Assembly: GCA_934481355.1 (NCBI GenBank)
Contig: CAKSPH010000012.1
Location: forward strand, 1 to 62,636
DNA length: 62,636 bases
Source: an uncultured Oscillospiraceae bacterium
Lineage (GTDB): Bacteria; Bacillota; Clostridia; Oscillospirales; Ruminococcaceae
Direction: 5' to 3'
This document shows positions 1 through 62,636 of this stretch, piece after piece. Numbering within the stretch: the stretch's first letter is position 1; every line of letters starts with the position of its first letter. The translations under genes were made by a program, and so were the position numbers. A model generated the notes under the pieces. The model searched no databases. It had not been told where the DNA came from and saw only the letters and a list, made by a program, of their open reading frames with translations.

Positions 1-350
1 GTAGGAATAACTGCACCGACAACGCCGATAGGCTCTGCGATCTTCTCAATGCCGTAAGCCTCGTCGCGCTCAACAACGCCGCAGGTCTTGGTGTTCTTGT
101 ATGCGTTGTAGATGTGCTCTGCCGCATAGTTGTTCTTGATAACCTTATCCTCTACGATACCGTAGCCTGTTTCCTCAACAGCCATCTTTGCGAGCGGGAT
201 TCTCTGCTTGTTTGCAGCGGAAGCAGCAGCGAAGAATATCTTGTCTACCTGCTCCTGTGTGTAAGTCGAGAAAATCTCCTGTGCCTCTTTGACTTTCTTG
301 AGTGCTTTTTCAAAGCTCTCTACGCTGTCAACCAGTTCATGAAATGCCAT
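1..350 (-). CDS. adhE: Bifunctional aldehyde/alcohol dehydrogenase AdhE, N-terminal part (cut by window edge)
   Basis: The reverse strand from 350 encodes about 117 residues that match the start of the acetaldehyde-CoA dehydrogenase half of AdhE. Recognisable stretches are YTQEQVDKIF, RIPLAKMAVEETGYG, VEDKVIKN, IYNAYKNTKTCGV and IAEPIGVVGAVIPT. AdhE reduces acetyl-CoA to ethanol and reoxidises NADH during fermentation. The rest of the gene lies outside the window. Two in-frame ATGs exist (356 and 350); the one at 350 sits 9 nt after AAGGAG and is preferred. A long leader of about 200 nt separates it from a promoter with an overlapping Rex-like palindrome. Family assignment is secure from the N-terminal sequence; the alcohol dehydrogenase half is inferred. 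Confidence 0.93.
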   Translation of the reverse strand, partial: MAFHELVDSVESFEKALKKVKEAQEIFSTYTQEQVDKIFFAAASAANKQRIPLAKMAVEETGYGIVEDKVIKNNYAAEHIYNAYKNTKTCGVVERDEAYGIEKIAEPIGVVGAVIP

Positions 351-550
351 AGTCATCTTCTCCTTAAATTTTGTATGCATTGCGTTACGCTGTCCGCACC
401 TGTAATTCCGGCGGCGGTGACGGCTTACTGCCGCGGCGCAGTCAAAACCACCCTGTGCTTCAGCATAACAGCCTGACCGGCTTCAGCCGGTCTATCCTGA
501 CTAAAGTTATTAATGCGCCGGGATAATTGCACTTATCCCCTTTTCGCGCC

Positions 551-586
551 TGTTAATATTTTAACACATTATTTTTATGCTGTAAA
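551..586 (-). promoter_or_regulatory. adhE promoter with overlapping Rex-type operator
   Basis: On the minus strand TTTACA (586-581), 17 nt and TAAAAT (563-558) form a sigma-A promoter pointing at adhE. The palindrome TGTTAA-TATT-TTAACA (551-566) covers the -10 box and fits the known redox repressor Rex operator core. Rex releases DNA when NADH/NAD+ is high, so adhE would be derepressed under reducing conditions. The roughly 200-nt leader between here and the start codon contains a 7-bp GACCGGC/GCCGGTC hairpin at 475-492 and nothing else recognisable. Confidence 0.72.
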
Positions 587-632
587 ATGTAATATTGATA
601 TACTGATATCAATTAAAAGCATAGTCACAGCA

Positions 633-1562
633 TTATACGTTGAAATATCGGTTTTTGGCGCGCTGAACAGCCGCGATGAATTCCCGGTCAAAGTCGCTCA
701 ACCGGTAGTCGCGGCGATATATCAGGACATCTTTATAAGGCTTGTCCGTGCCCTTTACCTTTATTTGAGTCAGGTTGTAATTTTCCAGCAGGGTTTTTGG
801 GACGGGTGACACCCACATGAATGTATCGGGGACAGTCCCGAGGATAACGAACTGAGTTCCGCGTTCGTAAACAAAGATCCTGCGGTCAACGAATTCCGTG
901 AGCTCAGATTTTCTCACATCGATCATCGGAACTGATGGAACATACGGGTCAGAGTGACAGACCTCGATGTACTCCTTGAGGTCGTCCAGTTCGACTTCTG
1001 CATTGGAAGCCAGGGGGTTATCCTTTGAGATAAGCATGAGATATGTGAATTCCGCTATTGTCTCGCTGGTGAGCTTTTTATCCTTGAAAAGGTCGTTGAA
1101 GTACTTCTCATAGGACGACTGATAGCGAACTATCCCGAGGTTGAAGTCCTCGCGGACAACGCTGTTTACGGTGTTCATCGAGTTTGTTTCGCAGTAGGAG
1201 AACTCGGCAGGGGAGCCCTTCTTCATACATTTGGAGAAATCTGCCATTGCAAAGCTGAGGTAGCTTGCCCGCGGCACGCTTACCGAAAAGCTCTGTTTCT
1301 TCTGCCTGCCGTTCTGGTAAATCTGCTCCACCTCGTCCACCTTCTGGACGATCTGGCGGGCGTACTGCAGGAATTCCTCGCCGTCCGGAGTTATAGAGAT
1401 CCCCTTTGTTGTGCGCCGGAAAATGGTTATGCCGAGGGATTCTTCCAGCTCCTTAATCGCGCGGCTGAGGTTTGGCTGACCCATGTAGAGGTTTTCAGCC
1501 GCCTTGCTTATCGAGCGTGTTTTTGCCACTTCAACGGCATATTTAAGATGAAGGATATTCAA
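633..1562 (-). CDS. LysR-family transcriptional regulator
   Basis: A protein of 309 residues, the usual LysR length. Residues 1-60 form the winged helix-turn-helix (SISKAAENLYMGQPNLSRAI, then LGITIFRR), and the remainder is the periplasmic-binding-like effector domain. The start is a TTG codon preceded by AGGCAGGA. It lies between a lipoprotein gene upstream and adhE downstream, all on the minus strand. LysR proteins usually control a neighbour, but the strong Rex-like site makes adhE a doubtful target. The effector is unknown. Confidence 0.88.
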   Translation of the reverse strand: MNILHLKYAVEVAKTRSISKAAENLYMGQPNLSRAIKELEESLGITIFRRTTKGISITPDGEEFLQYARQIVQKVDEVEQIYQNGRQKKQSFSVSVPRASYLSFAMADFSKCMKKGSPAEFSYCETNSMNTVNSVVREDFNLGIVRYQSSYEKYFNDLFKDKKLTSETIAEFTYLMLISKDNPLASNAEVELDDLKEYIEVCHSDPYVPSVPMIDVRKSELTEFVDRRIFVYERGTQFVILGTVPDTFMWVSPVPKTLLENYNLTQIKVKGTDKPYKDVLIYRRDYRLSDFDREFIAAVQRAKNRYFNV

Positions 1563-1639
1563 CTCAATTCCTGCCTTTCGTTGTATGATCTCAGGTAAAA
1601 TGTAGTGCTGATTTCTGTTAAAGATTTATCAAATCTGGC

Positions 1640-2917
1640 CTATTGCTCTGCAAGAAGCGCCTTTGCTTCCGCCGGAGATACCATCCCTGCAAGCACGGCG
1701 TCGTAGTCTTTAATAAGAATAGTATTCTTTGTAGGATAATCAGATATTCTGATTATCACAGATGTTCTGTTTTGAAGGCCGAGTGGATCACTGGCAGTGC
1801 TGACTTCCGAAAACGCGCCGTTATCATATGTGTAGAACGATACTCCGCCCATGAATGACGAGCCGCCGACGGCATAGTACTTGCCGCCTATGATCTGCGC
1901 TTCCGGAATAATATCAACAGAAGGAAGTACTCCGGTGCTGTCCATCGCATAAAGCTCGTTTATGTCGATTGGGCTGCCGACCACTGTGTAGTATCTGTGC
2001 GCAGACGTGTCGTACACCATAAATTCGCCGCTGCACTGCCAGCCGTAGGTCATCAGAAAGCAACCGGACTTATAGTAAGCGCCGCGGTAATCATAGTGCG
2101 TGAACATTTCCCTGTTTCGCACGCCGATAAGCGGGGAATGGGTGCTTACCCCAAAATCGCCGTAAGCGTTGAACACCAGCTGCTTGTCTGCACCGTAATC
2201 CAGCATATCCACAGAGTACAGGTGTTCAAGTCTGTTCCACCGATATTCCGGGTCGGCTGTTCCGCGCCAATTGACAAATACGACATAATCATACGTTTTA
2301 GGCGTGTCAAGAATGGTTTCCAGCACGACAAACGCTTCTTCTGACCCGTCGCTGTCGTAATCGCTGATATAAGCGCCTTTTACCTGAATGTCGAGCTCGC
2401 CGTTTGTGAGCCGGTCGCCCAGGGTATCGGTGCCGTCAGAGGAATAGTTTACCGTCATGTCAACGGCCGCCGGATTGTCCTTTATCCATTGCGACACTAC
2501 CTTGTATCTGTCGGATTTTTTTACCGCTTCGACTGCGATATCTGTGAAATATTCGTATTTCTCATGCCCCGTATCAGGCGGTATATCCTCGGTGTAATCG
2601 TAATCTACAAAGATATTGTTTTCAGAAAGCTGCGTCATCTGCGGATATGGTTCATAGTCCATCCGATATAATATTCCAACTGAACCGCCAGGCGGGAATT
2701 CCGCATTTGCTGTATCGTTATCCGCCGAAACCTGCGTTTCCGGCTCAGATGTCGTTTCAGAATCGGTCTGCGCTGTTTCAGCTGTGTCCTGCTCCGAATC
2801 CGCAGTTTCTTCAGCGGAAATCGGGGCAGGGGAGCTGTTTTCTGAAACCGGGGCTCTGCACCCCGAAAGGAGTAATGCTGATATGACTGCCGGGGTAATG
2901 CCTCTGCGAAAGTTCAT
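1640..2917 (-). CDS. Predicted lipoprotein of unknown function
   Basis: The 425-residue product starts with a short charged N-terminus, a hydrophobic segment and the lipobox LLLSGC (Cys about residue 20), so it should be lipidated and anchored outside the membrane. Residues about 25-70 form a Ser/Thr/Glu/Asp-rich linker typical of lipoproteins that cross the wall. The globular remainder is not recognised; it contains acidic loops (YDSDGSEEAFVVLE) like those in calcium-binding repeat folds. ATG follows GGAGG. It begins 14 bp after ilvH ends and may be read through from ilvBH. Confidence 0.75.
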   Translation of the reverse strand: MNFRRGITPAVISALLLSGCRAPVSENSSPAPISAEETADSEQDTAETAQTDSETTSEPETQVSADNDTANAEFPPGGSVGILYRMDYEPYPQMTQLSENNIFVDYDYTEDIPPDTGHEKYEYFTDIAVEAVKKSDRYKVVSQWIKDNPAAVDMTVNYSSDGTDTLGDRLTNGELDIQVKGAYISDYDSDGSEEAFVVLETILDTPKTYDYVVFVNWRGTADPEYRWNRLEHLYSVDMLDYGADKQLVFNAYGDFGVSTHSPLIGVRNREMFTHYDYRGAYYKSGCFLMTYGWQCSGEFMVYDTSAHRYYTVVGSPIDINELYAMDSTGVLPSVDIIPEAQIIGGKYYAVGGSSFMGGVSFYTYDNGAFSEVSTASDPLGLQNRTSVIIRISDYPTKNTILIKDYDAVLAGMVSPAEAKALLAEQ

Positions 2918-2931
2918 ACCAACGCCTCCTG

Positions 2932-3402
2932 TTAATCCCTTTCCAGTGCGGAAATGCCGCTTCTCACCATCTTGACGATGCCGAACGGCTTTAACAGGCT
3001 GATGAAGCTGTCTATCTTCTCAGGCTTGCCGGTGAGCTCCAGCATAATGCTGTCCTCGCCGATGTCCACGGATTTCGCGCGGAAAAGGTTAGCCACCTCC
3101 ACGATACCGCGCCTGTCCTCAACGGAGCGCCCCGCGCGGACGATAACGTGCTCACGGCATACGGCGTCGGTGAGGATCTTGACTTCCTTTACGTCGTGGA
3201 GCTTCATGAGCTGGTTCTTGATCTGCTCCAGCACTCTGAGGTCTCCTGCAACTACGATGGTCAGGCGGGAGATCTCCGGGATCTCCGTTTCAGCCGCGTT
3301 GAGGCTCTTGATATTGAAGCAGCGTCTGCTGAACAGGCTGGAAACCCGCAGGAGAACGCCCTCGTTGTTGGCTACTTTTACTGATAATACATATTCCTGC
3401 AT
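2932..3402 (-). CDS. ilvH: Acetolactate synthase small (regulatory) subunit
   Basis: This is the regulatory subunit of acetohydroxyacid synthase, which binds branched-chain amino acids and modulates the catalytic subunit in valine, leucine and isoleucine synthesis. The N-terminal ACT domain (VANNEGVLLRVSSLFSRRCFN) and the C-terminal domain (EVANLFRAKSVDIGEDSIML) are intact, and the 156-residue length is normal. The ATG at 3402 is chosen because GGAGG lies 9 nt upstream; a GTG 6 nt earlier is poorly spaced. The start region lies next to the ilvB stop codon, so translation is probably coupled. Confidence 0.95.
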   Translation of the reverse strand: MQEYVLSVKVANNEGVLLRVSSLFSRRCFNIKSLNAAETEIPEISRLTIVVAGDLRVLEQIKNQLMKLHDVKEVKILTDAVCREHVIVRAGRSVEDRRGIVEVANLFRAKSVDIGEDSIMLELTGKPEKIDSFISLLKPFGIVKMVRSGISALERD

Positions 3403-3404
3403 GA

Positions 3405-5093
3405 TCACGCCTCCAGATCTATTGATGTGATGGGATTAACTACCGGCTTTCCGGCGGGGATCATCGGCAGAACGTTGATATCCCTGTCGATACGGACTTC
3501 GATCATTACCGGAGCAGATTTTGATATTTCAAGCGCCTGCTTTATAACCGGAGCTATCTCTTCGGTCTTTTCGATGATGAAGGTCTTTATGCCGAAAGCC
3601 TCGCCGAGCTTCACATAGTCAATGTGGCGTGCGTCAAGCGTTGTTTCTGAGAAGTGCTTGTTGTAGAACAGTCTCTGCCACTGGCGCACCATTCCGAGAA
3701 CGTTGTTGTTTACAACCACCTCGATGATGTTGATTCCATGCGCGGAAGCCGTAATGAGCTCGTTAAGGTTCATTGCGAAGGAGCCGTCGCCCGCCATGTT
3801 GATAACTGTCTTGTCGGGATTGCCGGTCTTTGCGCCGAGTGCCGCGCCGAGTCCGAAGCCCATAGTGCCGAGTCCGCCGGAGGAAACGAAGCTGCGCGGA
3901 TTCCTGCACTTGTAGTACTGAGCCGCCCACATCTGCGTCTGACCGACCTCCGTTGTGATGATGGCTTCGCCGTTTGTCTGACGGTCGAGTTCCTCGATAA
4001 CAGCCTGCGGAGTTACCGGGAGCTGTTCTGTTCCGGTCTGTACCGGCTCGCCGAAGTCGCCGTCAAGTATCTCGGCGCACCACTCCGGGTGTGACTGCCT
4101 GTCCAGCTTGGCAATGAGCGCGGAGAGCACCTGCTTCACATCGCCGGTAACCGTGGCAGTGGATTCAATGTTCTTGTTGAATTCAGCCGGGTCAATATCA
4201 ATGTGGATTATCTTAGCTTGCTTGCCGAACACGGAAGTGTCTCCGGTAACGCGGTCGGAGAAGCGTGTGCCCACGCCGATGAACAGGTCACAGTTGTTGA
4301 GGGCGTATGCCGCCTTTACCGTACCGTGCATTCCGAGCATACCTATGTAGCGGTGGTCAGTCTCATCATATGCGCCCTGACCCATGAGCGAGCAGGAAAC
4401 GGGCGCGTCAGTCAGCTCGGCGAGCTTTTTCAGCTCCCCGGAGGCTCCGGAGGAGATAACGCCGCCGCCTGCGTAAATGAACGGCTTCTTCGCAGAAGCG
4501 ATGAGCTCTGCCGCCGTGTTTATCTCGTCCGCATTGAGCGGAGCGGATTCCTCGGGCTTCTGGGCAGGCAGTCTGGTGTATTCGGCGAACGCCTGTGTGA
4601 TGTCCTTGGGGACGTCCACAAGAACCGGACCCTTTCTGCCGGACATTGCGATCTGGAACGCAGCCCTGATGGTGTCTGCAAGCTCGTACACGGATTTCAC
4701 GATGAAATTGTGCTTGGTTATCGGCATTGTGATGCCTGTGATGTCAACCTCCTGAAATGAATCCAGACCCAGCAGGCCGCAGGAAACGTTGCCAGTGATG
4801 GCTACCAGCGGAATTGAATCCATGTATGCGGTGGCGATACCGGTGACGAGATTAGTCGCGCCGGGACCTGACGTTGCGATAACTACTCCGGTCTTTCCAG
4901 TGGAGCGTGCATAGCCGTCAGCGGCATGACAAGCGCCCTGCTCATGGCAGGTAATGACATGATGAATTTTGTCGCTGTATTTGTACAGGCTGTCGTAAAT
5001 ATTAAGAACAGCGCCTCCCGGATAACCGAACACGGTATCCGCGCCCTGTTCGAGTAAGCATTCAACGATTATATCTGAACCGCTAAGCTTCAT
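3405..5093 (-). CDS. ilvB: Acetolactate synthase large (catalytic) subunit
   Basis: A thiamine-diphosphate enzyme of 562 residues that condenses two pyruvates, or pyruvate with 2-oxobutyrate, as the first common step of branched-chain amino-acid synthesis. The catalytic glutamate is Glu51 in ITCHEQGACHAADGYAR. The ThDP/Mg motif is MAGDGSFAMNLNEL with NNNVLG near residues 430-460. The central FAD-binding domain is present. The ATG at 5093 is preferred over a GTG at 5105 because AAGGGTG is better spaced from it. It is the first gene of an ilvB-ilvH unit transcribed from the promoter at 5151-5179. No T-box or leader peptide was recognised upstream. Confidence 0.96.
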   Translation of the reverse strand: MKLSGSDIIVECLLEQGADTVFGYPGGAVLNIYDSLYKYSDKIHHVITCHEQGACHAADGYARSTGKTGVVIATSGPGATNLVTGIATAYMDSIPLVAITGNVSCGLLGLDSFQEVDITGITMPITKHNFIVKSVYELADTIRAAFQIAMSGRKGPVLVDVPKDITQAFAEYTRLPAQKPEESAPLNADEINTAAELIASAKKPFIYAGGGVISSGASGELKKLAELTDAPVSCSLMGQGAYDETDHRYIGMLGMHGTVKAAYALNNCDLFIGVGTRFSDRVTGDTSVFGKQAKIIHIDIDPAEFNKNIESTATVTGDVKQVLSALIAKLDRQSHPEWCAEILDGDFGEPVQTGTEQLPVTPQAVIEELDRQTNGEAIITTEVGQTQMWAAQYYKCRNPRSFVSSGGLGTMGFGLGAALGAKTGNPDKTVINMAGDGSFAMNLNELITASAHGINIIEVVVNNNVLGMVRQWQRLFYNKHFSETTLDARHIDYVKLGEAFGIKTFIIEKTEEIAPVIKQALEISKSAPVMIEVRIDRDINVLPMIPAGKPVVNPITSIDLEA

Positions 5094-5150
5094 TGTATAG
5101 ATCACCCTTCTTCTGTCGATTTTTGCTGCAACGATGACAGCATATATATT

Positions 5151-5179
5151 ATTTTATCACATACTTCGTATGTTGTCAA
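5151..5179 (-). promoter_or_regulatory. ilvB promoter with a palindrome filling the spacer
   Basis: The minus strand reads TTGACA (5179-5174), 17 nt, TAAAAT (5156-5151). The spacer contains the inverted repeat ACATAC-TTC-GTATGT (5159-5173), centred between the two hexamers, where a bound protein would block or remodel polymerase. Which regulator binds is unknown. Confidence 0.7.
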
Positions 5180-5232
5180 CGATATATCGGATATTTTTCA
5201 TATATTTCAGCAGATTTATTCCGTAATTTAGG

Positions 5233-5261
5233 TTGACAAACGGAATCGTGTGATGTATAAT
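5233..5261 (+). promoter_or_regulatory. Consensus sigma-A promoter for the secreted protein gene
   Basis: TTGACA (5233-5238), 17 nt and TATAAT (5256-5261), about 30 nt before the TTG start at 5290. It is divergent to the ilvB promoter. Confidence 0.85.
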
Positions 5262-5289
5262 AAGAAAAACTGAACAGGAGGTTGATCAC

Positions 5290-6381
5290 TTGAAAAAGAA
5301 ACGCCTTATATCCGCAGTTATTGCGGCATTTCTGACGCTGATCCCGGCGGCTCCCGCATTTGCTGAGGGGCAGTCCCCGGAGGATACCGCACAGGCAGAA
5401 GAGCAGAAAGTCCCTGCGCTTCCTGACGACCTTGATTTCTCAGAGCCGGGAGTTACCGTCCGCACGGACATTATGCCGGGGTACACTGGCATTATATTCA
5501 CCGTTCCAAAAGAAAAATACGAGCTGTATCAGGCAAGTCAGGCGGAAAGCGGACGGGCTGGTCTGGGTATTGTCGTGTATTTCGATGATTATTCCAAGGA
5601 CGAGTGGGATGTATACGGCACATGGACCGATTTTACCCTTTTCGGGGAGGACGGACTAAACGGCGATATCGTGGAGGACGACTGCACCACGGACGATGAT
5701 TTTGATGTCATGGCAGACATGACTGAAAACGGCGATGTTGTCGGCATTATATATGGGGAAAGCGACCAGTGGGTGTTTCGGGTCGCTGAGAGGAGCGCTT
5801 CCTGCCTTTTCAGATATTATATAATGAGCGCCGGAGAATATGTAGATGGAGGCAGAGATTTTTCCGCAAGAATGCTCGATCCGGACAAGGTCAGGGATAT
5901 ATCGGCACTGAAGTACACGGCGCTCCCTACTGTGACCTATACGGGAAAGGAATTCCGCCCGAAGTTCGAAATATATGACGAGGGCAGGAAATATCTCTGC
6001 AATGGCTTTGATTACACAGTAGAGTATTCGGATAACAAAATGCCCGGAACAGCCACTGTCACGATTACCGGAACCAACAGCTACAAGGGCACTAAAACAC
6101 TGAGATTCCGCATACTGCCGAAGAAAACAGCGCTTACGGCAAAGAGCACCGCAGAGAAGCGCGCGTCCCTGAGCTGGAAGAAGTCTCCCGGCGCAGAGGG
6201 ATATGAGCTTCAGGCGGCAGAGGGAACAAAGCCGTTTACAAAGCTGTCTGATATTAAGAAAACCTCGGCGAAGGTAAAGTGGACGGAGAGCGGCGGCTGC
6301 CGGTTCAGGGTCCGCCCGTATGTCACGTCCGGAGGCAGGCGTATCTATGGTAAGTGGTCGAATGTAGCCAAGCTGAACTGA
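5290..6381 (+). CDS. Secreted protein with Ig-like and fibronectin type III domains
   Basis: The TTG start at 5290 follows AGGAGG with 8-nt spacing. The 363-residue product has a signal peptide (KKKRL, hydrophobic core, then APAFAEG; cleavage near residue 25). An acidic domain of unknown type spans about residues 40-195. Next comes a module with VTYTGKEFRPKFE, DYTVEYSDNKMPGTATVTI and NSYKGTKTLRFRI, a repeat known from many extracellular Clostridia proteins. Last is a fibronectin-III-like domain (ASLSWKKSPGAEGYELQ to WSNVAKLN). It has no LPxTG or transmembrane anchor, so it is probably released or loosely wall-bound. No catalytic domain is recognised. Confidence 0.8.
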   Translation: MKKKRLISAVIAAFLTLIPAAPAFAEGQSPEDTAQAEEQKVPALPDDLDFSEPGVTVRTDIMPGYTGIIFTVPKEKYELYQASQAESGRAGLGIVVYFDDYSKDEWDVYGTWTDFTLFGEDGLNGDIVEDDCTTDDDFDVMADMTENGDVVGIIYGESDQWVFRVAERSASCLFRYYIMSAGEYVDGGRDFSARMLDPDKVRDISALKYTALPTVTYTGKEFRPKFEIYDEGRKYLCNGFDYTVEYSDNKMPGTATVTITGTNSYKGTKTLRFRILPKKTALTAKSTAEKRASLSWKKSPGAEGYELQAAEGTKPFTKLSDIKKTSAKVKWTESGGCRFRVRPYVTSGGRRIYGKWSNVAKLN

Positions 6382-6395
6382 CCTGAATAAAAAAT

Positions 6396-6420
6396 CGGCA
6401 GGGAGAAAAAATCCCTGCCG
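6396..6420. terminator. Bidirectional terminator between convergent genes
   Basis: The hairpin CGGCAGGGA / TCCCTGCCG with an A-rich loop lies between the convergent genes ending at 6381 and 6427. A-rich sequence lies on the left and TAGTTTTAT on the right, so it could serve both strands. Confidence 0.75.
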
Positions 6421-6426
6421 GTAGTT

Positions 6427-6912
6427 TTATCTGTTTGACAGCGTAAACGCTATTATCTCATCCAGATTGCTTTCACTGACGAAATCGCAGCCGTCCCGCA
6501 GCACCCTGATCATTTCCTCGGTGCCGGGCTTCTTCTGCTTTTCAAGGTCAGTGCGGATAGTCTGGAGCAGCTTGCGCTGGAGCCATCTCAGCTTGCTGAG
6601 GTCAAGCGCCCCGCGGAGGTAAAAAATCGGCTTATCCGTCTTGTTAGAATCTTTGAGAATATCGCGGTATTTCCTGCAGTCCGGATTCATTCCGACTGCG
6701 CCGGCACAGACGATATTCCACTTCTTCAGCGCTTTCGGGAGCCCCTGTATCCTGTTCGCAAACACCCACCCGAGGAATACCGCTTCCTCGCCCTTGGGCA
6801 CGTTCTTTCCCGCATCCTTCATGGAATACGCGGGAACGCCGAGTTTCTGCGCGAGCATCTCAGCATATCGCTTCGTGCTTCCGGTATTGCTTTCGTAAAT
6901 TACTGCTTTCAT
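6427..6912 (-). CDS. Flavodoxin-family protein
   Basis: A 161-residue protein with the FMN phosphate-binding loop near the N-terminus (YESNTGSTKRYAEMLAQKL) and a second strand-loop (EEAVFLGWVFANRIQGL), as in flavodoxin-like quinone/electron-transfer proteins. The C-terminal half, with a conserved-looking GMNPDCRKY segment, resembles small uncharacterised flavodoxins of gut Clostridia. It starts 5 bp after the GGDEF-protein gene, so the two are probably co-transcribed. The electron partner is unknown. Confidence 0.78.
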   Translation of the reverse strand: MKAVIYESNTGSTKRYAEMLAQKLGVPAYSMKDAGKNVPKGEEAVFLGWVFANRIQGLPKALKKWNIVCAGAVGMNPDCRKYRDILKDSNKTDKPIFYLRGALDLSKLRWLQRKLLQTIRTDLEKQKKPGTEEMIRVLRDGCDFVSESNLDEIIAFTLSNR

Positions 6913-6917
6913 TGATT

Positions 6918-8816
6918 TTACACCTCTGTGGCGGCGGAACTGCCGGCCTGCTGTTTTTTGCGTTTCTTTTCGCTGTACATAAGCTGGTCTGTTGTCCTTA
7001 CCATGTTCTCTAATTCGGAAGAACCAGCCGCGTCAAAGGACTTGACTCCAACGCTGGCGGATATGCGGTACGGCTTTCCGGATGTGCGGTTCGCGTTTTC
7101 GAGATATCTGTCTATTTCATCCCTTATGGAATCGGCAGAAACTGTGCCGGGGATAACGGCCACCATTTCATCGCCGCCCCAGCGCACGCACAGGGAATCC
7201 TCAGGGCAGCTCATGCGGAGCGCCTGAGCGACTGTGCATATCGCAAAGTCGCCATCGTCATGGCCATATGTGTCGTTGATGTGCTTCAGTCCGTCGAGGT
7301 CGGCGAGAACCACTGTCATGGTGTTCCCGCATTTCTGATGAAGAAACTGATAGCTGTTTTTCAGCGCGGTCCTGTTAAGCAGATGAGTGAGGCCGTCGCA
7401 GCGGTACATCTCCTCTATCTTTTCGCTGAGGTAGTGCTGGTACTGCGCGGCGCGGAAGGCACCGAACCCGCAGTTCAGCGTGTTGACTATCTGTGACGCC
7501 TTATAGTAGTTCTGGATATCGTAATTAAAATAGTTGAAGCACACATATCCCATAGGAATGCCGACATAGTTCAGCGAGAAGAATATCAGCGGGTTCTCAT
7601 GTTCGTTTACCATATCTTCAAGGTCGGGACGAAGACCGGAAGGGTCGAAGTCGTCTACCCAGCCGCTGTCCGGGCGGGTCGTATTGAATATGACCCGTAC
7701 ATTTTCGCCGTAGGCTCTGTCTGTACGCCTTTCCATAGGATTGATGGTGCGGTCGGTGCATTCCTTGTTTATTGCTATCATCATATCGTAGAACACATGG
7801 TCGTCAAGAAGCTCTGAAATCTGGGAAAAACTGTGGCATTCCAGAATTCGTGAGATCATGCGGAACATATGTTCCTCTTCTGCCTGAAAGCGGTAAAACG
7901 AGTTGTTGACGTAGGCCAGCTCTTCCGATGGGCTGATGTATGATCTTCCGGGGCAGCCGCAGCTTTCCGACTTCCAGAGCTCAGGCTCCACCAGCCTGTA
8001 TTCCGGTTTGGTATTTCCTGAAATAGTTTCCATGACGATATCAGTGATGGATTCCGCGAGATGGTCGCTGCTGCAGAAGCAGGTGGTTATGCTGGGTATA
8101 CTGTATTTTATCTCGCTTATGCCGTCAAAACCTGTTACTATGACATCCTCTGGAATACGCTTTCCGTGCTTTTTCAGGACGTTCACAGTGGCGATGGCCA
8201 TTGAATCGTTGGCACAGATTATTGCCCGCGGGAATCTCCGGCGCACTGTGAACAGCCTTTCGACTGCCTCCTCGGTAGGGCGGCTCCAGAATTCGCCGTA
8301 GCTTACATCTTCATCGCCGAATGGAATATCGAGCTCCTGCGCGACTTTCTGGACGATCTCCTGACGTTCATTGGAGAAATGGTTTCCTTTTTGTCCGGCA
8401 ATGAAATGAAAGTTGGATATTTTATGATCCTGTAAAACATGGCGCACTATCTTTTCGAATCCCATCTTGTAGTTAAAGCTCACGCCGAAGCAGCCGGGGC
8501 GCTGTTCTCCGATCGTTATGACCGGCACGGAGTGCGCCTGCGCCTTTCCGATGATAGAATCTACGGTTTCTTTGTCTTTTATACCCTGGGTATGGATTAT
8601 CACTGCGTCCGTAATGTCATAGTTTATAAGATCAAAAACCGCTTTTTCCCCGGATTCATCGACTGTGTGCCAGAAAAGCTCTGACGGCGTTGCATAGACA
8701 AGCAGCTTTATGCCATGCCGGTAGAGTGAGCGTCCGAGGGATTCTATCAGTTTGTGGTTCGTGTCATCGTGTATCTTCGGGATACACAGCGCTGCGATGT
8801 GTTTTCCGTAAATCAA
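6918..8816 (-). CDS. LacI-type sensor domain fused to GGDEF diguanylate cyclase
   Basis: The 632-residue product has no signal peptide or transmembrane segment. Residues about 1-285 match the sugar-binding domain of LacI-family regulators (ITDAVIIHTQG, CANDSMAIATVNVLKKHGK, DVIVTGFDG) but without the DNA-binding headpiece. A middle helical/PAS- or GAF-like region follows. The C-terminal GGDEF domain runs from CDGLTHLLNRTALK through VVLADLDGLKHINDTYGHDDGD to RWGGDEM and ASVGVKSF, so the metal and GTP-binding residues are present. It should make c-di-GMP in response to a cytoplasmic small molecule. The TTG start follows AAGGAG. Ligand unknown. Confidence 0.85.
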   Translation of the reverse strand: MIYGKHIAALCIPKIHDDTNHKLIESLGRSLYRHGIKLLVYATPSELFWHTVDESGEKAVFDLINYDITDAVIIHTQGIKDKETVDSIIGKAQAHSVPVITIGEQRPGCFGVSFNYKMGFEKIVRHVLQDHKISNFHFIAGQKGNHFSNERQEIVQKVAQELDIPFGDEDVSYGEFWSRPTEEAVERLFTVRRRFPRAIICANDSMAIATVNVLKKHGKRIPEDVIVTGFDGISEIKYSIPSITTCFCSSDHLAESITDIVMETISGNTKPEYRLVEPELWKSESCGCPGRSYISPSEELAYVNNSFYRFQAEEEHMFRMISRILECHSFSQISELLDDHVFYDMMIAINKECTDRTINPMERRTDRAYGENVRVIFNTTRPDSGWVDDFDPSGLRPDLEDMVNEHENPLIFFSLNYVGIPMGYVCFNYFNYDIQNYYKASQIVNTLNCGFGAFRAAQYQHYLSEKIEEMYRCDGLTHLLNRTALKNSYQFLHQKCGNTMTVVLADLDGLKHINDTYGHDDGDFAICTVAQALRMSCPEDSLCVRWGGDEMVAVIPGTVSADSIRDEIDRYLENANRTSGKPYRISASVGVKSFDAAGSSELENMVRTTDQLMYSEKKRKKQQAGSSAATEV

Positions 8817-8896
8817 TGCAGTTATCTCCTTAGTATGTTGGGATTAATTCCAGCCGGGAGTTTACCGAATAGTATATGACAAAAAGATAATAACAG

Positions 8897-8952
8897 TTAA
8901 GGCAACACCATACAAAGACCATATTTTGTATTTTGCGCGCATATTGCCTTAA
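8897..8952. repeat. 56-bp relative of the 38.3-kb MITE-like element
   Basis: TTAAGGCAA (8897-8905) and TTGCCTTAA (8944-8952) are perfect inverted ends. The sequence between them aligns with the reverse complement of the right end of the element at 38320-38577 over about 50 nt, with 40 identical by eye. Shared blocks are GGCAACACC, ACAAAGACCAT and ATTTTGC. It lies in the 245-bp gap between xylB and the GGDEF gene, outside any coding sequence. Confidence 0.7.
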
Positions 8953-9022
8953 AACATTTATTCTGATTATATCACATTTTTACATGAATTTCAAGTACAT
9001 TGAAGAACTTCCGTATAAAAAA

Positions 9023-9047
9023 AGCCGCTCCTGGATCCGGAGCGGCT
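9023..9047 (-). terminator. Terminator of xylB
   Basis: The stem AGCCGCTCC / GGAGCGGCT has a 7-nt loop and, read on the minus strand, is followed by a run of seven T. It lies 15 bp after the xylB stop. Confidence 0.88.
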
Positions 9048-9061
9048 GTGTATTCACGGTA

Positions 9062-10585
9062 TCAGAGTTCGGCGAGTTCAGCGAAGCACTGTTTCATAGC
9101 AGGGTAGAGCTTTCTGTACATCGCGTAAACCTTGTCGTATTCTGCGGTGTTGTCCGCGATTGGTTCCTGGATTTTTTCAGGCTTGATCACAGCGCGGCAG
9201 GCCTCGGGAACGTCCTTGTAGAGACCCGCTCCGACAGCGGCGAGCAGCGCAACGCCGAGCGCGGGACCCTCCTTGTTGAGGGTGGTCTTGACAGGGCAGC
9301 CGTAGAGGTCGGCAAGCATCTGGCGCCACAGCGGGGAAGTTCCTCCGCCGCCGCAAGCCATCATGTCGCTTACATTGATGTTCATTTCGCGCATTACCTC
9401 AACGCAGTCGCGCAGGGAGTAAGATACGCCCTCCATTACGGCGCGGAGCATTTCCTTTTTCTTGTGCATTGTGGACAGACCGAAGAATACGCCGCGTGCG
9501 TTCGGGTCGAGGTGAGGGGTTCTCTCGCCGTTAAGATAGGGCATATAGAGAAGTCTGTTAGCGCCGATAGGAACGCTGCCTGCTTCCTTGTCCATCAGGT
9601 AGTAGGGGTCGACACCCATGGAGAGCGCGGTCTCCATTTCTGCCCATGCGAAATTGTCCCTGAACCACTTGAGGGACAGACCCGCGGACTGAGTTACGCC
9701 CATAACGTGCCAGCAGCCGGGAACGGCGCAGCAGAATGTGTGGACTCTGCCCTTCTTGTCAATGGAGATATCGGAGGTGTGCGCAAATACAACACCGGAG
9801 GAACCGATGGTGGTGAATGCCTTACCGTCCTCGACAACGCCAGTGCCGATAGCGGCAGCGGCATTGTCGCCTGCACCTCCGACAACAGGGGTGCCTGTCT
9901 TTAATCCGGTGAGTTCAGCCGCCTTTGCGGTTACTGTACCGGTTATCTCAGGGGACTCGTAAACCTTGGCGAGCAGCGCCTTGTCGATCCCGAGCTTGTT
10001 CAGCACCTCGTCCGACCAGCAGCGGTTCGGGATATCGAGGAGCTGCATTCCGCTGGCGTCGGAAACCTCGGTAGCAAACTCTCCGGTGAGCATGAAGCGT
10101 ATGTAATCCTTCGGGAGAAGTATGTGCCTGCACTTTTCGTAGTTCTGCGGTTCGTTGTTCTTGACCCACATGATTTTTGCGGCGGTGAAGCCGGTGATGG
10201 CGGGGTTTGCGGTGATGTCGATAAGCCTGTCGGCGCCTACCTTGTCGGTGATCTCAACAACTTCCTTGGCGGTACGCTGGTCGCACCAGATTATTGACCT
10301 GCGGATAGGCTGATTCTCAGCGTCCAGCATAACAAGTCCATGCATCTGACCGGAAAGGCCGATGCCCTTGATGTCCTCGGGGCTGACTCTGCTCTCGGCG
10401 ATAACATCCTTGATTCCGTTGACAGAGGCGTTCCACCAGTCAAGCGGATCCTGCTCCGCATAGCCGTTCTGGGGGGTGTACAGCGGGTATTCGTAGGTAG
10501 CGGAAGCGACCGGAGCGCCGTCCTCAGAGAAAAGGACAGTCTTGGTGCCGGAAGTGCCGATATCTACGCCTAAAATGTAAGCCAT
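9062..10585 (-). CDS. xylB: Xylulokinase
   Basis: An FGGY-family kinase of 507 residues that phosphorylates D-xylulose for the pentose phosphate pathway. The ATP-binding start motif GVDIGTSGTKTVLF is at residues 5-18. The substrate region IGLSGQMHGLVML and the segment VGGAGDNAAAAIG, which carries the catalytic aspartate, are both present, as is the second FGGY signature region (CGGGGTSPLWRQMLAD). ATG follows AAGGAG. No xylA or transporter is adjacent, so it is a single-gene unit with its own promoter, a cre-like operator and a terminator. Specificity for xylulose over related sugars is from overall similarity. Confidence 0.93.
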   Translation of the reverse strand: MAYILGVDIGTSGTKTVLFSEDGAPVASATYEYPLYTPQNGYAEQDPLDWWNASVNGIKDVIAESRVSPEDIKGIGLSGQMHGLVMLDAENQPIRRSIIWCDQRTAKEVVEITDKVGADRLIDITANPAITGFTAAKIMWVKNNEPQNYEKCRHILLPKDYIRFMLTGEFATEVSDASGMQLLDIPNRCWSDEVLNKLGIDKALLAKVYESPEITGTVTAKAAELTGLKTGTPVVGGAGDNAAAAIGTGVVEDGKAFTTIGSSGVVFAHTSDISIDKKGRVHTFCCAVPGCWHVMGVTQSAGLSLKWFRDNFAWAEMETALSMGVDPYYLMDKEAGSVPIGANRLLYMPYLNGERTPHLDPNARGVFFGLSTMHKKKEMLRAVMEGVSYSLRDCVEVMREMNINVSDMMACGGGGTSPLWRQMLADLYGCPVKTTLNKEGPALGVALLAAVGAGLYKDVPEACRAVIKPEKIQEPIADNTAEYDKVYAMYRKLYPAMKQCFAELAEL

Positions 10586-10624
10586 GATGATTTCTCCTTT
10601 TAAGTTTCATAGTTAAAACGTCAA

Positions 10625-10675
10625 TGAAAACGTTTATACAACTATAATTTTAATACACTCTGCACAATTTGTCAA
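10625..10675 (-). promoter_or_regulatory. xylB promoter with downstream cre-like operator
   Basis: Minus strand: TTGACA (10675-10670), 17 nt, TAAAAT (10652-10647). About 9 nt downstream of the -10 box is TGAAAACGTTTATA (10625-10638, plus-strand reading), which fits the CcpA cre consensus TGWNANCGNTNWCA at 13 of 14 positions. A roadblock or repressor position fits carbon catabolite repression, or a LacI-type sugar regulator. Confidence 0.72.
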
Positions 10676-10812
10676 GTGGGATATTTTTATTTTGGGGGAA
10701 TTTTGCAAGTACTCGGGGGAATATTTCAATATTGCCACAGGCATATAAAAAAGTTTCAACAGATATCAGATTTTGGAATATCAGAAATAATAGACTGTTG
10801 TATGGTTAAGTG

Positions 10813-10841
10813 TTGACAACAGGGCTGATTTATGGTATAAT
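10813..10841 (+). promoter_or_regulatory. Promoter of the TetR regulator gene
   Basis: TTGACA (10813-10818), 17 nt, TATAAT (10836-10841). The rest of the 303-bp gap (10586-10888) holds the divergent xylB promoter and AT-rich DNA with no further gene. Confidence 0.85.
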
Positions 10842-10888
10842 AAACAAGTGTGAATAAAGCTCGGATTGTGCAGAAAGGGAGAACCGAC

Positions 10889-11527
10889 ATGGCAGTGACA
10901 ACCAGAAACAATACGGACAAGAGGGTTATACGGACGAAGAAAGCGATACGCACAGCATTGTTCAAGCTCATGGAAACAAAGGACATTGCCGCGATAACGA
11001 TAAGCGAGCTCACGTCTCTTGCAAACGTCAACCGCAGGACTTTCTACACTCATTACAGCAATATAACGGATATTCTTGACGAAACGGAATCCGAGATAGT
11101 AGATAGAGTCAGCGGAGTTATACAGCGTTTTGATTCCAAAAGTCTCACGGACAGCACATACACTCTGTTCATGGAGCTCAGCCGGCTTGTCAGCGAGGAA
11201 TACGGCTTCTATTTCCATCTTATGAAAAGCGACTTGCGCGGGGTGCTTGTCACCAGAATGAAGACGCTGCTGAAAGCTTCAGCCGATAAGATACTCGGGC
11301 GGTTTACGATACCCTCGGATGTGGAAAATGTGTTCCTGCTTTCCAGCTTCATAAACGGCGGTTTTCTTAATCTGTTCCTGGAGTGGAACAAGTCCGGCAG
11401 GGATATTTCCATAGAGTCGGCTGCAAAGGTGGCAAGCGTTATGGTGGATTTCTGCGTGAAGAACGCGCGCCATATTTCCGACACCATCGAAAAGACCGAA
11501 TTTCCAGACGTACAGCATGATCAGTAA
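10889..11527 (+). CDS. TetR/AcrR-family transcriptional regulator
   Basis: A 212-residue regulator. The N-terminal helix-turn-helix is clear (RTKKAIRTALFKLMETKD, then ITISELTSLANVNRRTFYTHY), and the C-terminal helical ligand domain is not assignable to a specific effector. The ATG at 10889 is used because AAAGGGAG precedes it; an in-frame GTG at 10850 would lie almost on the predicted transcription start. It is monocistronic and convergent with mfd, and the shared hairpin at 11536 ends it. Its target is unknown. Confidence 0.87.
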   Translation: MAVTTRNNTDKRVIRTKKAIRTALFKLMETKDIAAITISELTSLANVNRRTFYTHYSNITDILDETESEIVDRVSGVIQRFDSKSLTDSTYTLFMELSRLVSEEYGFYFHLMKSDLRGVLVTRMKTLLKASADKILGRFTIPSDVENVFLLSSFINGGFLNLFLEWNKSGRDISIESAAKVASVMVDFCVKNARHISDTIEKTEFPDVQHDQ

Positions 11528-11535
11528 AACAGCAA

Positions 11536-11560
11536 GCCCCGGTTCAGTGCGAGCCGGGGC
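11536..11560. terminator. Terminator between tetR-type gene and mfd
   Basis: GCCCCGGTTC / GAGCCGGGGC (10 bp with one G-T pair), followed on the plus strand by GTTTTTTATT. It also lies just past the mfd stop, but the opposite strand has only a weak T-run. Confidence 0.88.
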
Positions 11561-11565
11561 GTTTT

Positions 11566-14500
11566 TTATTCTTCTGAGCCTTTAACGCTGTTCATTGTAG
11601 TGATGACCGTGCGCATTGCGTCAAGCGGCTTTTCGCCCTTGTCGAGCGTGACCTTGACGTGTGCTCTTCCGGTTGGTTCAAGGCGCATTCTGTTTCCGTA
11701 GACATCGGACAGCGCCGCGAGCTTCTTCATGTCAAACTTTGACATATAGAATATCAGGTCGTTCTTCTGCTGGGTTATCTCAACGATGTTGGAGGCTCCA
11801 GCCATGTTGCGCAGCCGTGCGACTTCCACCAGACCAAGCACGGATTTCGGCGGATCGCCGTATCGGTCGATGAGTTCGTCCGTAACGTCGATTCCGTCCT
11901 CTTCGGTCTGGATACGCGCTATCTTGCGATAGCAGTCAACGCGCTGGGCCTGATTCGAGATGTAGTCCTCCGGGATATATGCGTCAATTTTGATATCGAC
12001 TAGGCACTCTTCCTTGTGGACGTCCTTTTCGCCGCGCTCCTCCCTTACCGCTTCGTCAAGCAGCTGAAGGTACATATCATATCCGACATTTGCAAGGTGC
12101 CCGGACTGGCTCGAGCCCAGAATACTTCCCGCGCCGCGTATTTCGAGATCGCGCATTGCAATGCGGAATCCGCTGCCGAACTGCGTGAATTCCCGGATAG
12201 CGTCAAGGCGCTTCTGCGAGATCTCGGAAAGTATTTTTCCGCGCTGGAACGTGAAGTAGGCGTATGCGCGCTTGTTTGTTCTGCCTACACGGCCGCGGAG
12301 CTGATGGAGCTGCGCAAGCCCCATGTAGTCGGCGTTCTCGATTATCAGCGTGTTAACATTCGGAACGTCAACGCCAGTCTCAATTATAGTCGTGCAGACG
12401 AGAATATTCAGCTCGCCGTCAAGAAGCTGCCGCCATACCTCGAGTATCTGTTCCTCTGTCATACGTCCGTGCGCAACGCCGACCTTTGCGTCCGGAATGA
12501 GCGAGCGTATTTTCTCCGCGCAGCTGTAAATTGAATCTATCCTGTTGTGGATATAGTAGACCTGTCCGTTCCTGCGGAGCTCCTTCTGGATTGCCTGCAT
12601 TATCACGCCCCAGTCGTGCTCCATGACGTAGGTCGTGATGGGCTGTCTGTCCTGCGGAGGCTCGTCTATTACGCTCATGTCGCGTATGCCGCTCATAGCC
12701 ATGTTGAGGGTCCGCGGTATAGGCGTTGCGGAAAGCGTCAGGATATCCACACCGGAGAACATCTCCTTGAATTTCTCCTTGTGGGCAACGCCGAAGCGCT
12801 GTTCCTCGTCGATTATTACAAGTCCGAGATCCCTGAATTTTATGTCGTTCTGGATTATTCTGTGCGTGCCTATCAGGATATCCACCTTTCCCTCTTTCAG
12901 GCGGCGGAGTATATCACGCTGTTCAGCCGGGGACTTGTATCTGGACAAAAGCGCCACGTTGATGGGAAAACCCTCCATACGGGCGCAGCAGGTCTGGAAG
13001 TGCTGCCATGCAAGCACGGTGGTCGGAACAAGGATCGCGCACTGCTTACCGTTTTCAGCGCACTTGAACGCCGCCCGGAGCGCCACCTCGGTCTTGCCGA
13101 AGCCGACATCTCCGCACAGAAGCCGCTCCATCGGGACGGGTTTCATCATGTCAGCCTTGATTTCGTCCACACAGCGGAGCTGAGAGTTGGTCTCAATATA
13201 ATTGAAATGCGCCTCGAAATCGTCCTGGAGCTTGTCGTCCGGCGGAAATTCATAGCCTTTGCTTCTCATTCGCCTGGAGTACAGCGCAATGAGCTCTGAA
13301 GCCATCTCCTTTGCGGCGGCTTTAGCCTTTGCCTTGGATTTCTGCCACTGGTCGGAGTTCAGCTTGTTGAGCTTCACGGTGCCCGCGTCCCCGGAGCCGA
13401 TGTATCGGGAAACAAGATCGAGCTGCGTTACGGGAATATGCAGGACATCGGCGCCCGCATAGCGTATCTTGATGTAGTCCTTTGCCACGCCGTCCGCGAC
13501 AAGCTTGTGCACTCCGTCAAAAATACCGATTCCGTGGGAGTAATGCACCACAAGGTCGCCGATAGAGATATCGGTGAGCGAACGTATTTCCTCGCCCTTT
13601 TTCTTCTTGGCAGGGCGCTGCTTTCTGTCCGCATGGACTGCCGTGTGAGTGAATACCGCGAGCTTTCCCTCCGGGTATTCGATACCTGCGGTCAGCGTGC
13701 CCGGAGTTACGATAATGCGCTTCGGGAGCGGCTTTTCCGGCTCTGAGGAATATTCAGCCTTGTATCCGTCATCTGCGAGGTCGGCGGCGAGGGTCTTTGC
13801 GCCCTTTTCGGTTCCTGAGAATATCATGCAGGCGAAGCCGTTTGCGAGGTAGCCGTCAAGCTCCTGCTTCAGTACGGCGAATTCGCCGCTCCACGGGGAG
13901 GTCTGCACTGCGCCCCGGACGTCCAGCATAATGCCGAGCTCCATTCCGCCGCCGCGTATAAACGTGTCGAAATACACCCTTGAGCGGCTTTCCAGCACGG
14001 AGTAAAGCTCGTTTTTAGTCAGCATGAACCGGTCGAGACCCTTGCAGAGCTTCTTTTCCTCGGTCAGGATTTTCAGATCCTCAATGTGCTGGAGCGCAAC
14101 GCCGCGGTAGGATTCCTTTACGGAGGTGTTCTCGCAGACGAAAACGGCCTTCGCGTAGTCCAGCACCGTGGCTTCCTCCGGATAGCAAAGAGGGAAGTAG
14201 CGGTCGAGCGTGCTCAGCGAAATACCGCCGCGTATCTTCTGTACATCGGAGGAAAGCCGTTCGCGCACGCCGTCAGCGTTCTTTCCGCGCAGCTTTGCGG
14301 CAAGCGCCTCTATTCGAGTGCAGAGCTCCTCGCCGGAATCAAACAGCACCTCTCCGGCGGGGGAAATTCGGAGCTCCTCCACAGGGTCGGTCCTTCTCTG
14401 GGATTCAAGGTCGAAGTAGGACATACTGTCGATGGTGTCGCCCCAGAGCTCGATTCGGCAGGGGGCGGCGCTGCTCGGCGGGAATATGTCCACGATCCCT

Positions 14501-15039
14501 CCGCGCACGGAGAACTGACCGGCACCTTCTATCATGTCACAGCGGGAGTATCCTGCCGCAATGAGCTTTTTAACGAGCTCGTCCTGCGGAAAATCCATGT
14601 CGCTGGAAAGCGTTATCGTGCGCTCCTCCAGTTCCTGCGGAGGAATAGTGAGCTGACCTGCGGCTTCGGGAGAGCAGATAACGGCGCGGCAGTTGCCGTT
14701 CATCATTGCGGAGAGCGCGAAAATGCGCTTGTGTTCATATTCCCGGGAGGCAGCCTCGAAGTCCCCGAGCAGCAGCTCTTTGGCGGGGTAGAGCAGTGCA
14801 GTGCCCTCGCCGTACATCGAGCAGATATCGTTTACAAGCCGCTGGGCTTCCGCTTCGCTTTCGGCAATGACAAGCGTCGGAGAGAGCGTATCCTTCCGCA
14901 GCAGCGAGCCGATAAAAAGCGCCTTGTGGATATGCGAAACGCCTGTCACAAGGGCAGGCAGAGAGTTATTGTCGTCAAGCCAGCGGCTGAGCTTCCGGTA
15001 CTCCGGGAAGAGCTCCGCCGCATTGTAAAAGAAGTCCAT
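11566..15039 (-). CDS. mfd: Transcription-repair coupling factor
   Basis: Mfd of 1157 residues, the standard length. It removes RNA polymerase stalled at lesions and recruits UvrA. Visible parts, in order: a UvrB-like N-terminal module (GVSHIHKALFIG); an RNA polymerase interaction domain around residues 480-560 (DLVVHYSHGIGIFDG); a RecG-like helicase core with Walker A LLCGDVGFGKTEVALRAAF, DEEQ box VIIDEEQRFGV, motif III LSATPIPRTLNMAMSG and motif VI QLRGRVGRTNKRAYAYF; and a C-terminal TRCF domain. The ATG follows GAGG, 9 bp after pth ends, so pth-mfd are probably co-transcribed. Confidence 0.97.
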   Translation of the reverse strand: MDFFYNAAELFPEYRKLSRWLDDNNSLPALVTGVSHIHKALFIGSLLRKDTLSPTLVIAESEAEAQRLVNDICSMYGEGTALLYPAKELLLGDFEAASREYEHKRIFALSAMMNGNCRAVICSPEAAGQLTIPPQELEERTITLSSDMDFPQDELVKKLIAAGYSRCDMIEGAGQFSVRGGIVDIFPPSSAAPCRIELWGDTIDSMSYFDLESQRRTDPVEELRISPAGEVLFDSGEELCTRIEALAAKLRGKNADGVRERLSSDVQKIRGGISLSTLDRYFPLCYPEEATVLDYAKAVFVCENTSVKESYRGVALQHIEDLKILTEEKKLCKGLDRFMLTKNELYSVLESRSRVYFDTFIRGGGMELGIMLDVRGAVQTSPWSGEFAVLKQELDGYLANGFACMIFSGTEKGAKTLAADLADDGYKAEYSSEPEKPLPKRIIVTPGTLTAGIEYPEGKLAVFTHTAVHADRKQRPAKKKKGEEIRSLTDISIGDLVVHYSHGIGIFDGVHKLVADGVAKDYIKIRYAGADVLHIPVTQLDLVSRYIGSGDAGTVKLNKLNSDQWQKSKAKAKAAAKEMASELIALYSRRMRSKGYEFPPDDKLQDDFEAHFNYIETNSQLRCVDEIKADMMKPVPMERLLCGDVGFGKTEVALRAAFKCAENGKQCAILVPTTVLAWQHFQTCCARMEGFPINVALLSRYKSPAEQRDILRRLKEGKVDILIGTHRIIQNDIKFRDLGLVIIDEEQRFGVAHKEKFKEMFSGVDILTLSATPIPRTLNMAMSGIRDMSVIDEPPQDRQPITTYVMEHDWGVIMQAIQKELRRNGQVYYIHNRIDSIYSCAEKIRSLIPDAKVGVAHGRMTEEQILEVWRQLLDGELNILVCTTIIETGVDVPNVNTLIIENADYMGLAQLHQLRGRVGRTNKRAYAYFTFQRGKILSEISQKRLDAIREFTQFGSGFRIAMRDLEIRGAGSILGSSQSGHLANVGYDMYLQLLDEAVREERGEKDVHKEECLVDIKIDAYIPEDYISNQAQRVDCYRKIARIQTEEDGIDVTDELIDRYGDPPKSVLGLVEVARLRNMAGASNIVEITQQKNDLIFYMSKFDMKKLAALSDVYGNRMRLEPTGRAHVKVTLDKGEKPLDAMRTVITTMNSVKGSEE

Positions 15040-15048
15040 TGTGTTACC

Positions 15049-15678
15049 TCAGGAATTGAACTTATTCATTGCTTCGTTCATCTTGTCGCTTACCATCAGC
15101 TCGATGGCGCTGACAGCGTTGTCCATCGCGGATTCAAGCACCTCCGCCTGTTCCTTCCTGAAGTGCCCGAGCACCCAGTCGGCGAGGTTGTAGTCCGGGT
15201 GCGGCTTTGCGCCTACGCCCATCTTTATGCGCGGGAACATATCCGAGCCGGATAGCAGGATTATGCTCTTGATCCCGTTGTGCCCTCCGTCGCTGCCTTT
15301 TCTGCGGATACGGAGCTTTCCGGGCTCAAGGGAAATATCGTCAAACACGATTATGGTACGCTCCGGCGGAATCTTGTAGAAGCTCATCGCTTCGGTAACT
15401 GCTTCGCCGCTGTTGTTCATGAACGTTGTGGGTTTCATAATAAGGCAGCGCTTTCCGGATATCATCGCGTCGCAGGTCAGCGACTTGAATTTCAGCTTTT
15501 TGCAGTCCAGCTTGTATTTGCTGCAGAGTGTGTCGATGGTCATGAATCCGATGTTATGGCGGGTTCCCTCATACTGCGTTCCGGGATTTCCGAGACCGCA
15601 TATAATGTATTCTACTGCGCCCTGCGGTTCAGGCTGGCGTTCGGCTTCCAGTTTCTTAAAGATATCAAGTACAGACAT
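15049..15678 (-). CDS. pth: Peptidyl-tRNA hydrolase
   Basis: Releases tRNA from peptidyl-tRNAs that drop off ribosomes. The active-site motif CGLGNPGTQYEGTRHNIGF carries the catalytic histidine (residue 41 from this start). MKPTTFMNNSGEA and VFDDISLEPGKLRIR with GSDGGHNGIKSI are the other family signatures. The product is 209 residues, with about 20 extra residues before the usual start. The ATG at 15678 is chosen over an upstream GTG because it follows AAAGG. The 3' neighbour is mfd, a common arrangement in Firmicutes. Confidence 0.96.
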   Translation of the reverse strand: MSVLDIFKKLEAERQPEPQGAVEYIICGLGNPGTQYEGTRHNIGFMTIDTLCSKYKLDCKKLKFKSLTCDAMISGKRCLIMKPTTFMNNSGEAVTEAMSFYKIPPERTIIVFDDISLEPGKLRIRRKGSDGGHNGIKSIILLSGSDMFPRIKMGVGAKPHPDYNLADWVLGHFRKEQAEVLESAMDNAVSAIELMVSDKMNEAMNKFNS

Positions 15679-15716
15679 ATTCTTTGCCTTTCGGGGATAA
15701 TTAATAACGCACAAAG

Positions 15717-15743
15717 ACCACTCACAGACAGTCTGCGAGTGGT
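15717..15743 (-). terminator. Possible terminator or attenuator after the SPFH gene
   Basis: The near-perfect stem ACCACTCRCAGA / TCTGYGAGTGGT lies between the SPFH/zinc-ribbon gene and pth. On the minus strand it is followed only by CTTTG, so termination may be partial. Confidence 0.5.
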
Positions 15744-15767
15744 TTTGATGTGTATTTATGTTTCAGC

Positions 15768-17105
15768 TTAAACTATATCGTTTGCATCAAAAGGGTCGCC
15801 GCACTCTGGGCAGAACTTCGGGGGATTTGTGGGATCCTCCGACTTCCAGCCGCACTTGTCGCAGCGATAAACGGGGGCGCCGGCAGGTCTGGGCTTGCCG
15901 CAGTTCTGGCAGAACTTGCCCTTGTTCACAGCTCCGCAGGAGCAGGTCCAGCCCTCAGCCTGTGCGGGCTTGGGCTTGCCGCAGTTAGCGCAGAACTTCC
16001 CGGTGTTGGAAGTGCCGCATTCGCACTTCCAGCTTCCGGCCGCAGGAGCTGCCTGAGCGGGTGCCTGTGCAGGAGCCTGAGCCGCTGCCTGTGCCTGCTG
16101 CTGTGCGTTCATCTGGAAGAGATCCTGCGCGTTGAATCCGCCCTGATTCTGAGCCATATTCATTCCCATGAAGCCCATCATTGCGCCGCCCTGATTTCCG
16201 GCAGCGGTCTTCATTGCGGAAGCCTGAGCCTCGACAAGCGTAGCCGCAGCCATGCCCGGATTGCGCATAACGGCGGAGCGCTGGAGGTTAGTTATCATCT
16301 CCTGGTCTTCCTTGGGAAGCGTGGGAGGATTCATTCCGAAAGATGCAACGACCATTCCGCGGGTTTCGCCCCATTTCTTGGAGAGAACCTCGTTGAGCGC
16401 GTCGGAGATCTCCATTGCCTTGCTGGGGAGCATACTGGGTCTTACGCCCTGCTCGGAGATCTTTCCGAGAGCCGGCTGAAGCGCGGTGAGTATCTCAGTC
16501 TTGAGCATACTGTCGATGTTGGAGCGGTTGAAGCTCTCGCCGAAGTTGCCGCAGACATTCGTGTAGAAAAGAACCGGGTTTGTGATACGGTAGGAGTACT
16601 CGCCGTTGCAGCGCAGGGAAACGTCAACATCAAGACCGATGTTGTTGTCAACAACTCGGAACGGGATTGGGTTAACTGTACCGTAGCGGTTGCCCATGAC
16701 CTCCTTCATGTTCACATAGTAAACGCGCATATCGTGACCGGCCTGACCGCCGTAGCTGATACGGGTTCCGATATCCTTGAGGGAATTGATTATTCCGTCG
16801 CCGAGGTTACCGGAGAACACGGAGGGGGAGAGTGCAGACTTGAATTCAAATACGCCGGCCTCGTTTGCGACCTCGGACACCTTGCCGTCAACAACGATAA
16901 GTGCGCACTGACCCTCGTTTACCGCAATTGCGGAGCCGTCGGTGATAACGTTGTCGTCGCCCTTGTTGGTTCCGCGGGAGCCGACGCGCTTATGACCCTT
17001 TACGGCGAGGATATCGTTGGAAAGGGAATCACAGTATATGTATTCCTTGTACTGATCCGAGAGATTGCCTCCCACGGCGTTGAGTGCAGCCTTGATTAAG
17101 CCCAT
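15768..17105 (-). CDS. SPFH-domain protein with C-terminal zinc ribbons (YdjI-like)
   Basis: A 445-residue protein resembling Bacillus YdjI and the so-called virion-core-like family. Residues about 25-260 form an SPFH/band-7 domain (ALIVVDGKVSEVANEAGVFE, IPFRVVDNNIGLDVDVSL). A Met/Gln/Ala-rich linker with Pro-Ala repeats follows (about 300-355). Three zinc ribbons end the protein: CECG...CANCG, CSCG...CQNCG and CDKCG...CPECG. It has no transmembrane helix. Family members sit at membranes through other SPFH proteins and are linked to membrane stress. In Bacillus it neighbours the PspA-like ydjF; here it stands alone with its own promoter. Confidence 0.85.
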   Translation of the reverse strand: MGLIKAALNAVGGNLSDQYKEYIYCDSLSNDILAVKGHKRVGSRGTNKGDDNVITDGSAIAVNEGQCALIVVDGKVSEVANEAGVFEFKSALSPSVFSGNLGDGIINSLKDIGTRISYGGQAGHDMRVYYVNMKEVMGNRYGTVNPIPFRVVDNNIGLDVDVSLRCNGEYSYRITNPVLFYTNVCGNFGESFNRSNIDSMLKTEILTALQPALGKISEQGVRPSMLPSKAMEISDALNEVLSKKWGETRGMVVASFGMNPPTLPKEDQEMITNLQRSAVMRNPGMAAATLVEAQASAMKTAAGNQGGAMMGFMGMNMAQNQGGFNAQDLFQMNAQQQAQAAAQAPAQAPAQAAPAAGSWKCECGTSNTGKFCANCGKPKPAQAEGWTCSCGAVNKGKFCQNCGKPRPAGAPVYRCDKCGWKSEDPTNPPKFCPECGDPFDANDIV

Positions 17106-17175
17106 TTTGTATACTCCTTTCGGGATATGTTTGTTATGCCGGAATAAGACCGGCGCATAAGGATCCTATACATAT

Positions 17176-17204
17176 ATTGTAACCTAAAATCCGTAAATTG
17201 TCAA
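17176..17204 (-). promoter_or_regulatory. Promoter of the SPFH/zinc-ribbon gene
   Basis: Minus strand TTGACA (17204-17199), 17 nt, TACAAT (17181-17176), about 70 nt before the start codon. Confidence 0.82.
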
Positions 17205-17237
17205 TAGATATTCGTTAAATTTTTGCATAACCAACTC

Positions 17238-17266
17238 TTGACTTATTCGAGGAAATGTGTTAGAAT
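17238..17266 (+). promoter_or_regulatory. Promoter of the CobW-mtnA-mtaD operon
   Basis: TTGACT (17238-17243), 17 nt, TAGAAT (17261-17266). It is divergent to the SPFH gene. A SAM riboswitch or a clear Zur/Fur palindrome was looked for in the 60-nt leader and not seen. Confidence 0.75.
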
Positions 17267-17325
17267 TATAAGTTGGAAGCCCCTGCGCTGCGGGAGCCGT
17301 ATATTTCAGAAAGAGGGAATATCAA

Positions 17326-18489
17326 ATGACAAAGATAGATGTATTTTCAGGATTCCTCGGAGCAGGAAAGACCACGCTCATCAAGAAGCTCCTGAAGGAA
17401 GCATACGCAGGCGAAAAACTCGTGCTCATCGAGAACGAATTCGGTGAGATCGGTATAGACGGCGGATTCATGAAGGACGCCGGTATTCAGGTAACTGAGA
17501 TGAATCAGGGCTGCATCTGCTGCTCTCTTGTCGGAGACTTCGGCAAGGCTCTGGGACAGGTCCTGGAACAGTTCCACCCCGACCGTATCCTTATCGAGCC
17601 GTCCGGCGTAGGAAAGCTCTCTGATGTCCTCAAGGCCGTTATGAACGTTCACAGCGATGAGATCGTGCTCAACACCTATACAACAGTCGTTGACGCTTCC
17701 AAGATCAAAATGTATATGAAGAACTTCGGTGAGTTCTACAAGAATCAGGTGGAAACCGCCAAGACGATAATCCTAAGCCGCTCCCAGAAGCTCTCCGAGG
17801 AGAAGCTCGCAGAGGCTGTTGCAATGATCCGTCAGCTTAACGAGCATGCCACTATCGTTACCACTCCGTGGGATCAGATAAACGGCAAGCAGATACTTGA
17901 GGCAATGGAGATAAAGAACACATTTGCCGGGGAGCTTCTCAAGGACGAGGACATATGCCCTGTGTGTGGACATTCCCACCATCATGACGATGATGACGAG
18001 GATGAATGCTGCCACCATGATCACGACCATGAACATCACCACCATCACGATGACGATGATGATCACGATGAACACGATCATGAGCACCACCATCACCATG
18101 ATGACGATGATGACGATCACGAGTGCTGCCATCACGACCACGACGAGCACCACCACGATCATGACGGAGAGTGCGGCTGCGGACATCATCACCATCACCA
18201 CCATGGCCATGACGCTGACGAGGTATTCTCGAACTTCGGCGTTGAGACCGCGAAGAAGTTCACCCGTGAGGAGCTTGAGAACGCTCTTTCCAGGCTGTCC
18301 GGCGAGGAATACGGCTCCGTGCTCCGTGCAAAGGGTATCGTTGCAGGCGCAGACGGCGTCTGGTACCACTTTGACTTCGTTCCCGAGGAGTACGAGGTGC
18401 GCACCGGTTCCGCCGATGTTACCGGCAGAATGTGCGTGATCGGCGCAAAGCTGGAAGAAGACAAGATCAAGGCTCTGTTCGGAGTCTGA
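17326..18489 (+). CDS. COG0523/CobW-family GTPase with long His/Asp-rich metal-binding region
   Basis: A G3E-family GTPase and putative metal chaperone of 387 residues. The P-loop GFLGAGKTT is at 9-17, ENEFGEIGID at 36-45, and the metal-binding CICC motif (family CxCC) at 63-66. The base-recognition position reads LSRSQKLS rather than NKxD. From about residue 211 (CPVCGH) to 297 the chain is an extreme low-complexity run of His, Asp and Cys blocks able to hold many Zn, Ni or Co ions. The CobW C-terminal domain follows (VWYHFDFVPEEYEVR). It is the first gene of a four-gene operon and has AGAGGG before ATG. The metal is not determined by sequence. Confidence 0.9.
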   Translation: MTKIDVFSGFLGAGKTTLIKKLLKEAYAGEKLVLIENEFGEIGIDGGFMKDAGIQVTEMNQGCICCSLVGDFGKALGQVLEQFHPDRILIEPSGVGKLSDVLKAVMNVHSDEIVLNTYTTVVDASKIKMYMKNFGEFYKNQVETAKTIILSRSQKLSEEKLAEAVAMIRQLNEHATIVTTPWDQINGKQILEAMEIKNTFAGELLKDEDICPVCGHSHHHDDDDEDECCHHDHDHEHHHHHDDDDDHDEHDHEHHHHHDDDDDDHECCHHDHDEHHHDHDGECGCGHHHHHHHGHDADEVFSNFGVETAKKFTREELENALSRLSGEEYGSVLRAKGIVAGADGVWYHFDFVPEEYEVRTGSADVTGRMCVIGAKLEEDKIKALFGV

Positions 18490-18578
18490 TTTTAGGAATA
18501 TAAACACGACCCGCGTGCCGGAGCAAATCGGCTTTGCCCCGGGCGCGGGATTTCTGTAATTCAAGAAAGGAGCACAAA

Positions 18579-19526
18579 ATGGAGCTTCCTGTATATATGA
18601 TAACCGGATTTCTGGAGAGCGGAAAGACCTCCTTTATCCTTGATACGATAAGCGACAAACAGTTCACAAAGGGGCAGCGCACGCTGATAATCGCCTGCGA
18701 GGAGGGCGAGGTTGAATACGCGCCGGATATCCTGAAAGCCGCCAAGGCAGAGGTAGCCTTCATCGAGGACGAGGACGACTTCAACGAGGAAAACCTCACC
18801 GCGCTTGTGAAAAAGTACAAGCCTACCCAGATAATGCTTGAATACAACGGAATGTGGAGCCTCCGCACGATGGCTCAGAAAGCGCCGAAGGACTGGATAT
18901 TCTATCAGATTTTCATGTTCGTTGACCATTCGAAATATCAGGTTTATATGAACAATATGCGCCAGCTTCTCTCGGATAATTTCTCGGTCGCTGACATAGT
19001 CGTGTTCAACCGCTGTGAGAAAAATGCGGTGGACAAAAAGTCCCTGCGGCGCAGCATCAAGGCGCTCAACCCCAAGATAGACATGATGTTTGAGTACACG
19101 GACGGCACCATCGAGCAGGGATTCCAGGGGGACGATGAAATGCCCTACGACCTTAACGCCGACCCCATCGAAATCGTGCATGACGATTTCGGTTTGTGGT
19201 ATGTGGACATCATGAGCACTCCCGACCGATATCTCAACAAGAATATTCATGTTCGCGGAATGGTTTTCCGTGCTTCCAACGTTCCAAAGGGGTATTTCGT
19301 TATTTCCCGCCGCGCAATGACCTGCTGCGCTGACGATATTCAGGTCGTCGGGATACTTGTTAAGTCCCCGGACGAGGCAAAGTTAAAGGACGGCGAATGG
19401 GTAGAGGTCACAGGAAAGATAATCGCTGAGAAGCAGGCTGCATATAAGGGCGTAGGTCCCGTGCTGACGGCTTCTGAAATCAAGCCCGCTGAGGCGGCTC
19501 CAAGCGAGCTTGTATACTTTAGCTGA
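18579..19526 (+). CDS. CobW-like GTPase fused to a DUF1980/TIGR03943-like domain
   Basis: A 315-residue protein; ATG at 18579 follows AAAGGAG. Residues 1-180 form a second G3E GTPase domain with P-loop GFLESGKTS at 10-18 but no CxCC motif (the region reads ACEEGEVEY), and FNRCEK at the NKxD position. Residues about 205-300 ([38 protein letters not shown]) resemble the domain of YcgQ/TIGR03943 proteins that accompany DUF318-type permeases in metal trafficking. The His-rich GTPase lies directly upstream and the stop overlaps the mtnA start by 1 bp. The function, possibly metal delivery to MtaD or another enzyme, is inference. Confidence 0.82.
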
Positions 19527-20560
19527 TGGATAAAATATTCACAGTACGTTTGTCAGAGGACGAAAACGCTGTCGAGATACTCGACCAGACGCTTCTCCCG
19601 AACCGGACAGAGTACCTCCGGCTGGAAACCGCCGGGCAGATTTTCGAGGCGATTTCGGAGCTTCGCGTGCGCGGGGCTCCGGCAATAGGAGTATGCGCCG
19701 GCTTCGGAATGTATGTTCTTGCACGCGGAATGTCCGGAGATTTATTTCCGCAGCTCGAAAGGGCGGGGGAGTATCTGATCTCATCGCGCCCCACCGCGGT
19801 AAACCTGAGCTGGGCTGTAAACCGAATGCTGGACTGTGCGCGGAAGCACTGCGGCTCTTCTGATGAACTCCTGCCTGCGCTGAAAGCGGAGTGCACAGCT
19901 ATATGCGACGAGGACAGGGCGGTCTGCCGCGCTATCTCTGAAAACGGGCTTGCGCTCGTGCACGACGGCGACGGGATACTCACCCACTGCAACGCGGGAG
20001 CGCTCGCTGCGGTGGAATATGGCACCGGTCTGGGAACTCTCCTGCTCGGAAAAGAGCTTGGCTATAATTTCCGCGCCTATTGCGATGAAACCCGCCCGCT
20101 CCTTCAAGGCGCGCGCCTGACTTCCTTCGAGCTCAGTCATGCCGGTATAGATACAACGCTGATATGCGACAGCGCCGCTTCCATGCTGATGAAGCAGGGA
20201 AAAATACAGGCGTGTTTTGTCGGCTGCGACAGAGTCGCTGCAAACGGAGACACCGCGAACAAGATAGGAACGCGTTCTGTTGCGATAAACGCGAAATATC
20301 ACGGAATCCCGTTTTATGTGTTCTGCCCGCGCTCAACAATAGATTTCTCCTGTAAAACGGGAAACGACATCGTAATAGAAGAGCGCAGCGGCAACGAGAT
20401 AAAGACGAAATTCTTCAGCCAGCCCGTTGCGGAGGATTCGGTAAAGTGCTGGAATCCCGCGTTTGACGTAACTGACGCTGAACTCATAACCGCCATAGTC
20501 ACCGAGCGCGGAATCGCCCGCTATCCCTATACGGAATCTCTCAGAAAGCTGTTCAGCTAA
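19526..20560 (+). CDS. mtnA: S-methyl-5-thioribose-1-phosphate isomerase
   Basis: An isomerase of 344 residues in the eIF2B-like fold that converts 5-methylthioribose-1-phosphate to the ribulose form in methylthioadenosine (MTA) salvage. Family signatures are [26 protein letters not shown], the catalytic cysteine Cys155 ([12 protein letters not shown]) and the catalytic Asp235 ([17 protein letters not shown]). Its start codon overlaps the preceding stop (TGATG), giving coupled translation with the CobW-fusion gene. mtaD follows 12 bp later. No mtnK, mtnB or mtnD is nearby, so the full methionine cycle is not encoded here. Confidence 0.94.
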
Positions 20561-20572
20561 CCGGAGGACAAC

Positions 20573-21838
20573 ATGAAATTACGCTTTTACAACGCTAAGA
20601 TACTTACAATGCAGGACGAGGAGATCATCTCCGGAGAGCTCCATACCGACGGCGGAACGATAACCTATGTCGGCGCGGAGAACAATTGCGGCGGCTTTGA
20701 CCGCGAAATCGACCTTTCCGGGAAGCTGATAATTCCCGGTTTCAAGAATGCGCACACACATTCCGCAATGACGTTCCTCAGGAGCTTCGCGGACGATCTT
20801 CCGCTGAACGACTGGCTTTACAATGCGGTTTTCCCGCACGAGGCAAAGCTCACGGAAGAAGCCGTGTATGTGTTCACCCAGCTTGCGAATATGGAGTATC
20901 TGACCAGCGGTATCACCTCCAGTTTTGATATGTATTTCAAGCTGGACAGCTACACGAAAGCCTGCACGGATATGGGTTACAAGACAGTGCTGTGCGGTTC
21001 CATAAACGACTTTGGCGGAACTGTCGGGGGTATCGAAGAGGAGTACAACAAGTTCAACAGCATTGACCCGCTGATAAGCTATCAGCTTGGATTCCATGCA
21101 GAGTACACCACTAAACGCGAAACTCTGGAGGGCATGGCTAAGCTCTCACAGAAGTATAAGGCGCCTATGTTCACCCACAACAGCGAGACCAAATCCGAGG
21201 TTGACGGCTGCCGTGAGCGCTATGGAATGACCCCGACCCAGCTTTTCGAGAAGCTCGGAATGCTGGAATACGGCGGCGGCGGATTCCACTGCGTGTGGTT
21301 CGATGAGGAGGATATGCGCATTGCAAAGGAGCGCGGGCTCTGGATAGTGACGAACCCCTCCAGCAACCTGAAGCTTGCAAGCGGAATAGCTCCGCTGTGC
21401 GAAATGAAGCGCCGCGGAATTGACAATCTCGCAATAGGCACTGACGGAGCGGCAAGCAACAACTGCCTTGATATGTTCCGTGAGATGTTCCTTGTAACTG
21501 CGCTCCAGAAATACCGCGAGAATGACGCGGCGGCTTTCCCGGCATTTGACGTGCTGAAGATGGCATGCTCCGGCGGAGCGCTTGCAATGGGGCTTTCCGA
21601 CTGTGACGTGCTTGCCCCCGGAAAGAAAGCCGACCTTGCGGTGATAGACCTGATGCAGCCGAATATGCAGCCGGAGCACAACATTGCAAAGAATCTGGTA
21701 TATTCCGGAACAAAGCAGAATGTCGTGATGACCGTTGTTGACGGCAGAATACTCTACGAAAATGGAAAGTTCATGACGGTTGACCCGGTGGAGATTTACT
21801 CCCGTGCCGCAAAGCTTGCAGATGAGATCTGCGGATAA
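20573..21838 (+). CDS. mtaD: Amidohydrolase, 5-methylthioadenosine/S-adenosylhomocysteine deaminase type
   Basis: A metal-dependent amidohydrolase of 421 residues that deaminates MTA or SAH, giving the inosine analogue. Metal ligands are visible: His61 and His63 in KNAHTHSAM, the histidine of QLGFHAEYTT, the histidine of PMFTHNSETKSEV and the aspartate of AIGTDGAASNN. The composite beta-sandwich is formed from both ends. Pairing with mtnA supports MTA as substrate; the alternative is a generic SAH or guanine-type deaminase. It needs Zn or Fe, which makes the two CobW genes upstream noteworthy. It ends at a strong terminator. Confidence 0.88.
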   Translation: MKLRFYNAKILTMQDEEIISGELHTDGGTITYVGAENNCGGFDREIDLSGKLIIPGFKNAHTHSAMTFLRSFADDLPLNDWLYNAVFPHEAKLTEEAVYVFTQLANMEYLTSGITSSFDMYFKLDSYTKACTDMGYKTVLCGSINDFGGTVGGIEEEYNKFNSIDPLISYQLGFHAEYTTKRETLEGMAKLSQKYKAPMFTHNSETKSEVDGCRERYGMTPTQLFEKLGMLEYGGGGFHCVWFDEEDMRIAKERGLWIVTNPSSNLKLASGIAPLCEMKRRGIDNLAIGTDGAASNNCLDMFREMFLVTALQKYRENDAAAFPAFDVLKMACSGGALAMGLSDCDVLAPGKKADLAVIDLMQPNMQPEHNIAKNLVYSGTKQNVVMTVVDGRILYENGKFMTVDPVEIYSRAAKLADEICG

Positions 21839-21850
21839 ACTGAATAGAAT

Positions 21851-21882
21851 ATGCCCCGAAAGCCTGCAAGCTTCCGGGGCAT
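21851..21882. terminator. Terminator shared by mtaD and the GH13 gene
   Basis: ATGCCCCG-A-AAGC / GCTT-C-CGGGGCAT hairpin followed by TTTTTG on the plus strand. The convergent GH13 gene ends at 21889. Confidence 0.87.
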
Positions 21883-21888
21883 TTTTGT

Positions 21889-23433
21889 TTATTTAAGTTT
21901 GATGAAGCAAGCGGAAACCGGCTGTGCCGTTACCTTTCCGCCGGAGAGCGCTGCTTCGCCGCCGAAGCTGTATATTACTTCTGCCGCTTCTCCGTCAAAG
22001 CTGAATTCTGTTTTCTTATCAGACGGATTCAGCACAACGAGTATCTTTTCGTTACCTGCTGTCCTAACATAAGCAAGCGGGTAGCTTTCCTTTCCGTAAT
22101 AGGCAAATCTGATATCGCCGCGGCTCTGGAGCGCAGGGTGCGCCATTCTTATTGAAATGAGCTTCTTGACCTCGCTTCTGAGTGAATCAGGGTCGGACAT
22201 CTGTGATTCAGCGTTCGGTCTGTTGGCGTCAGGGTCGAGCGGGATATAAAGCTTGTCAGTTCCTGCGTCAGAGAATCCGGCATTCCTGCCGCCGTTCCAC
22301 TGCATGGGTGAGCGCGAGCCTGTTCTTCCGTAGCCGCCCTCAACAGAGGTGAGCCCCTCTACATAGCGCATACCGATCTCGTCGCCATAGTAAATGAACG
22401 GAGCTCCGGGCATGGAAAGCAGAAATGCGAACGCGGTCTTGAGCTTGTCGCCGTGAACCCACTTTGCAAGTCTGTCCATATCGTGGTTTCCGGAGGGAAT
22501 GCAGATAAGTCCCTTGTGCTCGGATTTTTCGCAGTTTTCAATGTACTTTTTCACGAATTCGCTGCAATCTCCGTTTCCCTCAAAGAACGGCTGACCATAG
22601 CGGAACAGGTCGTTGTAATGCGAAGGTCCGAAGTGCAGCAGAAAATCCATGTGGAATCCGCCCTGAAGGCTCTTGTCAGGCTCGCCCCACTCGGAGACCA
22701 TGGCAGCCTCCGGGAACTCCGCGTCAAGGAACTCGCGGACGTCCTGCCAGAGCTTGATTGTGCCCTTTCCGTCCTCGTCGTTCTTGACAAGGGAACCTGC
22801 CATATCAACGCGGAATCCGTCACAGCCGCGTGACAGCCAGAATCTCATTACATCCTTCATTGCGCTGCGTGTTGCGAGCGCCCCCTCGGAGTCCATACTC
22901 TGCTGCCACGGTCTTTCAGGCTTATAGTAGCCATAGTTCAGCGCCGGCTGATGGGTGAAGAAGTTGACTGCGCAGCTTCCGTCACGGTCGGAGATACCAC
23001 GCAGTGAGCCATAGCCCGTGGGTTCTTCCCAGATGCTGTTTGTCCAGACGTAGCGGTCAGTGTACTCATTGCGCTCCGCTTTCATGGATTCAAGGAACCA
23101 CGGGTGCTTCCATGATGTGTGTCCGGGGACAAGATCCAGCAGGACGTGCATTCCGCGCCTGTGCGCTTCGTTGAACAGGTTGATGAGGTCGTCGTTTGTG
23201 CCGTATCTGGGAGCTACCCTGCAGTAGTCTGCAACATCGTATCCCGCGTCGCCGAACGGGGAATCGAAGCATGGATTTATCCACAGTGCCGTGCAGCCGA
23301 GTTCAGCGATGTAGTCCAGCTTTTCGGTGATTCCGGGAATGTCGCCTATACCGTCGCCGTTGGTATCGTAGAACGACTGAGGATAAACCTCGTAGAATAC
23401 TGCGTTGTTGAGCCATTCGGGTTGTCTGTTCAT
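21889..23433 (-). CDS. GH13 alpha-glucosidase/alpha-amylase-family enzyme
   Basis: A cytoplasmic GH13 enzyme of 514 residues without signal peptide. The (beta/alpha)8 barrel has region I VPGHTS (instead of the usual ending DHN/NHT), the nucleophile Asp210 in GFRVDMAG, the acid/base Glu248 in VSEWGEP and Asp318 in GNHDMDR. N-terminal YEVYPQSFYDTNGDGIGD and a C-terminal beta domain match oligo-1,6-glucosidase and trehalose-6-phosphate hydrolase subfamilies. It probably cleaves short alpha-glucans or maltodextrins; exact linkage is not determinable. AGGAGG precedes the ATG. It is divergent from an AraC regulator that may control it. Confidence 0.9.
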   Translation of the reverse strand: MNRQPEWLNNAVFYEVYPQSFYDTNGDGIGDIPGITEKLDYIAELGCTALWINPCFDSPFGDAGYDVADYCRVAPRYGTNDDLINLFNEAHRRGMHVLLDLVPGHTSWKHPWFLESMKAERNEYTDRYVWTNSIWEEPTGYGSLRGISDRDGSCAVNFFTHQPALNYGYYKPERPWQQSMDSEGALATRSAMKDVMRFWLSRGCDGFRVDMAGSLVKNDEDGKGTIKLWQDVREFLDAEFPEAAMVSEWGEPDKSLQGGFHMDFLLHFGPSHYNDLFRYGQPFFEGNGDCSEFVKKYIENCEKSEHKGLICIPSGNHDMDRLAKWVHGDKLKTAFAFLLSMPGAPFIYYGDEIGMRYVEGLTSVEGGYGRTGSRSPMQWNGGRNAGFSDAGTDKLYIPLDPDANRPNAESQMSDPDSLRSEVKKLISIRMAHPALQSRGDIRFAYYGKESYPLAYVRTAGNEKILVVLNPSDKKTEFSFDGEAAEVIYSFGGEAALSGGKVTAQPVSACFIKLK

Positions 23434-23553
23434 TTTATTTCCTCCTTGGTGGGTTGAATTTTTCTTTTCTATATGATATAATACTACACAACGGTTATGA
23501 TTTCTACTGAAAAAATACCTAAAACTGATACTATAATATTTTGGAGGCGCATT

Positions 23554-24441
23554 GTGAATACAGAGGCTTCAAGGGAGCACCGTGAACACACCAACGGCTA
23601 TAAACCATTCAGCTACTATAAATGCAGCATACCGGAGTTTTTCCTGAGTGTTCCTCTGCACTGGCATCCGGAGCTGGAGCTTAACTTCATTCATGACGGA
23701 TGCGCAGAGTTCATATGTGGCGATGAGCGATTCACAGCCTGTGCGGGGGAGATGGTCGTGATACTTCCGGATATGCTCCATTCCGTGAGCCGTTCCGGAG
23801 ATATGCACTGCGCCTATGATACGGTGGTTTTCGGACTTTCTATGCTTGGCTCGCAGGATACGGACAGGAGCGCAGCCATGTGCATACAGCCACTTGCAGG
23901 GAGCTGCGGGATACACAGCCTGATAACCCCGGATCACCCGTATTATATGGAACTTCGCACAGGCGCCGAGCAGATATTCTCCTGTGTAAAAGGGGATTCC
24001 GCAATGCTGGATATGCTGATGAAAAGTGAGCTGCTGCGCTTTTTCTGGCTGCTCTGCGAGAGCGGTAGCATTTTCACAGTCAGCCGGAACGTCCCCGGGA
24101 ATGCGGAGCTGATACGCCCTGCGATACAGTACATAACCGGGAATTACGCCGAGCCGATAACAATAGACGCATTAGCGGAGCTTACGCATCTCAGCAGGAG
24201 CTATTTTATGAGCTGCTTCCGACGGGCGGCGGGAATGGGCGCGATAGAATATGTGAATCAGGTCAGGGCACGCGCGGCAGTAAAGCTTCTGCGCTCAACG
24301 GAGCGAGGGATTGCCGATATTGCATACGAATGCGGATTCAGAAATCTTTCAAATTTCAACCGCCAGTTCAGGAATATCGCCGGAGTCACCCCGTCTGAAT
24401 ATCGCAGGATCGCTAACGGGATCTTTAGCGGTCATGAATGA
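23554..24441 (+). CDS. AraC-family transcriptional regulator
   Basis: GTG at 23554 with GGAGG 6 nt upstream is preferred over an ATG at 23497 that would lie upstream of a TATAAT (23532-23537). The 295-residue product has an N-terminal cupin sensor domain (LHWHPELELNFI, AGEMVVILPDMLHSV) and two C-terminal helix-turn-helix motifs (IDALAELTHLSRSYFMSCF, then IADIAYECGFRNLSNFNRQF with GVTPSEYR). Such regulators often sense sugars, and the divergent GH13 gene is the obvious candidate target. Confidence 0.88.
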   Translation: MNTEASREHREHTNGYKPFSYYKCSIPEFFLSVPLHWHPELELNFIHDGCAEFICGDERFTACAGEMVVILPDMLHSVSRSGDMHCAYDTVVFGLSMLGSQDTDRSAAMCIQPLAGSCGIHSLITPDHPYYMELRTGAEQIFSCVKGDSAMLDMLMKSELLRFFWLLCESGSIFTVSRNVPGNAELIRPAIQYITGNYAEPITIDALAELTHLSRSYFMSCFRRAAGMGAIEYVNQVRARAAVKLLRSTERGIADIAYECGFRNLSNFNRQFRNIAGVTPSEYRRIANGIFSGHE

Positions 24442-24442
24442 A

Positions 24443-24471
24443 AATGCCCCCGGCACAGAACCAGGGGCATT
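24443..24471. terminator. Terminator between convergent genes
   Basis: AATGCCCC / GGGGCATT hairpin with a 13-nt loop. The minus strand continues with TTTTC, serving the gene that ends at 24484, and it also closes the AraC gene. Confidence 0.75.
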
Positions 24472-24483
24472 AAAGATTTGATT

Positions 24484-25080
24484 TTACTTGAAGAGTTCAG
24501 CAAACTTAAGTGCAAACTGAACGTTTCCGAAAACATAGAGACTTCCGTTTTCAACGGCTTCCTTAACAGTGGTCTTGCCGTCAGCGATAGCGAGTGCAAC
24601 ATCAACCGGGACCGCCGCCTCAAGGTCTCTTTCGATGTAGTCGTAGGGAGCAACGGAAACTTTGCCGTTCCTTACCTCAATATACATATGAGCCTCAAAA
24701 GAACCGTACAGCTTGATGTCGACAGCGGCCCTGCCATCGGCAGCGACATTTTTTGCAGCAGCCTTGTCGATGCGCTTGTAGATTTTTGCAACTACATCGT
24801 CAACTGTAATGGGCTTGGGCTTTCTTCCGGCGCGCTTCTTTGGTGCCTCTGACTTTGCAGGAGCCTCTGACTTTTTGGCAGCGGGCTTCCTGGTAGAAGC
24901 CTTTTTAACTTCCCTGGTCTTGCTCTCAGCCTTGGGAGTTTCTGCAGGAGCAGCCTTCGAAGCCTTTACCTCAACGGGTTTTGCAGTCTTTTCAGCAACG
25001 TCCTTTTCAGCGGAAGTCTTAACTGTGGCTTCTGCTTTTTCTGCGGTAGTGGTCTTGGTATTTTTCTTAGGTCTAGGCAT
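24484..25080 (-). CDS. Lys/Ala-rich protein with C-terminal SCP2-like domain
   Basis: A 198-residue protein starting MPRPKKNTKT (ATG 25080 after AAAGGAAA). Residues 1-105 are a disordered Lys/Ala/Glu/Pro tail with histone-H1-like PAAKKSEAPAKSEA blocks. Residues about 110-198 are globular (VDIKLYGSFEAHMYIEVRNG, then AAVPVDVALAIADGKTTVKE, GSLYVFGNVQFALKFAELF). The pattern of an acidic helix, a Gly-x-Leu strand and a Gly-Asn-x-x-x-Ala-Leu end resembles SCP2 sterol-carrier folds; this is a suggestion only. The basic tail could bind nucleic acid. Own promoter at 25148-25176. Confidence 0.7.
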   Translation of the reverse strand: MPRPKKNTKTTTAEKAEATVKTSAEKDVAEKTAKPVEVKASKAAPAETPKAESKTREVKKASTRKPAAKKSEAPAKSEAPKKRAGRKPKPITVDDVVAKIYKRIDKAAAKNVAADGRAAVDIKLYGSFEAHMYIEVRNGKVSVAPYDYIERDLEAAVPVDVALAIADGKTTVKEAVENGSLYVFGNVQFALKFAELFK

Positions 25081-25147
25081 AATAAATTTTCCTTTCAAAT
25101 ATCCCATGGCATGGCGAGATTGAACGCACCTGCCATATTGTAAATAT

Positions 25148-25176
25148 ATGATAACATATTTGCGTAATTTTTGCAA
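25148..25176 (-). promoter_or_regulatory. Promoter of the Lys/Ala-rich protein gene
   Basis: Minus strand TTGCAA (25176-25171), 17 nt, TATCAT (25153-25148). Confidence 0.65.
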
Positions 25177-25238
25177 CAGTTTTTTAGAAAAATATTTCTG
25201 TTTTCGGAGATAAATCAAGGAAAAAGGTGAAAAAATGT

Positions 25239-25589
25239 TCAGGCTGATACTGTGCGGTCTTCTTCGGGTATATGCTCTTTATAAACGACGCTCTCGGCGT
25301 TTGCAGCAGCTCGGGCTTCGATCAGCAGCCTGCGGACTTTCTCGCGGATAAAATACATCGAAACCTGTTTTGCGGTAAGCAATACAGCAAACAAAACTGC
25401 AAATGTCATTGCAGTGCTGAGCAGATGCCCTGGGACGTTTTCGCCGTAAATTACGGCAGCGGAAGCGAATGAAACTATATCTATAAACGCGAGTGCAATG
25501 GCTGACATAGCCAGTACAGAGTTAAGTTCGTGATTTATTTTGCCGATTACCCTGTTGTATTCCTTCTTTAAATGTTCATTATAAATCAT
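25239..25589 (-). CDS. Small two-helix membrane protein, unknown
   Basis: A 116-residue protein with two predicted transmembrane helices (about residues 25-48, SVLAMSAIALAFIDIVSFAS, and 58-80, LSTAMTFAVLFAVLLTAKQV) flanked by charged, helical ends. The family is not recognised. AAGGAGG precedes the ATG. It is transcribed away from the diguanylate cyclase promoter region. The C-terminus is acidic and probably cytoplasmic. Confidence 0.6.
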   Translation of the reverse strand: MIYNEHLKKEYNRVIGKINHELNSVLAMSAIALAFIDIVSFASAAVIYGENVPGHLLSTAMTFAVLFAVLLTAKQVSMYFIREKVRRLLIEARAAANAESVVYKEHIPEEDRTVSA

Positions 25590-25762
25590 TGCGTGAACAC
25601 CTCCTTGTTCAGCATTATAGCATACATGAACGGAAAAATCAAGCCCTTTTTTGATACAATTAAGGTATTTACAATAAATTTTTTAAAAAATCCTATGCTG
25701 TATAGTAGCATAAAAACCAATTCGTGTAAATAAGGTTGTTTGTGAAATTTTCGTGTATTGTC

Positions 25763-25791
25763 TTTACAAATCATATATTGAGTGATATAAT
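25763..25791 (+). promoter_or_regulatory. Promoter of the PAS-GGDEF gene
   Basis: TTTACA (25763-25768), 17 nt, TATAAT (25786-25791). Transcription should start near 25798, so the inverted-repeat element at 25811-25939 is inside the 5' UTR. The c-di-GMP-I and c-di-GMP-II riboswitch signatures are not seen. Confidence 0.8.
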
Positions 25792-25810
25792 AGTAACTGT
25801 TATTATTATT

Positions 25811-25939
25811 GGTCATATCTAAAAAATCTCACATGAGCGAAAATGTGCAGTGCACACCATCTTCGTTGTAAACCCTCGCAAGGCTTTCCTGGAAGTTGGC
25901 ACATCCTGCCCGTTTTCACAAGGATTTTTAGAGGCTCCC
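25811..25939 (+). repeat. Inverted-repeat element, family B, in a 5' UTR
   Basis: Ends GGTCATATCTAAAAAATC (25811-25828) and, in reverse complement, GGGAGCCTCTAAAAATCC (25922-25939) are imperfect inverted repeats. Internal text CATCTTCGTTGTAAACC matches the copy at 37246-37433 (CATCTGCTTCGTTGTCAAACC). At 129 bp it is shorter and more diverged than that copy. It could be a miniature transposable element or a structured leader RNA. Confidence 0.6.
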
Positions 25940-25971
25940 TGTTAAAACTTAACGATCCGGAGGTAGCTACA

Positions 25972-27378
25972 ATGCTCAATACCGATGAACTCGGCATGAT
26001 TTTAAGCGATGACGCGTGCTATACCTACAAGTTTGACGTAACGGCTGATTGCGTTGAGGAAGATATAATCGACAAGAACGGATATAATTACACTGCGGCG
26101 GCTGGGCTTGTTTCGCCTTGCGGCTTTGACGAGATCATCGAAAGGTCTTTTGATATAAAACATCTCGACATGGAATATACGCTTGAATCCACCACCAGCG
26201 AGCTTTCCTGCGCGGCTTTGTTAAAGGCCTATAAATCCGGTAAGAACCGCATTGAAGCTACCGTGTTCTATCCCAGGAGGAATATCTATAATCGTCTGAC
26301 TTATTTTCTGAAAAAAGACGAAACTACCGGACACATTATGGCGTATGTTGTCTGTCAGGACGTTACAGACACAGAAATTTATCGTCTTGCGAACATTGAT
26401 ACGGCTCAGAGGGCTCTTGCCGAGAACGACAGCATAATTTCAAGCGCCGGGATAGGCGTTTGGAAAATGGTATTTTTCGACGGTGAAAAGCCAAGAATGT
26501 ACGGAAACGATGTTATGATGCATCTCCTTGGCATAACAGACCCGGATATGCCGAATGAAAGAATATATGAGATATGGCACTCCGGAATAAAACGCTCCTC
26601 GATGCCGATGGTCGAAAGGGGAGTGCTTGCGATGAAAACGGAGGGAAAGGGCGAGATAACCTATTCATGGAAACACCCTGTCCTTGGCGAGATATTCGTA
26701 CGCTGCGGCGGAACGGCTCAGTATATTGAAAACAAGGGATATGTCTTCAGAGGGTATCACCGTGATGTGACAGATATCATAACATCAGAAGCAAAACAGA
26801 AGCAGCTTCTTGCCGATGCGTTGGATGAAGCGTGGCAGCAGAAGCGTATGCTCCAGGAGGCGCTTGATAATTATAAGCAGGCGGACTACGACCGGCGAAC
26901 CGACTTCCTTACCGGTCTGCACAGCAGACAGGATATGTTCGAAATGATGAATGATTCGCTTTCTGAAAAGCGCGGTCAGGTAAAAGCAGTATACATGATG
27001 GATATTGATAATTTCAAAATGCTAAACGACCATTACGGACACTCGGCTGGTGATGACTGCCTGCGTAAAATAGGAAAGGCGCTTGTTGATTACGGCAGGA
27101 AATCCGGCATTTGCTTCTACCGTTACGGCGGTGAAGAAGTGCTTGGCGTGAGTTTCAGCGACGAGTGCAATAGCGACATGGCGGCTGACGACATCGTGAA
27201 ACTGATATACGGACTTAATATCGCAAGAAGCGATGTGGATACCGGCAGGGTAACTGTCAGCCTTGGATACACAACGGAAAATTCGCATTTCGAATACATG
27301 ATAGACAGGGCAGACAAAGCGATGTATCAGGCTAAATCCGGCGGGAAAAACCGTGCGGTCTGCTTTGAAACGATGTAG
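25972..27378 (+). CDS. PAS-GGDEF diguanylate cyclase
   Basis: A cytoplasmic protein of 468 residues. ATG at 25972 follows GGAGG; longer readings begin inside the repeat element. Residues about 1-130 form a first PAS-like sensor region and about 150-265 a second (IGVWKMVFFDGEKPRMYGND, MLGITDPDMP-like, YVFRGYHRDVTD). A short coiled coil follows (EAWQQKRMLQEALDNYKQA). The GGDEF domain (RRTDFLTGLHSRQDMFEMM, MMDIDNFKMLNDHYGHSAGD, YRYGGEEV, VTVSLGYTT, RADKAMYQAKSGGKN) has the active GGEE form. It makes c-di-GMP; the signal is unknown. No EAL domain is encoded in the window. Confidence 0.88.
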   Translation: MLNTDELGMILSDDACYTYKFDVTADCVEEDIIDKNGYNYTAAAGLVSPCGFDEIIERSFDIKHLDMEYTLESTTSELSCAALLKAYKSGKNRIEATVFYPRRNIYNRLTYFLKKDETTGHIMAYVVCQDVTDTEIYRLANIDTAQRALAENDSIISSAGIGVWKMVFFDGEKPRMYGNDVMMHLLGITDPDMPNERIYEIWHSGIKRSSMPMVERGVLAMKTEGKGEITYSWKHPVLGEIFVRCGGTAQYIENKGYVFRGYHRDVTDIITSEAKQKQLLADALDEAWQQKRMLQEALDNYKQADYDRRTDFLTGLHSRQDMFEMMNDSLSEKRGQVKAVYMMDIDNFKMLNDHYGHSAGDDCLRKIGKALVDYGRKSGICFYRYGGEEVLGVSFSDECNSDMAADDIVKLIYGLNIARSDVDTGRVTVSLGYTTENSHFEYMIDRADKAMYQAKSGGKNRAVCFETM

Positions 27379-27459
27379 TTAAAGTCATCTTGAAAAATCC
27401 ACCATGATGTGATATACTATATGTAGGCTATTTCGAAGTATGTCGAATGGAGTGATTTT

Positions 27460-28701
27460 ATGAAAACGTCGCCGGTTGAGGTATGGCTCTGGCTGCTTCT
27501 GGTTATGAATCCGCACAATCCTAAAACGTCTGCGCTTCTGGAGCATTTCGGTTCTGCGGACGCGCTGGCCCGCGCAATAAGGGACGGCGAGTGCGAGGGA
27601 CTCAGTGATTCGGAGAAACAGCGTGCGGTAAACACACGCACGCGCGAAGTTCGCCAGATAATGGAGGAGTGTACCGCACAGAATATCCGTATCGTCACGC
27701 TTGATGATATCGAATATCCATCTCTGCTGAAAAATATTTATTCTCCGCCGATCGTTCTTTTTGTCCGCGGCAGTCTTACCTGCCTTAGCGACGCAGTATC
27801 CCTTGCAGTGGTTGGACCGCGGCGGCCGTCGGATTACGCCGTGCGCGCCGGCGAAAGGCTGTGCACTGAATTAGTGAAACTTGGCACAGTTTTAGTCAGC
27901 GGACTTGCAGTTGGAATAGATACTGTGGCGCACACCTGTGCGGTCCGTGCTGGTGTGCCGACAATAGGCGTTTTAGCCTGCGGACAGCTCGTAAACTATC
28001 CAGCTGAGAACGAGGAACTGAAAAAGCGCATTGTTGAATGCGGCGGAGCGGTTATTTCCGAGCTGCTGCCGCATGCCTCCGTTGATTCGGGATACTTCCG
28101 ACAGAGAAACCGCATGATATCCGGGCTTGGTATGGGCACGCTGATAGTTGAGGCTTCCACGCGGAGCGGCTGTCTGCTCACAGCAAATCACGCAATTGAC
28201 CAAGGCCGGGATCTCTTCTGCGTACCTCCGGGAGATATCACCCGCGAAAGCTGTATGGGAGTTGTTCCATATCTCCGTGACGGAGCTATTCCGGTTTTTG
28301 ATCATCTGGACATAGTAAAGGAATATATGTGCTACTTTTTCAGCCGTATCGATGCAGACGAGCTGAATGACAGATATCACAGGAGCTCTGCAAGAAAGCA
28401 GGCGGTAAAGCAGGAACGCCGATATGTCAGCACGCGCGTAACGCAGTCTGCTCCGGAGCCGGTATCTCCCGTGAATGAGCCCTTGCCGGAAAAGGCTGCG
28501 GCGATTCCGGACGATAAGCTGAACGGACTCCCGGAAATTCAGATAAACCTTGTAAAGATGGTGGAAAAAACCCCGTCAACGGTGGATGAGCTTCTGGAGA
28601 TCTCCGGAGCGACATACGCACAGGCCATTGAAGCCCTGACGGACCTTGAGATAGCAGGTCTGCTACGATTGATGCCGGACGGGAAATATCACCTTGCATA
28701 A
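27460..28701 (+). CDS. dprA: DNA processing protein DprA
   Basis: DprA loads RecA on single-stranded DNA during transformation. The 413-residue product has an N-terminal SAM-like segment and the Rossmann DprA core (LAVVGPRRPSDYAVRAGERL, VSGLAVGIDTVAHTCAVRAG, PTIGVLACGQ, ISELLPHA, RNRMISGLGMGTLIVEASTRSG, LFCVPPGD). A C-terminal winged helix follows (STVDELLEISGATYAQAIEAL). topA, its usual neighbour in Firmicutes, is absent. ATG follows GGAGTG. Natural competence cannot be judged from this gene alone. Confidence 0.95.
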   Translation: MKTSPVEVWLWLLLVMNPHNPKTSALLEHFGSADALARAIRDGECEGLSDSEKQRAVNTRTREVRQIMEECTAQNIRIVTLDDIEYPSLLKNIYSPPIVLFVRGSLTCLSDAVSLAVVGPRRPSDYAVRAGERLCTELVKLGTVLVSGLAVGIDTVAHTCAVRAGVPTIGVLACGQLVNYPAENEELKKRIVECGGAVISELLPHASVDSGYFRQRNRMISGLGMGTLIVEASTRSGCLLTANHAIDQGRDLFCVPPGDITRESCMGVVPYLRDGAIPVFDHLDIVKEYMCYFFSRIDADELNDRYHRSSARKQAVKQERRYVSTRVTQSAPEPVSPVNEPLPEKAAAIPDDKLNGLPEIQINLVKMVEKTPSTVDELLEISGATYAQAIEALTDLEIAGLLRLMPDGKYHLA

Positions 28702-28742
28702 AGAATCTACCCCAAAATTCCGGCGCTTTTTTATTTCAGGTA

Positions 28743-28771
28743 TTGACAAAATATTCCCGATGTGCTATAAT
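28743..28771 (+). promoter_or_regulatory. Promoter of the SPFH-YhfC-RHH-SdpI operon
   Basis: TTGACA (28743-28748), 17 nt, TATAAT (28766-28771). The start region downstream contains the near-repeat GATATCAT-TTT-GATATCAT (28790-28798 region), of unknown meaning. Confidence 0.85.
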
Positions 28772-28830
28772 CTCATCGAGATATCATTTTGATATCATCA
28801 AGAAATCATGGTACATGGGAGGTCACTTCA

Positions 28831-29790
28831 ATGAAACAACATAATAACATGAACTACGAGGAAAAGGAACTTAAAGCCCCCAGCGGCTGGGCTGTGCTGT
28901 TCATTACCATTCTGCTGTATCTGGCGGCGCTTGCACTGCTCATATTCTGCGCCGTCAATATCACTGACGGGAAGTTCTCAGGCTACGACGCAGGGCTTAT
29001 CGCCTGTATCATATGGCTGTCCATCGGATGGTTTCCTTTCATCGGTCTGCGCGTCATAAAGCCGAACGAAGCGCTAGTGCTCACGCTTTTTGGCAAGTAC
29101 ATCGGCACCCTTAAGCATGAGGGCTTCTATTTTGTGAATGTATTCAGCGTTCCGGTGGTTCCGCATTCCGGCGGCATAAATCCTGCAAAGCCCGGAGTTC
29201 CGCGCACCAAGATATCACTCAAGGCTATGTCCCACGACAACCGCAAGCAGAAAATAAACGACCAGATGGGCAACCCCATCGAAGTCGGAATCGTGGTCAT
29301 ATGGCGCGTTGTGAATACTGCAAAGGCTGTTTTCAACGTTGACGACTATGAGGAATTCATGTCCATTCAGGCGGATTCCACCCTGCGCGACGTTGTCCGC
29401 TGCTACCCTTACGACTCCACGGATTCTGACGAAAAGTCCCTGCGCGGCTCCTCTCAGGAAGTCTGCGAACAGCTCAAGGCTACGCTTCAGGAGCGTGTTG
29501 ACAACGCCGGTCTGGAGATAATCGAGGCACGCATAACCCACCTTGCATACGCACCGGAGATCGCAGCGGCGATGCTCCAGCGCCAGCAGGCTACCGCAAT
29601 AATCGAAGCACGCCAGAAGATAGTTGACGGCGCGGTCGGCATGGTCGAGATGGCTCTCAATAAGCTCAGCGAAAGCAACGTCTGCGAGCTGGACGAGGAG
29701 CGCAAGGCTCAGATGGTAAGCAATCTGCTGGTGGTACTCTGCGGAAACAAGGACGCCCAGCCGGTAGTCAACAGCGGCTCCATTTATTGA
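28831..29790 (+). CDS. SPFH/band-7 membrane protein
   Basis: A 319-residue protein; ATG at 28831 follows GGGAGG. Two N-terminal transmembrane helices (about residues 20-45 and 52-75) anchor an SPFH domain ([85 protein letters not shown]). The C-terminal [18 protein letters not shown] helix is typical of prokaryotic stomatin relatives that scaffold membrane domains. It is the first gene of a four-gene operon with YhfC, a ribbon-helix-helix protein and SdpI. Confidence 0.9.
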
Positions 29791-29798
29791 GGTGCGCA

Positions 29799-30593
29799 AT
29801 GACTGATATCGTTTTTTCAGGTGAAGCGCTGATTTCATACATTTTGCTTATCGTTATAGGTCTAGCCATTCCTGTGGGGGCAGCGCTGATATGGAGGTTC
29901 GGTTTCAAAAAGGGTACGCTTGCAGCTACATTCGCAGGGGCAGGTATGTTTCTCGTGTTTGCCATGATACTGGAGTCCCTTCTCCATCAGGTAATGCTGC
30001 CTCTGGTGAGCGGAAACCTTGTCCTCTACTGCGTTTATGGCGCTCTTGCGGCGGGAATTTTCGAGGAGACCGCGCGGTTTCTGTGTTTCAGATTCCTGAT
30101 GAAAAAACAGCTCAGCGCGGAAAATGCGGTCTCCTACGGAATAGGTCACGGCGGATTTGAGATGATCAGCGTTCTGGTAATCACATCATTCGGCGTGATC
30201 GTTATGGCCGTTTCAATGAATTCCATGGGGGCTGCGGAGTTCATTAAAAATGCCTCCGGCGGAAACGAAGCGATTGCCACGCAGTTAACTCAGCAGATGG
30301 AAAACTACGCCGCAATGAACATACCGCAGGCTTTTCTTTCAGTCTATGAGCGCATTGTTGCAATGGCATTCCACATTTCCATGTCTGTCATCGTAATGGA
30401 AGCCGTAAAGGTCAAGGGCAGGATCTGGCTTTATCCGGCCGCAGTCGTACTTCACGCGCTTCTGGATACTCCCGCCGTTCTCTATCAGAGCGGAGTAATC
30501 TCAATATGGCTGTGCTATATCATCATGACGATTTACACCGCGCTGATCTGCTTCATCGGCGTAAAGAGGTACAGGTTTCTGAAAACCCAGTAA
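29799..30593 (+). CDS. YhfC-family intramembrane metalloprotease-like protein
   Basis: A polytopic membrane protein of 264 residues with about seven helices. The EExxR motif (FEETARFLCFRFLMKK) and membrane histidines in GIGHGGFEM, MAFHISMSVIVM and LHALLDTPAV match the YhfC/PrsW/CPBP-like glutamic-type intramembrane protease group. The start at 29799 overlaps the RBS region right after the SPFH stop. In this operon it may process or regulate the SPFH or SdpI protein; substrate unknown. Confidence 0.83.
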   Translation: MTDIVFSGEALISYILLIVIGLAIPVGAALIWRFGFKKGTLAATFAGAGMFLVFAMILESLLHQVMLPLVSGNLVLYCVYGALAAGIFEETARFLCFRFLMKKQLSAENAVSYGIGHGGFEMISVLVITSFGVIVMAVSMNSMGAAEFIKNASGGNEAIATQLTQQMENYAAMNIPQAFLSVYERIVAMAFHISMSVIVMEAVKVKGRIWLYPAAVVLHALLDTPAVLYQSGVISIWLCYIIMTIYTALICFIGVKRYRFLKTQ

Positions 30594-30614
30594 AACGCAG
30601 AGGAGATCAGCCGA

Positions 30615-30803
30615 ATGTCAGAAAGCGACAAGAAGGAAAAAAAGCAGATACCGCTGAGGCTGTCAGCTTCACTCTACAACGAGCTGATGAAATGGGCTGA
30701 GGACGACTTCCGCTCAGTAAACGGGCAGATAGAATACCTGCTGACGGAATGCGTGAAATACCGCAGGAAGCACGGCAAATCCGACAAGGAGGACGATGAA
30801 TGA
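30615..30803 (+). CDS. Ribbon-helix-helix (Arc-type) DNA-binding protein
   Basis: A 62-residue protein with the Arc/MetJ pattern: a beta strand with alternating basic residues (KQIPLRLSASLYNELMKWAE) then a helix-turn-helix pair (SVNGQIEYLLTECVKYRRK). AGGAGATCAG precedes ATG and its stop overlaps the SdpI start (ATGA). Arc-like proteins act as autorepressors or antitoxins; no toxin gene is adjacent, so autoregulation of the operon is more likely. Confidence 0.8.
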   Translation: MSESDKKEKKQIPLRLSASLYNELMKWAEDDFRSVNGQIEYLLTECVKYRRKHGKSDKEDDE

Positions 30804-31165
30804 GCGACAACATCGTGTACCTGCTGAGCTATATCCCTACTCCGCTGATATGCCTGTTAGCCGGACTTATGAGCTGGAGGTTCCCGCCGAGGTACGGTGA
30901 GAACGTAGGATACAGAACAAAGCTCTCAAAAAGAAGCGAACAGACATGGGATTTTGCTCAGGTATTCTGGGGCAGAATGGCGGTGCTAACCAGCATTCCG
31001 GTGTTCCTGCTTTCAATGGCGGCGGGTATTTTGCAGATTACACTGAACGCCGATGAAAATACCGGGCTTATCATGTGCTGTGCCATAGTGACGCTTCAGC
31101 TTGTTCCTATATTCGTCAGCATCGGCGTTACGGAATCCGTGCTGAAAAGGAACTTCGGCAAATAA
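30800..31165 (+). CDS. SdpI-family membrane protein
   Basis: A 121-residue protein with three transmembrane helices and the SdpI signature ENVGYRTKLSKRSEQTWDFAQ between helices 1 and 2. In Bacillus, SdpI is the immunity and signalling protein against the SdpC toxin. No sdpABC genes occur here, so it may serve general envelope stress or immunity to others' toxins. Translation overlaps the upstream RHH gene by 4 bp; a terminator follows. Confidence 0.82.
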   Translation: MSDNIVYLLSYIPTPLICLLAGLMSWRFPPRYGENVGYRTKLSKRSEQTWDFAQVFWGRMAVLTSIPVFLLSMAAGILQITLNADENTGLIMCCAIVTLQLVPIFVSIGVTESVLKRNFGK

Positions 31166-31170
31166 AAACG

Positions 31171-31198
31171 CCTCCGGCGGTGAATCCACTGCCGGAGG
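31171..31198. terminator. Terminator between SdpI operon and sigG
   Basis: CCTCCGGCGGTG / CACTGCCGGAGG, 12 bp with one G-T pair and a 4-nt loop, followed by TTTTC on the plus strand and by CGTTTTTAT on the minus strand. Confidence 0.88.
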
Positions 31199-31208
31199 TT
31201 TTCTGTAT

Positions 31209-31979
31209 TCAGAAGCGGTTCTTTATCTTCTGGAGCGCCCCTTTTTCAAGGCGGCTGACCTGCGCCTGACTTATTCCTATCTCCTTTGCGACCTCTACCT
31301 GAGTTTTGCCGCGCAGAAACCGCAGATTCAGTATATGCTTCTCGCGGTTGCCAAGCTGGCGTATCGCCTCTTTCAGGGATATCTCGTCCAGCCAGTTGTC
31401 ATCGTCGTTGTGATCCCCGAGCTGGTCGAGGACATACACCGTGTCCCCGGATTCTGAGAAAACAGGCTCATACAGCGAAATCGGCTCGCTGACCGCTTCC
31501 AGCGCAATAACTACTTCAGCGCGCTCCGCACCTATCTCTTTGGCGATTGCCTCCACTGTCGGCTCCCTGCCGTTTTCAGTGGTGAGCTTCTCCCGCGCCT
31601 GCATTGCCCGATAGGCGAGGTCGCGCATGGAGCGGCTGACGCGCACCGGGGAGTTATCCCGGATATACCGCCGCAGCTCCCCCTGAATCATTGGAACGGC
31701 GTAAGTCGAAAACCTGACCGGCTGTGTTATATCAAAGTTATCTATCGCCTTTATCAGCCCGATACAGCCTACCTGAAACAGGTCGTCAGGGCTCTCTCCC
31801 CTGCCGGCAAAGCGCTGTATAACGCTGAGTACAAGCCTCAGATTCCCGTTTATAAGCTCCTCGCGGGCTTTCATGTCGCCCTCCCGCGTCTTTTTCAGAA
31901 GCTCCATCTTTTCGCTTTCCTTGAGTACCTTTAGCTGCGACGTGTTAACGCCGCTTATTTCTACTCTGTTATAATACAA
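31209..31979 (-). CDS. sigG: Sporulation sigma factor sigma-G
   Basis: A 256-residue forespore sigma factor. RVEISGVNTSQLKVL at the N-terminus, NGNLRLVLSVIQRFAGRGE, DDLFQVGCIGLIKAIDNFD and FSTYAVPMIQGELRRYIRD (region 2), RVSRSMRDLAYRAMQ (region 3) and GKTQVEVAKEIGISQAQVSR (region 4) follow Bacillus SigG closely. TTG at 31979 gives MYYNRVEIS, matching the family start, and GGGAG lies 9 nt upstream; a GTG at 31988 is alternative. It is not linked to spoIIGA-sigE as in many Firmicutes. A candidate sigma-G-type promoter lies upstream. Its presence implies sporulation capacity. Confidence 0.93.
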   Translation of the reverse strand: MYYNRVEISGVNTSQLKVLKESEKMELLKKTREGDMKAREELINGNLRLVLSVIQRFAGRGESPDDLFQVGCIGLIKAIDNFDITQPVRFSTYAVPMIQGELRRYIRDNSPVRVSRSMRDLAYRAMQAREKLTTENGREPTVEAIAKEIGAERAEVVIALEAVSEPISLYEPVFSESGDTVYVLDQLGDHNDDDNWLDEISLKEAIRQLGNREKHILNLRFLRGKTQVEVAKEIGISQAQVSRLEKGALQKIKNRF

Positions 31980-32038
31980 AAGAACCACTCCCGACCTGCT
32001 TGATTTTGTACAAGTAGTATTGTCAGAAAGTGGTTCTT
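31980..32038 (-). promoter_or_regulatory. Inverted repeat over the sigG ribosome-binding site
   Basis: AAGAACCACT (31980-31989, plus strand) and AGTGGTTCTT (32029-32038) are perfect 10-bp arms. In the minus-strand transcript the 3' arm overlaps the end of GGGAG and abuts the TTG start. In transcripts reading through from DUF368 the stem would hide the sigG start or act as a weak terminator; transcripts from the promoter at 32015-32044 would lack the 5' arm and be open. Confidence 0.5.
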
Positions 32039-32044
32039 ATATTC
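32015..32044 (-). promoter_or_regulatory. Candidate sigma-G/F-type promoter of sigG
   Basis: Minus strand GAATA (32044-32040), 18 nt, AATACTA (32021-32015). This fits the sigma-G pattern GHATR-N17/18-CATNHTA with one mismatch and suggests autoregulation, as known for Bacillus sigG. No consensus sigma-A promoter is visible in this gap. Confidence 0.45.
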
Positions 32045-32058
32045 TGTTAATTTATGGG

Positions 32059-32931
32059 TTACTGTGCCTTGCTCTCTTCGGACTTTCCTCCGAGCTTCTC
32101 AACGAGGATCGAGGTCAGAACGCCGAACAGCAGGCAGACAAAGCCAAATCCGGTCTGGAGATTGAATCCGAAGCCCGCCGGGAGTATCGCATAAACCGAG
32201 CCGGCCACAAGTCCCATTATCGCGCTGTATGACATGAGCTTGTGCTTTTTCATCAGCGTGGAGATAAGCTTTGCGCCGAGGATTATTCCGAGAAGCACGC
32301 CTATGGCTGTCGGAATGATGACATAGAAATTCAGAGCCTTGAGGTGCAGCGAGGAAATTACAGTCTGATATACTCCAAGAAGCATCATTACGAAAGAGCC
32401 GCTCAGACCCGGGATTATCATAGCAACCGCCGCAACAAACGTACAGATAAGCAGCTTGATGGTCATGAACAGGCTGAATCCTTCCACTGCCTCTGCGCCG
32501 GGAATAAGGTTTGCCGCCTCCATGTAGTTGTTCAGCACTGTGAGTCCCACTACCAGCACTATCGCGATAACAAATGGGACCGCGCAGACAGGTTTCAGCT
32601 TGTTTTCAGAGGTTCCCATGCGGTATATCATCGGAATGCTTCCCACGATAAGACCGATGAAGTACATATTGGTCTGGACGCCGAAATTCTCAAACAGATA
32701 TGTGACTACAGCCGCAAAGCCGAGAATTCCTATCGCGCCGCCTATTCCGAAGAATATCAGGAACACGATGTTCTTGAAAATCGCCCTTATCCCGGATATC
32801 GCCTCGGTAAGCTGATCGTAGATTCCGAACACCACAAGCATCGTTCCGCCGGAAACTCCGGGGATAACATTCGCGATTCCAAAAACGATTCCGCAGAGGA
32901 CAAGCTTCAGGTAATACAGAAATTTCTTCAT
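32059..32931 (-). CDS. DUF368 polyprenyl-phosphate transporter
   Basis: A 290-residue, roughly eight-helix membrane protein. DUF368 signatures are the two related loops NVIPGVSGGTMLVVFG (about residues 21-36) and MIIPGLSGSFVMMLLG. DUF368 proteins are established undecaprenyl-phosphate flippases that return the lipid carrier of cell-wall synthesis to the cytoplasm. It starts 9 bp after the P-type-ATPase-like gene, whose stop lies in the RBS region (AAGGAG), so they form an operon. Confidence 0.92.
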   Translation of the reverse strand: MKKFLYYLKLVLCGIVFGIANVIPGVSGGTMLVVFGIYDQLTEAISGIRAIFKNIVFLIFFGIGGAIGILGFAAVVTYLFENFGVQTNMYFIGLIVGSIPMIYRMGTSENKLKPVCAVPFVIAIVLVVGLTVLNNYMEAANLIPGAEAVEGFSLFMTIKLLICTFVAAVAMIIPGLSGSFVMMLLGVYQTVISSLHLKALNFYVIIPTAIGVLLGIILGAKLISTLMKKHKLMSYSAIMGLVAGSVYAILPAGFGFNLQTGFGFVCLLFGVLTSILVEKLGGKSEESKAQ

Positions 32932-32940
32932 ATAATCTCC

Positions 32941-35397
32941 TTATTCAAATTTTATTATTGAGCGCACCACAACATATCCGAGCGGCGGAATTATTCCGGT
33001 CACAATGGAAATAAGGGTGGCAAGAAGGTCGATTCCGGTCATTCCAAAGATGGAATTCAGTCCGGGAATAAAAACGAGGAGTATCGCTGTCACAGCGGGA
33101 GCAAGTACTCCAAGCATAGCGGGTTTTCCTGCCTCGGACAAGCCGCGGAACGGATTTCCGGGCGTGAGATTGATGAACGTGAACAGCGATGTGCAGAAGC
33201 CGAAGCTAAGCAGGGAGCAGCTTCTGGCAAAATCAACGTTAGTACCGTTGTACATGAACATATAGGAGGCTATCGAAACCGCTCCACAGAGCGCTCCGAC
33301 AATAACCGCCCGCAGAATGAACCGGTAGTTTATATGCCTGTTTGTGATGAAGTCGGAAGGAGGCATATTATTCCTCATGTCGGCGCGGTTGCAGAGCCCT
33401 GCAAATGCCGCAGCAGGCAGAATAAACATCGTCAGCACAGCAATAAGAGCGGGATTCAGCATGAGCTGCGAATTTCCGAAAAGATTCAGCGTGCTGAGAA
33501 GTATCAGCGCGAGATATCCGGAGATCATCACTGCGCAGGCACGCTTAATGTTCCTGTGAACCTGCCGTGCCGAGGCTATCATTCCCGCAACTGCTGCAAG
33601 ATTATCGTCATGCATGATGACATCGGCGGTCTCAAATGCGCTTCCGGAGGCGTTCTCGGAGATGGTTATTCCTATGTCGGAGCGCTCCATTGCTTCTGCG
33701 TCCTCGGCGCGGGTGCCGGTCATCGCAACGACCTCGCCGCGCTTACGGAGCTGCTCTATAACATACAGCTTCTGCTCCGGGGTCACGCGCGCATAGATGT
33801 CCGCGTCAAGAGGAAGCTCCGAGCCATACTTTACGGATTCGGAAATACTCCGCCCGGTGACTACCTTTCCGGAAAGGCCTATCATTTTTCCGGTCGCGGC
33901 GGCGGATTCCGCATTATCCTCGGTGAACATCACTACCCGGACTCCCGCGCGCTGGCAGGTCTTTACCGCAGACGGCACGGAATCCCTCATCGGCGCTGAG
34001 AACGCCGCAAATCCTACGAAAGTGTACGAGAATCCCGCAGTCTCATCACAGTCGCGTTCTTCGGCGTCCGCACAGGCAACAGCCATTACCTGCCAGCCGC
34101 GGGAGTAATACTCCTTCTTCATTTTCTGGGCGGCGTAGAGCTCCTCGCCGTGGAACTTGCACAGCGGGAGTATCTGCTCAGGGGTTCCCTTGATGCAGTA
34201 AAGGCGGGATTCGCCTATCTCCCAGAGCGCTCCGCTCATGAGATCGTTGCTGTCGGGAATACGCTCCACGAATTTATACTGCTCATGCAGCGAGGAAATT
34301 TTCTCGTCAAAGAACGCCGCCTTTACCAGCAATGCGCGCTCGGCTTCGTCCGTGGTGTCCGGCTCGATGGCGAGCGCGGATATCTTGAACATCAGTTCCT
34401 GACTGGGCGAGAATATGTCCTGAACTTCAAGACGGCTCTTTGAAATCGCGCCCTCTTTTTCCACGCACAGGACGGACATGGTATTCAGCTTTTCAATGTC
34501 CGAAAGGGATTTTACAAGCGCGCTCCTGGTGCTCATTTCGGAAGCGCAGCGGGTGTAGTAAATTCTTATTATCGTATCAAGCCCTGTCGGCAGGAAGCAC
34601 AGACCGAGTGTTATCCCTCGCATTGCAGATTCGAAAACCTCGTTGCCGTAGAGTATCCATGCGACCATCGAAATAAGCGCCAGAACAGCCGCAGTCGCGG
34701 AGCAGAGCGGCAGGAGCTTCTGCACGATACGCTCCATTGAGGTGAAATAGTGATGTTTGGGAACTACTTCGCCCAGCTTGTGGTAGTACTTTGTGTCAAC
34801 TCCCGTAGCGCTTACCTTGCAGACTGCAACTCCGGTGAGTATCTTTGTGCCGCTGTAAACGAAAGTCGGTTTCAGCTCGGATTTTGATATACCTCCGGCA
34901 TATTTTGCGGCGGGCTTGTTCGAGCCAGTGAAAATGCTCTCGTCAACAGTGAGGTCGCGTGACTCCTGGATCATCGCGTCTGCCGGGACGCACTCCCCAG
35001 CCTGAACTATGATTATGTCCTCAGGGACTATGTATTCCTTTTCGATGAGTTCCATTTTTCCGTGGCGGATAACGCGGAATTTCACGACGGTGGATTCCCG
35101 GATATTGTCAAGTTGCTGGTCAGAGCCGATTCCTGCCTTTACGCTTATGATAACGTACACGATATCCAGAAGGATTATCATAAGTCCGGTAAGAATGCCA
35201 CTGCTGAAAAAGCTGAGCACTCCGGCAATGAACATGAGAAGCACCGCCGGAGAGAAGATCACCTTTCCCGGATTGAAGCACTCCTTTGGCTTGTCGTTTT
35301 TTGTGTATATGTTAAGACCGTACATTTCCGTGTTTTTTTCCACGTCCTTGTCAGTCAGCCCGAAATAATCTTCCTTGAAGTTGAAAAACTGCGCCAT
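32941..35397 (-). CDS. P-type ATPase-like protein with degenerate catalytic motifs (pseudo-ATPase)
   Basis: 818 residues with the layout of cation-transporting P-type ATPases: N-terminal cation-ATPase domain, paired TM helices, A-domain (GDxVPAD-like QAGECVPADAMIQES, DESIFTG), TM4 (GLCFLPTGL), P/N domains, C-terminal helices. The catalytic motifs are altered: DKTGTLT reads EKEGAIS (the phosphorylated Asp is Glu313), TGES reads TGSN, DPPR reads APMR, TGD reads TED, and TGDGVNDA reads TGTRAEDA. N-domain KGTPE and surrounding structure are kept and the frame is intact. Transport by phosphoenzyme chemistry is therefore unlikely; a regulatory or scaffold role is inferred. Co-transcribed with a DUF368 gene. 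ATG at 35397 follows AAAGGA. Confidence 0.87.
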   Translation of the reverse strand: MAQFFNFKEDYFGLTDKDVEKNTEMYGLNIYTKNDKPKECFNPGKVIFSPAVLLMFIAGVLSFFSSGILTGLMIILLDIVYVIISVKAGIGSDQQLDNIRESTVVKFRVIRHGKMELIEKEYIVPEDIIIVQAGECVPADAMIQESRDLTVDESIFTGSNKPAAKYAGGISKSELKPTFVYSGTKILTGVAVCKVSATGVDTKYYHKLGEVVPKHHYFTSMERIVQKLLPLCSATAAVLALISMVAWILYGNEVFESAMRGITLGLCFLPTGLDTIIRIYYTRCASEMSTRSALVKSLSDIEKLNTMSVLCVEKEGAISKSRLEVQDIFSPSQELMFKISALAIEPDTTDEAERALLVKAAFFDEKISSLHEQYKFVERIPDSNDLMSGALWEIGESRLYCIKGTPEQILPLCKFHGEELYAAQKMKKEYYSRGWQVMAVACADAEERDCDETAGFSYTFVGFAAFSAPMRDSVPSAVKTCQRAGVRVVMFTEDNAESAAATGKMIGLSGKVVTGRSISESVKYGSELPLDADIYARVTPEQKLYVIEQLRKRGEVVAMTGTRAEDAEAMERSDIGITISENASGSAFETADVIMHDDNLAAVAGMIASARQVHRNIKRACAVMISGYLALILLSTLNLFGNSQLMLNPALIAVLTMFILPAAAFAGLCNRADMRNNMPPSDFITNRHINYRFILRAVIVGALCGAVSIASYMFMYNGTNVDFARSCSLLSFGFCTSLFTFINLTPGNPFRGLSEAGKPAMLGVLAPAVTAILLVFIPGLNSIFGMTGIDLLATLISIVTGIIPPLGYVVVRSIIKFE

Positions 35398-35524
35398 CAG
35401 CACACGTCCTTTGTAATAACATTTATTGTTTGCTTTTCAGCATAACTATACATTTTATATTTTCGCATATTTTAACAAAAAAATCAAGTGCTTTTTACGT
35501 TTTTTAAGATTTTTTTTACAAAAA

Positions 35525-35550
35525 AACCGCGCCCTTTTATGAGCGCGGTT
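35525..35550 (-). terminator. Terminator of glgA
   Basis: AACCGCGC / GCGCGGTT hairpin followed on the minus strand by TTTTTTTG. Confidence 0.88.
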
Positions 35551-35569
35551 TGAAATTCAAGTTTCCGGC

Positions 35570-36994
35570 TTACTCGCCGCAGAGCTCCTTATAGAGCCCG
35601 ATGTACAGCTTAGCGGACTGAGCCCAGCTGAAATCTGCCTTCATTGCTCTGGTAACGAGTCTGCCCCATGACATACGGTTGTCATATGCTCCCTTTGCGC
35701 GCTGGATCGCGCCGAGCATATCGTGTGCGTTGTAGCTCTGGAATGTGAAGCCGATTCCGTTGTCGCCGTAGTCAACGATACTGTCCTTAAGTCCGCCTGT
35801 GGCTCTTACTATCGGAACAGTTCCGTAGCGCGCCGCGATCATCTGCGCGAGTCCGCAAGGTTCGCTCTTGGACGGCATCAGGAACATATCGGCTCCGGCA
35901 TAAAGGCGCTTTGCAAGCCCTGTGTTGAAGCCACGGTAGAAACCTACCTTATCCGGATAGCGCCAGTGCATATTCTGGAAGAACTCCTCGTACTGGCTTT
36001 CGCCGGAACCGAGGATAACAACCTGCATATCAGTTGCGATAATATCGTCAAATACGGCGCGTACAAGGTCAAAGCCCTTATGGTCTGCGAACCTGGATAT
36101 CATTACGAGAAGCGGGATCTTGTACTCGGGCATACCGAATTCCTGGAAGATAGCGCTCTTGCAGGCAGCCTTGCCCTTGTGATCCTTAGCGCTGAAATTA
36201 GCCGCGATCTGTGTGTCCGTCTCGGGGTTGTACAAATCCGTGTCGATTCCATTCAGGAAGCCGCAGGTCTTATACTGCTTGCTTACGAGAATACGGTCAA
36301 GACCGTGTGAGAACCACGGGTCGAGAATCTCCTTGGCATAGGTCGGGGATACGGTCGTAACCTTGTCGGCAACCTCGATCGCACCCTTCATGAAATTGAT
36401 GTCTCCATCGTACTCGATGATGTTTACCTTATACGGCGGAATGCCAACGATATCGCGTACAAGGTCAAGCCCGTACTGACCCTGATATCCGATGTTGTGG
36501 ATAGTGAACACCTGCTTGATATTATCATAGCAGCCGCCGGCATTCCTGTAAAACAGGTCATAATAAACCGGGATAAGCGCGCACTGCCAGTCATTTGAGT
36601 TGATGACCTGCGGGCGGAACTGGATATATTTCAGCATTTCAAGAACGGCGCGGCTGAAGAAAACATATCTTTCAGCGTCGTCAAAATAGCCGTAAAGACC
36701 GTTGTCGCGCTTGAAATAGAACTCGTTGTCGATAAAGAAATATGTAACGCCGTCAACCTGCTGTGAGAACAGACCGCAGTACTGCTCGCGCCAGCCCACG
36801 GGAACGGTGAAATTGGTGATATAATTCATCTTCTCGCGCTGTTCCGGCTTGAAAGAATTTACATAATACGGCATAACAACGCACGCTTCCTGACCGGCAG
36901 CGCACAGCGCCTTCGGCAGAGAGCCGGCAACATCGGCAAGACCGCCTGACGCGGCAAAGGGACGGGCTTCACTTGCAGCATAAAGGATTCTCAT
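35570..36994 (-). CDS. glgA: Glycogen synthase (ADP-glucose, GT5)
   Basis: A GT-B glucosyltransferase of 474 residues that extends alpha-1,4-glucan from ADP-glucose. N-terminal LYAASEARPFAASGGLAD, the middle INSNDWQCALIP and FTIHNIGYQG, and the C-terminal ISRFADHKGFDLV, FLMPSKSEPCGLAQM and TGGLKDSIVDYG are GT5 signatures. The lysine of the KTGGL motif, which contacts ADP-glucose in the E. coli enzyme (Lys15), is Ala15 here, a variant also remembered from other Clostridia. No glgB, glgC or glgP is adjacent. GGAGG precedes ATG. Confidence 0.94.
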   Translation of the reverse strand: MRILYAASEARPFAASGGLADVAGSLPKALCAAGQEACVVMPYYVNSFKPEQREKMNYITNFTVPVGWREQYCGLFSQQVDGVTYFFIDNEFYFKRDNGLYGYFDDAERYVFFSRAVLEMLKYIQFRPQVINSNDWQCALIPVYYDLFYRNAGGCYDNIKQVFTIHNIGYQGQYGLDLVRDIVGIPPYKVNIIEYDGDINFMKGAIEVADKVTTVSPTYAKEILDPWFSHGLDRILVSKQYKTCGFLNGIDTDLYNPETDTQIAANFSAKDHKGKAACKSAIFQEFGMPEYKIPLLVMISRFADHKGFDLVRAVFDDIIATDMQVVILGSGESQYEEFFQNMHWRYPDKVGFYRGFNTGLAKRLYAGADMFLMPSKSEPCGLAQMIAARYGTVPIVRATGGLKDSIVDYGDNGIGFTFQSYNAHDMLGAIQRAKGAYDNRMSWGRLVTRAMKADFSWAQSAKLYIGLYKELCGE

Positions 36995-37090
36995 TTTCTA
37001 AATTCCTCCGATTCAGTTGGCTGAATACTGCCGCTGCACATATGCGGCCCGAAAGCCACATATGCCGCCGCACAGATATTACCTGTTACT

Positions 37091-37119
37091 ATCATAGCAC
37101 ATAATCCCTGAAAATTCAA
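37091..37119 (-). promoter_or_regulatory. Promoter of glgA
   Basis: Minus strand TTGAAT (37119-37114), 17 nt, TATGAT (37096-37091). The roughly 100-nt leader contains CACATATGCGGC and a nearby CATATGCCGC that could pair. Confidence 0.7.
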
Positions 37120-37208
37120 GTAGCTTTTGCAATATTTCTGTAAAATAATATTCTGCACAAACCGCTTTTCCCTCTATTGTGAATTATTCCGAAAACAACT
37201 CCGTTTTA

Positions 37209-37237
37209 TTGACTAAATACGTCAAATGAGGTATAAT
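37209..37237 (+). promoter_or_regulatory. Promoter of the zinc-ribbon membrane protein gene
   Basis: TTGACT (37209-37214), 17 nt, TATAAT (37232-37237). The expected start near 37244 coincides with the left end of the repeat at 37246. Confidence 0.78.
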
Positions 37238-37245
37238 TATCTTAT

Positions 37246-37433
37246 AGTAACCTCTAAAAACCTCCTTCACGGCAGATTTCTATGACATATATCATCTGCT
37301 TCGTTGTCAAACCTTGAAATACATACAGTAAACGCATTATCCGCCTGCGGCGGAAAACGCTGCGGTTTGACGCCTAGCATCTGATATAAGTCATGTACGA
37401 AATCTGCTCGTGTCCCGGTTTTTAGAGGTGACC
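37246..37433 (+). repeat. Inverted-repeat element, family B, 188 bp, in a 5' UTR
   Basis: Ends AGTAACCTCTAAAAACC (37246-37262) and, in reverse complement, GGTCACCTCTAAAAACC (37417-37433) match at 15 of 17. Complementarity continues inward: GCAGATTTC, ATGAC, TATATCA and GTCAAACC recur on both arms, and an inner CCGCC-TGC-GGCGG hairpin caps the structure. TTAT flanks both sides (37242-37245 and 37434-37437), as a 4-bp target duplication would. The sister copy is at 25811-25939. Confidence 0.7.
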
Positions 37434-37456
37434 TTATGGTCCAAAGGAGGTAATAA

Positions 37457-38278
37457 ATGAAAGTAAAATGCGACTACTGCGGCAGCTTTATTGAGGATAC
37501 CGACGAGAACTGTCCCAATTGCGGCGCGGTAAACTCTCATCTGATGAGAAGCGGCGACGGCGTGCCCAAAACCATTGAGGAACTCAGGGAATTCTGCAAG
37601 GCGAGAAATCTGCCGCTGGAACAGATGCGCTTTTTCATCGGCGAGGACTACAAACAGCCGAAAGCGTTCGGAATATACAAGGACGCAGACGGAAACTTCA
37701 TTGTGTACAAGAACAAGGGCGACGGCACCCGCGCGGAGCGCTACCGCGGCAAGGATGAGGCATACGCGGTAAATGAGATATACCAGAAAATGCGCTCTGA
37801 GGTGCAGATACGCCGGGAAAAGAACGGAAGCTCCCGGAACAGCTCAGGTGCCAGTAATGGCGGTAAAAAGGGAAACAAGCTCCTGAAGAATTTCCTGAAC
37901 TGGCTCCCATTCTTCATAATAATGACTGTCATCGCAGTTATCGTTGTGATATGTTCCCGCAATATACCAAGCAGCGGATACTATTACTATGACAACTCGT
38001 ACTATTATTATATGAACTACAACTGGTACCGCTATGATGATTATTCTGATTCATGGTACCTTGACGGCAATGTTGACAGTGAGCTTTCCGGGCATTACAA
38101 TGACTACTGGGACGGCTCGGACTATAATTCAGGGCGCGGCACTTCCGATTTCGAGGACACCGACTATTACAACGAACAGACCAAGAACTCCAGCTATAAC
38201 GACGACTGGGACAACGGGGACTGGGACTACGGCGGAAACTGGGACGCCGGAGACACCGACTGGGATACGGACTGGTAA
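37457..38278 (+). CDS. Zinc-ribbon protein with one TM helix and Tyr/Asp/Trp-rich exterior tail
   Basis: A 273-residue protein. The N-terminal zinc ribbon is CDYCG (5-9) and CPNCG (19-23). A cytoplasmic domain (about 35-125) is followed by a Ser/Asn/Gly/Lys linker, then one TM helix (LNWLPFFIIMTVIAVIVVIC, about 152-171). The rest, about 100 residues, is outside and almost only Tyr, Asp, Ser, Asn, Gly and Trp (YYYYDNSYYYYMNYN; DWDNGDWDYGGNWD). No family is recognised for the tail. AAAGGAGG precedes ATG. A repeat element fills the leader. Confidence 0.75.
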   Translation: MKVKCDYCGSFIEDTDENCPNCGAVNSHLMRSGDGVPKTIEELREFCKARNLPLEQMRFFIGEDYKQPKAFGIYKDADGNFIVYKNKGDGTRAERYRGKDEAYAVNEIYQKMRSEVQIRREKNGSSRNSSGASNGGKKGNKLLKNFLNWLPFFIIMTVIAVIVVICSRNIPSSGYYYYDNSYYYYMNYNWYRYDDYSDSWYLDGNVDSELSGHYNDYWDGSDYNSGRGTSDFEDTDYYNEQTKNSSYNDDWDNGDWDYGGNWDAGDTDWDTDW

Positions 38279-38282
38279 TAAA

Positions 38283-38320
38283 ACAGCTCCTGCGGCAAAA
38301 CCACAGGAGCTGTTTTTTTT
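38283..38320 (+). terminator. Terminator of the zinc-ribbon gene
   Basis: ACAGCTCCTG (38283-38292) / CAGGAGCTGT (38304-38313), followed by eight T. The MITE-like element begins at the end of this T-run. Confidence 0.92.
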
Positions 38321-38577
38321 AGGGCAATACCGCACAAAGATTGTGCGTGTATTGCGCAGGTAGATTAGCCAATAATACGCTTCGCTGATTGGCTAATCTC
38401 GATTTTTCGTCAGATTGTACAATGAGGAGTTGTTGACGGAAGCGATAGCGTTTTCAAGTCAACAACTAGCGACGCAAGGCTGTCGCCTTACTAGGACGAA
38501 TTGTGCAAGATGACGGAAAATATGCAAGCAAGACACGTGCAAAATCCAATAAATGGTCTTTGTGCGGTGTTGCCCTA
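38320..38577. mobile_element. 258-bp MITE-like element with 21-bp terminal inverted repeats
   Basis: The ends (38320-38340 and 38557-38577) are inverted repeats that differ at one base, containing GGGCAAYACCGCACAAAG. A TA dinucleotide marks both ends, as in IS630/mariner-type target sites. It encodes nothing. Inside are a 12-bp hairpin AGATTAGCCAAT/ATTGGCTAATCT (38362-38399), a 9-bp GTTGTTGAC/GTCAACAAC hairpin (38429-38466) and inner arms CGTCAGATTGTACAAT versus CGTCATCTTGCACAAT, so the whole strand folds as a branched structure. A 56-bp relative lies at 8897-8952. Confidence 0.8.
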
Positions 38578-38750
38578 GAACTTGAAACCGGATATTACTC
38601 GGACAGGCGCTGTTACGGAATGCGCAGAAAACGGAAGAGCCGCAATTGACCTTATGCGCGGAATACTATGATATCGTATTTGTGGATATACGGATGCCTG
38701 TAATGAACGGATATGAAGAGTCAAAGGCTATCCGTATACTCCCGGAATGA
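38578..38750 (+). pseudogene. Frameshifted receiver-domain remnant of a response regulator or hybrid kinase
   Basis: Two reading frames give adjoining parts of a CheY-like receiver domain: TGAVTECAENGRAAIDLM in one, then YYDIVFVDIRMPVMNGYEES and KAIRILPE then stop (38748-38750) in another. The phospho-acceptor motif VDIRMPVMNGYE is clear. There is no start codon, no kinase upstream and a frameshift near 38660. The MITE-like element abuts the left edge, so insertion or deletion next to it probably truncated the gene. Confidence 0.7.
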
Positions 38751-39034
38751 ACAAAATCCTCAGAAGGTGGCTTTAATTTAATAGGAATAGGCTGAAATCC
38801 GGCCGCTCTTTTTTTAGTGCCAAATAAGTTTTATGTGGAAAATGTCGATAAACCAGGTGCATTCACACCCATATCACAGAATTTTCATTTTTCAGAAAGT
38901 ATAATTGTGAAAACCACATGAAATGATTATAATTTGTAAATGGCTTTATAGTGCGGTTTGTCGCAGTTTTATGCGGATAGAGTTTTATAAACTAATTACA
39001 TTGGTAATTATCACCGAAAGTAACTGAACATTTG
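38751..39034. other. AT-rich intergenic stretch without a recognised gene
   Basis: About 280 bp, clearly more AT-rich than its surroundings, between the receiver remnant and the ABC exporter promoter. TATAAT-like words occur, but no ORF with an RBS and no hairpin with a T-run was found. It may be part of the decayed locus. Confidence 0.5.
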
Positions 39035-39088
39035 AGTAAATTTATGTAACATTGATGAATTTACTTTATAAAAAATATGTACTATAAT
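39035..39088 (+). promoter_or_regulatory. ABC exporter promoter with operator-like inverted repeat
   Basis: TTTACT (39060-39065), 17 nt, TATAAT (39083-39088). AGTAAATT (39035-39042) and AATTTACT (39058-39065) are perfect 8-bp arms; the right arm contains the -35 hexamer. A repressor such as a MarR or GntR type, often associated with drug exporters, could bind here, but no such gene adjoins. Confidence 0.65.
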
Positions 39089-39138
39089 AGTAAGGCAACT
39101 AATCAAATGCAGGAATAATATACAAGGAGGAACAAAGT

Positions 39139-40920
39139 ATGATAAAAACACTGGCAGCACAGATAAAACAATACAAGAAATCAACGCTGCTCACCCCCCT
39201 TTTCACGATCCTTGAGGTAGTCATGGAGGTGCTGATACCCTTCGTTACAGCCTCGATAATCGACAAGGGCATAAACGCGGGGGACCTGTCAAAGGTATAC
39301 ATCTACGGCGGCGTAATGCTCGTCATGGCGTTCATGAGCCTTGCGTTCGGCGTACTCGCCGGTAAGTATGCAGCTAACGCTTCCGCAGGATTCGCCTGCA
39401 ATCTGCGTGACGCAATGTTCGCCAATATCCAGAACTTTTCGTTCTCGAACATCGACAAGTTCAGCACCGCCGGTCTGGTAACCAGAATGACCACTGATGT
39501 CACAAACCTCCAGAATGCGTTCCAGATGATAATCCGCATCGCGGTAAGAGCTCCCATAATGCTGATAAGCAGCATGGTGATGTGTTTCGTAATCAATGCG
39601 AAAATAAGCATGATATTCCTCGGCGCGCTGGTTGTCCTCGGAACCGTTCTCGTTCTCATCGTAAAGAATGCCACAAAGATTTTCGACCAGGTGTTCACAA
39701 AGTACGACGACCTTAACGCAAGCGTTCAGGAGAACATCTCCGGTATCCGCGTAGTCAAGGGATTCGTCCGCGAACAGCACGAGAACGACAAGTTTGTCAG
39801 GGCTTCCGGAAACCTTTACAATATGTTCGTCAGGGCGGAGAAGATCATTTCATGGAACAACCCTGTAATGATGTTCGTCATCTATGCTTGCATTCTCCTT
39901 ATCTCATGGTTCGGCGCTCAGTTCATCGTGGGCGGCACCCTTACGACCGGCGAGCTCACATCACTGTTCAGCTACATCATGAGCGCTCTTATGTCGCTGA
40001 TGATGCTCTCGATGATCTTCGTTATGCTCACCATGTCGGTTGCCAGCGCAAGACGTATCTGCGAGGTACTCAACGAGAAATCCGATATCACGAACCCAGA
40101 AAATCCTGTTATGGAAATCGCAGACGGCTCTATTGATTTTGATCATGTCAGCTTCGCGTACAAGCACAAGTCCGACAAGCTCTCAGAAAAGAAATCCGAT
40201 ACGGACGGCGGCGAGGAAGTCCTCACGGACATCGACCTGCATATCCATGCAGGCGAGACCATCGGAATCATCGGCGGAACCGGCTGCGGCAAGTCCACTT
40301 TCGCGAACCTCATCAGCCGTCTTTACGATGTTGACGGAGGTTCCGTAAGGGTAGGCGGCACGGACGTACGGGAATATGACCTTGAGCTTCTCCGCGACAA
40401 GGTAGCCGTGGTGCTCCAGAAGAACGTGCTCTTCTCAGGAACTATTCTCGACAACCTGCGCTGGGGCAACGAAAACGCAACCGAGCAGGAGTGTGAGGAA
40501 GCGTGCAGACTTGCCTGCGCAGATGAGTTCATTGAAAGAATGCCCGACCGCTACAACACAATGATCGAGCAGGGCGGCGCGAATGTTTCCGGCGGTCAGA
40601 AGCAGCGTCTTTGTATCGCGCGCGCTCTCCTGAAGGACCCCAAGGTGCTTATCCTTGACGACTCCACGAGCGCAGTGGATACAGCGACAGACGCGAAGAT
40701 CCGTCAGGCGTTCGCACAGAAGATTCCCGGAACCACAAAGATCATCATTGCTCAGCGTATCTCCAGCGTTCAGGAGGCTGACCGCATAATCGTAATGGAC
40801 GACGGCAGGATTTGCGGCTTCGACACGCATGAGAACCTGCTCAGGAACAACAAGATTTACAGCGAGATCTACACGCTCCAGACCCAGTCCGGCGGAGATT
40901 TCGACAAACCCAACGAATAA
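39139..40920 (+). CDS. ABC exporter half-transporter, degenerate-site subunit
   Basis: A fused TMD-NBD half-transporter of 593 residues. Six TM helices occupy residues 1-310. The NBD has Walker A GGTGCGKST, Q-loop VVLQKN, signature VSGGQKQR and Walker B LILDDSTSAVD. Aspartate instead of the catalytic glutamate after Walker B marks the non-hydrolysing partner of heterodimeric exporters such as BmrCD or TM287/288. A charged insert (KSDKLSEKKSDTDGGEE) lies before the Walker A strand. The second half follows 14 bp later. Substrate unknown; drug or lipid export is typical. Confidence 0.93.
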   Translation: MIKTLAAQIKQYKKSTLLTPLFTILEVVMEVLIPFVTASIIDKGINAGDLSKVYIYGGVMLVMAFMSLAFGVLAGKYAANASAGFACNLRDAMFANIQNFSFSNIDKFSTAGLVTRMTTDVTNLQNAFQMIIRIAVRAPIMLISSMVMCFVINAKISMIFLGALVVLGTVLVLIVKNATKIFDQVFTKYDDLNASVQENISGIRVVKGFVREQHENDKFVRASGNLYNMFVRAEKIISWNNPVMMFVIYACILLISWFGAQFIVGGTLTTGELTSLFSYIMSALMSLMMLSMIFVMLTMSVASARRICEVLNEKSDITNPENPVMEIADGSIDFDHVSFAYKHKSDKLSEKKSDTDGGEEVLTDIDLHIHAGETIGIIGGTGCGKSTFANLISRLYDVDGGSVRVGGTDVREYDLELLRDKVAVVLQKNVLFSGTILDNLRWGNENATEQECEEACRLACADEFIERMPDRYNTMIEQGGANVSGGQKQRLCIARALLKDPKVLILDDSTSAVDTATDAKIRQAFAQKIPGTTKIIIAQRISSVQEADRIIVMDDGRICGFDTHENLLRNNKIYSEIYTLQTQSGGDFDKPNE

Positions 40921-40934
40921 GGAGGCGGTAATTT

Positions 40935-42869
40935 ATGGCAATGGGAAACAGACGTCAGCCTGCTCAGCCTGACAGGAAGAACATGGATTTCAAAGTGCTC
41001 AAAAGAGTGCTCAGCTATATGATGAAGCGTTATAGATTCCGCTTTATACTGGTGCTTGTGTGCATTCTCATCACATCGGTGTCTACGCTTGTGGGAATGC
41101 TGTTCATGCAGAGCCTTATAGACGACTACATCATGCCTATGCTTGAAATCGTAAAGACAGGCGGAGAGGCTGATTTCGCACCGCTGGCGGGAGCGCTCTT
41201 CGGGATAGCGATCATCTATGTTGTAGGTATCCTCAGCTCGTTCACCTACAACAGACTGATGATATATATTACACAGGGAACCATGCGCGACCTCAGAAAC
41301 GATATCTTCACGCACATGGAATCACTGCCGATAAAATACTTTGATACAAACGCGCACGGCGATATCATGTCCATCTACACGAACGATGTTGATACGCTCC
41401 GTCAGCTTATCAGCCAGAGTATCCCGCAGATGGTTAACTCCGCAGTGACGCTTATCATCACATTCGTCAGCATGATCGTGCTCAGCGTTCCGCTGACCAT
41501 ACTGACCGTAGCGATGGTTGTCGTAATGATGCTTGCGGCGGGAAAGATAGGCGGCAAATCTGCCAAATATTTCGGAGCCCAGCAGAAGAATCTCGGTGTG
41601 GTAAACGGCTATATTGAGGAAATGATGGAGGGTCAGAAGGTAGTCAAGGTATTCAACCATGAGGAAAAGAGCCTTGAACAGTTCCGCAATCTTAACGAGG
41701 AGCTCCGCGTTTCTGCGGACAATGCGAACAAGTTTGCAAACGTCCTCATGCCTGTAAGCGCGAACCTCGGAAACATCAGCTATGTTCTCTGCGTGGCAGT
41801 CGGCGCCGTCCTTTCACTGGTGCTCGGCCCGGAAACCACAGGACTTACGCTTGGCTCTCTTGTTGCATTCCTTACGCTGAACAAGAGCTTCTCCCAGCCG
41901 GTAATTCAGGTAAGCCAGCAGCTCAACGCGGTCGTTATGGCTATGGCAGGCGCAAAGCGTGTGTTCGCGCTCATTGATGAGAAGTCCGAGATTGACGACG
42001 GCTATGTTGAGCTTGTAAACGCAAAAATCTCCGAGGATGGCACAATAACTGAATCCAACGAGAGAACCGGCGTATGGGCATGGAAACATCCGCACACCGC
42101 CGACGGCTCAGTAAGCTACCGTAAGCTGGAGGGCAGCGTTGTATTTGACGGCGTTGATTTCGGTTACAACGAAAACAAGATGGTTCTTCATGACATAAAG
42201 CTCCACGCGGAGCCAGGTCAGAAGATAGCTTTCGTTGGTTCCACCGGCGCAGGGAAGACCACCATCACGAACCTGATCAACAGATTCTACGACATTCAGG
42301 ACGGCAAGATACGCTACGACGACATCAACATCAACAAGATAAAGAAGGCTGATCTGCGCCGCTCCCTCGGTCTTGTACTTCAGGATACTCACCTGTTCAC
42401 CGGCACGGTAATGGACAACATCCGCTATGGCAGACTTGACGCAACAGACGAGGAGTGCATCGCCGCCTCCAAGCTGGCAAATGCGCACAACTTCGTAAAG
42501 CGCCTCCCCGACGGCTACAACACCATGCTCACCGGCGACGGCGCGAACCTCTCTCAGGGTCAGCGTCAGCTTCTTGCGATTGCCAGAGCCGCAGTTGCCG
42601 ACCCGCCGGTTCTTATCCTCGACGAAGCTACCTCCTCGATTGATACAAGAACTGAGCGTCTTGTCCAGGACGGCATGGATAAGCTCATGCACGGCAGAAC
42701 GACGTTTGTTATCGCACACAGACTTTCTACTGTTCGCAATTCCGACTGCATAATGGTTCTGGAGCAGGGCAGAATAATCGAACGCGGCAGCCACGATAAA
42801 CTTATTGAGGAACAGGGTCGTTACTACCAGCTCTACACCGGAAAACCGGCTAAAAAGGCTGCGGAGTGA
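40935..42869 (+). CDS. ABC exporter half-transporter, catalytic subunit
   Basis: The partner half-transporter of 644 residues: TMD about 25-330, then an insert of about 60 residues (ISEDGTITESNERTGVWAWK), then the NBD with Walker A GSTGAGKTT, Q-loop LVLQDTH, signature LSQGQRQLL, Walker B LILDEATSSIDTR and H-loop VIAHRLST. The catalytic Glu is present. The signature LSQGQ differs from the partner's VSGGQ, as usual in heterodimers. AAGGAGG precedes ATG. A strong hairpin ends the operon. Confidence 0.94.
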   Translation: MAMGNRRQPAQPDRKNMDFKVLKRVLSYMMKRYRFRFILVLVCILITSVSTLVGMLFMQSLIDDYIMPMLEIVKTGGEADFAPLAGALFGIAIIYVVGILSSFTYNRLMIYITQGTMRDLRNDIFTHMESLPIKYFDTNAHGDIMSIYTNDVDTLRQLISQSIPQMVNSAVTLIITFVSMIVLSVPLTILTVAMVVVMMLAAGKIGGKSAKYFGAQQKNLGVVNGYIEEMMEGQKVVKVFNHEEKSLEQFRNLNEELRVSADNANKFANVLMPVSANLGNISYVLCVAVGAVLSLVLGPETTGLTLGSLVAFLTLNKSFSQPVIQVSQQLNAVVMAMAGAKRVFALIDEKSEIDDGYVELVNAKISEDGTITESNERTGVWAWKHPHTADGSVSYRKLEGSVVFDGVDFGYNENKMVLHDIKLHAEPGQKIAFVGSTGAGKTTITNLINRFYDIQDGKIRYDDININKIKKADLRRSLGLVLQDTHLFTGTVMDNIRYGRLDATDEECIAASKLANAHNFVKRLPDGYNTMLTGDGANLSQGQRQLLAIARAAVADPPVLILDEATSSIDTRTERLVQDGMDKLMHGRTTFVIAHRLSTVRNSDCIMVLEQGRIIERGSHDKLIEEQGRYYQLYTGKPAKKAAE

Positions 42870-42884
42870 TCCGAAGCCGAATAT

Positions 42885-42918
42885 AACAACGGCAGGTCGT
42901 GTGGGACCTGCCGTTGTT
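42885..42918. terminator. Terminator between ABC exporter and PAP2 gene
   Basis: A 14-bp stem AACAACGGCAGGTC / GACCTGCCGTTGTT with a 6-nt loop, followed by TATTG; bidirectional position. Confidence 0.8.
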
Positions 42919-42958
42919 TATTGTATATCGCACCCCGGCATTTCCCGGAGCCTTAATT

Positions 42959-43513
42959 TTATGTGTCGCTTTTCCTTTTCCTGATCCTGTCCGCAATTTT
43001 GTCGGTGACGATAAAAGCCGCGATCCCAAGCCCGATTCCGATGAGCGTACCGACAAGCACGTCAGACGGGAAGTGAACGAACAGGTACAGCCTCGAAAAA
43101 GCAATGAGCGCCGCAAGAACAAGCGCCACAGTTCCCAGTTTCCTGTTATAGTGGAAGATAACCACTGCCGCCGCAAATGACACCATCGAATGACCCGAGG
43201 GGAACGAAAAATCCTTTGGAACTGCTATCAGCATGGGGAAATCCGTTTCTATCCAGCAGGGACGGGAGCGTGCGACAAGGTGTTTCAGCGCGAGATTCCC
43301 GACCAGCAGACAGCCGACAATACCTCCTGCGATAGCTATGCTTCCGCGGCGGTATTTCCTGAAGAACAGCATTATCACCGCAGCAAGGAGCCACAGGATC
43401 CCGCCTTCGGCAAGGAATGTTATTTTGGGCATTATGAAATCCATAAATCCGCACGATATATTGTCGTGAATAAAATGCAGGATATTAAAATCCAGTTGAG
43501 TCAGCCAGTCCAT
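42959..43513 (-). CDS. PAP2-superfamily membrane phosphatase
   Basis: A 184-residue protein with about five TM helices and the three phosphatase motifs KHLVARSRP, PSGHS and SRLYLFVHFPSDVL. Members dephosphorylate undecaprenyl diphosphate (BcrC-like) or other lipid phosphates outside the membrane. The arginine and both histidines are intact. AAGGAG precedes ATG. It is a single gene. Together with the DUF368 gene it points to lipid-carrier recycling, though substrate is not proven. Confidence 0.9.
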   Translation of the reverse strand: MDWLTQLDFNILHFIHDNISCGFMDFIMPKITFLAEGGILWLLAAVIMLFFRKYRRGSIAIAGGIVGCLLVGNLALKHLVARSRPCWIETDFPMLIAVPKDFSFPSGHSMVSFAAAVVIFHYNRKLGTVALVLAALIAFSRLYLFVHFPSDVLVGTLIGIGLGIAAFIVTDKIADRIRKRKSDT

Positions 43514-43546
43514 AGGTTCTCCTTAATGTTGTCAGAAAATATGTGA

Positions 43547-43566
43547 GCCGCCCATTGCTGGGCGGC
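43547..43566 (-). terminator. Hairpin after the yjfB-like gene
   Basis: GCCGCCCA-TTGC-TGGGCGGC, 8-bp stem, 11 bp past the stop; the minus strand continues TCACATATTTTC, a weak T-run. Confidence 0.6.
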
Positions 43567-43577
43567 CGCATTGCAAG

Positions 43578-43763
43578 TCAGACCCTGACGTTCAGAACTG
43601 TGCCCTTTCCGTCCGGAGAAGGCATATTGCTCAGCATATCAGTGATCGTTTCCATGCTCTGCTGGGTGGATTCCATGGTTTTCTTCATCATTCCGATGGA
43701 GATACCGTTCTGGAGGTTTGCCATAGCCATATTCATGGATAAAGCAGCGATCTCAGATTCCAT
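43578..43763 (-). CDS. YjfB-type putative motility protein
   Basis: A 61-residue product starting at ATG 43763 after AAGGAGG. The pattern IAALSMNMAMANLQNGISIG, then MKKTMESTQQSMETI and a Pro/Gly tail ending VLNVRV, fits the small YjfB family annotated as putative motility proteins in Bacillus and flagellated Clostridia. Exact role unknown. No flagellar operon lies in the window. Confidence 0.78.
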   Translation of the reverse strand: MESEIAALSMNMAMANLQNGISIGMMKKTMESTQQSMETITDMLSNMPSPDGKGTVLNVRV

Positions 43764-43828
43764 GTAACGACCCTCCTTTCGCAGACATCGTGCCTGCACT
43801 TACAATATACCACATATCATGCTTTTTG

Positions 43829-44788
43829 TCAAGTACAGGGCGTTTTTTCTTCCAGTTTCTTCATGCTTACCGTAGAGTGAACAATGATGAACACCGCCAT
43901 TGCAAATACGGCGACGCAGACCGCCGCTCCAACGGTCAGGTTCATTATCAGCCGGAAATTGCTGTCCTCCCTGCCGATAAGCGATGTCAGAGCGTTCTGT
44001 AGCGTGAACAGCGACATCAGCGCACCCGCGAGGTTCAGCGCCTTTGACACCGACAGGATAGGGCTGTTGAGCCGCTTTGAGCGGACTACGTTCATTATCG
44101 AAAGCGTGAGGATGTAGATGGTGTACGCCGCTGTTATGTAGATTACCGAGCCCGGGTAGGCGACCGTGTGCTCCTCGCGGATAAGCTGGACGGCCATCAG
44201 CGTCATACCGAGGTTCACCGCAAGCATGAGGCACCCGCACTGCCGGCATCCGTGGAGCTCGCTGAGCTGACGCTCGTTTTTGTCCTCCAGCCGTTCAGCC
44301 CTGCGGTAGTTTCTTACAAGGAACAGCCTTGTCAGCCCGAAAAACAGGTAGTAGAATGCCACCGCCGCGAACCATGCGGAAAGGTAGAACAGCGCCGCGA
44401 TCCCCTTGAATACCGCGAACAGGGTGCTAACAAGCAAACCCTGATACAGAGAGATCTCTCCCCGGAACCGGAAATCGCTGATGAACAGCTTTGCTATCGG
44501 TTCGCTTTCTATCCAGCGGTAAATCCGGCTGCCGTGGACGCGCCGCATGAACTCCTGAGAAATCCCGCCCAGCCCGACTATCAGCGCCGCAAGGGAATAT
44601 GCGGAAGCAATATATATCAGCAGCTCGAGAACGGGGTGGCTTCCCTGATGGTTCAGCGCAGTAATGCAGAGCACGGTCGTTGCGACAGACATCAGGACTG
44701 TCACAAGGGGCGGAAGCTCCAGCGCCCGCCGCAGCTTCGGCAGTATAGTATTCCGGAGCCGTTTGGTGAACTTCCCGGGAGAGCGCAT
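43829..44788 (-). CDS. Polytopic membrane protein of unknown function
   Basis: A 319-residue protein from ATG 44788 (RBS AGAGGTGG) with about eight hydrophobic helices in two groups separated by a charged loop near residue 175 (RRAERLEDKNERQLSELHG), which also carries a CRQCGC motif at a helix start. Residues 25-60 and 75-95 are further helices. It is unlike known transporters and is annotated as hypothetical in related genomes, as far as can be recalled. Confidence 0.7.
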   Translation of the reverse strand: MRSPGKFTKRLRNTILPKLRRALELPPLVTVLMSVATTVLCITALNHQGSHPVLELLIYIASAYSLAALIVGLGGISQEFMRRVHGSRIYRWIESEPIAKLFISDFRFRGEISLYQGLLVSTLFAVFKGIAALFYLSAWFAAVAFYYLFFGLTRLFLVRNYRRAERLEDKNERQLSELHGCRQCGCLMLAVNLGMTLMAVQLIREEHTVAYPGSVIYITAAYTIYILTLSIMNVVRSKRLNSPILSVSKALNLAGALMSLFTLQNALTSLIGREDSNFRLIMNLTVGAAVCVAVFAMAVFIIVHSTVSMKKLEEKTPCT

Positions 44789-44876
44789 TTTTCCACCTCT
44801 TTTACATAATAATACCATTATATTATACACTGGAAATATTATATTTTCGTTAACAAAACGGAGAATATAAAAAAGA

Positions 44877-44896
44877 GGGCGCCTGTTACAGCGCCC
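44877..44896 (-). terminator. Terminator of the 26-residue peptide gene
   Basis: Minus strand GGGCGC-TGTAACAG-GCGCCC followed by TCTTTTTTAT, about 50 nt after the peptide stop codon. Confidence 0.85.
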
Positions 44897-44943
44897 ATGC
44901 TCCTCGGAGCTATGAATTTGTCTGGAAGGAAAACTCCCGGCTC

Positions 44944-45024
44944 TTAGCAGCCGAATCCGCCGCAGAGTGACTTCAGCAGATCGCAGATCTGGCCGAAGCT
45001 GCAGTTCTTAAAGAAATTGCACAT
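44944..45024 (-). CDS. 26-residue cysteine-rich small protein
   Basis: ATG at 45024 and TAA at 44944 encode 26 residues with cysteines at 2, 8, 14, 21 and 26, starting MCNFFKNCSF and ending CGGFGC. It has every sign of a real gene: a sigma-A promoter (45066-45095), a perfect AGGAGG (45033-45038) 8 nt before ATG, and a terminator. There is no hydrophobic signal peptide and no modification enzyme nearby. The first four cysteines are spaced by 6 or 7. It could bind metal, form a small toxin, or be a regulatory peptide. Function unknown. Confidence 0.72.
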   Translation of the reverse strand: MCNFFKNCSFGQICDLLKSLCGGFGC

Positions 45025-45065
45025 AGTTGTTACCTCCTGATGTATTTCCCTTGCGGGATACTCTA

Positions 45066-45095
45066 ATTATACACTATACAGGGGTAGTAATTCAA
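45066..45095 (-). promoter_or_regulatory. Promoter of the 26-residue peptide gene
   Basis: Minus strand TTGAAT (45095-45090), 18 nt, TATAAT (45071-45066); predicted leader about 35 nt. Confidence 0.75.
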
Positions 45096-45124
45096 TGCAA
45101 AGATATTGCCATCGTGGGAAGCCC

Positions 45125-46318
45125 TTACCGGGCTTTTCTGCCAGTGAGCCTCGCTGCAATGAAGCAGGCGACTATCAGAGCCGCCGGGAATATTGCCCCG
45201 AACGGTAGCCCGCTTTTCAGTCCGCCGTCCGTTGCGCCGGATATCATGCCAACAAGGGTAGGTCCTCCGGAGCAGCCCGCGTCCCCGGCAAGGGCGAGAA
45301 GCGCGAACATTGCCGTGCCTCCGCGGGGAACGGCGGCCGCCGCGGCGCTGTAAGTTCCCGGCCACATTGCGCCTACCGAGAATCCGCATATCCCGCAGCC
45401 GATGAGCGAAAGCACGGGCAGCGGCGAGAAAGCTGCTGTCATGTAGGAAACGATGCAGAGCGCTCCGCAGAACGTCATGTATTTCAGGATATCCACCTTT
45501 GCGCTGATTTTAGCGTAGAATACGCGGGATAGTCCCATCAGCACCGCAAAGAAGCATGGTCCCATCAGGTCGCCGATGGTTTTTGGAACGCCGAGAGCGC
45601 TCTCCGCAAAGGCAGAAGCCCACTGGCTCATAGCCTGTTCGCTTCCTCCGGCGCAGAGGATAAGTACCGCCATAACCCAGAAAACCTTTGATTTGCAGAG
45701 TTCCAGAAGCCCCATGCCTTTTTCGCCCTCCTCGTAAATCGGGGGAATGGGCACCTGACTGAAATAAACGGCGATAAGCGCCGGAACGATCGCCCACAGC
45801 AGCGCGAGAATGCGCCAGCTGTCCTTTCCGAATCCGTAAAGAAACAGCGTTGAAAGCAGGATAGTTCCCACGCAGCCCCAGCAATAGAAGGAGTGCAGAA
45901 GTCCCATTGCTCCCGCCTTGTTGTCGCTGGGACAGGATTCCACCAGCGGACTTATCAGCACCTCGTCCAGCCCTCCGCCGACCGCGTAGACGACAACGCA
46001 GATAAGCAGCCCGATGAACGGCGGCATGATGAACGGCAGAATGCTTAGCCCTGCGATTCCCACGCAGGCGAGGATATGCGCCCACACAAGGCATTTACGG
46101 TAGCCTATCCTGTCAACGAATTTCGCAGAAGCAAGGTCGATTATCAGCTGGACGAAGAAGTTTATCGTTACCAGCAGCGTTATCTGCTCAAGTGGAATAC
46201 CGAACGCGTCCTGAAAAATCAGAAACAGAAGCGGCAGGAAATTGTTCACCACCGCCTGGGTGATGTATCCGCCGTAGCTTGCAAGAAATGTGTGTTTATA
46301 GTCTGTCTTAATTCCCAT
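45125..46318 (-). CDS. Major facilitator superfamily transporter
   Basis: A 397-residue MFS protein from ATG 46318 (AGAGGA upstream), with 12 hydrophobic helices. The loop 2-3 motif reads ASAKFVDRIGYRKCLV, the MFS A-motif variant. Helix 5/6 text (GGGLDEVLISPLVESCPSDNK) and the cytosolic middle loop (YEEGEKGMGLLELCKSKVFW) resemble fucose/sugar-type permeases of Clostridia. The cre-like operator at its promoter supports a carbohydrate substrate. The substrate is not determinable from sequence. Confidence 0.87.
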   Translation of the reverse strand: MGIKTDYKHTFLASYGGYITQAVVNNFLPLLFLIFQDAFGIPLEQITLLVTINFFVQLIIDLASAKFVDRIGYRKCLVWAHILACVGIAGLSILPFIMPPFIGLLICVVVYAVGGGLDEVLISPLVESCPSDNKAGAMGLLHSFYCWGCVGTILLSTLFLYGFGKDSWRILALLWAIVPALIAVYFSQVPIPPIYEEGEKGMGLLELCKSKVFWVMAVLILCAGGSEQAMSQWASAFAESALGVPKTIGDLMGPCFFAVLMGLSRVFYAKISAKVDILKYMTFCGALCIVSYMTAAFSPLPVLSLIGCGICGFSVGAMWPGTYSAAAAAVPRGGTAMFALLALAGDAGCSGGPTLVGMISGATDGGLKSGLPFGAIFPAALIVACFIAARLTGRKAR

Positions 46319-46338
46319 CTTTTTGTTCCTCTTGCGTA

Positions 46339-46390
46339 GTAAACGTTTACAAACTGATGGTATTTTATCATGTTTCGGGCAGTTTGTCAA
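46339..46390 (-). promoter_or_regulatory. MFS promoter with cre/LacI-type operator
   Basis: Minus strand TTGACA (46390-46385), 17 nt, TAAAAT (46367-46362). The perfect palindrome GTAAACGTTTAC (46339-46350) lies 11 nt downstream of the -10 box and fits the CcpA cre consensus over 13 of 14 positions when extended. It is placed to repress. Confidence 0.8.
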
Positions 46391-46404
46391 TCGTTCTTTT
46401 TACA

Positions 46405-46434
46405 AAAAACAGGCTCCGTCTGGAACCTGTTTTT
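46405..46434 (-). terminator. Terminator of the HAD gene
   Basis: AAAAACAGG-C-TCC / GGA-A-CCTGTTTTT hairpin just past the HAD stop; on the minus strand it ends in TTTTTTG. Confidence 0.82.
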
Positions 46435-46437
46435 GTA

Positions 46438-47142
46438 TTATCTGACGGAAGCAATATGCTTTTCAGCGTCCTCGACCGTGCCCTGCGGGAATACTGACGC
46501 GTCCTTGTTTTCCGGATTCTCGAGGAACTCGTTCACAAGGAACACCTTCATTCCAAGGGTAGCCGCAACCATATCCTCGGCGACGTTGTTGCCCACCATA
46601 ATGCAGTTTTCCGGCTTTTCGCCGATTCTGGAGAGTATCTCGCGGTAGTAGTCGGGATTCGGCTTGCAGTATGTACTGTTGTCGTAGTAGGTCACAAGCT
46701 CGAAATCTTCCGGCGCGAGACCGACCCAGGCCATGCGCGTGCGCACTCCTGACAGGGGGAAAATCGGATTCGTTGCCAGCACCAGCTTAAGCCCGGAGGC
46801 TTTCAGCCTGTCGATAAGCGGCTTGTGATCCGGACGGCGCTTAAGGCAGCTCTGGATAGAGTCGAATTCGTGTATGTAGAAATCGTCGCATTGTTCCTGC
46901 GCGTCCGGAAGTCCCTTATTGAGCTCCCTGAAAGTCTGCCAGAAAGCCTCGGAATTCGTTCGGCTGCCGTCGTTCTTCACCATTGCGCCGGTGCCCGCCC
47001 AGACGGATTTCACGACATATTTCGGGTCGTATCCCAGCGGAGCAAGCTTCTTGCCGAGCCCGACAAAGTACAGCTTTATAAAATCCTCCTGCTCAAAGGG
47101 GAGCAGGGTTCCGTCAAGGTCAAACAGTACTGTTGTCAGCAT
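46438..47142 (-). CDS. HAD-superfamily hydrolase
   Basis: A 234-residue phosphatase-like protein. HAD motif I LFDLDGTLLPF near the start, motif II LVLATNPIFP, the lysine of motif III (YCKPNPDYY) and motif IV GNNVAEDMVAA are intact. A helical cap lies between residues 15 and 100. ATG at 47142 follows AAGGAG. It overlaps the end of the upstream exonuclease gene by 23 bp, so translation is coupled. Substrate unknown. Confidence 0.88.
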   Translation of the reverse strand: MLTTVLFDLDGTLLPFEQEDFIKLYFVGLGKKLAPLGYDPKYVVKSVWAGTGAMVKNDGSRTNSEAFWQTFRELNKGLPDAQEQCDDFYIHEFDSIQSCLKRRPDHKPLIDRLKASGLKLVLATNPIFPLSGVRTRMAWVGLAPEDFELVTYYDNSTYCKPNPDYYREILSRIGEKPENCIMVGNNVAEDMVAATLGMKVFLVNEFLENPENKDASVFPQGTVEDAEKHIASVR

Positions 47143-48070
47143 CGGTATTCTCCTTATTTTTGGCAGCACGGCGCTTTTCAATGGCGGCGTGCTGCTTCTC
47201 TATCTTCTTCTGGTAGGTCTGCTTCGCTTCATCGTCTGATTTGTATACGGAGCGGGTTACAGTCCAGCGGTCGGCGGAGGCGCGCTTCGCCACCAGCTTC
47301 ACGAGGAATTCTCCGTGCTCAGGGCAGGCGCAGATGTTGTTCTTGCGCACGATTCCCAGCGAGAGCCATTCTCCGTTGGAAAGCGCCTTTCCGCACTCGG
47401 GGCAGGGAACTGCGGTGAGCTTTTCGTCCACGGTCATCTTGCGGATATCCGGAATATCCCGGAAAGCCTCCCGTGACAGCACGGGTCTCTGCCCCGGCGA
47501 CATACAGGAGTACTCCGCAAGGCCCTTTTTCATATCAAGGCGGCGGCAAACCTCGAACGTGAACCACGCGTCGTTCATAGCGTCGTGAGCCTTTGCGTCA
47601 AGCGGTATCCGGAGCCGCTCCACGGCGTCCTCCAGCGACCACTGCACGCGTTCGTTGTCCACCTGATTCTTGTAGATGAGCTGGAGATTCACATAGTCGC
47701 TGCCGAATGACGGGTCAAGTCCGTGGAGCTCCAGGTTATCAGCGAGCATAGCAATATCGTCAAAGCCCCATGTGATTATGCGGAATTCCGGTGAGCACCA
47801 CTCGCTGAATTTCCGGAAAGCCTCCGGGAATTTTTCGCCCTGCGCGAGCATTTCGCTGGTTATCCCGGTTATCTTTTCGACATGGCGGTTCATCTTCTTG
47901 TAGTATTTCGGCGCTACGTTGATTTTGAGCTTGTCAACGTAGTTGAAATTCTCATCGCACTTGACAGCGCCTATCTGGATAATTTCCCCGCGGAGCAGCA
48001 CGGGCTTGTCAACTGTGTGAGCACGGTCGAAAGCCTGATTCCATTCCATGTCCAGTATTATATAGTACAT
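47120..48070 (-). CDS. DEDDh-type 3'-5' exonuclease with C-terminal zinc-finger-like region
   Basis: A 316-residue protein from ATG 48070. The exonuclease fold spans residues 1-180: ILDMEWNQ (first Asp and Glu), WGFDDIAML (second Asp), and AHDAMNDAWFTFEVCR (His and Asp of DEDDh). It resembles the ERI-1/KapD group. Residues about 225-275 contain CPECGK and CACPEHG, a probable zinc site. The basic C-terminal tail (KKIEKQHAAIEKRRAAKNK) overlaps the next gene. Its target, RNA or DNA, is not known. Confidence 0.86.
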   Translation of the reverse strand: MYYIILDMEWNQAFDRAHTVDKPVLLRGEIIQIGAVKCDENFNYVDKLKINVAPKYYKKMNRHVEKITGITSEMLAQGEKFPEAFRKFSEWCSPEFRIITWGFDDIAMLADNLELHGLDPSFGSDYVNLQLIYKNQVDNERVQWSLEDAVERLRIPLDAKAHDAMNDAWFTFEVCRRLDMKKGLAEYSCMSPGQRPVLSREAFRDIPDIRKMTVDEKLTAVPCPECGKALSNGEWLSLGIVRKNNICACPEHGEFLVKLVAKRASADRWTVTRSVYKSDDEAKQTYQKKIEKQHAAIEKRRAAKNKENTDADNSTV

Positions 48071-48080
48071 TTCCTGCTCC

Positions 48081-49694
48081 TTACAGCATGAGCTTTCCGC
48101 CGACGTTCTCATGGCGCCATGCAACGAAGTCATCGTAGCTTCCCTGACGGTCAAGGCAGCCGTTTTCGGTTATCTCGATAATGCGGTTAGCCGCGGTCTC
48201 GAGTATCTCATGGTCATGGGAGGCAAACAGCAGGTTGCCCTTGAACTCAGACAGACCGTTGTTGACAGCGGTGATGCTTTCAAGGTCGAGGTGGTTCGTG
48301 GGGCGGTCGAGAATGAGCACGTTGCTCTGGAACAGCATCATTCTGGAGAACATACAGCGTACCTTTTCGCCTCCGGAGAGCACGTTGACAGGCTTGAACA
48401 CGTCGTCGCCGCTGAACAGCATACGTCCGAGGAATCCGCGCAGGTAGCTCTCGGTTTCGTCCCTGGAGTACTGGCGCATCCAGTCAATGATGGACAGATT
48501 GCAATTGTCGAAGAAAGCGCTGTTGTCGTTCGGGAAGTAGCTTACCGAGGTGGTGGAGCCCCACTTGAAGGTTCCCTCGTCCGGCTGCATTTCCTCCATG
48601 AGTATCCTGAACAGCGTGGTCACTGCGATCTCGTTGTTTCCAACGAATGCTATCTTGTCGCCCTTGCCCACCGTGAAGCTTACGTTATTGAGAACCTTGA
48701 CTCCGTCGACTGTCTTGGAAAGCCCGGTCACCTGGAGTATATCCTTGCCTACCTCGCGCTCCATGTCGAATGCGATGTAGGGATACTTTCTGGAGGAAGC
48801 GGGCAGCTCCTCGACGGTGAGCTTGTCGATAAGCTTGCGGCGTGATGTCGCCTGCTTGGATTTGGACTTGTTCGCGGAGAACCGCGCGATAAAGTTCTGG
48901 AGTTCCTTTATCTTTTCCTCGGCGCGCTTGTTCTGCTGCTTTATCATGCGCTGAATGAGCTGGGAGGACTCGTACCAGAACTCATAGTTGCCGACGTACA
49001 TCTTTATCTTGCCGTAGTCGATATCAACGATGTGTGTGCAGACGTTGTTCAGGAAGTGACGGTCGTGGGATACAACGATAACTGTACCGAAGTATTCAGC
49101 GAGGAAGTCTTCCAGCCATGAAACAGCCTCAACATCGAGGTGGTTGGTAGGCTCGTCCATGAGGATAATATCAGGATTTCCGAACAGGCACTGTGCGAGG
49201 AGCACCTTTACCTTCTCGTTACCGGTGAGGGAATCCATCTTCTGGTAGAGTATCTCCTCCGGAAGTCCAAGACCCTGTATCAGCTTGGAAGCGTCAGATT
49301 CAGCCTCCCAGCCGTTGAGCTCGGCAAATTCAGCTTCCAGCTCGGAAGCGCGTGTGCCGTCTTCCTCGGAGAAATCCTCCTTGGCGTAGAGAGCGTCCTT
49401 TTCCTGCATGATGTCGTAGAGGCGCTTGTTGCCGAGGATAACGGTGTCCTGAACGGTGTAGTCGTCGAAGGCGTAGTGATCCTGACGGAGCACGGACATA
49501 CGCAGCTCGGCAGGCTTGGAAACAGAGCCCTTCGTAGGCTCAAGGTCGCCGCAGAGCACCTTCAGGAATGTGGATTTTCCGGCGCCGTTGGCACCGATAA
49601 CGCCGTAGCAGTTGCCGGCGGTGAATTTAAGGTCTACGTCCTTGAAAAGAAGCTGTCCGCCGAAGCTGACGCTTACATCAGATACTGTGATCAA
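48081..49694 (-). CDS. ABC-F ATPase (YbiT-like)
   Basis: A 537-residue cytoplasmic protein with two ABC domains joined by a basic linker of the ABC-F type (FIARFSANKSKSKQATSRRK); such proteins act on ribosomes. NBD1 is complete: GANGAGKST, LTGNEKVKV and LMDEPTNHLDVEA. NBD2 is degenerate: the Walker A position reads GNNEIAVTT with no lysine, and Walker B is LILDRPTNHLD with Arg where the catalytic Glu normally sits, while LSGGEKVR is kept. A similar NBD2 is known in YbiT relatives. Own promoter at 49746-49774. Confidence 0.92.
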   Translation of the reverse strand: MITVSDVSVSFGGQLLFKDVDLKFTAGNCYGVIGANGAGKSTFLKVLCGDLEPTKGSVSKPAELRMSVLRQDHYAFDDYTVQDTVILGNKRLYDIMQEKDALYAKEDFSEEDGTRASELEAEFAELNGWEAESDASKLIQGLGLPEEILYQKMDSLTGNEKVKVLLAQCLFGNPDIILMDEPTNHLDVEAVSWLEDFLAEYFGTVIVVSHDRHFLNNVCTHIVDIDYGKIKMYVGNYEFWYESSQLIQRMIKQQNKRAEEKIKELQNFIARFSANKSKSKQATSRRKLIDKLTVEELPASSRKYPYIAFDMEREVGKDILQVTGLSKTVDGVKVLNNVSFTVGKGDKIAFVGNNEIAVTTLFRILMEEMQPDEGTFKWGSTTSVSYFPNDNSAFFDNCNLSIIDWMRQYSRDETESYLRGFLGRMLFSGDDVFKPVNVLSGGEKVRCMFSRMMLFQSNVLILDRPTNHLDLESITAVNNGLSEFKGNLLFASHDHEILETAANRIIEITENGCLDRQGSYDDFVAWRHENVGGKLML

Positions 49695-49745
49695 ATCTAA
49701 TTCTCCTTTATAGTTTTATCGTTTTCTGAAAACACATACAATATT

Positions 49746-49774
49746 AGTATAGCATATTCTGAAGCATTTTACAA
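49746..49774 (-). promoter_or_regulatory. Promoter of the ABC-F gene
   Basis: Minus strand TTGTAA (49774-49769), 17 nt, TATACT (49751-49746). Confidence 0.65.
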
Positions 49775-49841
49775 GTGCTTTGGCGAGATTTTTCCGGAAT
49801 AAAACGCCACTTCAGTAATATACATTAAAAAGGGCAGAAAA

Positions 49842-49865
49842 AATGCTCCGGAAACCCGGAGCATT
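49842..49865 (-). terminator. Terminator of the AbrB gene
   Basis: AATGCTCCG / CGGAGCATT with a 6-nt loop; minus strand continues TTTTTTCTG. Confidence 0.88.
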
Positions 49866-49884
49866 CTATGTAAGCTGGTGATCA

Positions 49885-50133
49885 TCAGCCGAGCTTGCTG
49901 AGCTCTGTGAGGCACTCGGAGCAGATGTTCTTGCCCTTGAAGATGGTGATTCCGCTTGCATTGGAGCAGAACGCGCAGGCAGGCATATACTTCTTGAGAA
50001 TGATCTGGTCGTCCTCTACATAGATCTCAAGGCTGTCCTTGATGCCAATGTCGAGGGTTCTTCTGAGCTCTATCGGGATAACGATTCTTCCGAGTTCATC
50101 CACTTTTCTTACAATACCTGTTGACTTAACCAT
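49885..50133 (-). CDS. AbrB-family transition-state regulator
   Basis: 82 residues from ATG 50133 after AGGAGG. The swapped-hairpin DNA-binding domain STGIVRKVDELGRIVIPIEL is followed by RRTLDIGIKDSLEIYVEDD and a C-terminal CAFCSNA...ICSECL segment, which gives two Cys pairs possibly binding zinc. AbrB and SpoVT proteins control post-exponential and sporulation genes. It lies divergent to spmAB. A consensus promoter precedes it. Confidence 0.92.
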   Translation of the reverse strand: MVKSTGIVRKVDELGRIVIPIELRRTLDIGIKDSLEIYVEDDQIILKKYMPACAFCSNASGITIFKGKNICSECLTELSKLG

Positions 50134-50221
50134 TTGTTTCTTCCTCCTGATTTTTCCGACATTTCTGCCGATTATTGCTTTGTTTAATCGTAATTTACAG
50201 CTTATTGCTGATTTCCTGCAT

Positions 50222-50250
50222 ATTATACCATGTTTTGGTCGTAATGTCAA
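50222..50250 (-). promoter_or_regulatory. Promoter of the AbrB gene
   Basis: Minus strand TTGACA (50250-50245), 17 nt, TATAAT (50227-50222). Confidence 0.86.
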
Positions 50251-50318
50251 TTTGAAAAATGCAAAATTCTGTCAGAATATCCCGACGATAATGCGATAAA
50301 GTATAAACGAGAGTGTCA

Positions 50319-50381
50319 TAAGCTATTTACATCACGCGTTATCCAACCGTGAAAAGCGCATAACACTGCCAAAATAGCTTA
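50319..50381. repeat. 63-bp inverted repeat upstream of spmA
   Basis: TAAGCTATTT (50319-50328) and AAATAGCTTA (50372-50381) are perfect 10-bp arms around a 43-nt centre with a weaker inner pairing (GTTAT/ATAAC). No ORF or T-run. It could be a small degenerate transposon end pair or an operator/structured RNA in the divergent abrB-spmA region. Confidence 0.5.
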
Positions 50382-50499
50382 CATAGCAGAAACAATATAT
50401 CATTTGGAAGAAAGTTAGTGTTATAGGAAAAAAGATAGGTAAATTGGTAATAAAACGGTTGTTTCAGAAAAACGAACTCATTATGCGAGGAGGCGTACA

Positions 50500-51114
50500 A
50501 TGAAAATAATACTTGCAGTGATACCAGCTCTGGCGGTGATATGCGGAGCTCTAACCGGGAATCTGCCGGCGGTTTCATCATCGGTGCTGGAGAGCGCTGG
50601 CGGCGCAGTAACGCTTGCAATAACACTGTGTGGGATAATGTGTCTGTGGAGCGGTCTCATGAAAGTTGCCGAGGAATCCGGGGCGGTAAGGCTGATCTCC
50701 GCGCTGCTGTCACCGGTGCTGTCGCTTCTGTTCCGGGGACTGGAAAAGGGCGGCAGAGCCATGCAGCTAATTTCCATGAACCTCTCCGCGAACATACTGG
50801 GTCTCGGAAATGCCACGACCCCGCTTGGAATACGCGCGATGGAGGCAATTCAGGAGGAAGAGGCAGGTCCGCGCGGGACGCCCGGAGATACCGCCAGCGA
50901 CAACATGATACTTCTTACTGTGCTGAATACCGCGAGCCTGCAGATAATTCCGGCGACTGCGGCGGCGCTGAGGGCAGCGCAGGGAGCTGCGCGCCCGATG
51001 GAAATACTTCCCTGCGTGTGGATAGTGTCCGCGTATTCCGTTGCAATAGCAGCAGGCTCGGCAAAGCTGATGGCATGGATATCGCGAAAGAGGTGCCGCA
51101 ATGCAGATTACTGA
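50500..51114 (+). CDS. spmA: Spore maturation protein A
   Basis: A 204-residue membrane protein of the nucleoside-recognition (Gate) family. GLMKVAEESGAVRLISALLSP and MNLSANILGLGNATTPLGIRAM are SpmA hallmarks, and TASDNMILLTVLNTASLQIIP matches as well. SpmA and SpmB are needed for normal spore core dehydration. AGGAGG lies 6 nt before the ATG. It overlaps spmB by 14 bp. No clear sporulation-sigma promoter was identified upstream. Confidence 0.94.
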   Translation: MKIILAVIPALAVICGALTGNLPAVSSSVLESAGGAVTLAITLCGIMCLWSGLMKVAEESGAVRLISALLSPVLSLLFRGLEKGGRAMQLISMNLSANILGLGNATTPLGIRAMEAIQEEEAGPRGTPGDTASDNMILLTVLNTASLQIIPATAAALRAAQGAARPMEILPCVWIVSAYSVAIAAGSAKLMAWISRKRCRNADY

Positions 51115-51622
51115 CCTGATAATACCGGTGATTTTCGCCGGAATACTATTATGTGGCTTTGTCCGCCGGGTGGACGTGTTCCGGGTGTTCTGCGACGGCG
51201 CTGCCGAAGGACTCCGCACCACCGCTGATATACTCCCGGCGCTGATACTCCTCCTGGTTAGTGTTGGAATGCTCCGGGCGAGCGGGGCAGTGGCTCTCCT
51301 GACGGACTTGCTTTCGCCGCTGTGCGGATTTGTCGGCTTTCCGCCGGAGTGTATGCAGATGGTTCTTCTTCGTCCGTTTTCCGGCAGCGGGGCTCTAGCG
51401 GTCTACGATGGAATCGCCGCGGAATGCGGTGCGGACAGCTTCCCGGAACGAGTTGCGGCAGTTCTCCTCGGTTCGTCTGAAACTACATTTTATACGGTGG
51501 CGGTGTATTTTTCAGCGGTAAAGGTCCGCAAAACAAGATACGCCGTTCCTGCGGCTCTCGCTGCGGACTGCACGGCATGGCTCGTGTGCGGGCTTACGGT
51601 CGGACTTATCCTCGGCTCTTGA
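51101..51622 (+). CDS. spmB: Spore maturation protein B
   Basis: The 173-residue partner of SpmA. IPVIFAGILLCGFVRRVDVF, ILPALILLLVSVGMLRASGA, LLRPFSGSGALAVYDG and LLGSSETTFYTVAVYFSAV are characteristic. About five TM helices. The ATG lies inside the spmA 3' end, with AGAGGTG upstream, so the pair is translationally coupled. With sigG in the same window it supports a spore-forming host. Confidence 0.94.
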   Translation: MQITDLIIPVIFAGILLCGFVRRVDVFRVFCDGAAEGLRTTADILPALILLLVSVGMLRASGAVALLTDLLSPLCGFVGFPPECMQMVLLRPFSGSGALAVYDGIAAECGADSFPERVAAVLLGSSETTFYTVAVYFSAVKVRKTRYAVPAALAADCTAWLVCGLTVGLILGS

Positions 51623-51647
51623 TTTTTTGCTTTGTTTGTAGTATAAT
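51619..51647 (+). promoter_or_regulatory. Promoter of the CCA-type nucleotidyltransferase gene
   Basis: TTGATT (51619-51624), 17 nt, TATAAT (51642-51647), overlapping the last codons of spmB. Confidence 0.75.
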
Positions 51648-51690
51648 AAACACAGAATGTTTATTGCAGATAAAATCAGGGGTGATAAGT

Positions 51691-53280
51691 TTGATAATTC
51701 TTCCGGAACAGGTCACTCAGGCTATACAGGTGCTGGAGAACGCCGGATATGACGCATATATAGTAGGCGAATGCGTGAGGGAACTCCTGCTTGGAAACAA
51801 CCCGCAGGACTACGACATAGTTACGAACGCCGGGACAAACGATATCCTGTTTGCGTTCAGGGATTACCGCATTTCTGACGAGGGAATGAAGCGCGGCGAG
51901 GTGCTGGTGACTATCGTCGGCATGATAATACAGGTCTCGCCCTACCGCCGGGAGGTGGTAGGCAACCGCGTGATGTACGCGGAGGATCTTGAAACAGACC
52001 TTTTCCGGCGCGGATTTACGATGAATGCGATGGCTTACAGCCCGCGCACCGGGCTGATAGACCCGTTCGGCGGCAGAGCCTCCCTCAGACCTGCGCCCGA
52101 AATGATCGCCGAGGAAGAGCGCGAGGAGCAGTTCGAGCTCCGCGATCCGGAGACCCCGGAGGAACTTGCTTCCCGCCGCAGCGGAGTGACACGGCTCCCG
52201 GCCCGGGTTATCGCCATCGGAGAAATGCAGTCCCGCACGGTAAAGGAGAACGGAAAGAGCGTAACGGAGACGTGGTACGATATGTCGCGGTGCTTCACTT
52301 CCGACCCGTCAAGGATACTTGAAGCTATCCGCTACTGTGCCGAGGACGAGTACGTCGTCGAGGACAAGACCCGCGAGGCAATCCGGGCGAATGTGAGCTG
52401 CTTTGAATATGCCGAAAAGGACAAGCTGTACAGCGAACTTTCCCGCATAGTCATGGGAAAATACGCCGGACGTGTGCTGGAGCAGTACGCCGATATCCTG
52501 AAATATCTGATACCTGAGATAGAGCCATGCATTGATTTTGAGCAGCACAGCGTACATCATGATTTCACAGTCTGGAGGCACATATGCAAGTCTGTCGGCT
52601 ATGCGGTGCCGGAGCTTCCGATTCGCTTTGCAATGCTGTTCCATGACCTCGGAAAGCCGGATTGCTGCGCGATAGACTGGCAGGGGCACGGGCATTTCAA
52701 GGGTCACGGGGAGCGCAGCAGGCTCCTTGCGGAACGCATAATGCGCCGGCTTGAGTTCCCGCAGCAGCTTGCCGGAGAGGTGAGCTGGCTGGTATACTAT
52801 CACGACAAGGAGATTCCGGAGAACCGCGCCGACCTGAAACGCCTTCTCGACCTTCTCGGAGCCGACGACCTGAGAAAGCTGATACAGTGCTCAATAGCGG
52901 ATTCCCGGGCAAAGAAGCAGGATTCCGAAACAGCGGACGTGCAGCGTCTGAGAGCCTCCGCCGCTGCATTAAAGGAGATTCTGGACACCGGCGAGTGCTA
53001 CAACATACGGCAGCTTGCGATAACCCGGCGCGAGCTCATGGAGCGCCGCCTTGTCTCAAATGAGCAGGAAGCGGAGCAGCTCATGAACGCGCTGTTCGAT
53101 ATGGTTCTTGACAAGCCGAGCTTTAACAACAAGCTCATGCTTCTTGACATGGCGGAAAAGAGCAAGCAGCGCCTTGAAGAAATTCGTGCGCAGAGGGAGC
53201 GTGCCGCCGCAGAAAAGCTTGCTTCGCAGGCACTGAATCATCGCCGTTCAGAGCCCGTATTTACTCGAAAAAAGAATTAA
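51691..53280 (+). CDS. cca: CCA tRNA nucleotidyltransferase (class II) with HD domain
   Basis: 529 residues from TTG 51691 (AGGGGTG upstream). The class II nucleotidyltransferase head shows VGECVRELLLG (26-31 is GECVRE), DYDIVTNA and RRGFTMNAMAYSPRTGLIDPFGG. An insert of about 45 charged residues (EEEREEQFELRDPETPEELA) precedes SRILEAIRYC. A neck/body domain, an HD phosphohydrolase domain (AMLFHDLGKPDC, WLVYYHDKE) and a coiled tail follow. It adds or repairs the tRNA CCA end. Odd: the near-invariant GGxVRD reads GECVRE and RRDFT reads RRGFT. A related poly(A)-polymerase role cannot be excluded. Own promoter. Confidence 0.88.
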   Translation: MIILPEQVTQAIQVLENAGYDAYIVGECVRELLLGNNPQDYDIVTNAGTNDILFAFRDYRISDEGMKRGEVLVTIVGMIIQVSPYRREVVGNRVMYAEDLETDLFRRGFTMNAMAYSPRTGLIDPFGGRASLRPAPEMIAEEEREEQFELRDPETPEELASRRSGVTRLPARVIAIGEMQSRTVKENGKSVTETWYDMSRCFTSDPSRILEAIRYCAEDEYVVEDKTREAIRANVSCFEYAEKDKLYSELSRIVMGKYAGRVLEQYADILKYLIPEIEPCIDFEQHSVHHDFTVWRHICKSVGYAVPELPIRFAMLFHDLGKPDCCAIDWQGHGHFKGHGERSRLLAERIMRRLEFPQQLAGEVSWLVYYHDKEIPENRADLKRLLDLLGADDLRKLIQCSIADSRAKKQDSETADVQRLRASAAALKEILDTGECYNIRQLAITRRELMERRLVSNEQEAEQLMNALFDMVLDKPSFNNKLMLLDMAEKSKQRLEEIRAQRERAAAEKLASQALNHRRSEPVFTRKKN

Positions 53281-53294
53281 AAATTAAAAACGCG

Positions 53295-53321
53295 AGCCGC
53301 GCTTCGTTCCGGAGCGCGGCT
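53295..53321. terminator. Terminator between cca and rlmA-type gene
   Basis: AGCCGCGCT / AGCGCGGCT with a 9-nt loop, followed by GATTTTATA on the plus strand and, on the minus strand, by CGCGTTTTTAATTTTT. Confidence 0.82.
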
Positions 53322-53325
53322 GATT

Positions 53326-54195
53326 TTATATCACGCGGTAGCAGAGCACCTGAAAGCTGATTTCAGTGGAGAAGCTGCTCTCCGTGCCGAAGTAGCTGTA
53401 AAGCCGGCTGCTGTCGTGCCGGGAGGTCTTGTAATAGTACGGGGTCATGGTGAACAGCGCATTCAGCAGTTCCTGATCTTTCAGCACAAGAGTGCCGTTC
53501 ACCCCGCGCTTTTCCAGAAGCTCCATTCCGGGAATATCGTAGGGCTTGACCTCGTTCAGCCGCGGCTGGTCGTAGATGAGGGATTTCAGCCCGAACAGGT
53601 GGCGCTCACCTGGTATTGCCGTGATGATGGTTCCGCCTGGCTTTACAACGCGCAGAAGCTCCTCCCGCTGGAACGGCGCAAAAATCACCGCCGCAAGGTC
53701 GGCGCAGTTATCCTCGAACGGAAGCCGGAACACGCTCGCCGCAGCGCAGAAAATGTCCCGCCTGATTCCGTTTGCATTTATGCGGGAGTGCGCCGCCGCA
53801 AGCGCATTCTTTGAGATATCCACGCCGAAAACGCGCATTCCGGGAACGGCTTCATACATTCCCACGGTGTAGTATCCCTCGCCGCAGCCGCAGTCCAGCA
53901 TTACCGGCGCAGTCAGTCCGGAGGAGTACTTTGCAGCGCATTCGCACAGGCAGTTCCGCAGTTCGGAGTAGGCTCCGCTGTCAAGGAACTGACGGCGCGC
54001 AGTCACCATATCCTTGCTGTCGCCGGGGTCCTTTACGTTCTTGTGCTGTGAAAGAAGCAGGTTGACGTACCCTTTCGCGGAAATGTCAAAGCTGTGTCCT
54101 TTCCTGCAGTGCAGGGAGCTTCCGTCCCTGACGAGTGCCTCGGAAGCGCCTTTTTCCGAGCATACGGGGCATATCAGCGGGAGTTTTTCAGCCAT
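53326..54195 (-). CDS. 23S rRNA (guanine-N1)-methyltransferase, RlmA family
   Basis: A 289-residue SAM-dependent methyltransferase. The N-terminal zinc finger (CPVC at 9-12, CRKGHSFD at about 30-37, GYVNLL) is the RlmA hallmark. The SAM motif is MLDCGCGEGYYTVGM with the acidic residue in VFGVDISKNAL; DLAAVIFAPFQREELLRVVKPGG follows. Such enzymes methylate G745 or G748 of 23S rRNA; which one cannot be told. GGAGG precedes ATG. Convergent with cca. Confidence 0.9.
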   Translation of the reverse strand: MAEKLPLICPVCSEKGASEALVRDGSSLHCRKGHSFDISAKGYVNLLLSQHKNVKDPGDSKDMVTARRQFLDSGAYSELRNCLCECAAKYSSGLTAPVMLDCGCGEGYYTVGMYEAVPGMRVFGVDISKNALAAAHSRINANGIRRDIFCAAASVFRLPFEDNCADLAAVIFAPFQREELLRVVKPGGTIITAIPGERHLFGLKSLIYDQPRLNEVKPYDIPGMELLEKRGVNGTLVLKDQELLNALFTMTPYYYKTSRHDSSRLYSYFGTESSFSTEISFQVLCYRVI

Positions 54196-54433
54196 AATTA
54201 AAGACCTCCGAAATAAAATATGTTCTTATTATATACTATCACAATGACATTTTCAAGAGCTGTTTTTTGTCTGTGATTGTTGGTATTGCACAAAACATAT
54301 AATGGAATTTGTACATCACACATCAAGATTTCACACAAAACCGGTTGATTTTTATACAAGTTTACTATATAATAGATTCATGGAGATTCAGCGCAGGCTG
54401 TCTCAGCCAAATAATCATTCGGAGGTCAACCCC

Positions 54434-56458
54434 ATGAAAGCATTCACTGCTGACAAAATCAGAAACATATTACTTGCCGGCCACGGCGGAAGCGGAAAGA
54501 CTGCACTAGCTGAAGCTATGCTGTTCAAGTCAGGAATGACTGAGCGAATGGGCAGCACCAGCGAGGGCAGCACGGTCTGCGATTTCGACCCGGAAGAGAT
54601 ACGCCGCGGGATTTCGATAAATTCCTCTCTTGCTTCCACAGTCTGGAAAGATACCAGAATAAACATCATCGATGCCCCCGGTCAGTTCGACTTTGCTGGC
54701 GGAATGTACGAGGGAATGCGCGCGGCTGAGTCCGTCATCATCACCGTAAACGGCAAGGACGGCGTGTGCCCCGGAACGATCAGGGCGTACAATCTCGCGG
54801 CAGGGCAGAACAAGGCGAGAATGCTTGCGGTCACCTGCATGGAAGTCGAGAACTCTGATTTCTATAAGGTACATACACAGCTCAAAACCGTATTCGGACC
54901 GTCCGTGTGCCCGGTTGTAGTGCCGTACGACAAGCACGGTCCGGTCGAAGCTTACATAAATCTGCTAACGATGAAGGCGTACAGCTACGACAAGAAAGGA
55001 CAGCCCACCGAGGTTCCCATGCCAGCTTCCGAGAACAGAATCGCGGGTCTGCGGGCTTCCATGGCGGAGGCCGTGGCTGAGACCAACGAGGAGTTCATGG
55101 AGAAGTTCTTCAACGGCGAGGATTTCACGCACGACGAGCTTGTAAAGGGAATCCACGACGGCGTGGCGAGCGGCGCAATAACCCCGCTGGTTTGCTGCGC
55201 GAACGACACCCTCTCCGGAGTTGATATGCTCCTTGACGACGTGGTTGATATGCTCCCGTCACCGAACGAGCGCAGACTGGAATCCCTTGACGGCGAGCTG
55301 CTTGACTATGACGAGAACAAGCCGCTCAGGGCGTTCGTGTTCAAGACGGTAGCCGACCCGTTCGTCGGAAAGATAAGCGCGATAAAGGTCATTCAGGGCA
55401 GGCTGACCTCCGGAGCGACCGCAGTGAATGCGCGCACCGGCGAGAGCGCCCGCATTGGAAAGCTGGTCAAGCTGACAGGCAAGAAGCAGGAGGAAATCAC
55501 CGAAGCACTTGCCGGAGATATAGTTGCGGCGATAAAGCTTGAAGCCGCGACCAACGATACGCTCTGCGCTCCCGAGGCTGTGGCGGCGCTGGAACCCACA
55601 AAGTTCCCGGAGGCGTGCTATTTCCGCGCAGTCAATCTCGCTGACGGCGGCGATGAAGCGAAGCTCTCAGCGGCGATACGCAGACTGCTTGAAGAGGATC
55701 TCACGCTGAAATATGTGCACAATCATGAAACGCATCAGCGCATGATAGGCGGTCTGGGCGAACAGCACCTTGACGTTGCAGCTTCCAAGCTGAAATCCAA
55801 GTTCGGCATGGACGTGAAGATGTCCGAGCCGAAAATCGCGTACCGTGAGGCTATCCGCAAAAAGGCGACCATCGAGAGCAAATACAAGAAGCAGTCCGGC
55901 GGCCATGGTCAGTACGGACACGTCAAGATAGAATTTGAGCCCTATGACGGCGACGAGCTGCTTTTTGAGGAAAAGATTTTCGGCGGCAGCGTCCCGAAGA
56001 ACTTCTTCCCGGCGGTAGAAAAGGGTCTTCACGAGGCGGCAGAGCACGGCTCTATCGGAGGATTTCCGGTGGTAAGGCTGAAAGCCACGCTGATAGACGG
56101 AAGTTATCACCCGGTGGACAGCTCAGAAATGGCGTTCAAGACGGCGGCTTCCATGGCGTTCAAGGACTGCATGAAGGAGGCTCAGCCCTATCTTCTCGAG
56201 CCTGTCCAGAGCCTGAAAATACTGGTTCCTGACGACAGGCAGGGCGATGTTATGAGCGTGCTTTCAAAGCGCCGTGGCTCCGTCCTCGGAATGAACTCCG
56301 CAGGCAATGGAATGACCGAGCTTCTCGCAGAGGCTCCGCAGGCAGAGCTTTCGGATTTCGCGCTGGCGCTCCGTCAGATAACGCAGGGTCTCGGAGAGTT
56401 CACCGCTGAGTTCGCGCGTTACGATATGCTCCCTCCAGGAACTGAGATAAAGTCATAA
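54434..56458 (+). CDS. EF-G-like translational GTPase paralogue with altered G motifs
   Basis: A 674-residue protein with full EF-G architecture: G domain, domain II (AFVFKTVADPFVGKISAIKV), domain III, domain IV (GGHGQYGHVKIEFEP) and domain V (LEPVQSLKILVPDDRQGDVM). P-loop GHGGSGKT is intact. G3 reads DAPGQ (80-84) instead of DTPGH, losing the histidine needed for GTP hydrolysis, and at the NKxD guanine-specificity position it reads TCME (134-137). The frame is open and conserved, so it is not a pseudogene. EF-G2-type paralogues with altered G3 are common in Clostridia; loss of NKxD is the oddity. ATG at 54434 follows GGAGG. Confidence 0.88.
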   Translation: MKAFTADKIRNILLAGHGGSGKTALAEAMLFKSGMTERMGSTSEGSTVCDFDPEEIRRGISINSSLASTVWKDTRINIIDAPGQFDFAGGMYEGMRAAESVIITVNGKDGVCPGTIRAYNLAAGQNKARMLAVTCMEVENSDFYKVHTQLKTVFGPSVCPVVVPYDKHGPVEAYINLLTMKAYSYDKKGQPTEVPMPASENRIAGLRASMAEAVAETNEEFMEKFFNGEDFTHDELVKGIHDGVASGAITPLVCCANDTLSGVDMLLDDVVDMLPSPNERRLESLDGELLDYDENKPLRAFVFKTVADPFVGKISAIKVIQGRLTSGATAVNARTGESARIGKLVKLTGKKQEEITEALAGDIVAAIKLEAATNDTLCAPEAVAALEPTKFPEACYFRAVNLADGGDEAKLSAAIRRLLEEDLTLKYVHNHETHQRMIGGLGEQHLDVAASKLKSKFGMDVKMSEPKIAYREAIRKKATIESKYKKQSGGHGQYGHVKIEFEPYDGDELLFEEKIFGGSVPKNFFPAVEKGLHEAAEHGSIGGFPVVRLKATLIDGSYHPVDSSEMAFKTAASMAFKDCMKEAQPYLLEPVQSLKILVPDDRQGDVMSVLSKRRGSVLGMNSAGNGMTELLAEAPQAELSDFALALRQITQGLGEFTAEFARYDMLPPGTEIKS

Positions 56459-56464
56459 AACAAG

Positions 56465-56495
56465 AGCTCCCCGGAATTTCCAATCCCGGGGAGCT
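56465..56495. terminator. Hairpin between EF-G-like and GH43 genes
   Basis: AGCTCCCCGG / CCGGGGAGCT with an 11-nt loop; minus strand continues CTTGTTTTATG, so it better serves the GH43 gene. Confidence 0.72.
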
Positions 56496-56507
56496 ACACT
56501 ATATATA

Positions 56508-57818
56508 TTACTTCATGAATACAAAGCTGTCAAGCATGAATAGCTGTCTGCCTTTCATGCTGTCCGCGAACCATCCTTCATAGCCGCTTTCTGCAACAAG
56601 GAATACTGAATGCCTGCCGGAAGCGGCTTTTATTCTGCCGCCGATAACTCCGCCGTCTTCGCTGAATTCAACAGTTCCGAGGTCCTCGCCGTTCTCTCCG
56701 TCAAGGAGAATGCGTATCCTGCCCCTGGAGCCGCAGCCGCGTACCTTCAGGCGAACCTGCATGGTTTTAGATGAGAAATCCTCGCCGAAATCAAAGTATT
56801 TCCAGCCCATAACGCAGCCATCGGTGATGTTGGTCACGGGACGTTCGAACACGTTTGTTTCCGTGATGTAGCACCCGCCCTTGAGCACGCAGGCGGTTTC
56901 AGCGGGGGTCACCTGATACGGGTTCAGGGATTCCTCAAAGCCCAGGGAAGTCATTTCCACCTGCGGGATAGTTCCGTCCGGGAGAATCTCAATGCGCTCG
57001 ATGCAGCCCCTCCGTGACATTATCGTGCCGTTTGTCATGCGGTGATAGAAGATGTACCACTGGCCGTTTATGCAGCATACGGAGCCGTGGTCGTTTCCTC
57101 CGGGGAAGTCGATGCCGTTGTCGATGATGGTGCCGCGGTAGGTGAACGGTCCTGCCGGGCTGTCGGAGGTCGCGTAGTCAAGGCAGCTTCCTCTCTGCGG
57201 CGAGTAGATAAGGTAGTATGTGCCGTTTATCTTGCGCGGCGAACAGGCCTCAAAGAATCTGTGCGGCTCCGCGGTGGGGATAATATCCAGCTTGTAGCTC
57301 CCCGGCACGACCTCGTACATATTATCTTTCAGCTCGCACATATAGCTTCCCTGATAGCCGCAGTAGATGTACACCCTGCCGTCGTCGTCCACAAGAACTC
57401 CCGGGTCGATGAAAGTCCCGTTGTCATAGTGGTTCGGGATATCGTACTCATATCTGGAGAGCAGCTTAAACGGACCCTCCGGGCGGTCAGCGACAGCCAC
57501 GCAGCCCTTTGCATTCACGATGTACGCATACAGGTAGTATTTCCCGGCGCGCTCCACAACGTCCGGAGCGAACAGCAGCTGGTCGGTCCAGTCAACGTCA
57601 GACGGGGAGTCGGCGCCGTCTTTTGTGCGGAAAATGTCCCCGTGGCATACCCATTTGTTCGGGTCGCTGAGCGGGGCGGACCAGACTTTCAGCTTATAAT
57701 CGCAGAAATCGATTGAATCCTTTCGGTCGTGCGAGCCGTAAACATATATACGTTCGCCGAATACTCTCGGTTCGCCGTCAGGAATGTATTCCCAACAAGG
57801 GAGATATGGATTTGACAT
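56508..57818 (-). CDS. GH43 glycosidase with C-terminal CBM6-like domain
   Basis: A 436-residue enzyme without signal peptide, so intracellular. The five-bladed propeller covers residues 1-300: the N-terminal aspartate region PDGEPRVFGERIYVYGSHD, TFIDPGVLVDDDGRVYIYCG, APDVVER, and the general acid glutamate in FEACSPRKING. Residues about 310-436 resemble a CBM6-type beta-sandwich (WKYFDFGEDFSSKTMQVRLKV, ADSMKGRQLFMLDSFVF). Likely beta-xylosidase or arabinofuranosidase acting on imported oligosaccharides; exact activity unknown. ATG 57818 follows GAGGTG. With xylB it suggests use of hemicellulose. Confidence 0.9.
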   Translation of the reverse strand: MSNPYLPCWEYIPDGEPRVFGERIYVYGSHDRKDSIDFCDYKLKVWSAPLSDPNKWVCHGDIFRTKDGADSPSDVDWTDQLLFAPDVVERAGKYYLYAYIVNAKGCVAVADRPEGPFKLLSRYEYDIPNHYDNGTFIDPGVLVDDDGRVYIYCGYQGSYMCELKDNMYEVVPGSYKLDIIPTAEPHRFFEACSPRKINGTYYLIYSPQRGSCLDYATSDSPAGPFTYRGTIIDNGIDFPGGNDHGSVCCINGQWYIFYHRMTNGTIMSRRGCIERIEILPDGTIPQVEMTSLGFEESLNPYQVTPAETACVLKGGCYITETNVFERPVTNITDGCVMGWKYFDFGEDFSSKTMQVRLKVRGCGSRGRIRILLDGENGEDLGTVEFSEDGGVIGGRIKAASGRHSVFLVAESGYEGWFADSMKGRQLFMLDSFVFMK

Positions 57819-57865
57819 GATATACACCTCGTTTCGCCGTGCGTTGGCATTTTGATCTTGTAATG

Positions 57866-57894
57866 ATTATATCATGTTTCGGCAATTTGCACAA
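57866..57894 (-). promoter_or_regulatory. Promoter of the GH43 gene
   Basis: Minus strand TTGTGC (57894-57889), 17 nt, TATAAT (57871-57866). Confidence 0.68.
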
Positions 57895-57985
57895 TGAAGA
57901 AACAGACAGAAGCAAGCATTTTTTTGCCATTATAACAAAATATTTAACAGAGGCAAGGAATATGGTTATTTTATACAAATCTGTG

Positions 57986-58014
57986 TTGACATTTTTGCGC
58001 TATAGTGCTAAAAT
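57986..58014 (+). promoter_or_regulatory. Promoter of the MCP gene
   Basis: TTGACA (57986-57991), 17 nt, TAAAAT (58009-58014). A sigma-A rather than sigma-D type sequence. Confidence 0.8.
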
Positions 58015-58093
58015 ATAATTTGGAAGTAAAGCAAAGCTGAAAATGAAGAATGCACAGTCTGACTTCCTGCTGTGCCGAGGAGAAGGAGATAAC

Positions 58094-59767
58094 ATGAAAA
58101 ACATGAGGGTATCTGCCAAACTCATACTTTCGTTTGGCATTGTGATCGTGATGATCATTGCCTGCTCGCTGCTGGCAATAATGGGCATCAATGTAGTATC
58201 CAGCAATCTCGAAACAATTTATAACGAGGATTTGGTCAGTGTTGCACGCATAGGCGACGTGCAGGTGTACGTTGAGGAAGTATCACGCAATACTCTTTCG
58301 GCAGCGCTTGAAAACGATATGGACAAGGAAGAAGAATTCCTGAACAGCGCAGCAGAGGCTGCGAATCAAATGATTGCTGCCCTTGATCAGATAACATATA
58401 ACGGCACGGACGCAGGTATTGATTCCATCAGAAGCTCCTGCACCGACATTGCAAATGAGCTTCCCGCACTTGCGGAGTTTATTAAGGGCAGCTCTAACGC
58501 TGACGCACTCGAAGCATACAATTCAAAACTTGCTGGTAAGATTGATGAGTGCATAACTGAGATAAAGAGCGCAGACGATATCCTTACCCAGAAAGCGCGC
58601 ACAATGTTCGGGAACTCAGACAGCTACGCAAAGGGAATGTGCATTGCAGTCCTGGTTGTTGCAATCGTAAACATCGCGCTGGCAGTTGGGGCGATAATCA
58701 ACCTTACTACACTGTTTACCAAGCCCATTCAGGAAATCAAGGACGCTATCGTCAAGATCTCCAATGGTGAGCTCGACAGTGTTATCACATATCAGAGCCG
58801 CGATGAGTTCGGCGTAATGGCTGACGCGATGCGCTCGACCATAACAGGACTTTCCACCCTTATCAGTGATTCATCTTATATGTACGGCGAGCTTGCAAAG
58901 GGCAATTTCGATGTACATACCAATGCCCGCTCGATATACAAGGGCGCGTTCAAGCCGTTGCTGGACAATATGAGAGTGCTTGCAGTCGAACTCAGCGATA
59001 CAATGTCTCAGATCTACCAGTCGGCAGATCAGGTGGATTCCGGCTCTGAGCAGGTATCTGCGGGTGCCCAGGCGAACGCACAGGGCGCTACCGAGCAGGC
59101 CGGCTCGGTTGAGGAGCTTGCAGCCACCATCGAGGAGATCTCCGATAAGATCACCAAGAACGCACAGGATTCCGAGGACGCAAGCCGCAGTATTGCGGAA
59201 GTCGGCAAAAAGGCAGAGGATTCCAACAACCGCATGAAGGAAATGCTTGGAGCTATGCAGGAGATCAATGATACCTCCACACAGATCAGCAATATTATTA
59301 ATACCATTGAAGACATTGCATTCCAGACAAACATACTTGCGCTCAATGCCGCGGTAGAGGCGGCAAGGGCGGGCGAGGCAGGCAAGGGCTTCGCAGTTGT
59401 TGCAGACGAGGTAAGAAACCTTGCTTCCAAGTCCGCTGTTGCTTCCCAGAATACAGCAGAGCTTATACAGCGTTCTATCCATGCAGTCGAGAACGGCTCC
59501 AGAATTGCTGACGAGACCGCAGAGTCCCTCGGCGGCGTAGTTAAGCAGATCGAGAGCATTGTAACCACCATTGACCGTATTTCTAATGTAAGCGATGAGC
59601 AGGCGGAATCCATCAAGCAGGTAACATCCGGCGTTGAGCAGATCTCCAACGTGGTTCAGATGAACTCCGCAACGGCAGAGGAGAGCGCAGCGGCTTCCGA
59701 GGAGCTTTCCGCCCAGGCAACTACCATGAAGCAGCTTGTTTCCAGATTTACTCTCAGGCAGAAGTGA
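58094..59767 (+). CDS. Methyl-accepting chemotaxis protein
   Basis: A 557-residue transducer; ATG at 58094 follows AAGGAG. TM1 is near residues 10-32, a four-helix-bundle sensor domain spans about 35-180, and TM2 follows near 185-208. Then come HAMP ([19 protein letters not shown]) and a second HAMP-like region. The signalling coiled coil has the conserved hairpin tip [20 protein letters not shown], then [19 protein letters not shown]. It ends VSRFTLRQK without a receptor-tethering pentapeptide. The ligand is unknown; other chemotaxis genes are not in the window. Confidence 0.95.
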
Positions 59768-59784
59768 TTCAGCGGAATAATGAC

Positions 59785-59814
59785 AGAGTCCCCGGGGTTC
59801 CGGGGACTCTTTTT
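59785..59814 (+). terminator. Terminator of the MCP gene
   Basis: AGAGTCCCCG / CGGGGACTCT with a 6-nt loop followed by TTTTCG. Confidence 0.9.
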
Positions 59815-59819
59815 CGTAT

Positions 59820-59963
59820 GTGAAATATCTTACCGATTCTGATGAAAGCGATGCGTATGTTTATATGGTGAGCAGGCATATATTCTGCACGGAGGAATGC
59901 TATCGCCCGCTATGTGAGAAACGCGGCGCTATGAACACTGGAGAAAACGACTGGGAACCATAG
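59820..59963 (+). other. Short ORF or gene remnant, unrecognised
   Basis: GTG at 59820 to TAG at 59963 encodes 47 residues containing VYMVSRHIFCTEECYRPLCE and ending ENDWEP. The composition looks protein-like (three cysteines, aromatic residues), but there is no ribosome-binding site because the MCP terminator lies directly upstream, and the frame stays open through the hairpin. It may be the 3' remnant of a lost gene. Confidence 0.3.
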
Positions 59964-59966
59964 TGT

Positions 59967-60824
59967 TTATAGAAGCAGAAGCAATGTACCTGCGGTAAGC
60001 AGTGCCAGACCGATTCCGGATTTAAGCGAGAGCTTTTCATGAAATACAATACGCGAGAACAGCACGGTAACAAGAATACTGAGTTTGTCAATCGGCGCGA
60101 CAATACTGGCGGGACCGCCCTGAAGTGCCTTATAATAGCACAGCCAGGAGGCTCCCGTAGCTATTCCGCTGAGGCATATGAAAAGCAGATCATTGCGAGG
60201 GATTTCGCGTACCTTCCCGGATTTGCCCGTAACGAGAACCATCAGCCATGCCATCAGAATGACAACAGCGGTTCTGATCGTTGTGCCAAGGTTGGATTCA
60301 ACATCAGAAATACCGATTTTACCAAGAATGGAAGTGGCGGCAGCAAACACCGCAGAAAGCACGGCAAATGGAAGCCATACGCGGCTTTTTTGTTCACCGG
60401 ATACATCTTTTCTCTCAAGCATGAGGAGCGTTCCTGCGGCAATCATGATGATGCATACGATTTTCAGCGGGGAAATGCTTTCCTGAAGAAATATGAATGC
60501 CATTATCATGGTAAGTATAGTGCTTGATTTGTCAATAGGCACTACTTTATTTACGTCTCCGTTCTGGAGCGCCTTGAAATAGCACAGCCAGGAAGCTCCG
60601 GTGGAGATTCCCGAAAGCGCAAGGAACAGCCAGCTTTTGCCGCTTATCTGCACTATTGTCCCAAAGGAGCCGACGATTAGGACCATCAGCGCCGACATTA
60701 CCAGAACGACTATCGTCCGGACGGCGGTTGCAACAGTGGAATCAGTTTTCCGGATTCCGCACTTGGCAAGGATAGAGGTTAAGCCAGCGAAGAATGCAGA
60801 CCCGGCTGCGAGAATAATCCACAT
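59967..60824 (-). CDS. EamA-family (drug/metabolite) transporter
   Basis: A 285-residue protein with ten TM helices in two homologous EamA halves. The repeated motif SGISTGASWLCYFKALQNGD and SGIATGASWLCYYKALQGGP marks the duplication, each followed by a VPIDK/APIDK segment. ATG at 60824 follows AGAGGTG, with a consensus-like promoter at 60843-60871. Substrate unknown; family members export amino acids or metabolites. Confidence 0.9.
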   Translation of the reverse strand: MWIILAAGSAFFAGLTSILAKCGIRKTDSTVATAVRTIVVLVMSALMVLIVGSFGTIVQISGKSWLFLALSGISTGASWLCYFKALQNGDVNKVVPIDKSSTILTMIMAFIFLQESISPLKIVCIIMIAAGTLLMLERKDVSGEQKSRVWLPFAVLSAVFAAATSILGKIGISDVESNLGTTIRTAVVILMAWLMVLVTGKSGKVREIPRNDLLFICLSGIATGASWLCYYKALQGGPASIVAPIDKLSILVTVLFSRIVFHEKLSLKSGIGLALLTAGTLLLLL

Positions 60825-60842
60825 AAAATCACCTCTTTGATA

Positions 60843-60871
60843 ATTATAGTCCGGCATAGAGCGATAGTCAA
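60843..60871 (-). promoter_or_regulatory. Promoter of the EamA gene
   Basis: Minus strand TTGACT (60871-60866), 17 nt, TATAAT (60848-60843). Confidence 0.8.
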
Positions 60872-60920
60872 TCATATTCGCGAAAAAAGCAAAAAATAAT
60901 AAAAAAAATTCAAAAAAGTA

Positions 60921-60949
60921 TTGACAAATCGACTTTCCTGTGATATAAT
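60921..60949 (+). promoter_or_regulatory. Promoter of the tRNA operon
   Basis: TTGACA (60921-60926), 17 nt, TATAAT (60944-60949), 41 bp before tRNA-Thr. Confidence 0.87.
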
Positions 60950-60990
60950 ATAATAGTCGTCAGGAACGACGGCAAAACAAAAGATGAGAT

Positions 60991-61066
60991 GCTGCTATGG
61001 CTCAGTTGGTAGAGCACATCCTTGGTAAGGATGAGGTCATCGGTTCGACTCCGATTAGCAGCTCCA
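60991..61066 (+). tRNA. tRNA-Thr (anticodon GGT)
   Basis: 76 nt with acceptor stem GCTGCTA/TAGCAGC, anticodon stem CATCC/GGATG with loop TTGGTAA giving anticodon GGT, T-loop GGTTCGACTCC, and an encoded CCA end (61064-61066). First gene of a two-tRNA unit. Confidence 0.97.
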
Positions 61067-61074
61067 TTTTTTTT

Positions 61075-61163
61075 GGAGAGGTATCGAAGCGGTCATAACG
61101 AGGCGGTCTTGAAAACCGTTTGGGGGCAACCCCACAAGGGTTCGAATCCCTTCCTCTCCGCCA
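61075..61163 (+). tRNA. tRNA-Ser (anticodon TGA)
   Basis: 89 nt with acceptor stem GGAGAGG/CCTCTCC, anticodon stem CGGTC/(T)CCG region with loop TTGAAAA giving anticodon TGA, a long variable arm (GGGGGCAACCCC) as in tRNA-Ser, T-loop GGTTCGAATCC and encoded CCA. Only 8 bp after tRNA-Thr. Its 3' end is a frequent integration site for mobile elements, and mobile debris follows. Confidence 0.97.
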
Positions 61164-61172
61164 TAGAAAAGT

Positions 61173-61213
61173 TGGCTTAACGGCGCGAACCCGCAATGTT
61201 AAGCCATTTTCTT
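61173..61213 (+). terminator. Terminator of the tRNA operon
   Basis: TGGCTTAAC (61173-61181) / GTTAAGCCA (61198-61206), then TTTTCTTTG. On the minus strand a short open stretch of AT-rich codons, DKTAHLTDNERQLADIYKSK, ends in this hairpin (stop 61199-61201); it could be the tail of a lost mobile-element gene but is too short to assign. Confidence 0.7.
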
Positions 61214-61312
61214 TGATTTGTAAATGTCAGCTAATTGACGTTCATTATCAGTCAAATGAGCTGTTTTGTCAATGATTTGAGCACAAAAGACAACACCCAG
61301 ACAACAAAGAAA

Positions 61313-61345
61313 TCTCCGAGATTATGCGCCCCGGAGACTTTTTTT
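61313..61345. terminator. Hairpin with T-run in the mobile-debris region
   Basis: TCTCCG / CGGAGA with a 13-nt loop, followed by CTTTTTTTATT on the plus strand; it lies at the 3' end of the GH25 remnant. Confidence 0.6.
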
Positions 61346-61697
61346 ATTCCTCTTTAGTGCTGACGTTAAAGCCCATAGCCCTGAGCTGCGCCTGAACCTT
61401 TGCAAGCTCCGACTTTTCAATAGTTTTTCACAGGTGAGTTTGTATTAGGTTTCCGGCTTGTTCAGCCCAAGCCTCTTGATTTTCGCAGCATATCCCACAT
61501 AGCTCCAGTTGCAGTCGCACTGACCTTTGATTCCGTCAACGCTGCCCTGCCGCGAGAACGTTTTCGTCCTCAAAGTCCATTGCAACAGGGTAGTCTATAT
61601 CGTAGTTCCTGAGCTGTTCAAGCACCCAGTTGGCTCCTACGCGGGCTTCTGCAGGAGTTGTGGCGTAACTCCAGAGGTACACGCCTACCTTTATTCC
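61344..61697 (-). pseudogene. Decayed GH25 lysozyme (endolysin-type)
   Basis: Minus strand text GIKVGVYLWSYATTPAEARV, then WVLEQLRNYDIDYPVAMDFEDE, is the second half of a GH25 muramidase barrel, including the acidic DFED strand end. After a frameshift near 61540 the reading continues SVDGIKGQCDCNWSYVGYA and ends at a TAA (61445-61447), where GH25 proteins carry a GxVDxNxSY-type end. A further frame gives ELAKVQAQLRAMGFNVST to a stop at 61344. The N-terminal half is missing and joined to IS3-type text. Endolysin genes of this kind are typical of prophages. Confidence 0.72.
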
Positions 61698-61975
61698 TGG
61701 TCATATAGATCTCTCCTTTGCAGGAGCTGTGCTCCTTGAATACTCTTTGACCATTATACCATGAAATCCATGTCTGTAAAGATTTTTTGTCCTTTATTCC
61801 ATTTTTACGGCATATTTCCCGCGACTTCCTCCTCCGTTCTGGTATTCCTGCACTGCCTTCTCCTTATAATTCAGCTGTATATTTCTTGTTCTTTCTTCTT
61901 TCCATAAAATAACCCTCTTTTCGTAGTCTCGAACTTTTTGTTTTTTCGAGTGTCTACTCTAAGGGGATTAGATCA
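61698..61975 (-). mobile_element. Remnant of an IS3-family element (orfA 5' part)
   Basis: From ATG 61905 the minus strand reads MERRKNKKYTAEL, then after a frameshift KEKAVQEYQNGGGS, then after another REICRKNGIKDKKSLQTWIS, WYNGQRVFKE and EIYMTRNKGRR. This is the helix-turn-helix part of IS3/IS150-type OrfA. Two frameshifts and the missing rest show decay. TGATCTAATCCCCTTAGAGT (from 61975, minus strand) could be the left IS end. The right end is lost at the junction with the GH25 remnant near 61690-61697. Confidence 0.7.
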
Positions 61976-62120
61976 GTTTTGATAGTGCTATTCTTGTAAA
62001 AATGAGTTATTATTTTTTGCAACAAGTCTGACACCACACTTTGACACCTCTAGAACGCGTATTTTGATGATTTTTAGCACACTTTCGCACTAAAACTATG
62101 TTTTAAACACAGAAAAGAAA
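61976..62120. other. AT-rich stretch with no recognised gene
   Basis: About 145 bp of AT-rich DNA between the IS3 remnant and a minus-strand terminator; no ORF with RBS and no tRNA or known RNA was seen. Confidence 0.5.
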
Positions 62121-62159
62121 AATCCCCTTACACCGCATTAGACTGCGTTATAAGGGGAT
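62121..62159 (-). terminator. Minus-strand terminator in the accessory tail
   Basis: ATCCCCTTA (62122-62130) / TAAGGGGAT (62151-62159) with an inner CGCA/TGCG pair; the minus strand continues TTTTTCTTTTC. It ends a leftward transcript that would include the small ORFs up to 62636. Confidence 0.82.
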
Positions 62160-62270
62160 AAATTCCTTGGTGACGCTGCCCGCTGCACAGACGAACTCTT
62201 TTATGTTCCCGGTGCGTTTGGAGTGGTTGTTTATCTGTGAGTTTACCTCTCGCAGCCGGATATCAGCCAA
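62148..62270 (-). CDS. Possible 40-residue protein, unrecognised
   Basis: TTG at 62270 (GGGG upstream, weak) to TAA at 62148 encodes 40 residues including DIRLREVNSQINNHSKRTGN and ending EFIPL; the stop lies inside the terminator stem. It is open and basic but has no strong RBS. It may be the C-terminal remnant of a longer mobile-element protein. Confidence 0.3.
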   Translation of the reverse strand: MADIRLREVNSQINNHSKRTGNIKEFVCAAGSVTKEFIPL

Positions 62271-62282
62271 TATAATTACTAA

Positions 62283-62310
62283 CCCCGACAGCTCATTCGA
62301 ACTGCCGGGG
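62283..62310. terminator. Hairpin between two small ORFs
   Basis: CCCCG-A-CAG / CTG-C-CGGGG with a 10-nt loop, 16 bp past the stop of the 56-residue ORF; the minus strand continues TTAGTAATTATATT, without a strong T-run. Confidence 0.45.
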
Positions 62311-62325
62311 TAAAACTTTGTTCAA

Positions 62326-62496
62326 TTATTTTTCGTTGTGCTTGTCGGTTTGAGAATTGGCTTGTTCTGCTTTCCACTTCTCAAACTCCGCCTGACCCTC
62401 TGCGCTCTCGTAGGCTTTCTGGATTTCCGGAAGCAACATTCTAGCAAGCGCATTGACTACATCATCAGGAAACTTATCCCCGAACTGATTTTTCAT
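62326..62496 (-). CDS. 56-residue acidic helical protein, accessory-element type
   Basis: ATG at 62496 to TAA at 62326 encodes 56 residues: KNQFGDKFPDDVVNALARML, LPEIQKAYESAEGQAEFEKW, then a charged tail. Helical, with the look of small conserved proteins carried by Clostridia conjugative or integrative elements (from memory, unverified). AAAGGA lies 11 nt upstream. It starts 7 bp after the upstream short ORF ends, so both are probably one transcript. Confidence 0.6.
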   Translation of the reverse strand: MKNQFGDKFPDDVVNALARMLLPEIQKAYESAEGQAEFEKWKAEQANSQTDKHNEK

Positions 62497-62503
62497 CCGC
62501 AGT

Positions 62504-62636
62504 TTATCCTTTCGTAAGATTTCCGAATATAGCGCACAGCCCGCACATGGCTGCCGTCAAGGCTGTGCGGACTGCATCATCGGATCTCTTACAAGCGTCT
62601 GCGGAACGCCTACGTGAATTAGTCATTGATGTCAGG
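62504..62636 (-). CDS. Short ORF running to the window edge, unrecognised
   Basis: The minus strand is open from the window end to a TAA at 62504, with a possible ATG at 62626 giving 40 residues (TNSRRRSADACKRSDDAV, then ALTAAMCGLCAIFGNLTKG). It has an Arg/Ser-rich start and a small hydrophobic C-terminal helix. The true start may lie outside the window. No family is recognised. Its stop lies 7 bp before the 56-residue ORF. Confidence 0.4.
   Translation of the reverse strand, partial: LTSMTNSRRRSADACKRSDDAVRTALTAAMCGLCAIFGNLTKG

Follow-up and report, generated by a model that had tools for sequence, protein, structure and literature searches.

Degenerate P-type ATPases encoded next to PopT-type translocase genes in an order of Clostridia: probable non-catalytic subunits of a predicted lipid-carrier transporter

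The window, that is, the whole stretch of 62,636 nucleotides from an uncultured Oscillospiraceae bacterium that was analysed, encodes a P-type ATPase without key catalytic residues, and with a probability of roughly 0.6 this protein is a subunit without catalytic activity that controls or stabilises a predicted PopT-type translocase. Because a pump fold, lost sites, evolutionary constraint, newly fixed residues and a fixed partner occur together, a non-catalytic subunit is the best reading of the gene. The residue losses, the purifying selection, the common position of the degenerate ATPases in the tree and their conserved pairing with one PopT subfamily were all observed; the two genes are probably co-transcribed, and their products may touch each other and serve in wall-precursor transport. 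How the recycling of undecaprenyl phosphate across the membrane is energised and controlled is an open question, and the association of a dead pump with one PopT subfamily makes a control subunit testable. The relevant features of the window are the following.

32941..35397, minus strand: degenerate P-type ATPase, 818 aa from the ATG at 35397, reading frame open from a GTG at 35403
34918..34929, minus strand: TGSN for TGES (A-domain dephosphorylation motif), E183 gone
34582..34590, minus strand: PTG for PEE/PEG in M4, first cation-ligand Glu gone
34441..34461, minus strand: EKEGAIS for DKTGTLT, phosphorylated Asp351 replaced by Glu
34177..34191, minus strand: KGTPE, retained N-domain motif (K515), equivalents of F487, K492 and R560 absent
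33985..33996, minus strand: APMR for DPPR, D601 gone, R604 retained
33913..33924, minus strand: TEDN for TGDN, G626 replaced by Glu, likewise in 119/120 close homologues
33697..33720, minus strand: TGTRAEDA for TGDGVNDA, Mg-binding D703 replaced by Thr, D707 retained
33544..33567, minus strand: RQVHRNIK, segment in which the degenerate family has newly fixed residues (see Q614 below)
32059..32931, minus strand: predicted DUF368 / PopT-type undecaprenyl-phosphate translocase, 9 bp downstream of the ATPase
35524..35551, minus strand: terminator-like hairpin and T-run in the glgA-ATPase interval (pattern match; 7 found versus 5.0 expected from shuffles)

The reading frame at 35397-32941 (minus strand) is full length and has both P-type ATPase homology and the A-, P-, N- and transmembrane-domain architecture. 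Each of the residues by which an active pump was judged, namely the phosphorylated Asp, the Glu of TGES, D703 and the M4 Glu, is missing. The motif residues are numbered as in SERCA and are given their usual roles in P-type pumps. A preliminary description of the window had reported five altered catalytic motifs in an intact frame, and all five changes were read exactly as it gave them. The match to the kdpB model is weak (59 bits, cut-off 528) and the adjoining downstream gene encodes DUF368 in place of a KdpA-type partner, so that the protein does not belong to KdpFABC.

The same losses were found in a family of homologues, for which two sets were compiled. The close set holds the best 120 of 434 matches at E <=0.001 (protein search, 7998 scored candidates), and the wider set holds the best 120 of 559 matches at E <=1e-60 from a search seeded with more distant members. 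Many of these 240 homologues are near copies and both searches started from degenerate seeds, so that the proportion of degenerate sequences is fixed by construction, while the absence of intermediates with the full set of residues is informative. E183, D601 and D703 are absent in 120/120 of the best close homologues, the TGES Glu being replaced by S, D, N or T, D601 by A or S, and D703 by T, I or V; the phosphorylation Asp D351 is E in 119, K in 1 and D in 0. Near-constant new residues in this set include Glu in place of G626 and Arg in place of G704 (119 each), and E495 and R565, each present in 119/120, are candidates for a Glu-Arg bridge replacing the metal. K352, G354, K684 and D707 are retained in 120/120, and at the D627 site 69 have D and 50 have E.

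The wider best 120 form a graded mosaic of EKSG, EKTG, DKSA, DKTG and DKAG, with TGD or GDG retained in some; distant degenerate members that retain DKTG (e.g., P0220 and P0232) have lost other essential residues. Across the 240 listed homologues, E183 is retained in 1, D601 in 0, D351 in 42 (all of them among the wider best 120) and D703 in 17. When these four residues are considered jointly, none is kept in 191 homologues, one in 38, two in 11, and three or four in 0. All four are present in 35/35 intact reading frames, a number in which three frames are double-counted, as they are in the 48 given below, because two loci (L035 and L036) share three ATPases with 0-1 differences.

Motif loss is a trait of the whole family and neither recent nor accidental. 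The preliminary description had regarded intact DKTG in orthologues as the sign of a recent loss, and Asp was found at this site in 0/120 of the best close homologues. The alteration of all five catalytic motifs would also be seen in a decaying pseudogene whose frame has not yet broken, but full-length relatives carry the same losses in 120/120 of the best close homologues and dN/dS amounts to 0.054-0.18, by which both a recent loss and a pseudogene are ruled out, the latter having a probability close to zero. A quirk of a single lineage was likewise ruled out by the degenerate homologues in further genomes and clades.

It is very unlikely that ATP is still hydrolysed by a changed chemistry in which Glu stands in for Asp and the metal has other ligands. 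The invariant K352, K684 and D707, the acidic residue at D627 in nearly all of the best close homologues and the D351 of 42 members of the wider best 120 could be accommodated by such a chemistry, but E183, D601, D703 and the adenine-stacking Phe are jointly gone in 120/120 of the best close homologues, and in active pumps a D351-to-Glu mutation has been reported to abolish phosphorylation.

Changes in the membrane part were also found. The first Glu of the M4 PEE/PEG motif is absent in 240/240 listed homologues. In a predicted helix (651-670), positions 658 and 662 (window numbering) are acidic in 29/29 intact PEEFP pumps and mostly T/S and L, respectively, in the close homologues. The replacement of acidic cation-site residues, mostly by small or neutral ones, might suggest that the transmembrane part has become a passive path or groove for undecaprenyl phosphate, with PopT as co-translocase, as P4-ATPases are lipid flippases. 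Such a path is improbable, however: the closest intact relatives bear cation-pump PEEFP motifs, and the window ATPase matches the P4 model TIGR01652 with only 28 bits against a cut-off of 431, so that a P4-type sequence was not recognised.

The nucleotide pocket differs between clades. In the window's clade, the column of the adenine-stacking Phe is a gap in 120/120 of the best close homologues, K492 is kept in 0/120, R560 in 11/120 and K515 in 117/120. Since the stacking Phe is gone, an ATP-sensor role appears unlikely in this clade, and binding of ATP to the N-domain, a point that the preliminary description had put forward for checking, is disfavoured there. The loss of the Phe and K492 and the frequent loss of R560 would make a membrane, lipid or protein signal a more likely input than ATP. 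Among the 120 listed members of other degenerate clades, F or Y occupies the Phe site in 119 and K or R the K492 site in 107, with R560 in 3, and nucleotide binding or sensing might persist in these proteins.

Other positions have become newly fixed. Q614 is found in 120/120 close and 119/120 other listed members, and the corresponding residue is Arg in 29/29 intact PEEFP-type pumps; the segment 613-620 (RQxHxNIK) contains residues whose fixation is new in the degenerate proteins. Similarly, S683 is present in 240/240 listed degenerate homologues, and Pro in 29/29 intact PEEFP pumps.

In an ATPase tree of 55 sequences (quick method, root set on six rows picked by the author), 34 degenerate rows fall on one side of a branch (SH-aLRT 100) with a long stem (1.4), and in the tree as rooted their sister group consists of the intact PEEFP-type pumps. 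The change from D to E at the phosphorylation site requires at least two changes on this tree. The single degenerate branch, together with the repeated D to E changes, suggests that catalysis was likely lost once, and that the motifs then eroded separately and unevenly in each lineage. By the NG86 method, dN/dS ranges from 0.054 to 0.18 over 11 degenerate pairs, compared with 0.137 for a single intact pair; L008/L009, the degenerate pair furthest from saturation (dS ~0.8), has a value of 0.069, and dS is near saturation in most of the others. An ATPase without catalytic residues is thus under strong purifying constraint. The preliminary description had suggested selection for a non-catalytic role, and support for it comes from the losses shared in 120/120 and from these dN/dS values, with dS mostly near saturation.

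The pairing of the two genes was scored by one script over all loci. Among 26 degenerate loci, 24 were testable (L001 and L018 were excluded as lying at contig ends), and in 24/24 of these a DUF368 gene comes after the ATPase in the same orientation, giving 25/25 with the window. The gap between ATPase and DUF368 gene is at most 81 bp in 22/24 loci and 185 and 587 bp in the other two, the latter (L073) containing one 55-aa ORF. In comparison, DUF368 was found downstream of 0/48 testable intact P-type ATPase ORFs of the ATPase-search set, from which L052 and L092 (contig ends) and L054 (found via PopT) were excluded. The Fisher p value for this difference, computed with kinship ignored, is 1e-19; loss and pairing each lie on one branch of the tree, so that the correlation may represent one event.

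The pairing nevertheless spans three diverged clades, the ATPases of clades 2 and 3 being ~30-35% identical to that of the window. Across 27 loci, 49 gene families were found in at least two loci, and the ATPase (27) and PopT (25) are alone in occurring in all three clades, the two loci without PopT both stopping at a contig end. Three families occur in two clades, namely an ABC transporter (five clade-1 loci and one clade-3 locus), an APH-like kinase (three clade-2 loci and one clade-3 locus) and one unnamed family (L016 and L017), and 44 are confined to one clade; the neighbourhoods around the pair mostly differ between loci. A gene order kept in this way is a functional link, which is not the same as contact. 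The link between the ATPase and DUF368 that the preliminary description had drawn has thereby become stronger than it was when noted, the pair being kept in 25/25 testable loci of three diverged clades.

One intact ATPase beside a DUF368 gene was also observed. In L054, which is one of 20 loci fetched via DUF368, a Ca-pump-like ATPase (1343-3955; DKTGTLT, TGES and PEALS) lies upstream of a DUF368 gene with a gap of 0, and pairing is therefore not strictly tied to catalytic loss. The same genome also encodes a degenerate ATPase (L018). No second directly adjacent pair for an ATPase of this type was found among the listed matches in 295 genomes, compared by eye; in one genome (G030), such an ATPase is preceded at a distance of ~3.6 kb by a DUF368 gene in the same orientation. 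By a rough estimate, one such pair in 111 DUF368 genomes is about the chance level, and an intact ATPase with PopT as the ancestral state was rejected, this being a single case.

The start of the partner gene in the window is preceded by a ribosome-binding-like AAGGAG that overlaps the ATPase stop codon. Its product matches PF04018 with 132 bits (cut-off 26, 3e-38) and contains GVSGGT and PGLSGS. The best NCBIfam model is PopT (142.5 bits), whose equivalog cut-off of 400 is not reached, and the protein is therefore called PopT-type rather than PopT proper. In the PopT tree (quick method, midpoint root, long-branch warnings), the 25 rows of paired PopTs lie on one side of a branch with SH-aLRT 99; L070 was left out of it, no PopT of 220 aa having been recovered there by BLAST. 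A total of 22 positions are fixed in the 25 paired PopTs and rare in 19 other PopTs, and the GVSGGT and PGxSGS motifs are kept in 20 aligned paired PopTs. Judged by length, 13/25 paired PopTs have an insert of ~80-100 aa, located, in the aligned copies, between the two DUF368 repeats. Carriers include L014:6786-7907, L017:10491-11588 and L005:2612-3784, and the window copy is without it. No Pfam match above cut-off was found in the insert in five proteins scanned, and the structure prediction for the insert-bearing PopT of L017 reached a pLDDT of 48 and was set aside.

Upstream of the pair, the hairpin at 35524..35551 would split it from glgA, so that its unit would begin with the ATPase gene. 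glgA was rejected as a unit member, as no glgA-like gene was matched in the loci of relatives and the terminator-like hairpin lies between. A membrane-related run of genes was noted at 28789-31165 of the window (an SPFH/Band 7 protein, a YhfC-type intramembrane protease and an SdpI/YfhL-like protein). In L014, a gene for a class A penicillin-binding protein (1678-4110; transglycosylase and transpeptidase) lies ~2.7 kb from the clade-2 PopT gene. In clade 1, the pair often lies beside sigG (31209-31988 in the window), and L002 has a sigE-like gene and spoIIGA, which are sporulation-programme genes, near the pair (11357-13776).

These neighbours bear on another explanation, in which the degenerate ATPase acts on its own as a sensor or regulator in the membrane, is only co-expressed with PopT and signals to other envelope functions without contacting PopT. 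The pairing would then reflect co-inheritance, and a sporulation or envelope signal is conceivable in view of the sigG/sigE-family gene near 11/14 clade-1 pairs and spoIIGA in L002. Such a sensor is a minor possibility, because the sigG family is confined to clade 1, PopT alone is kept across the three clades, and the paired PopTs form a distinct subfamily with fixed residues of its own.

With regard to distribution, 295 genomes of the order were sampled (motifs read in 23 of 48 listed matches), and among the matches read a degenerate ATPase was found in 10 genomes, whereas DUF368 was found in 111. No degenerate ATPase was present among the matches read in 101/111 DUF368 genomes, implying that DUF368 is generally independent of it. 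A second, overlapping sample of 394 genomes yielded a degenerate ATPase in 15 (motifs read in 39 of 40 matches, G174 being left out), and in 391 genomes of the class the top matches included two already known cases, the next 20 being all intact. From this sampling of order and class, the family looks confined to some lineages of one Clostridia order. The record labels of the homologues are Oscillospiraceae, Ruminococcaceae, uncultured Clostridia and an [Eubacterium] siraeum MAG, with a few deviating ones (Lachnospiraceae, Bacteroides sp.).

Taken as a subunit of the PopT-type translocase, the degenerate ATPase would work as follows. Without D351, E183, D601 and D703, no phosphoenzyme would be formed and resolved, and without the M4 Glu no cation would be carried, so that the protein would not pump. 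Instead, it would bind PopT in the membrane and gate or stabilise it, and movement of the lipid carrier back to the inner face would depend on the conformation of the dead pump. As the latter could not energise PopT, any energy needed would come from elsewhere. On slightly better than even odds, the pair constitutes a two-subunit lipid-carrier flippase, in which a PopT translocase is obligately regulated by a dead subunit derived from a cation pump. If true, the family would be the first of P-type ATPase pseudoenzymes in bacteria, with lineage-specific motif erosion and a fixed partnership, and would provide the first protein dedicated to controlling carrier flipping. The P-type ATPases would also gain a clear pseudoenzyme branch in bacteria, with graded losses and with clades that have or lack the ATP pocket, and these would form a natural experiment on what a pump fold does without catalysis.

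In the open-access literature, to which most subscription journals and all of bioRxiv are external, no paper was found that joins a P-type ATPase with DUF368, or a P-type ATPase with either a pseudoenzyme or Eubacterium siraeum. No report of the degenerate family was found there, which is not proof of its absence. One study of DUF368 proteins (PMC9876793) describes single- and dual-domain forms and fusions with PAP2 or BacA, and the term ATPase appears once in its main text, about SecA. In the part of Sit et al. considered here, the energy source of DUF368 transport is discussed only as a possibility.

Among known systems, the intact PEEFP-type bacterial pumps (e.g., L022-L030 and L033-L034) are the sister group in the tree as rooted and share their fold with the degenerate proteins, at a similar length; judged by sequence, the best relative with a solved structure is LMCA1 (lmo0841) of Listeria. 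They differ in keeping DKTG, TGES/TGE, DPPR, TGDGVND and the acidic residues of M4 and M6, and those from the ATPase search have no DUF368 neighbour where tested. The intact pumps of four loci (L033-L036) have a GF-GDY-GL-type N-terminal stretch like that of the degenerate family, whose ancestor they may resemble. In KdpFABC, too, a P-type ATPase protein is linked with a membrane transport protein from a different family, according to portions of three papers (PMC8385062, PMC9651954, PMC6255902). There, however, KdpB is active and its partner KdpA is K+ channel-like, whereas here a degenerate ATPase is paired with DUF368.

Degenerate P-type-like proteins have also been described in eukaryotes. 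In apicomplexans, a degenerate P4-ATPase-like domain is joined to a guanylate cyclase (PfGCbeta), and excerpts of the same source state that loss of the ATPase domain leaves the Toxoplasma relative mislocalised, and that the cyclase part of P. yoelii GCbeta functions without this domain (PMC6592433); the system differs in being eukaryotic, P4-like and fused to a cyclase. Human TMEM94 is P-type-like and lacks TGES, and the relevant sections of one structural study report no ATPase activity, micromolar AMPPCP binding and no named PopT partner (PMC12134183), whereas another paper, in the part considered, calls it (as ERMA) an active ER Mg2+ ATPase (PMC13322241), so that its activity is disputed. 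TMEM94 differs in being eukaryotic and in having D417, and it is set beside the degenerate family by description alone. None of KdpFABC, PfGCbeta and TMEM94 is classed as the same family as the degenerate ATPases. PfGCbeta and the disputed TMEM94 nevertheless show that P-type-like proteins which lack some of the motifs are retained.
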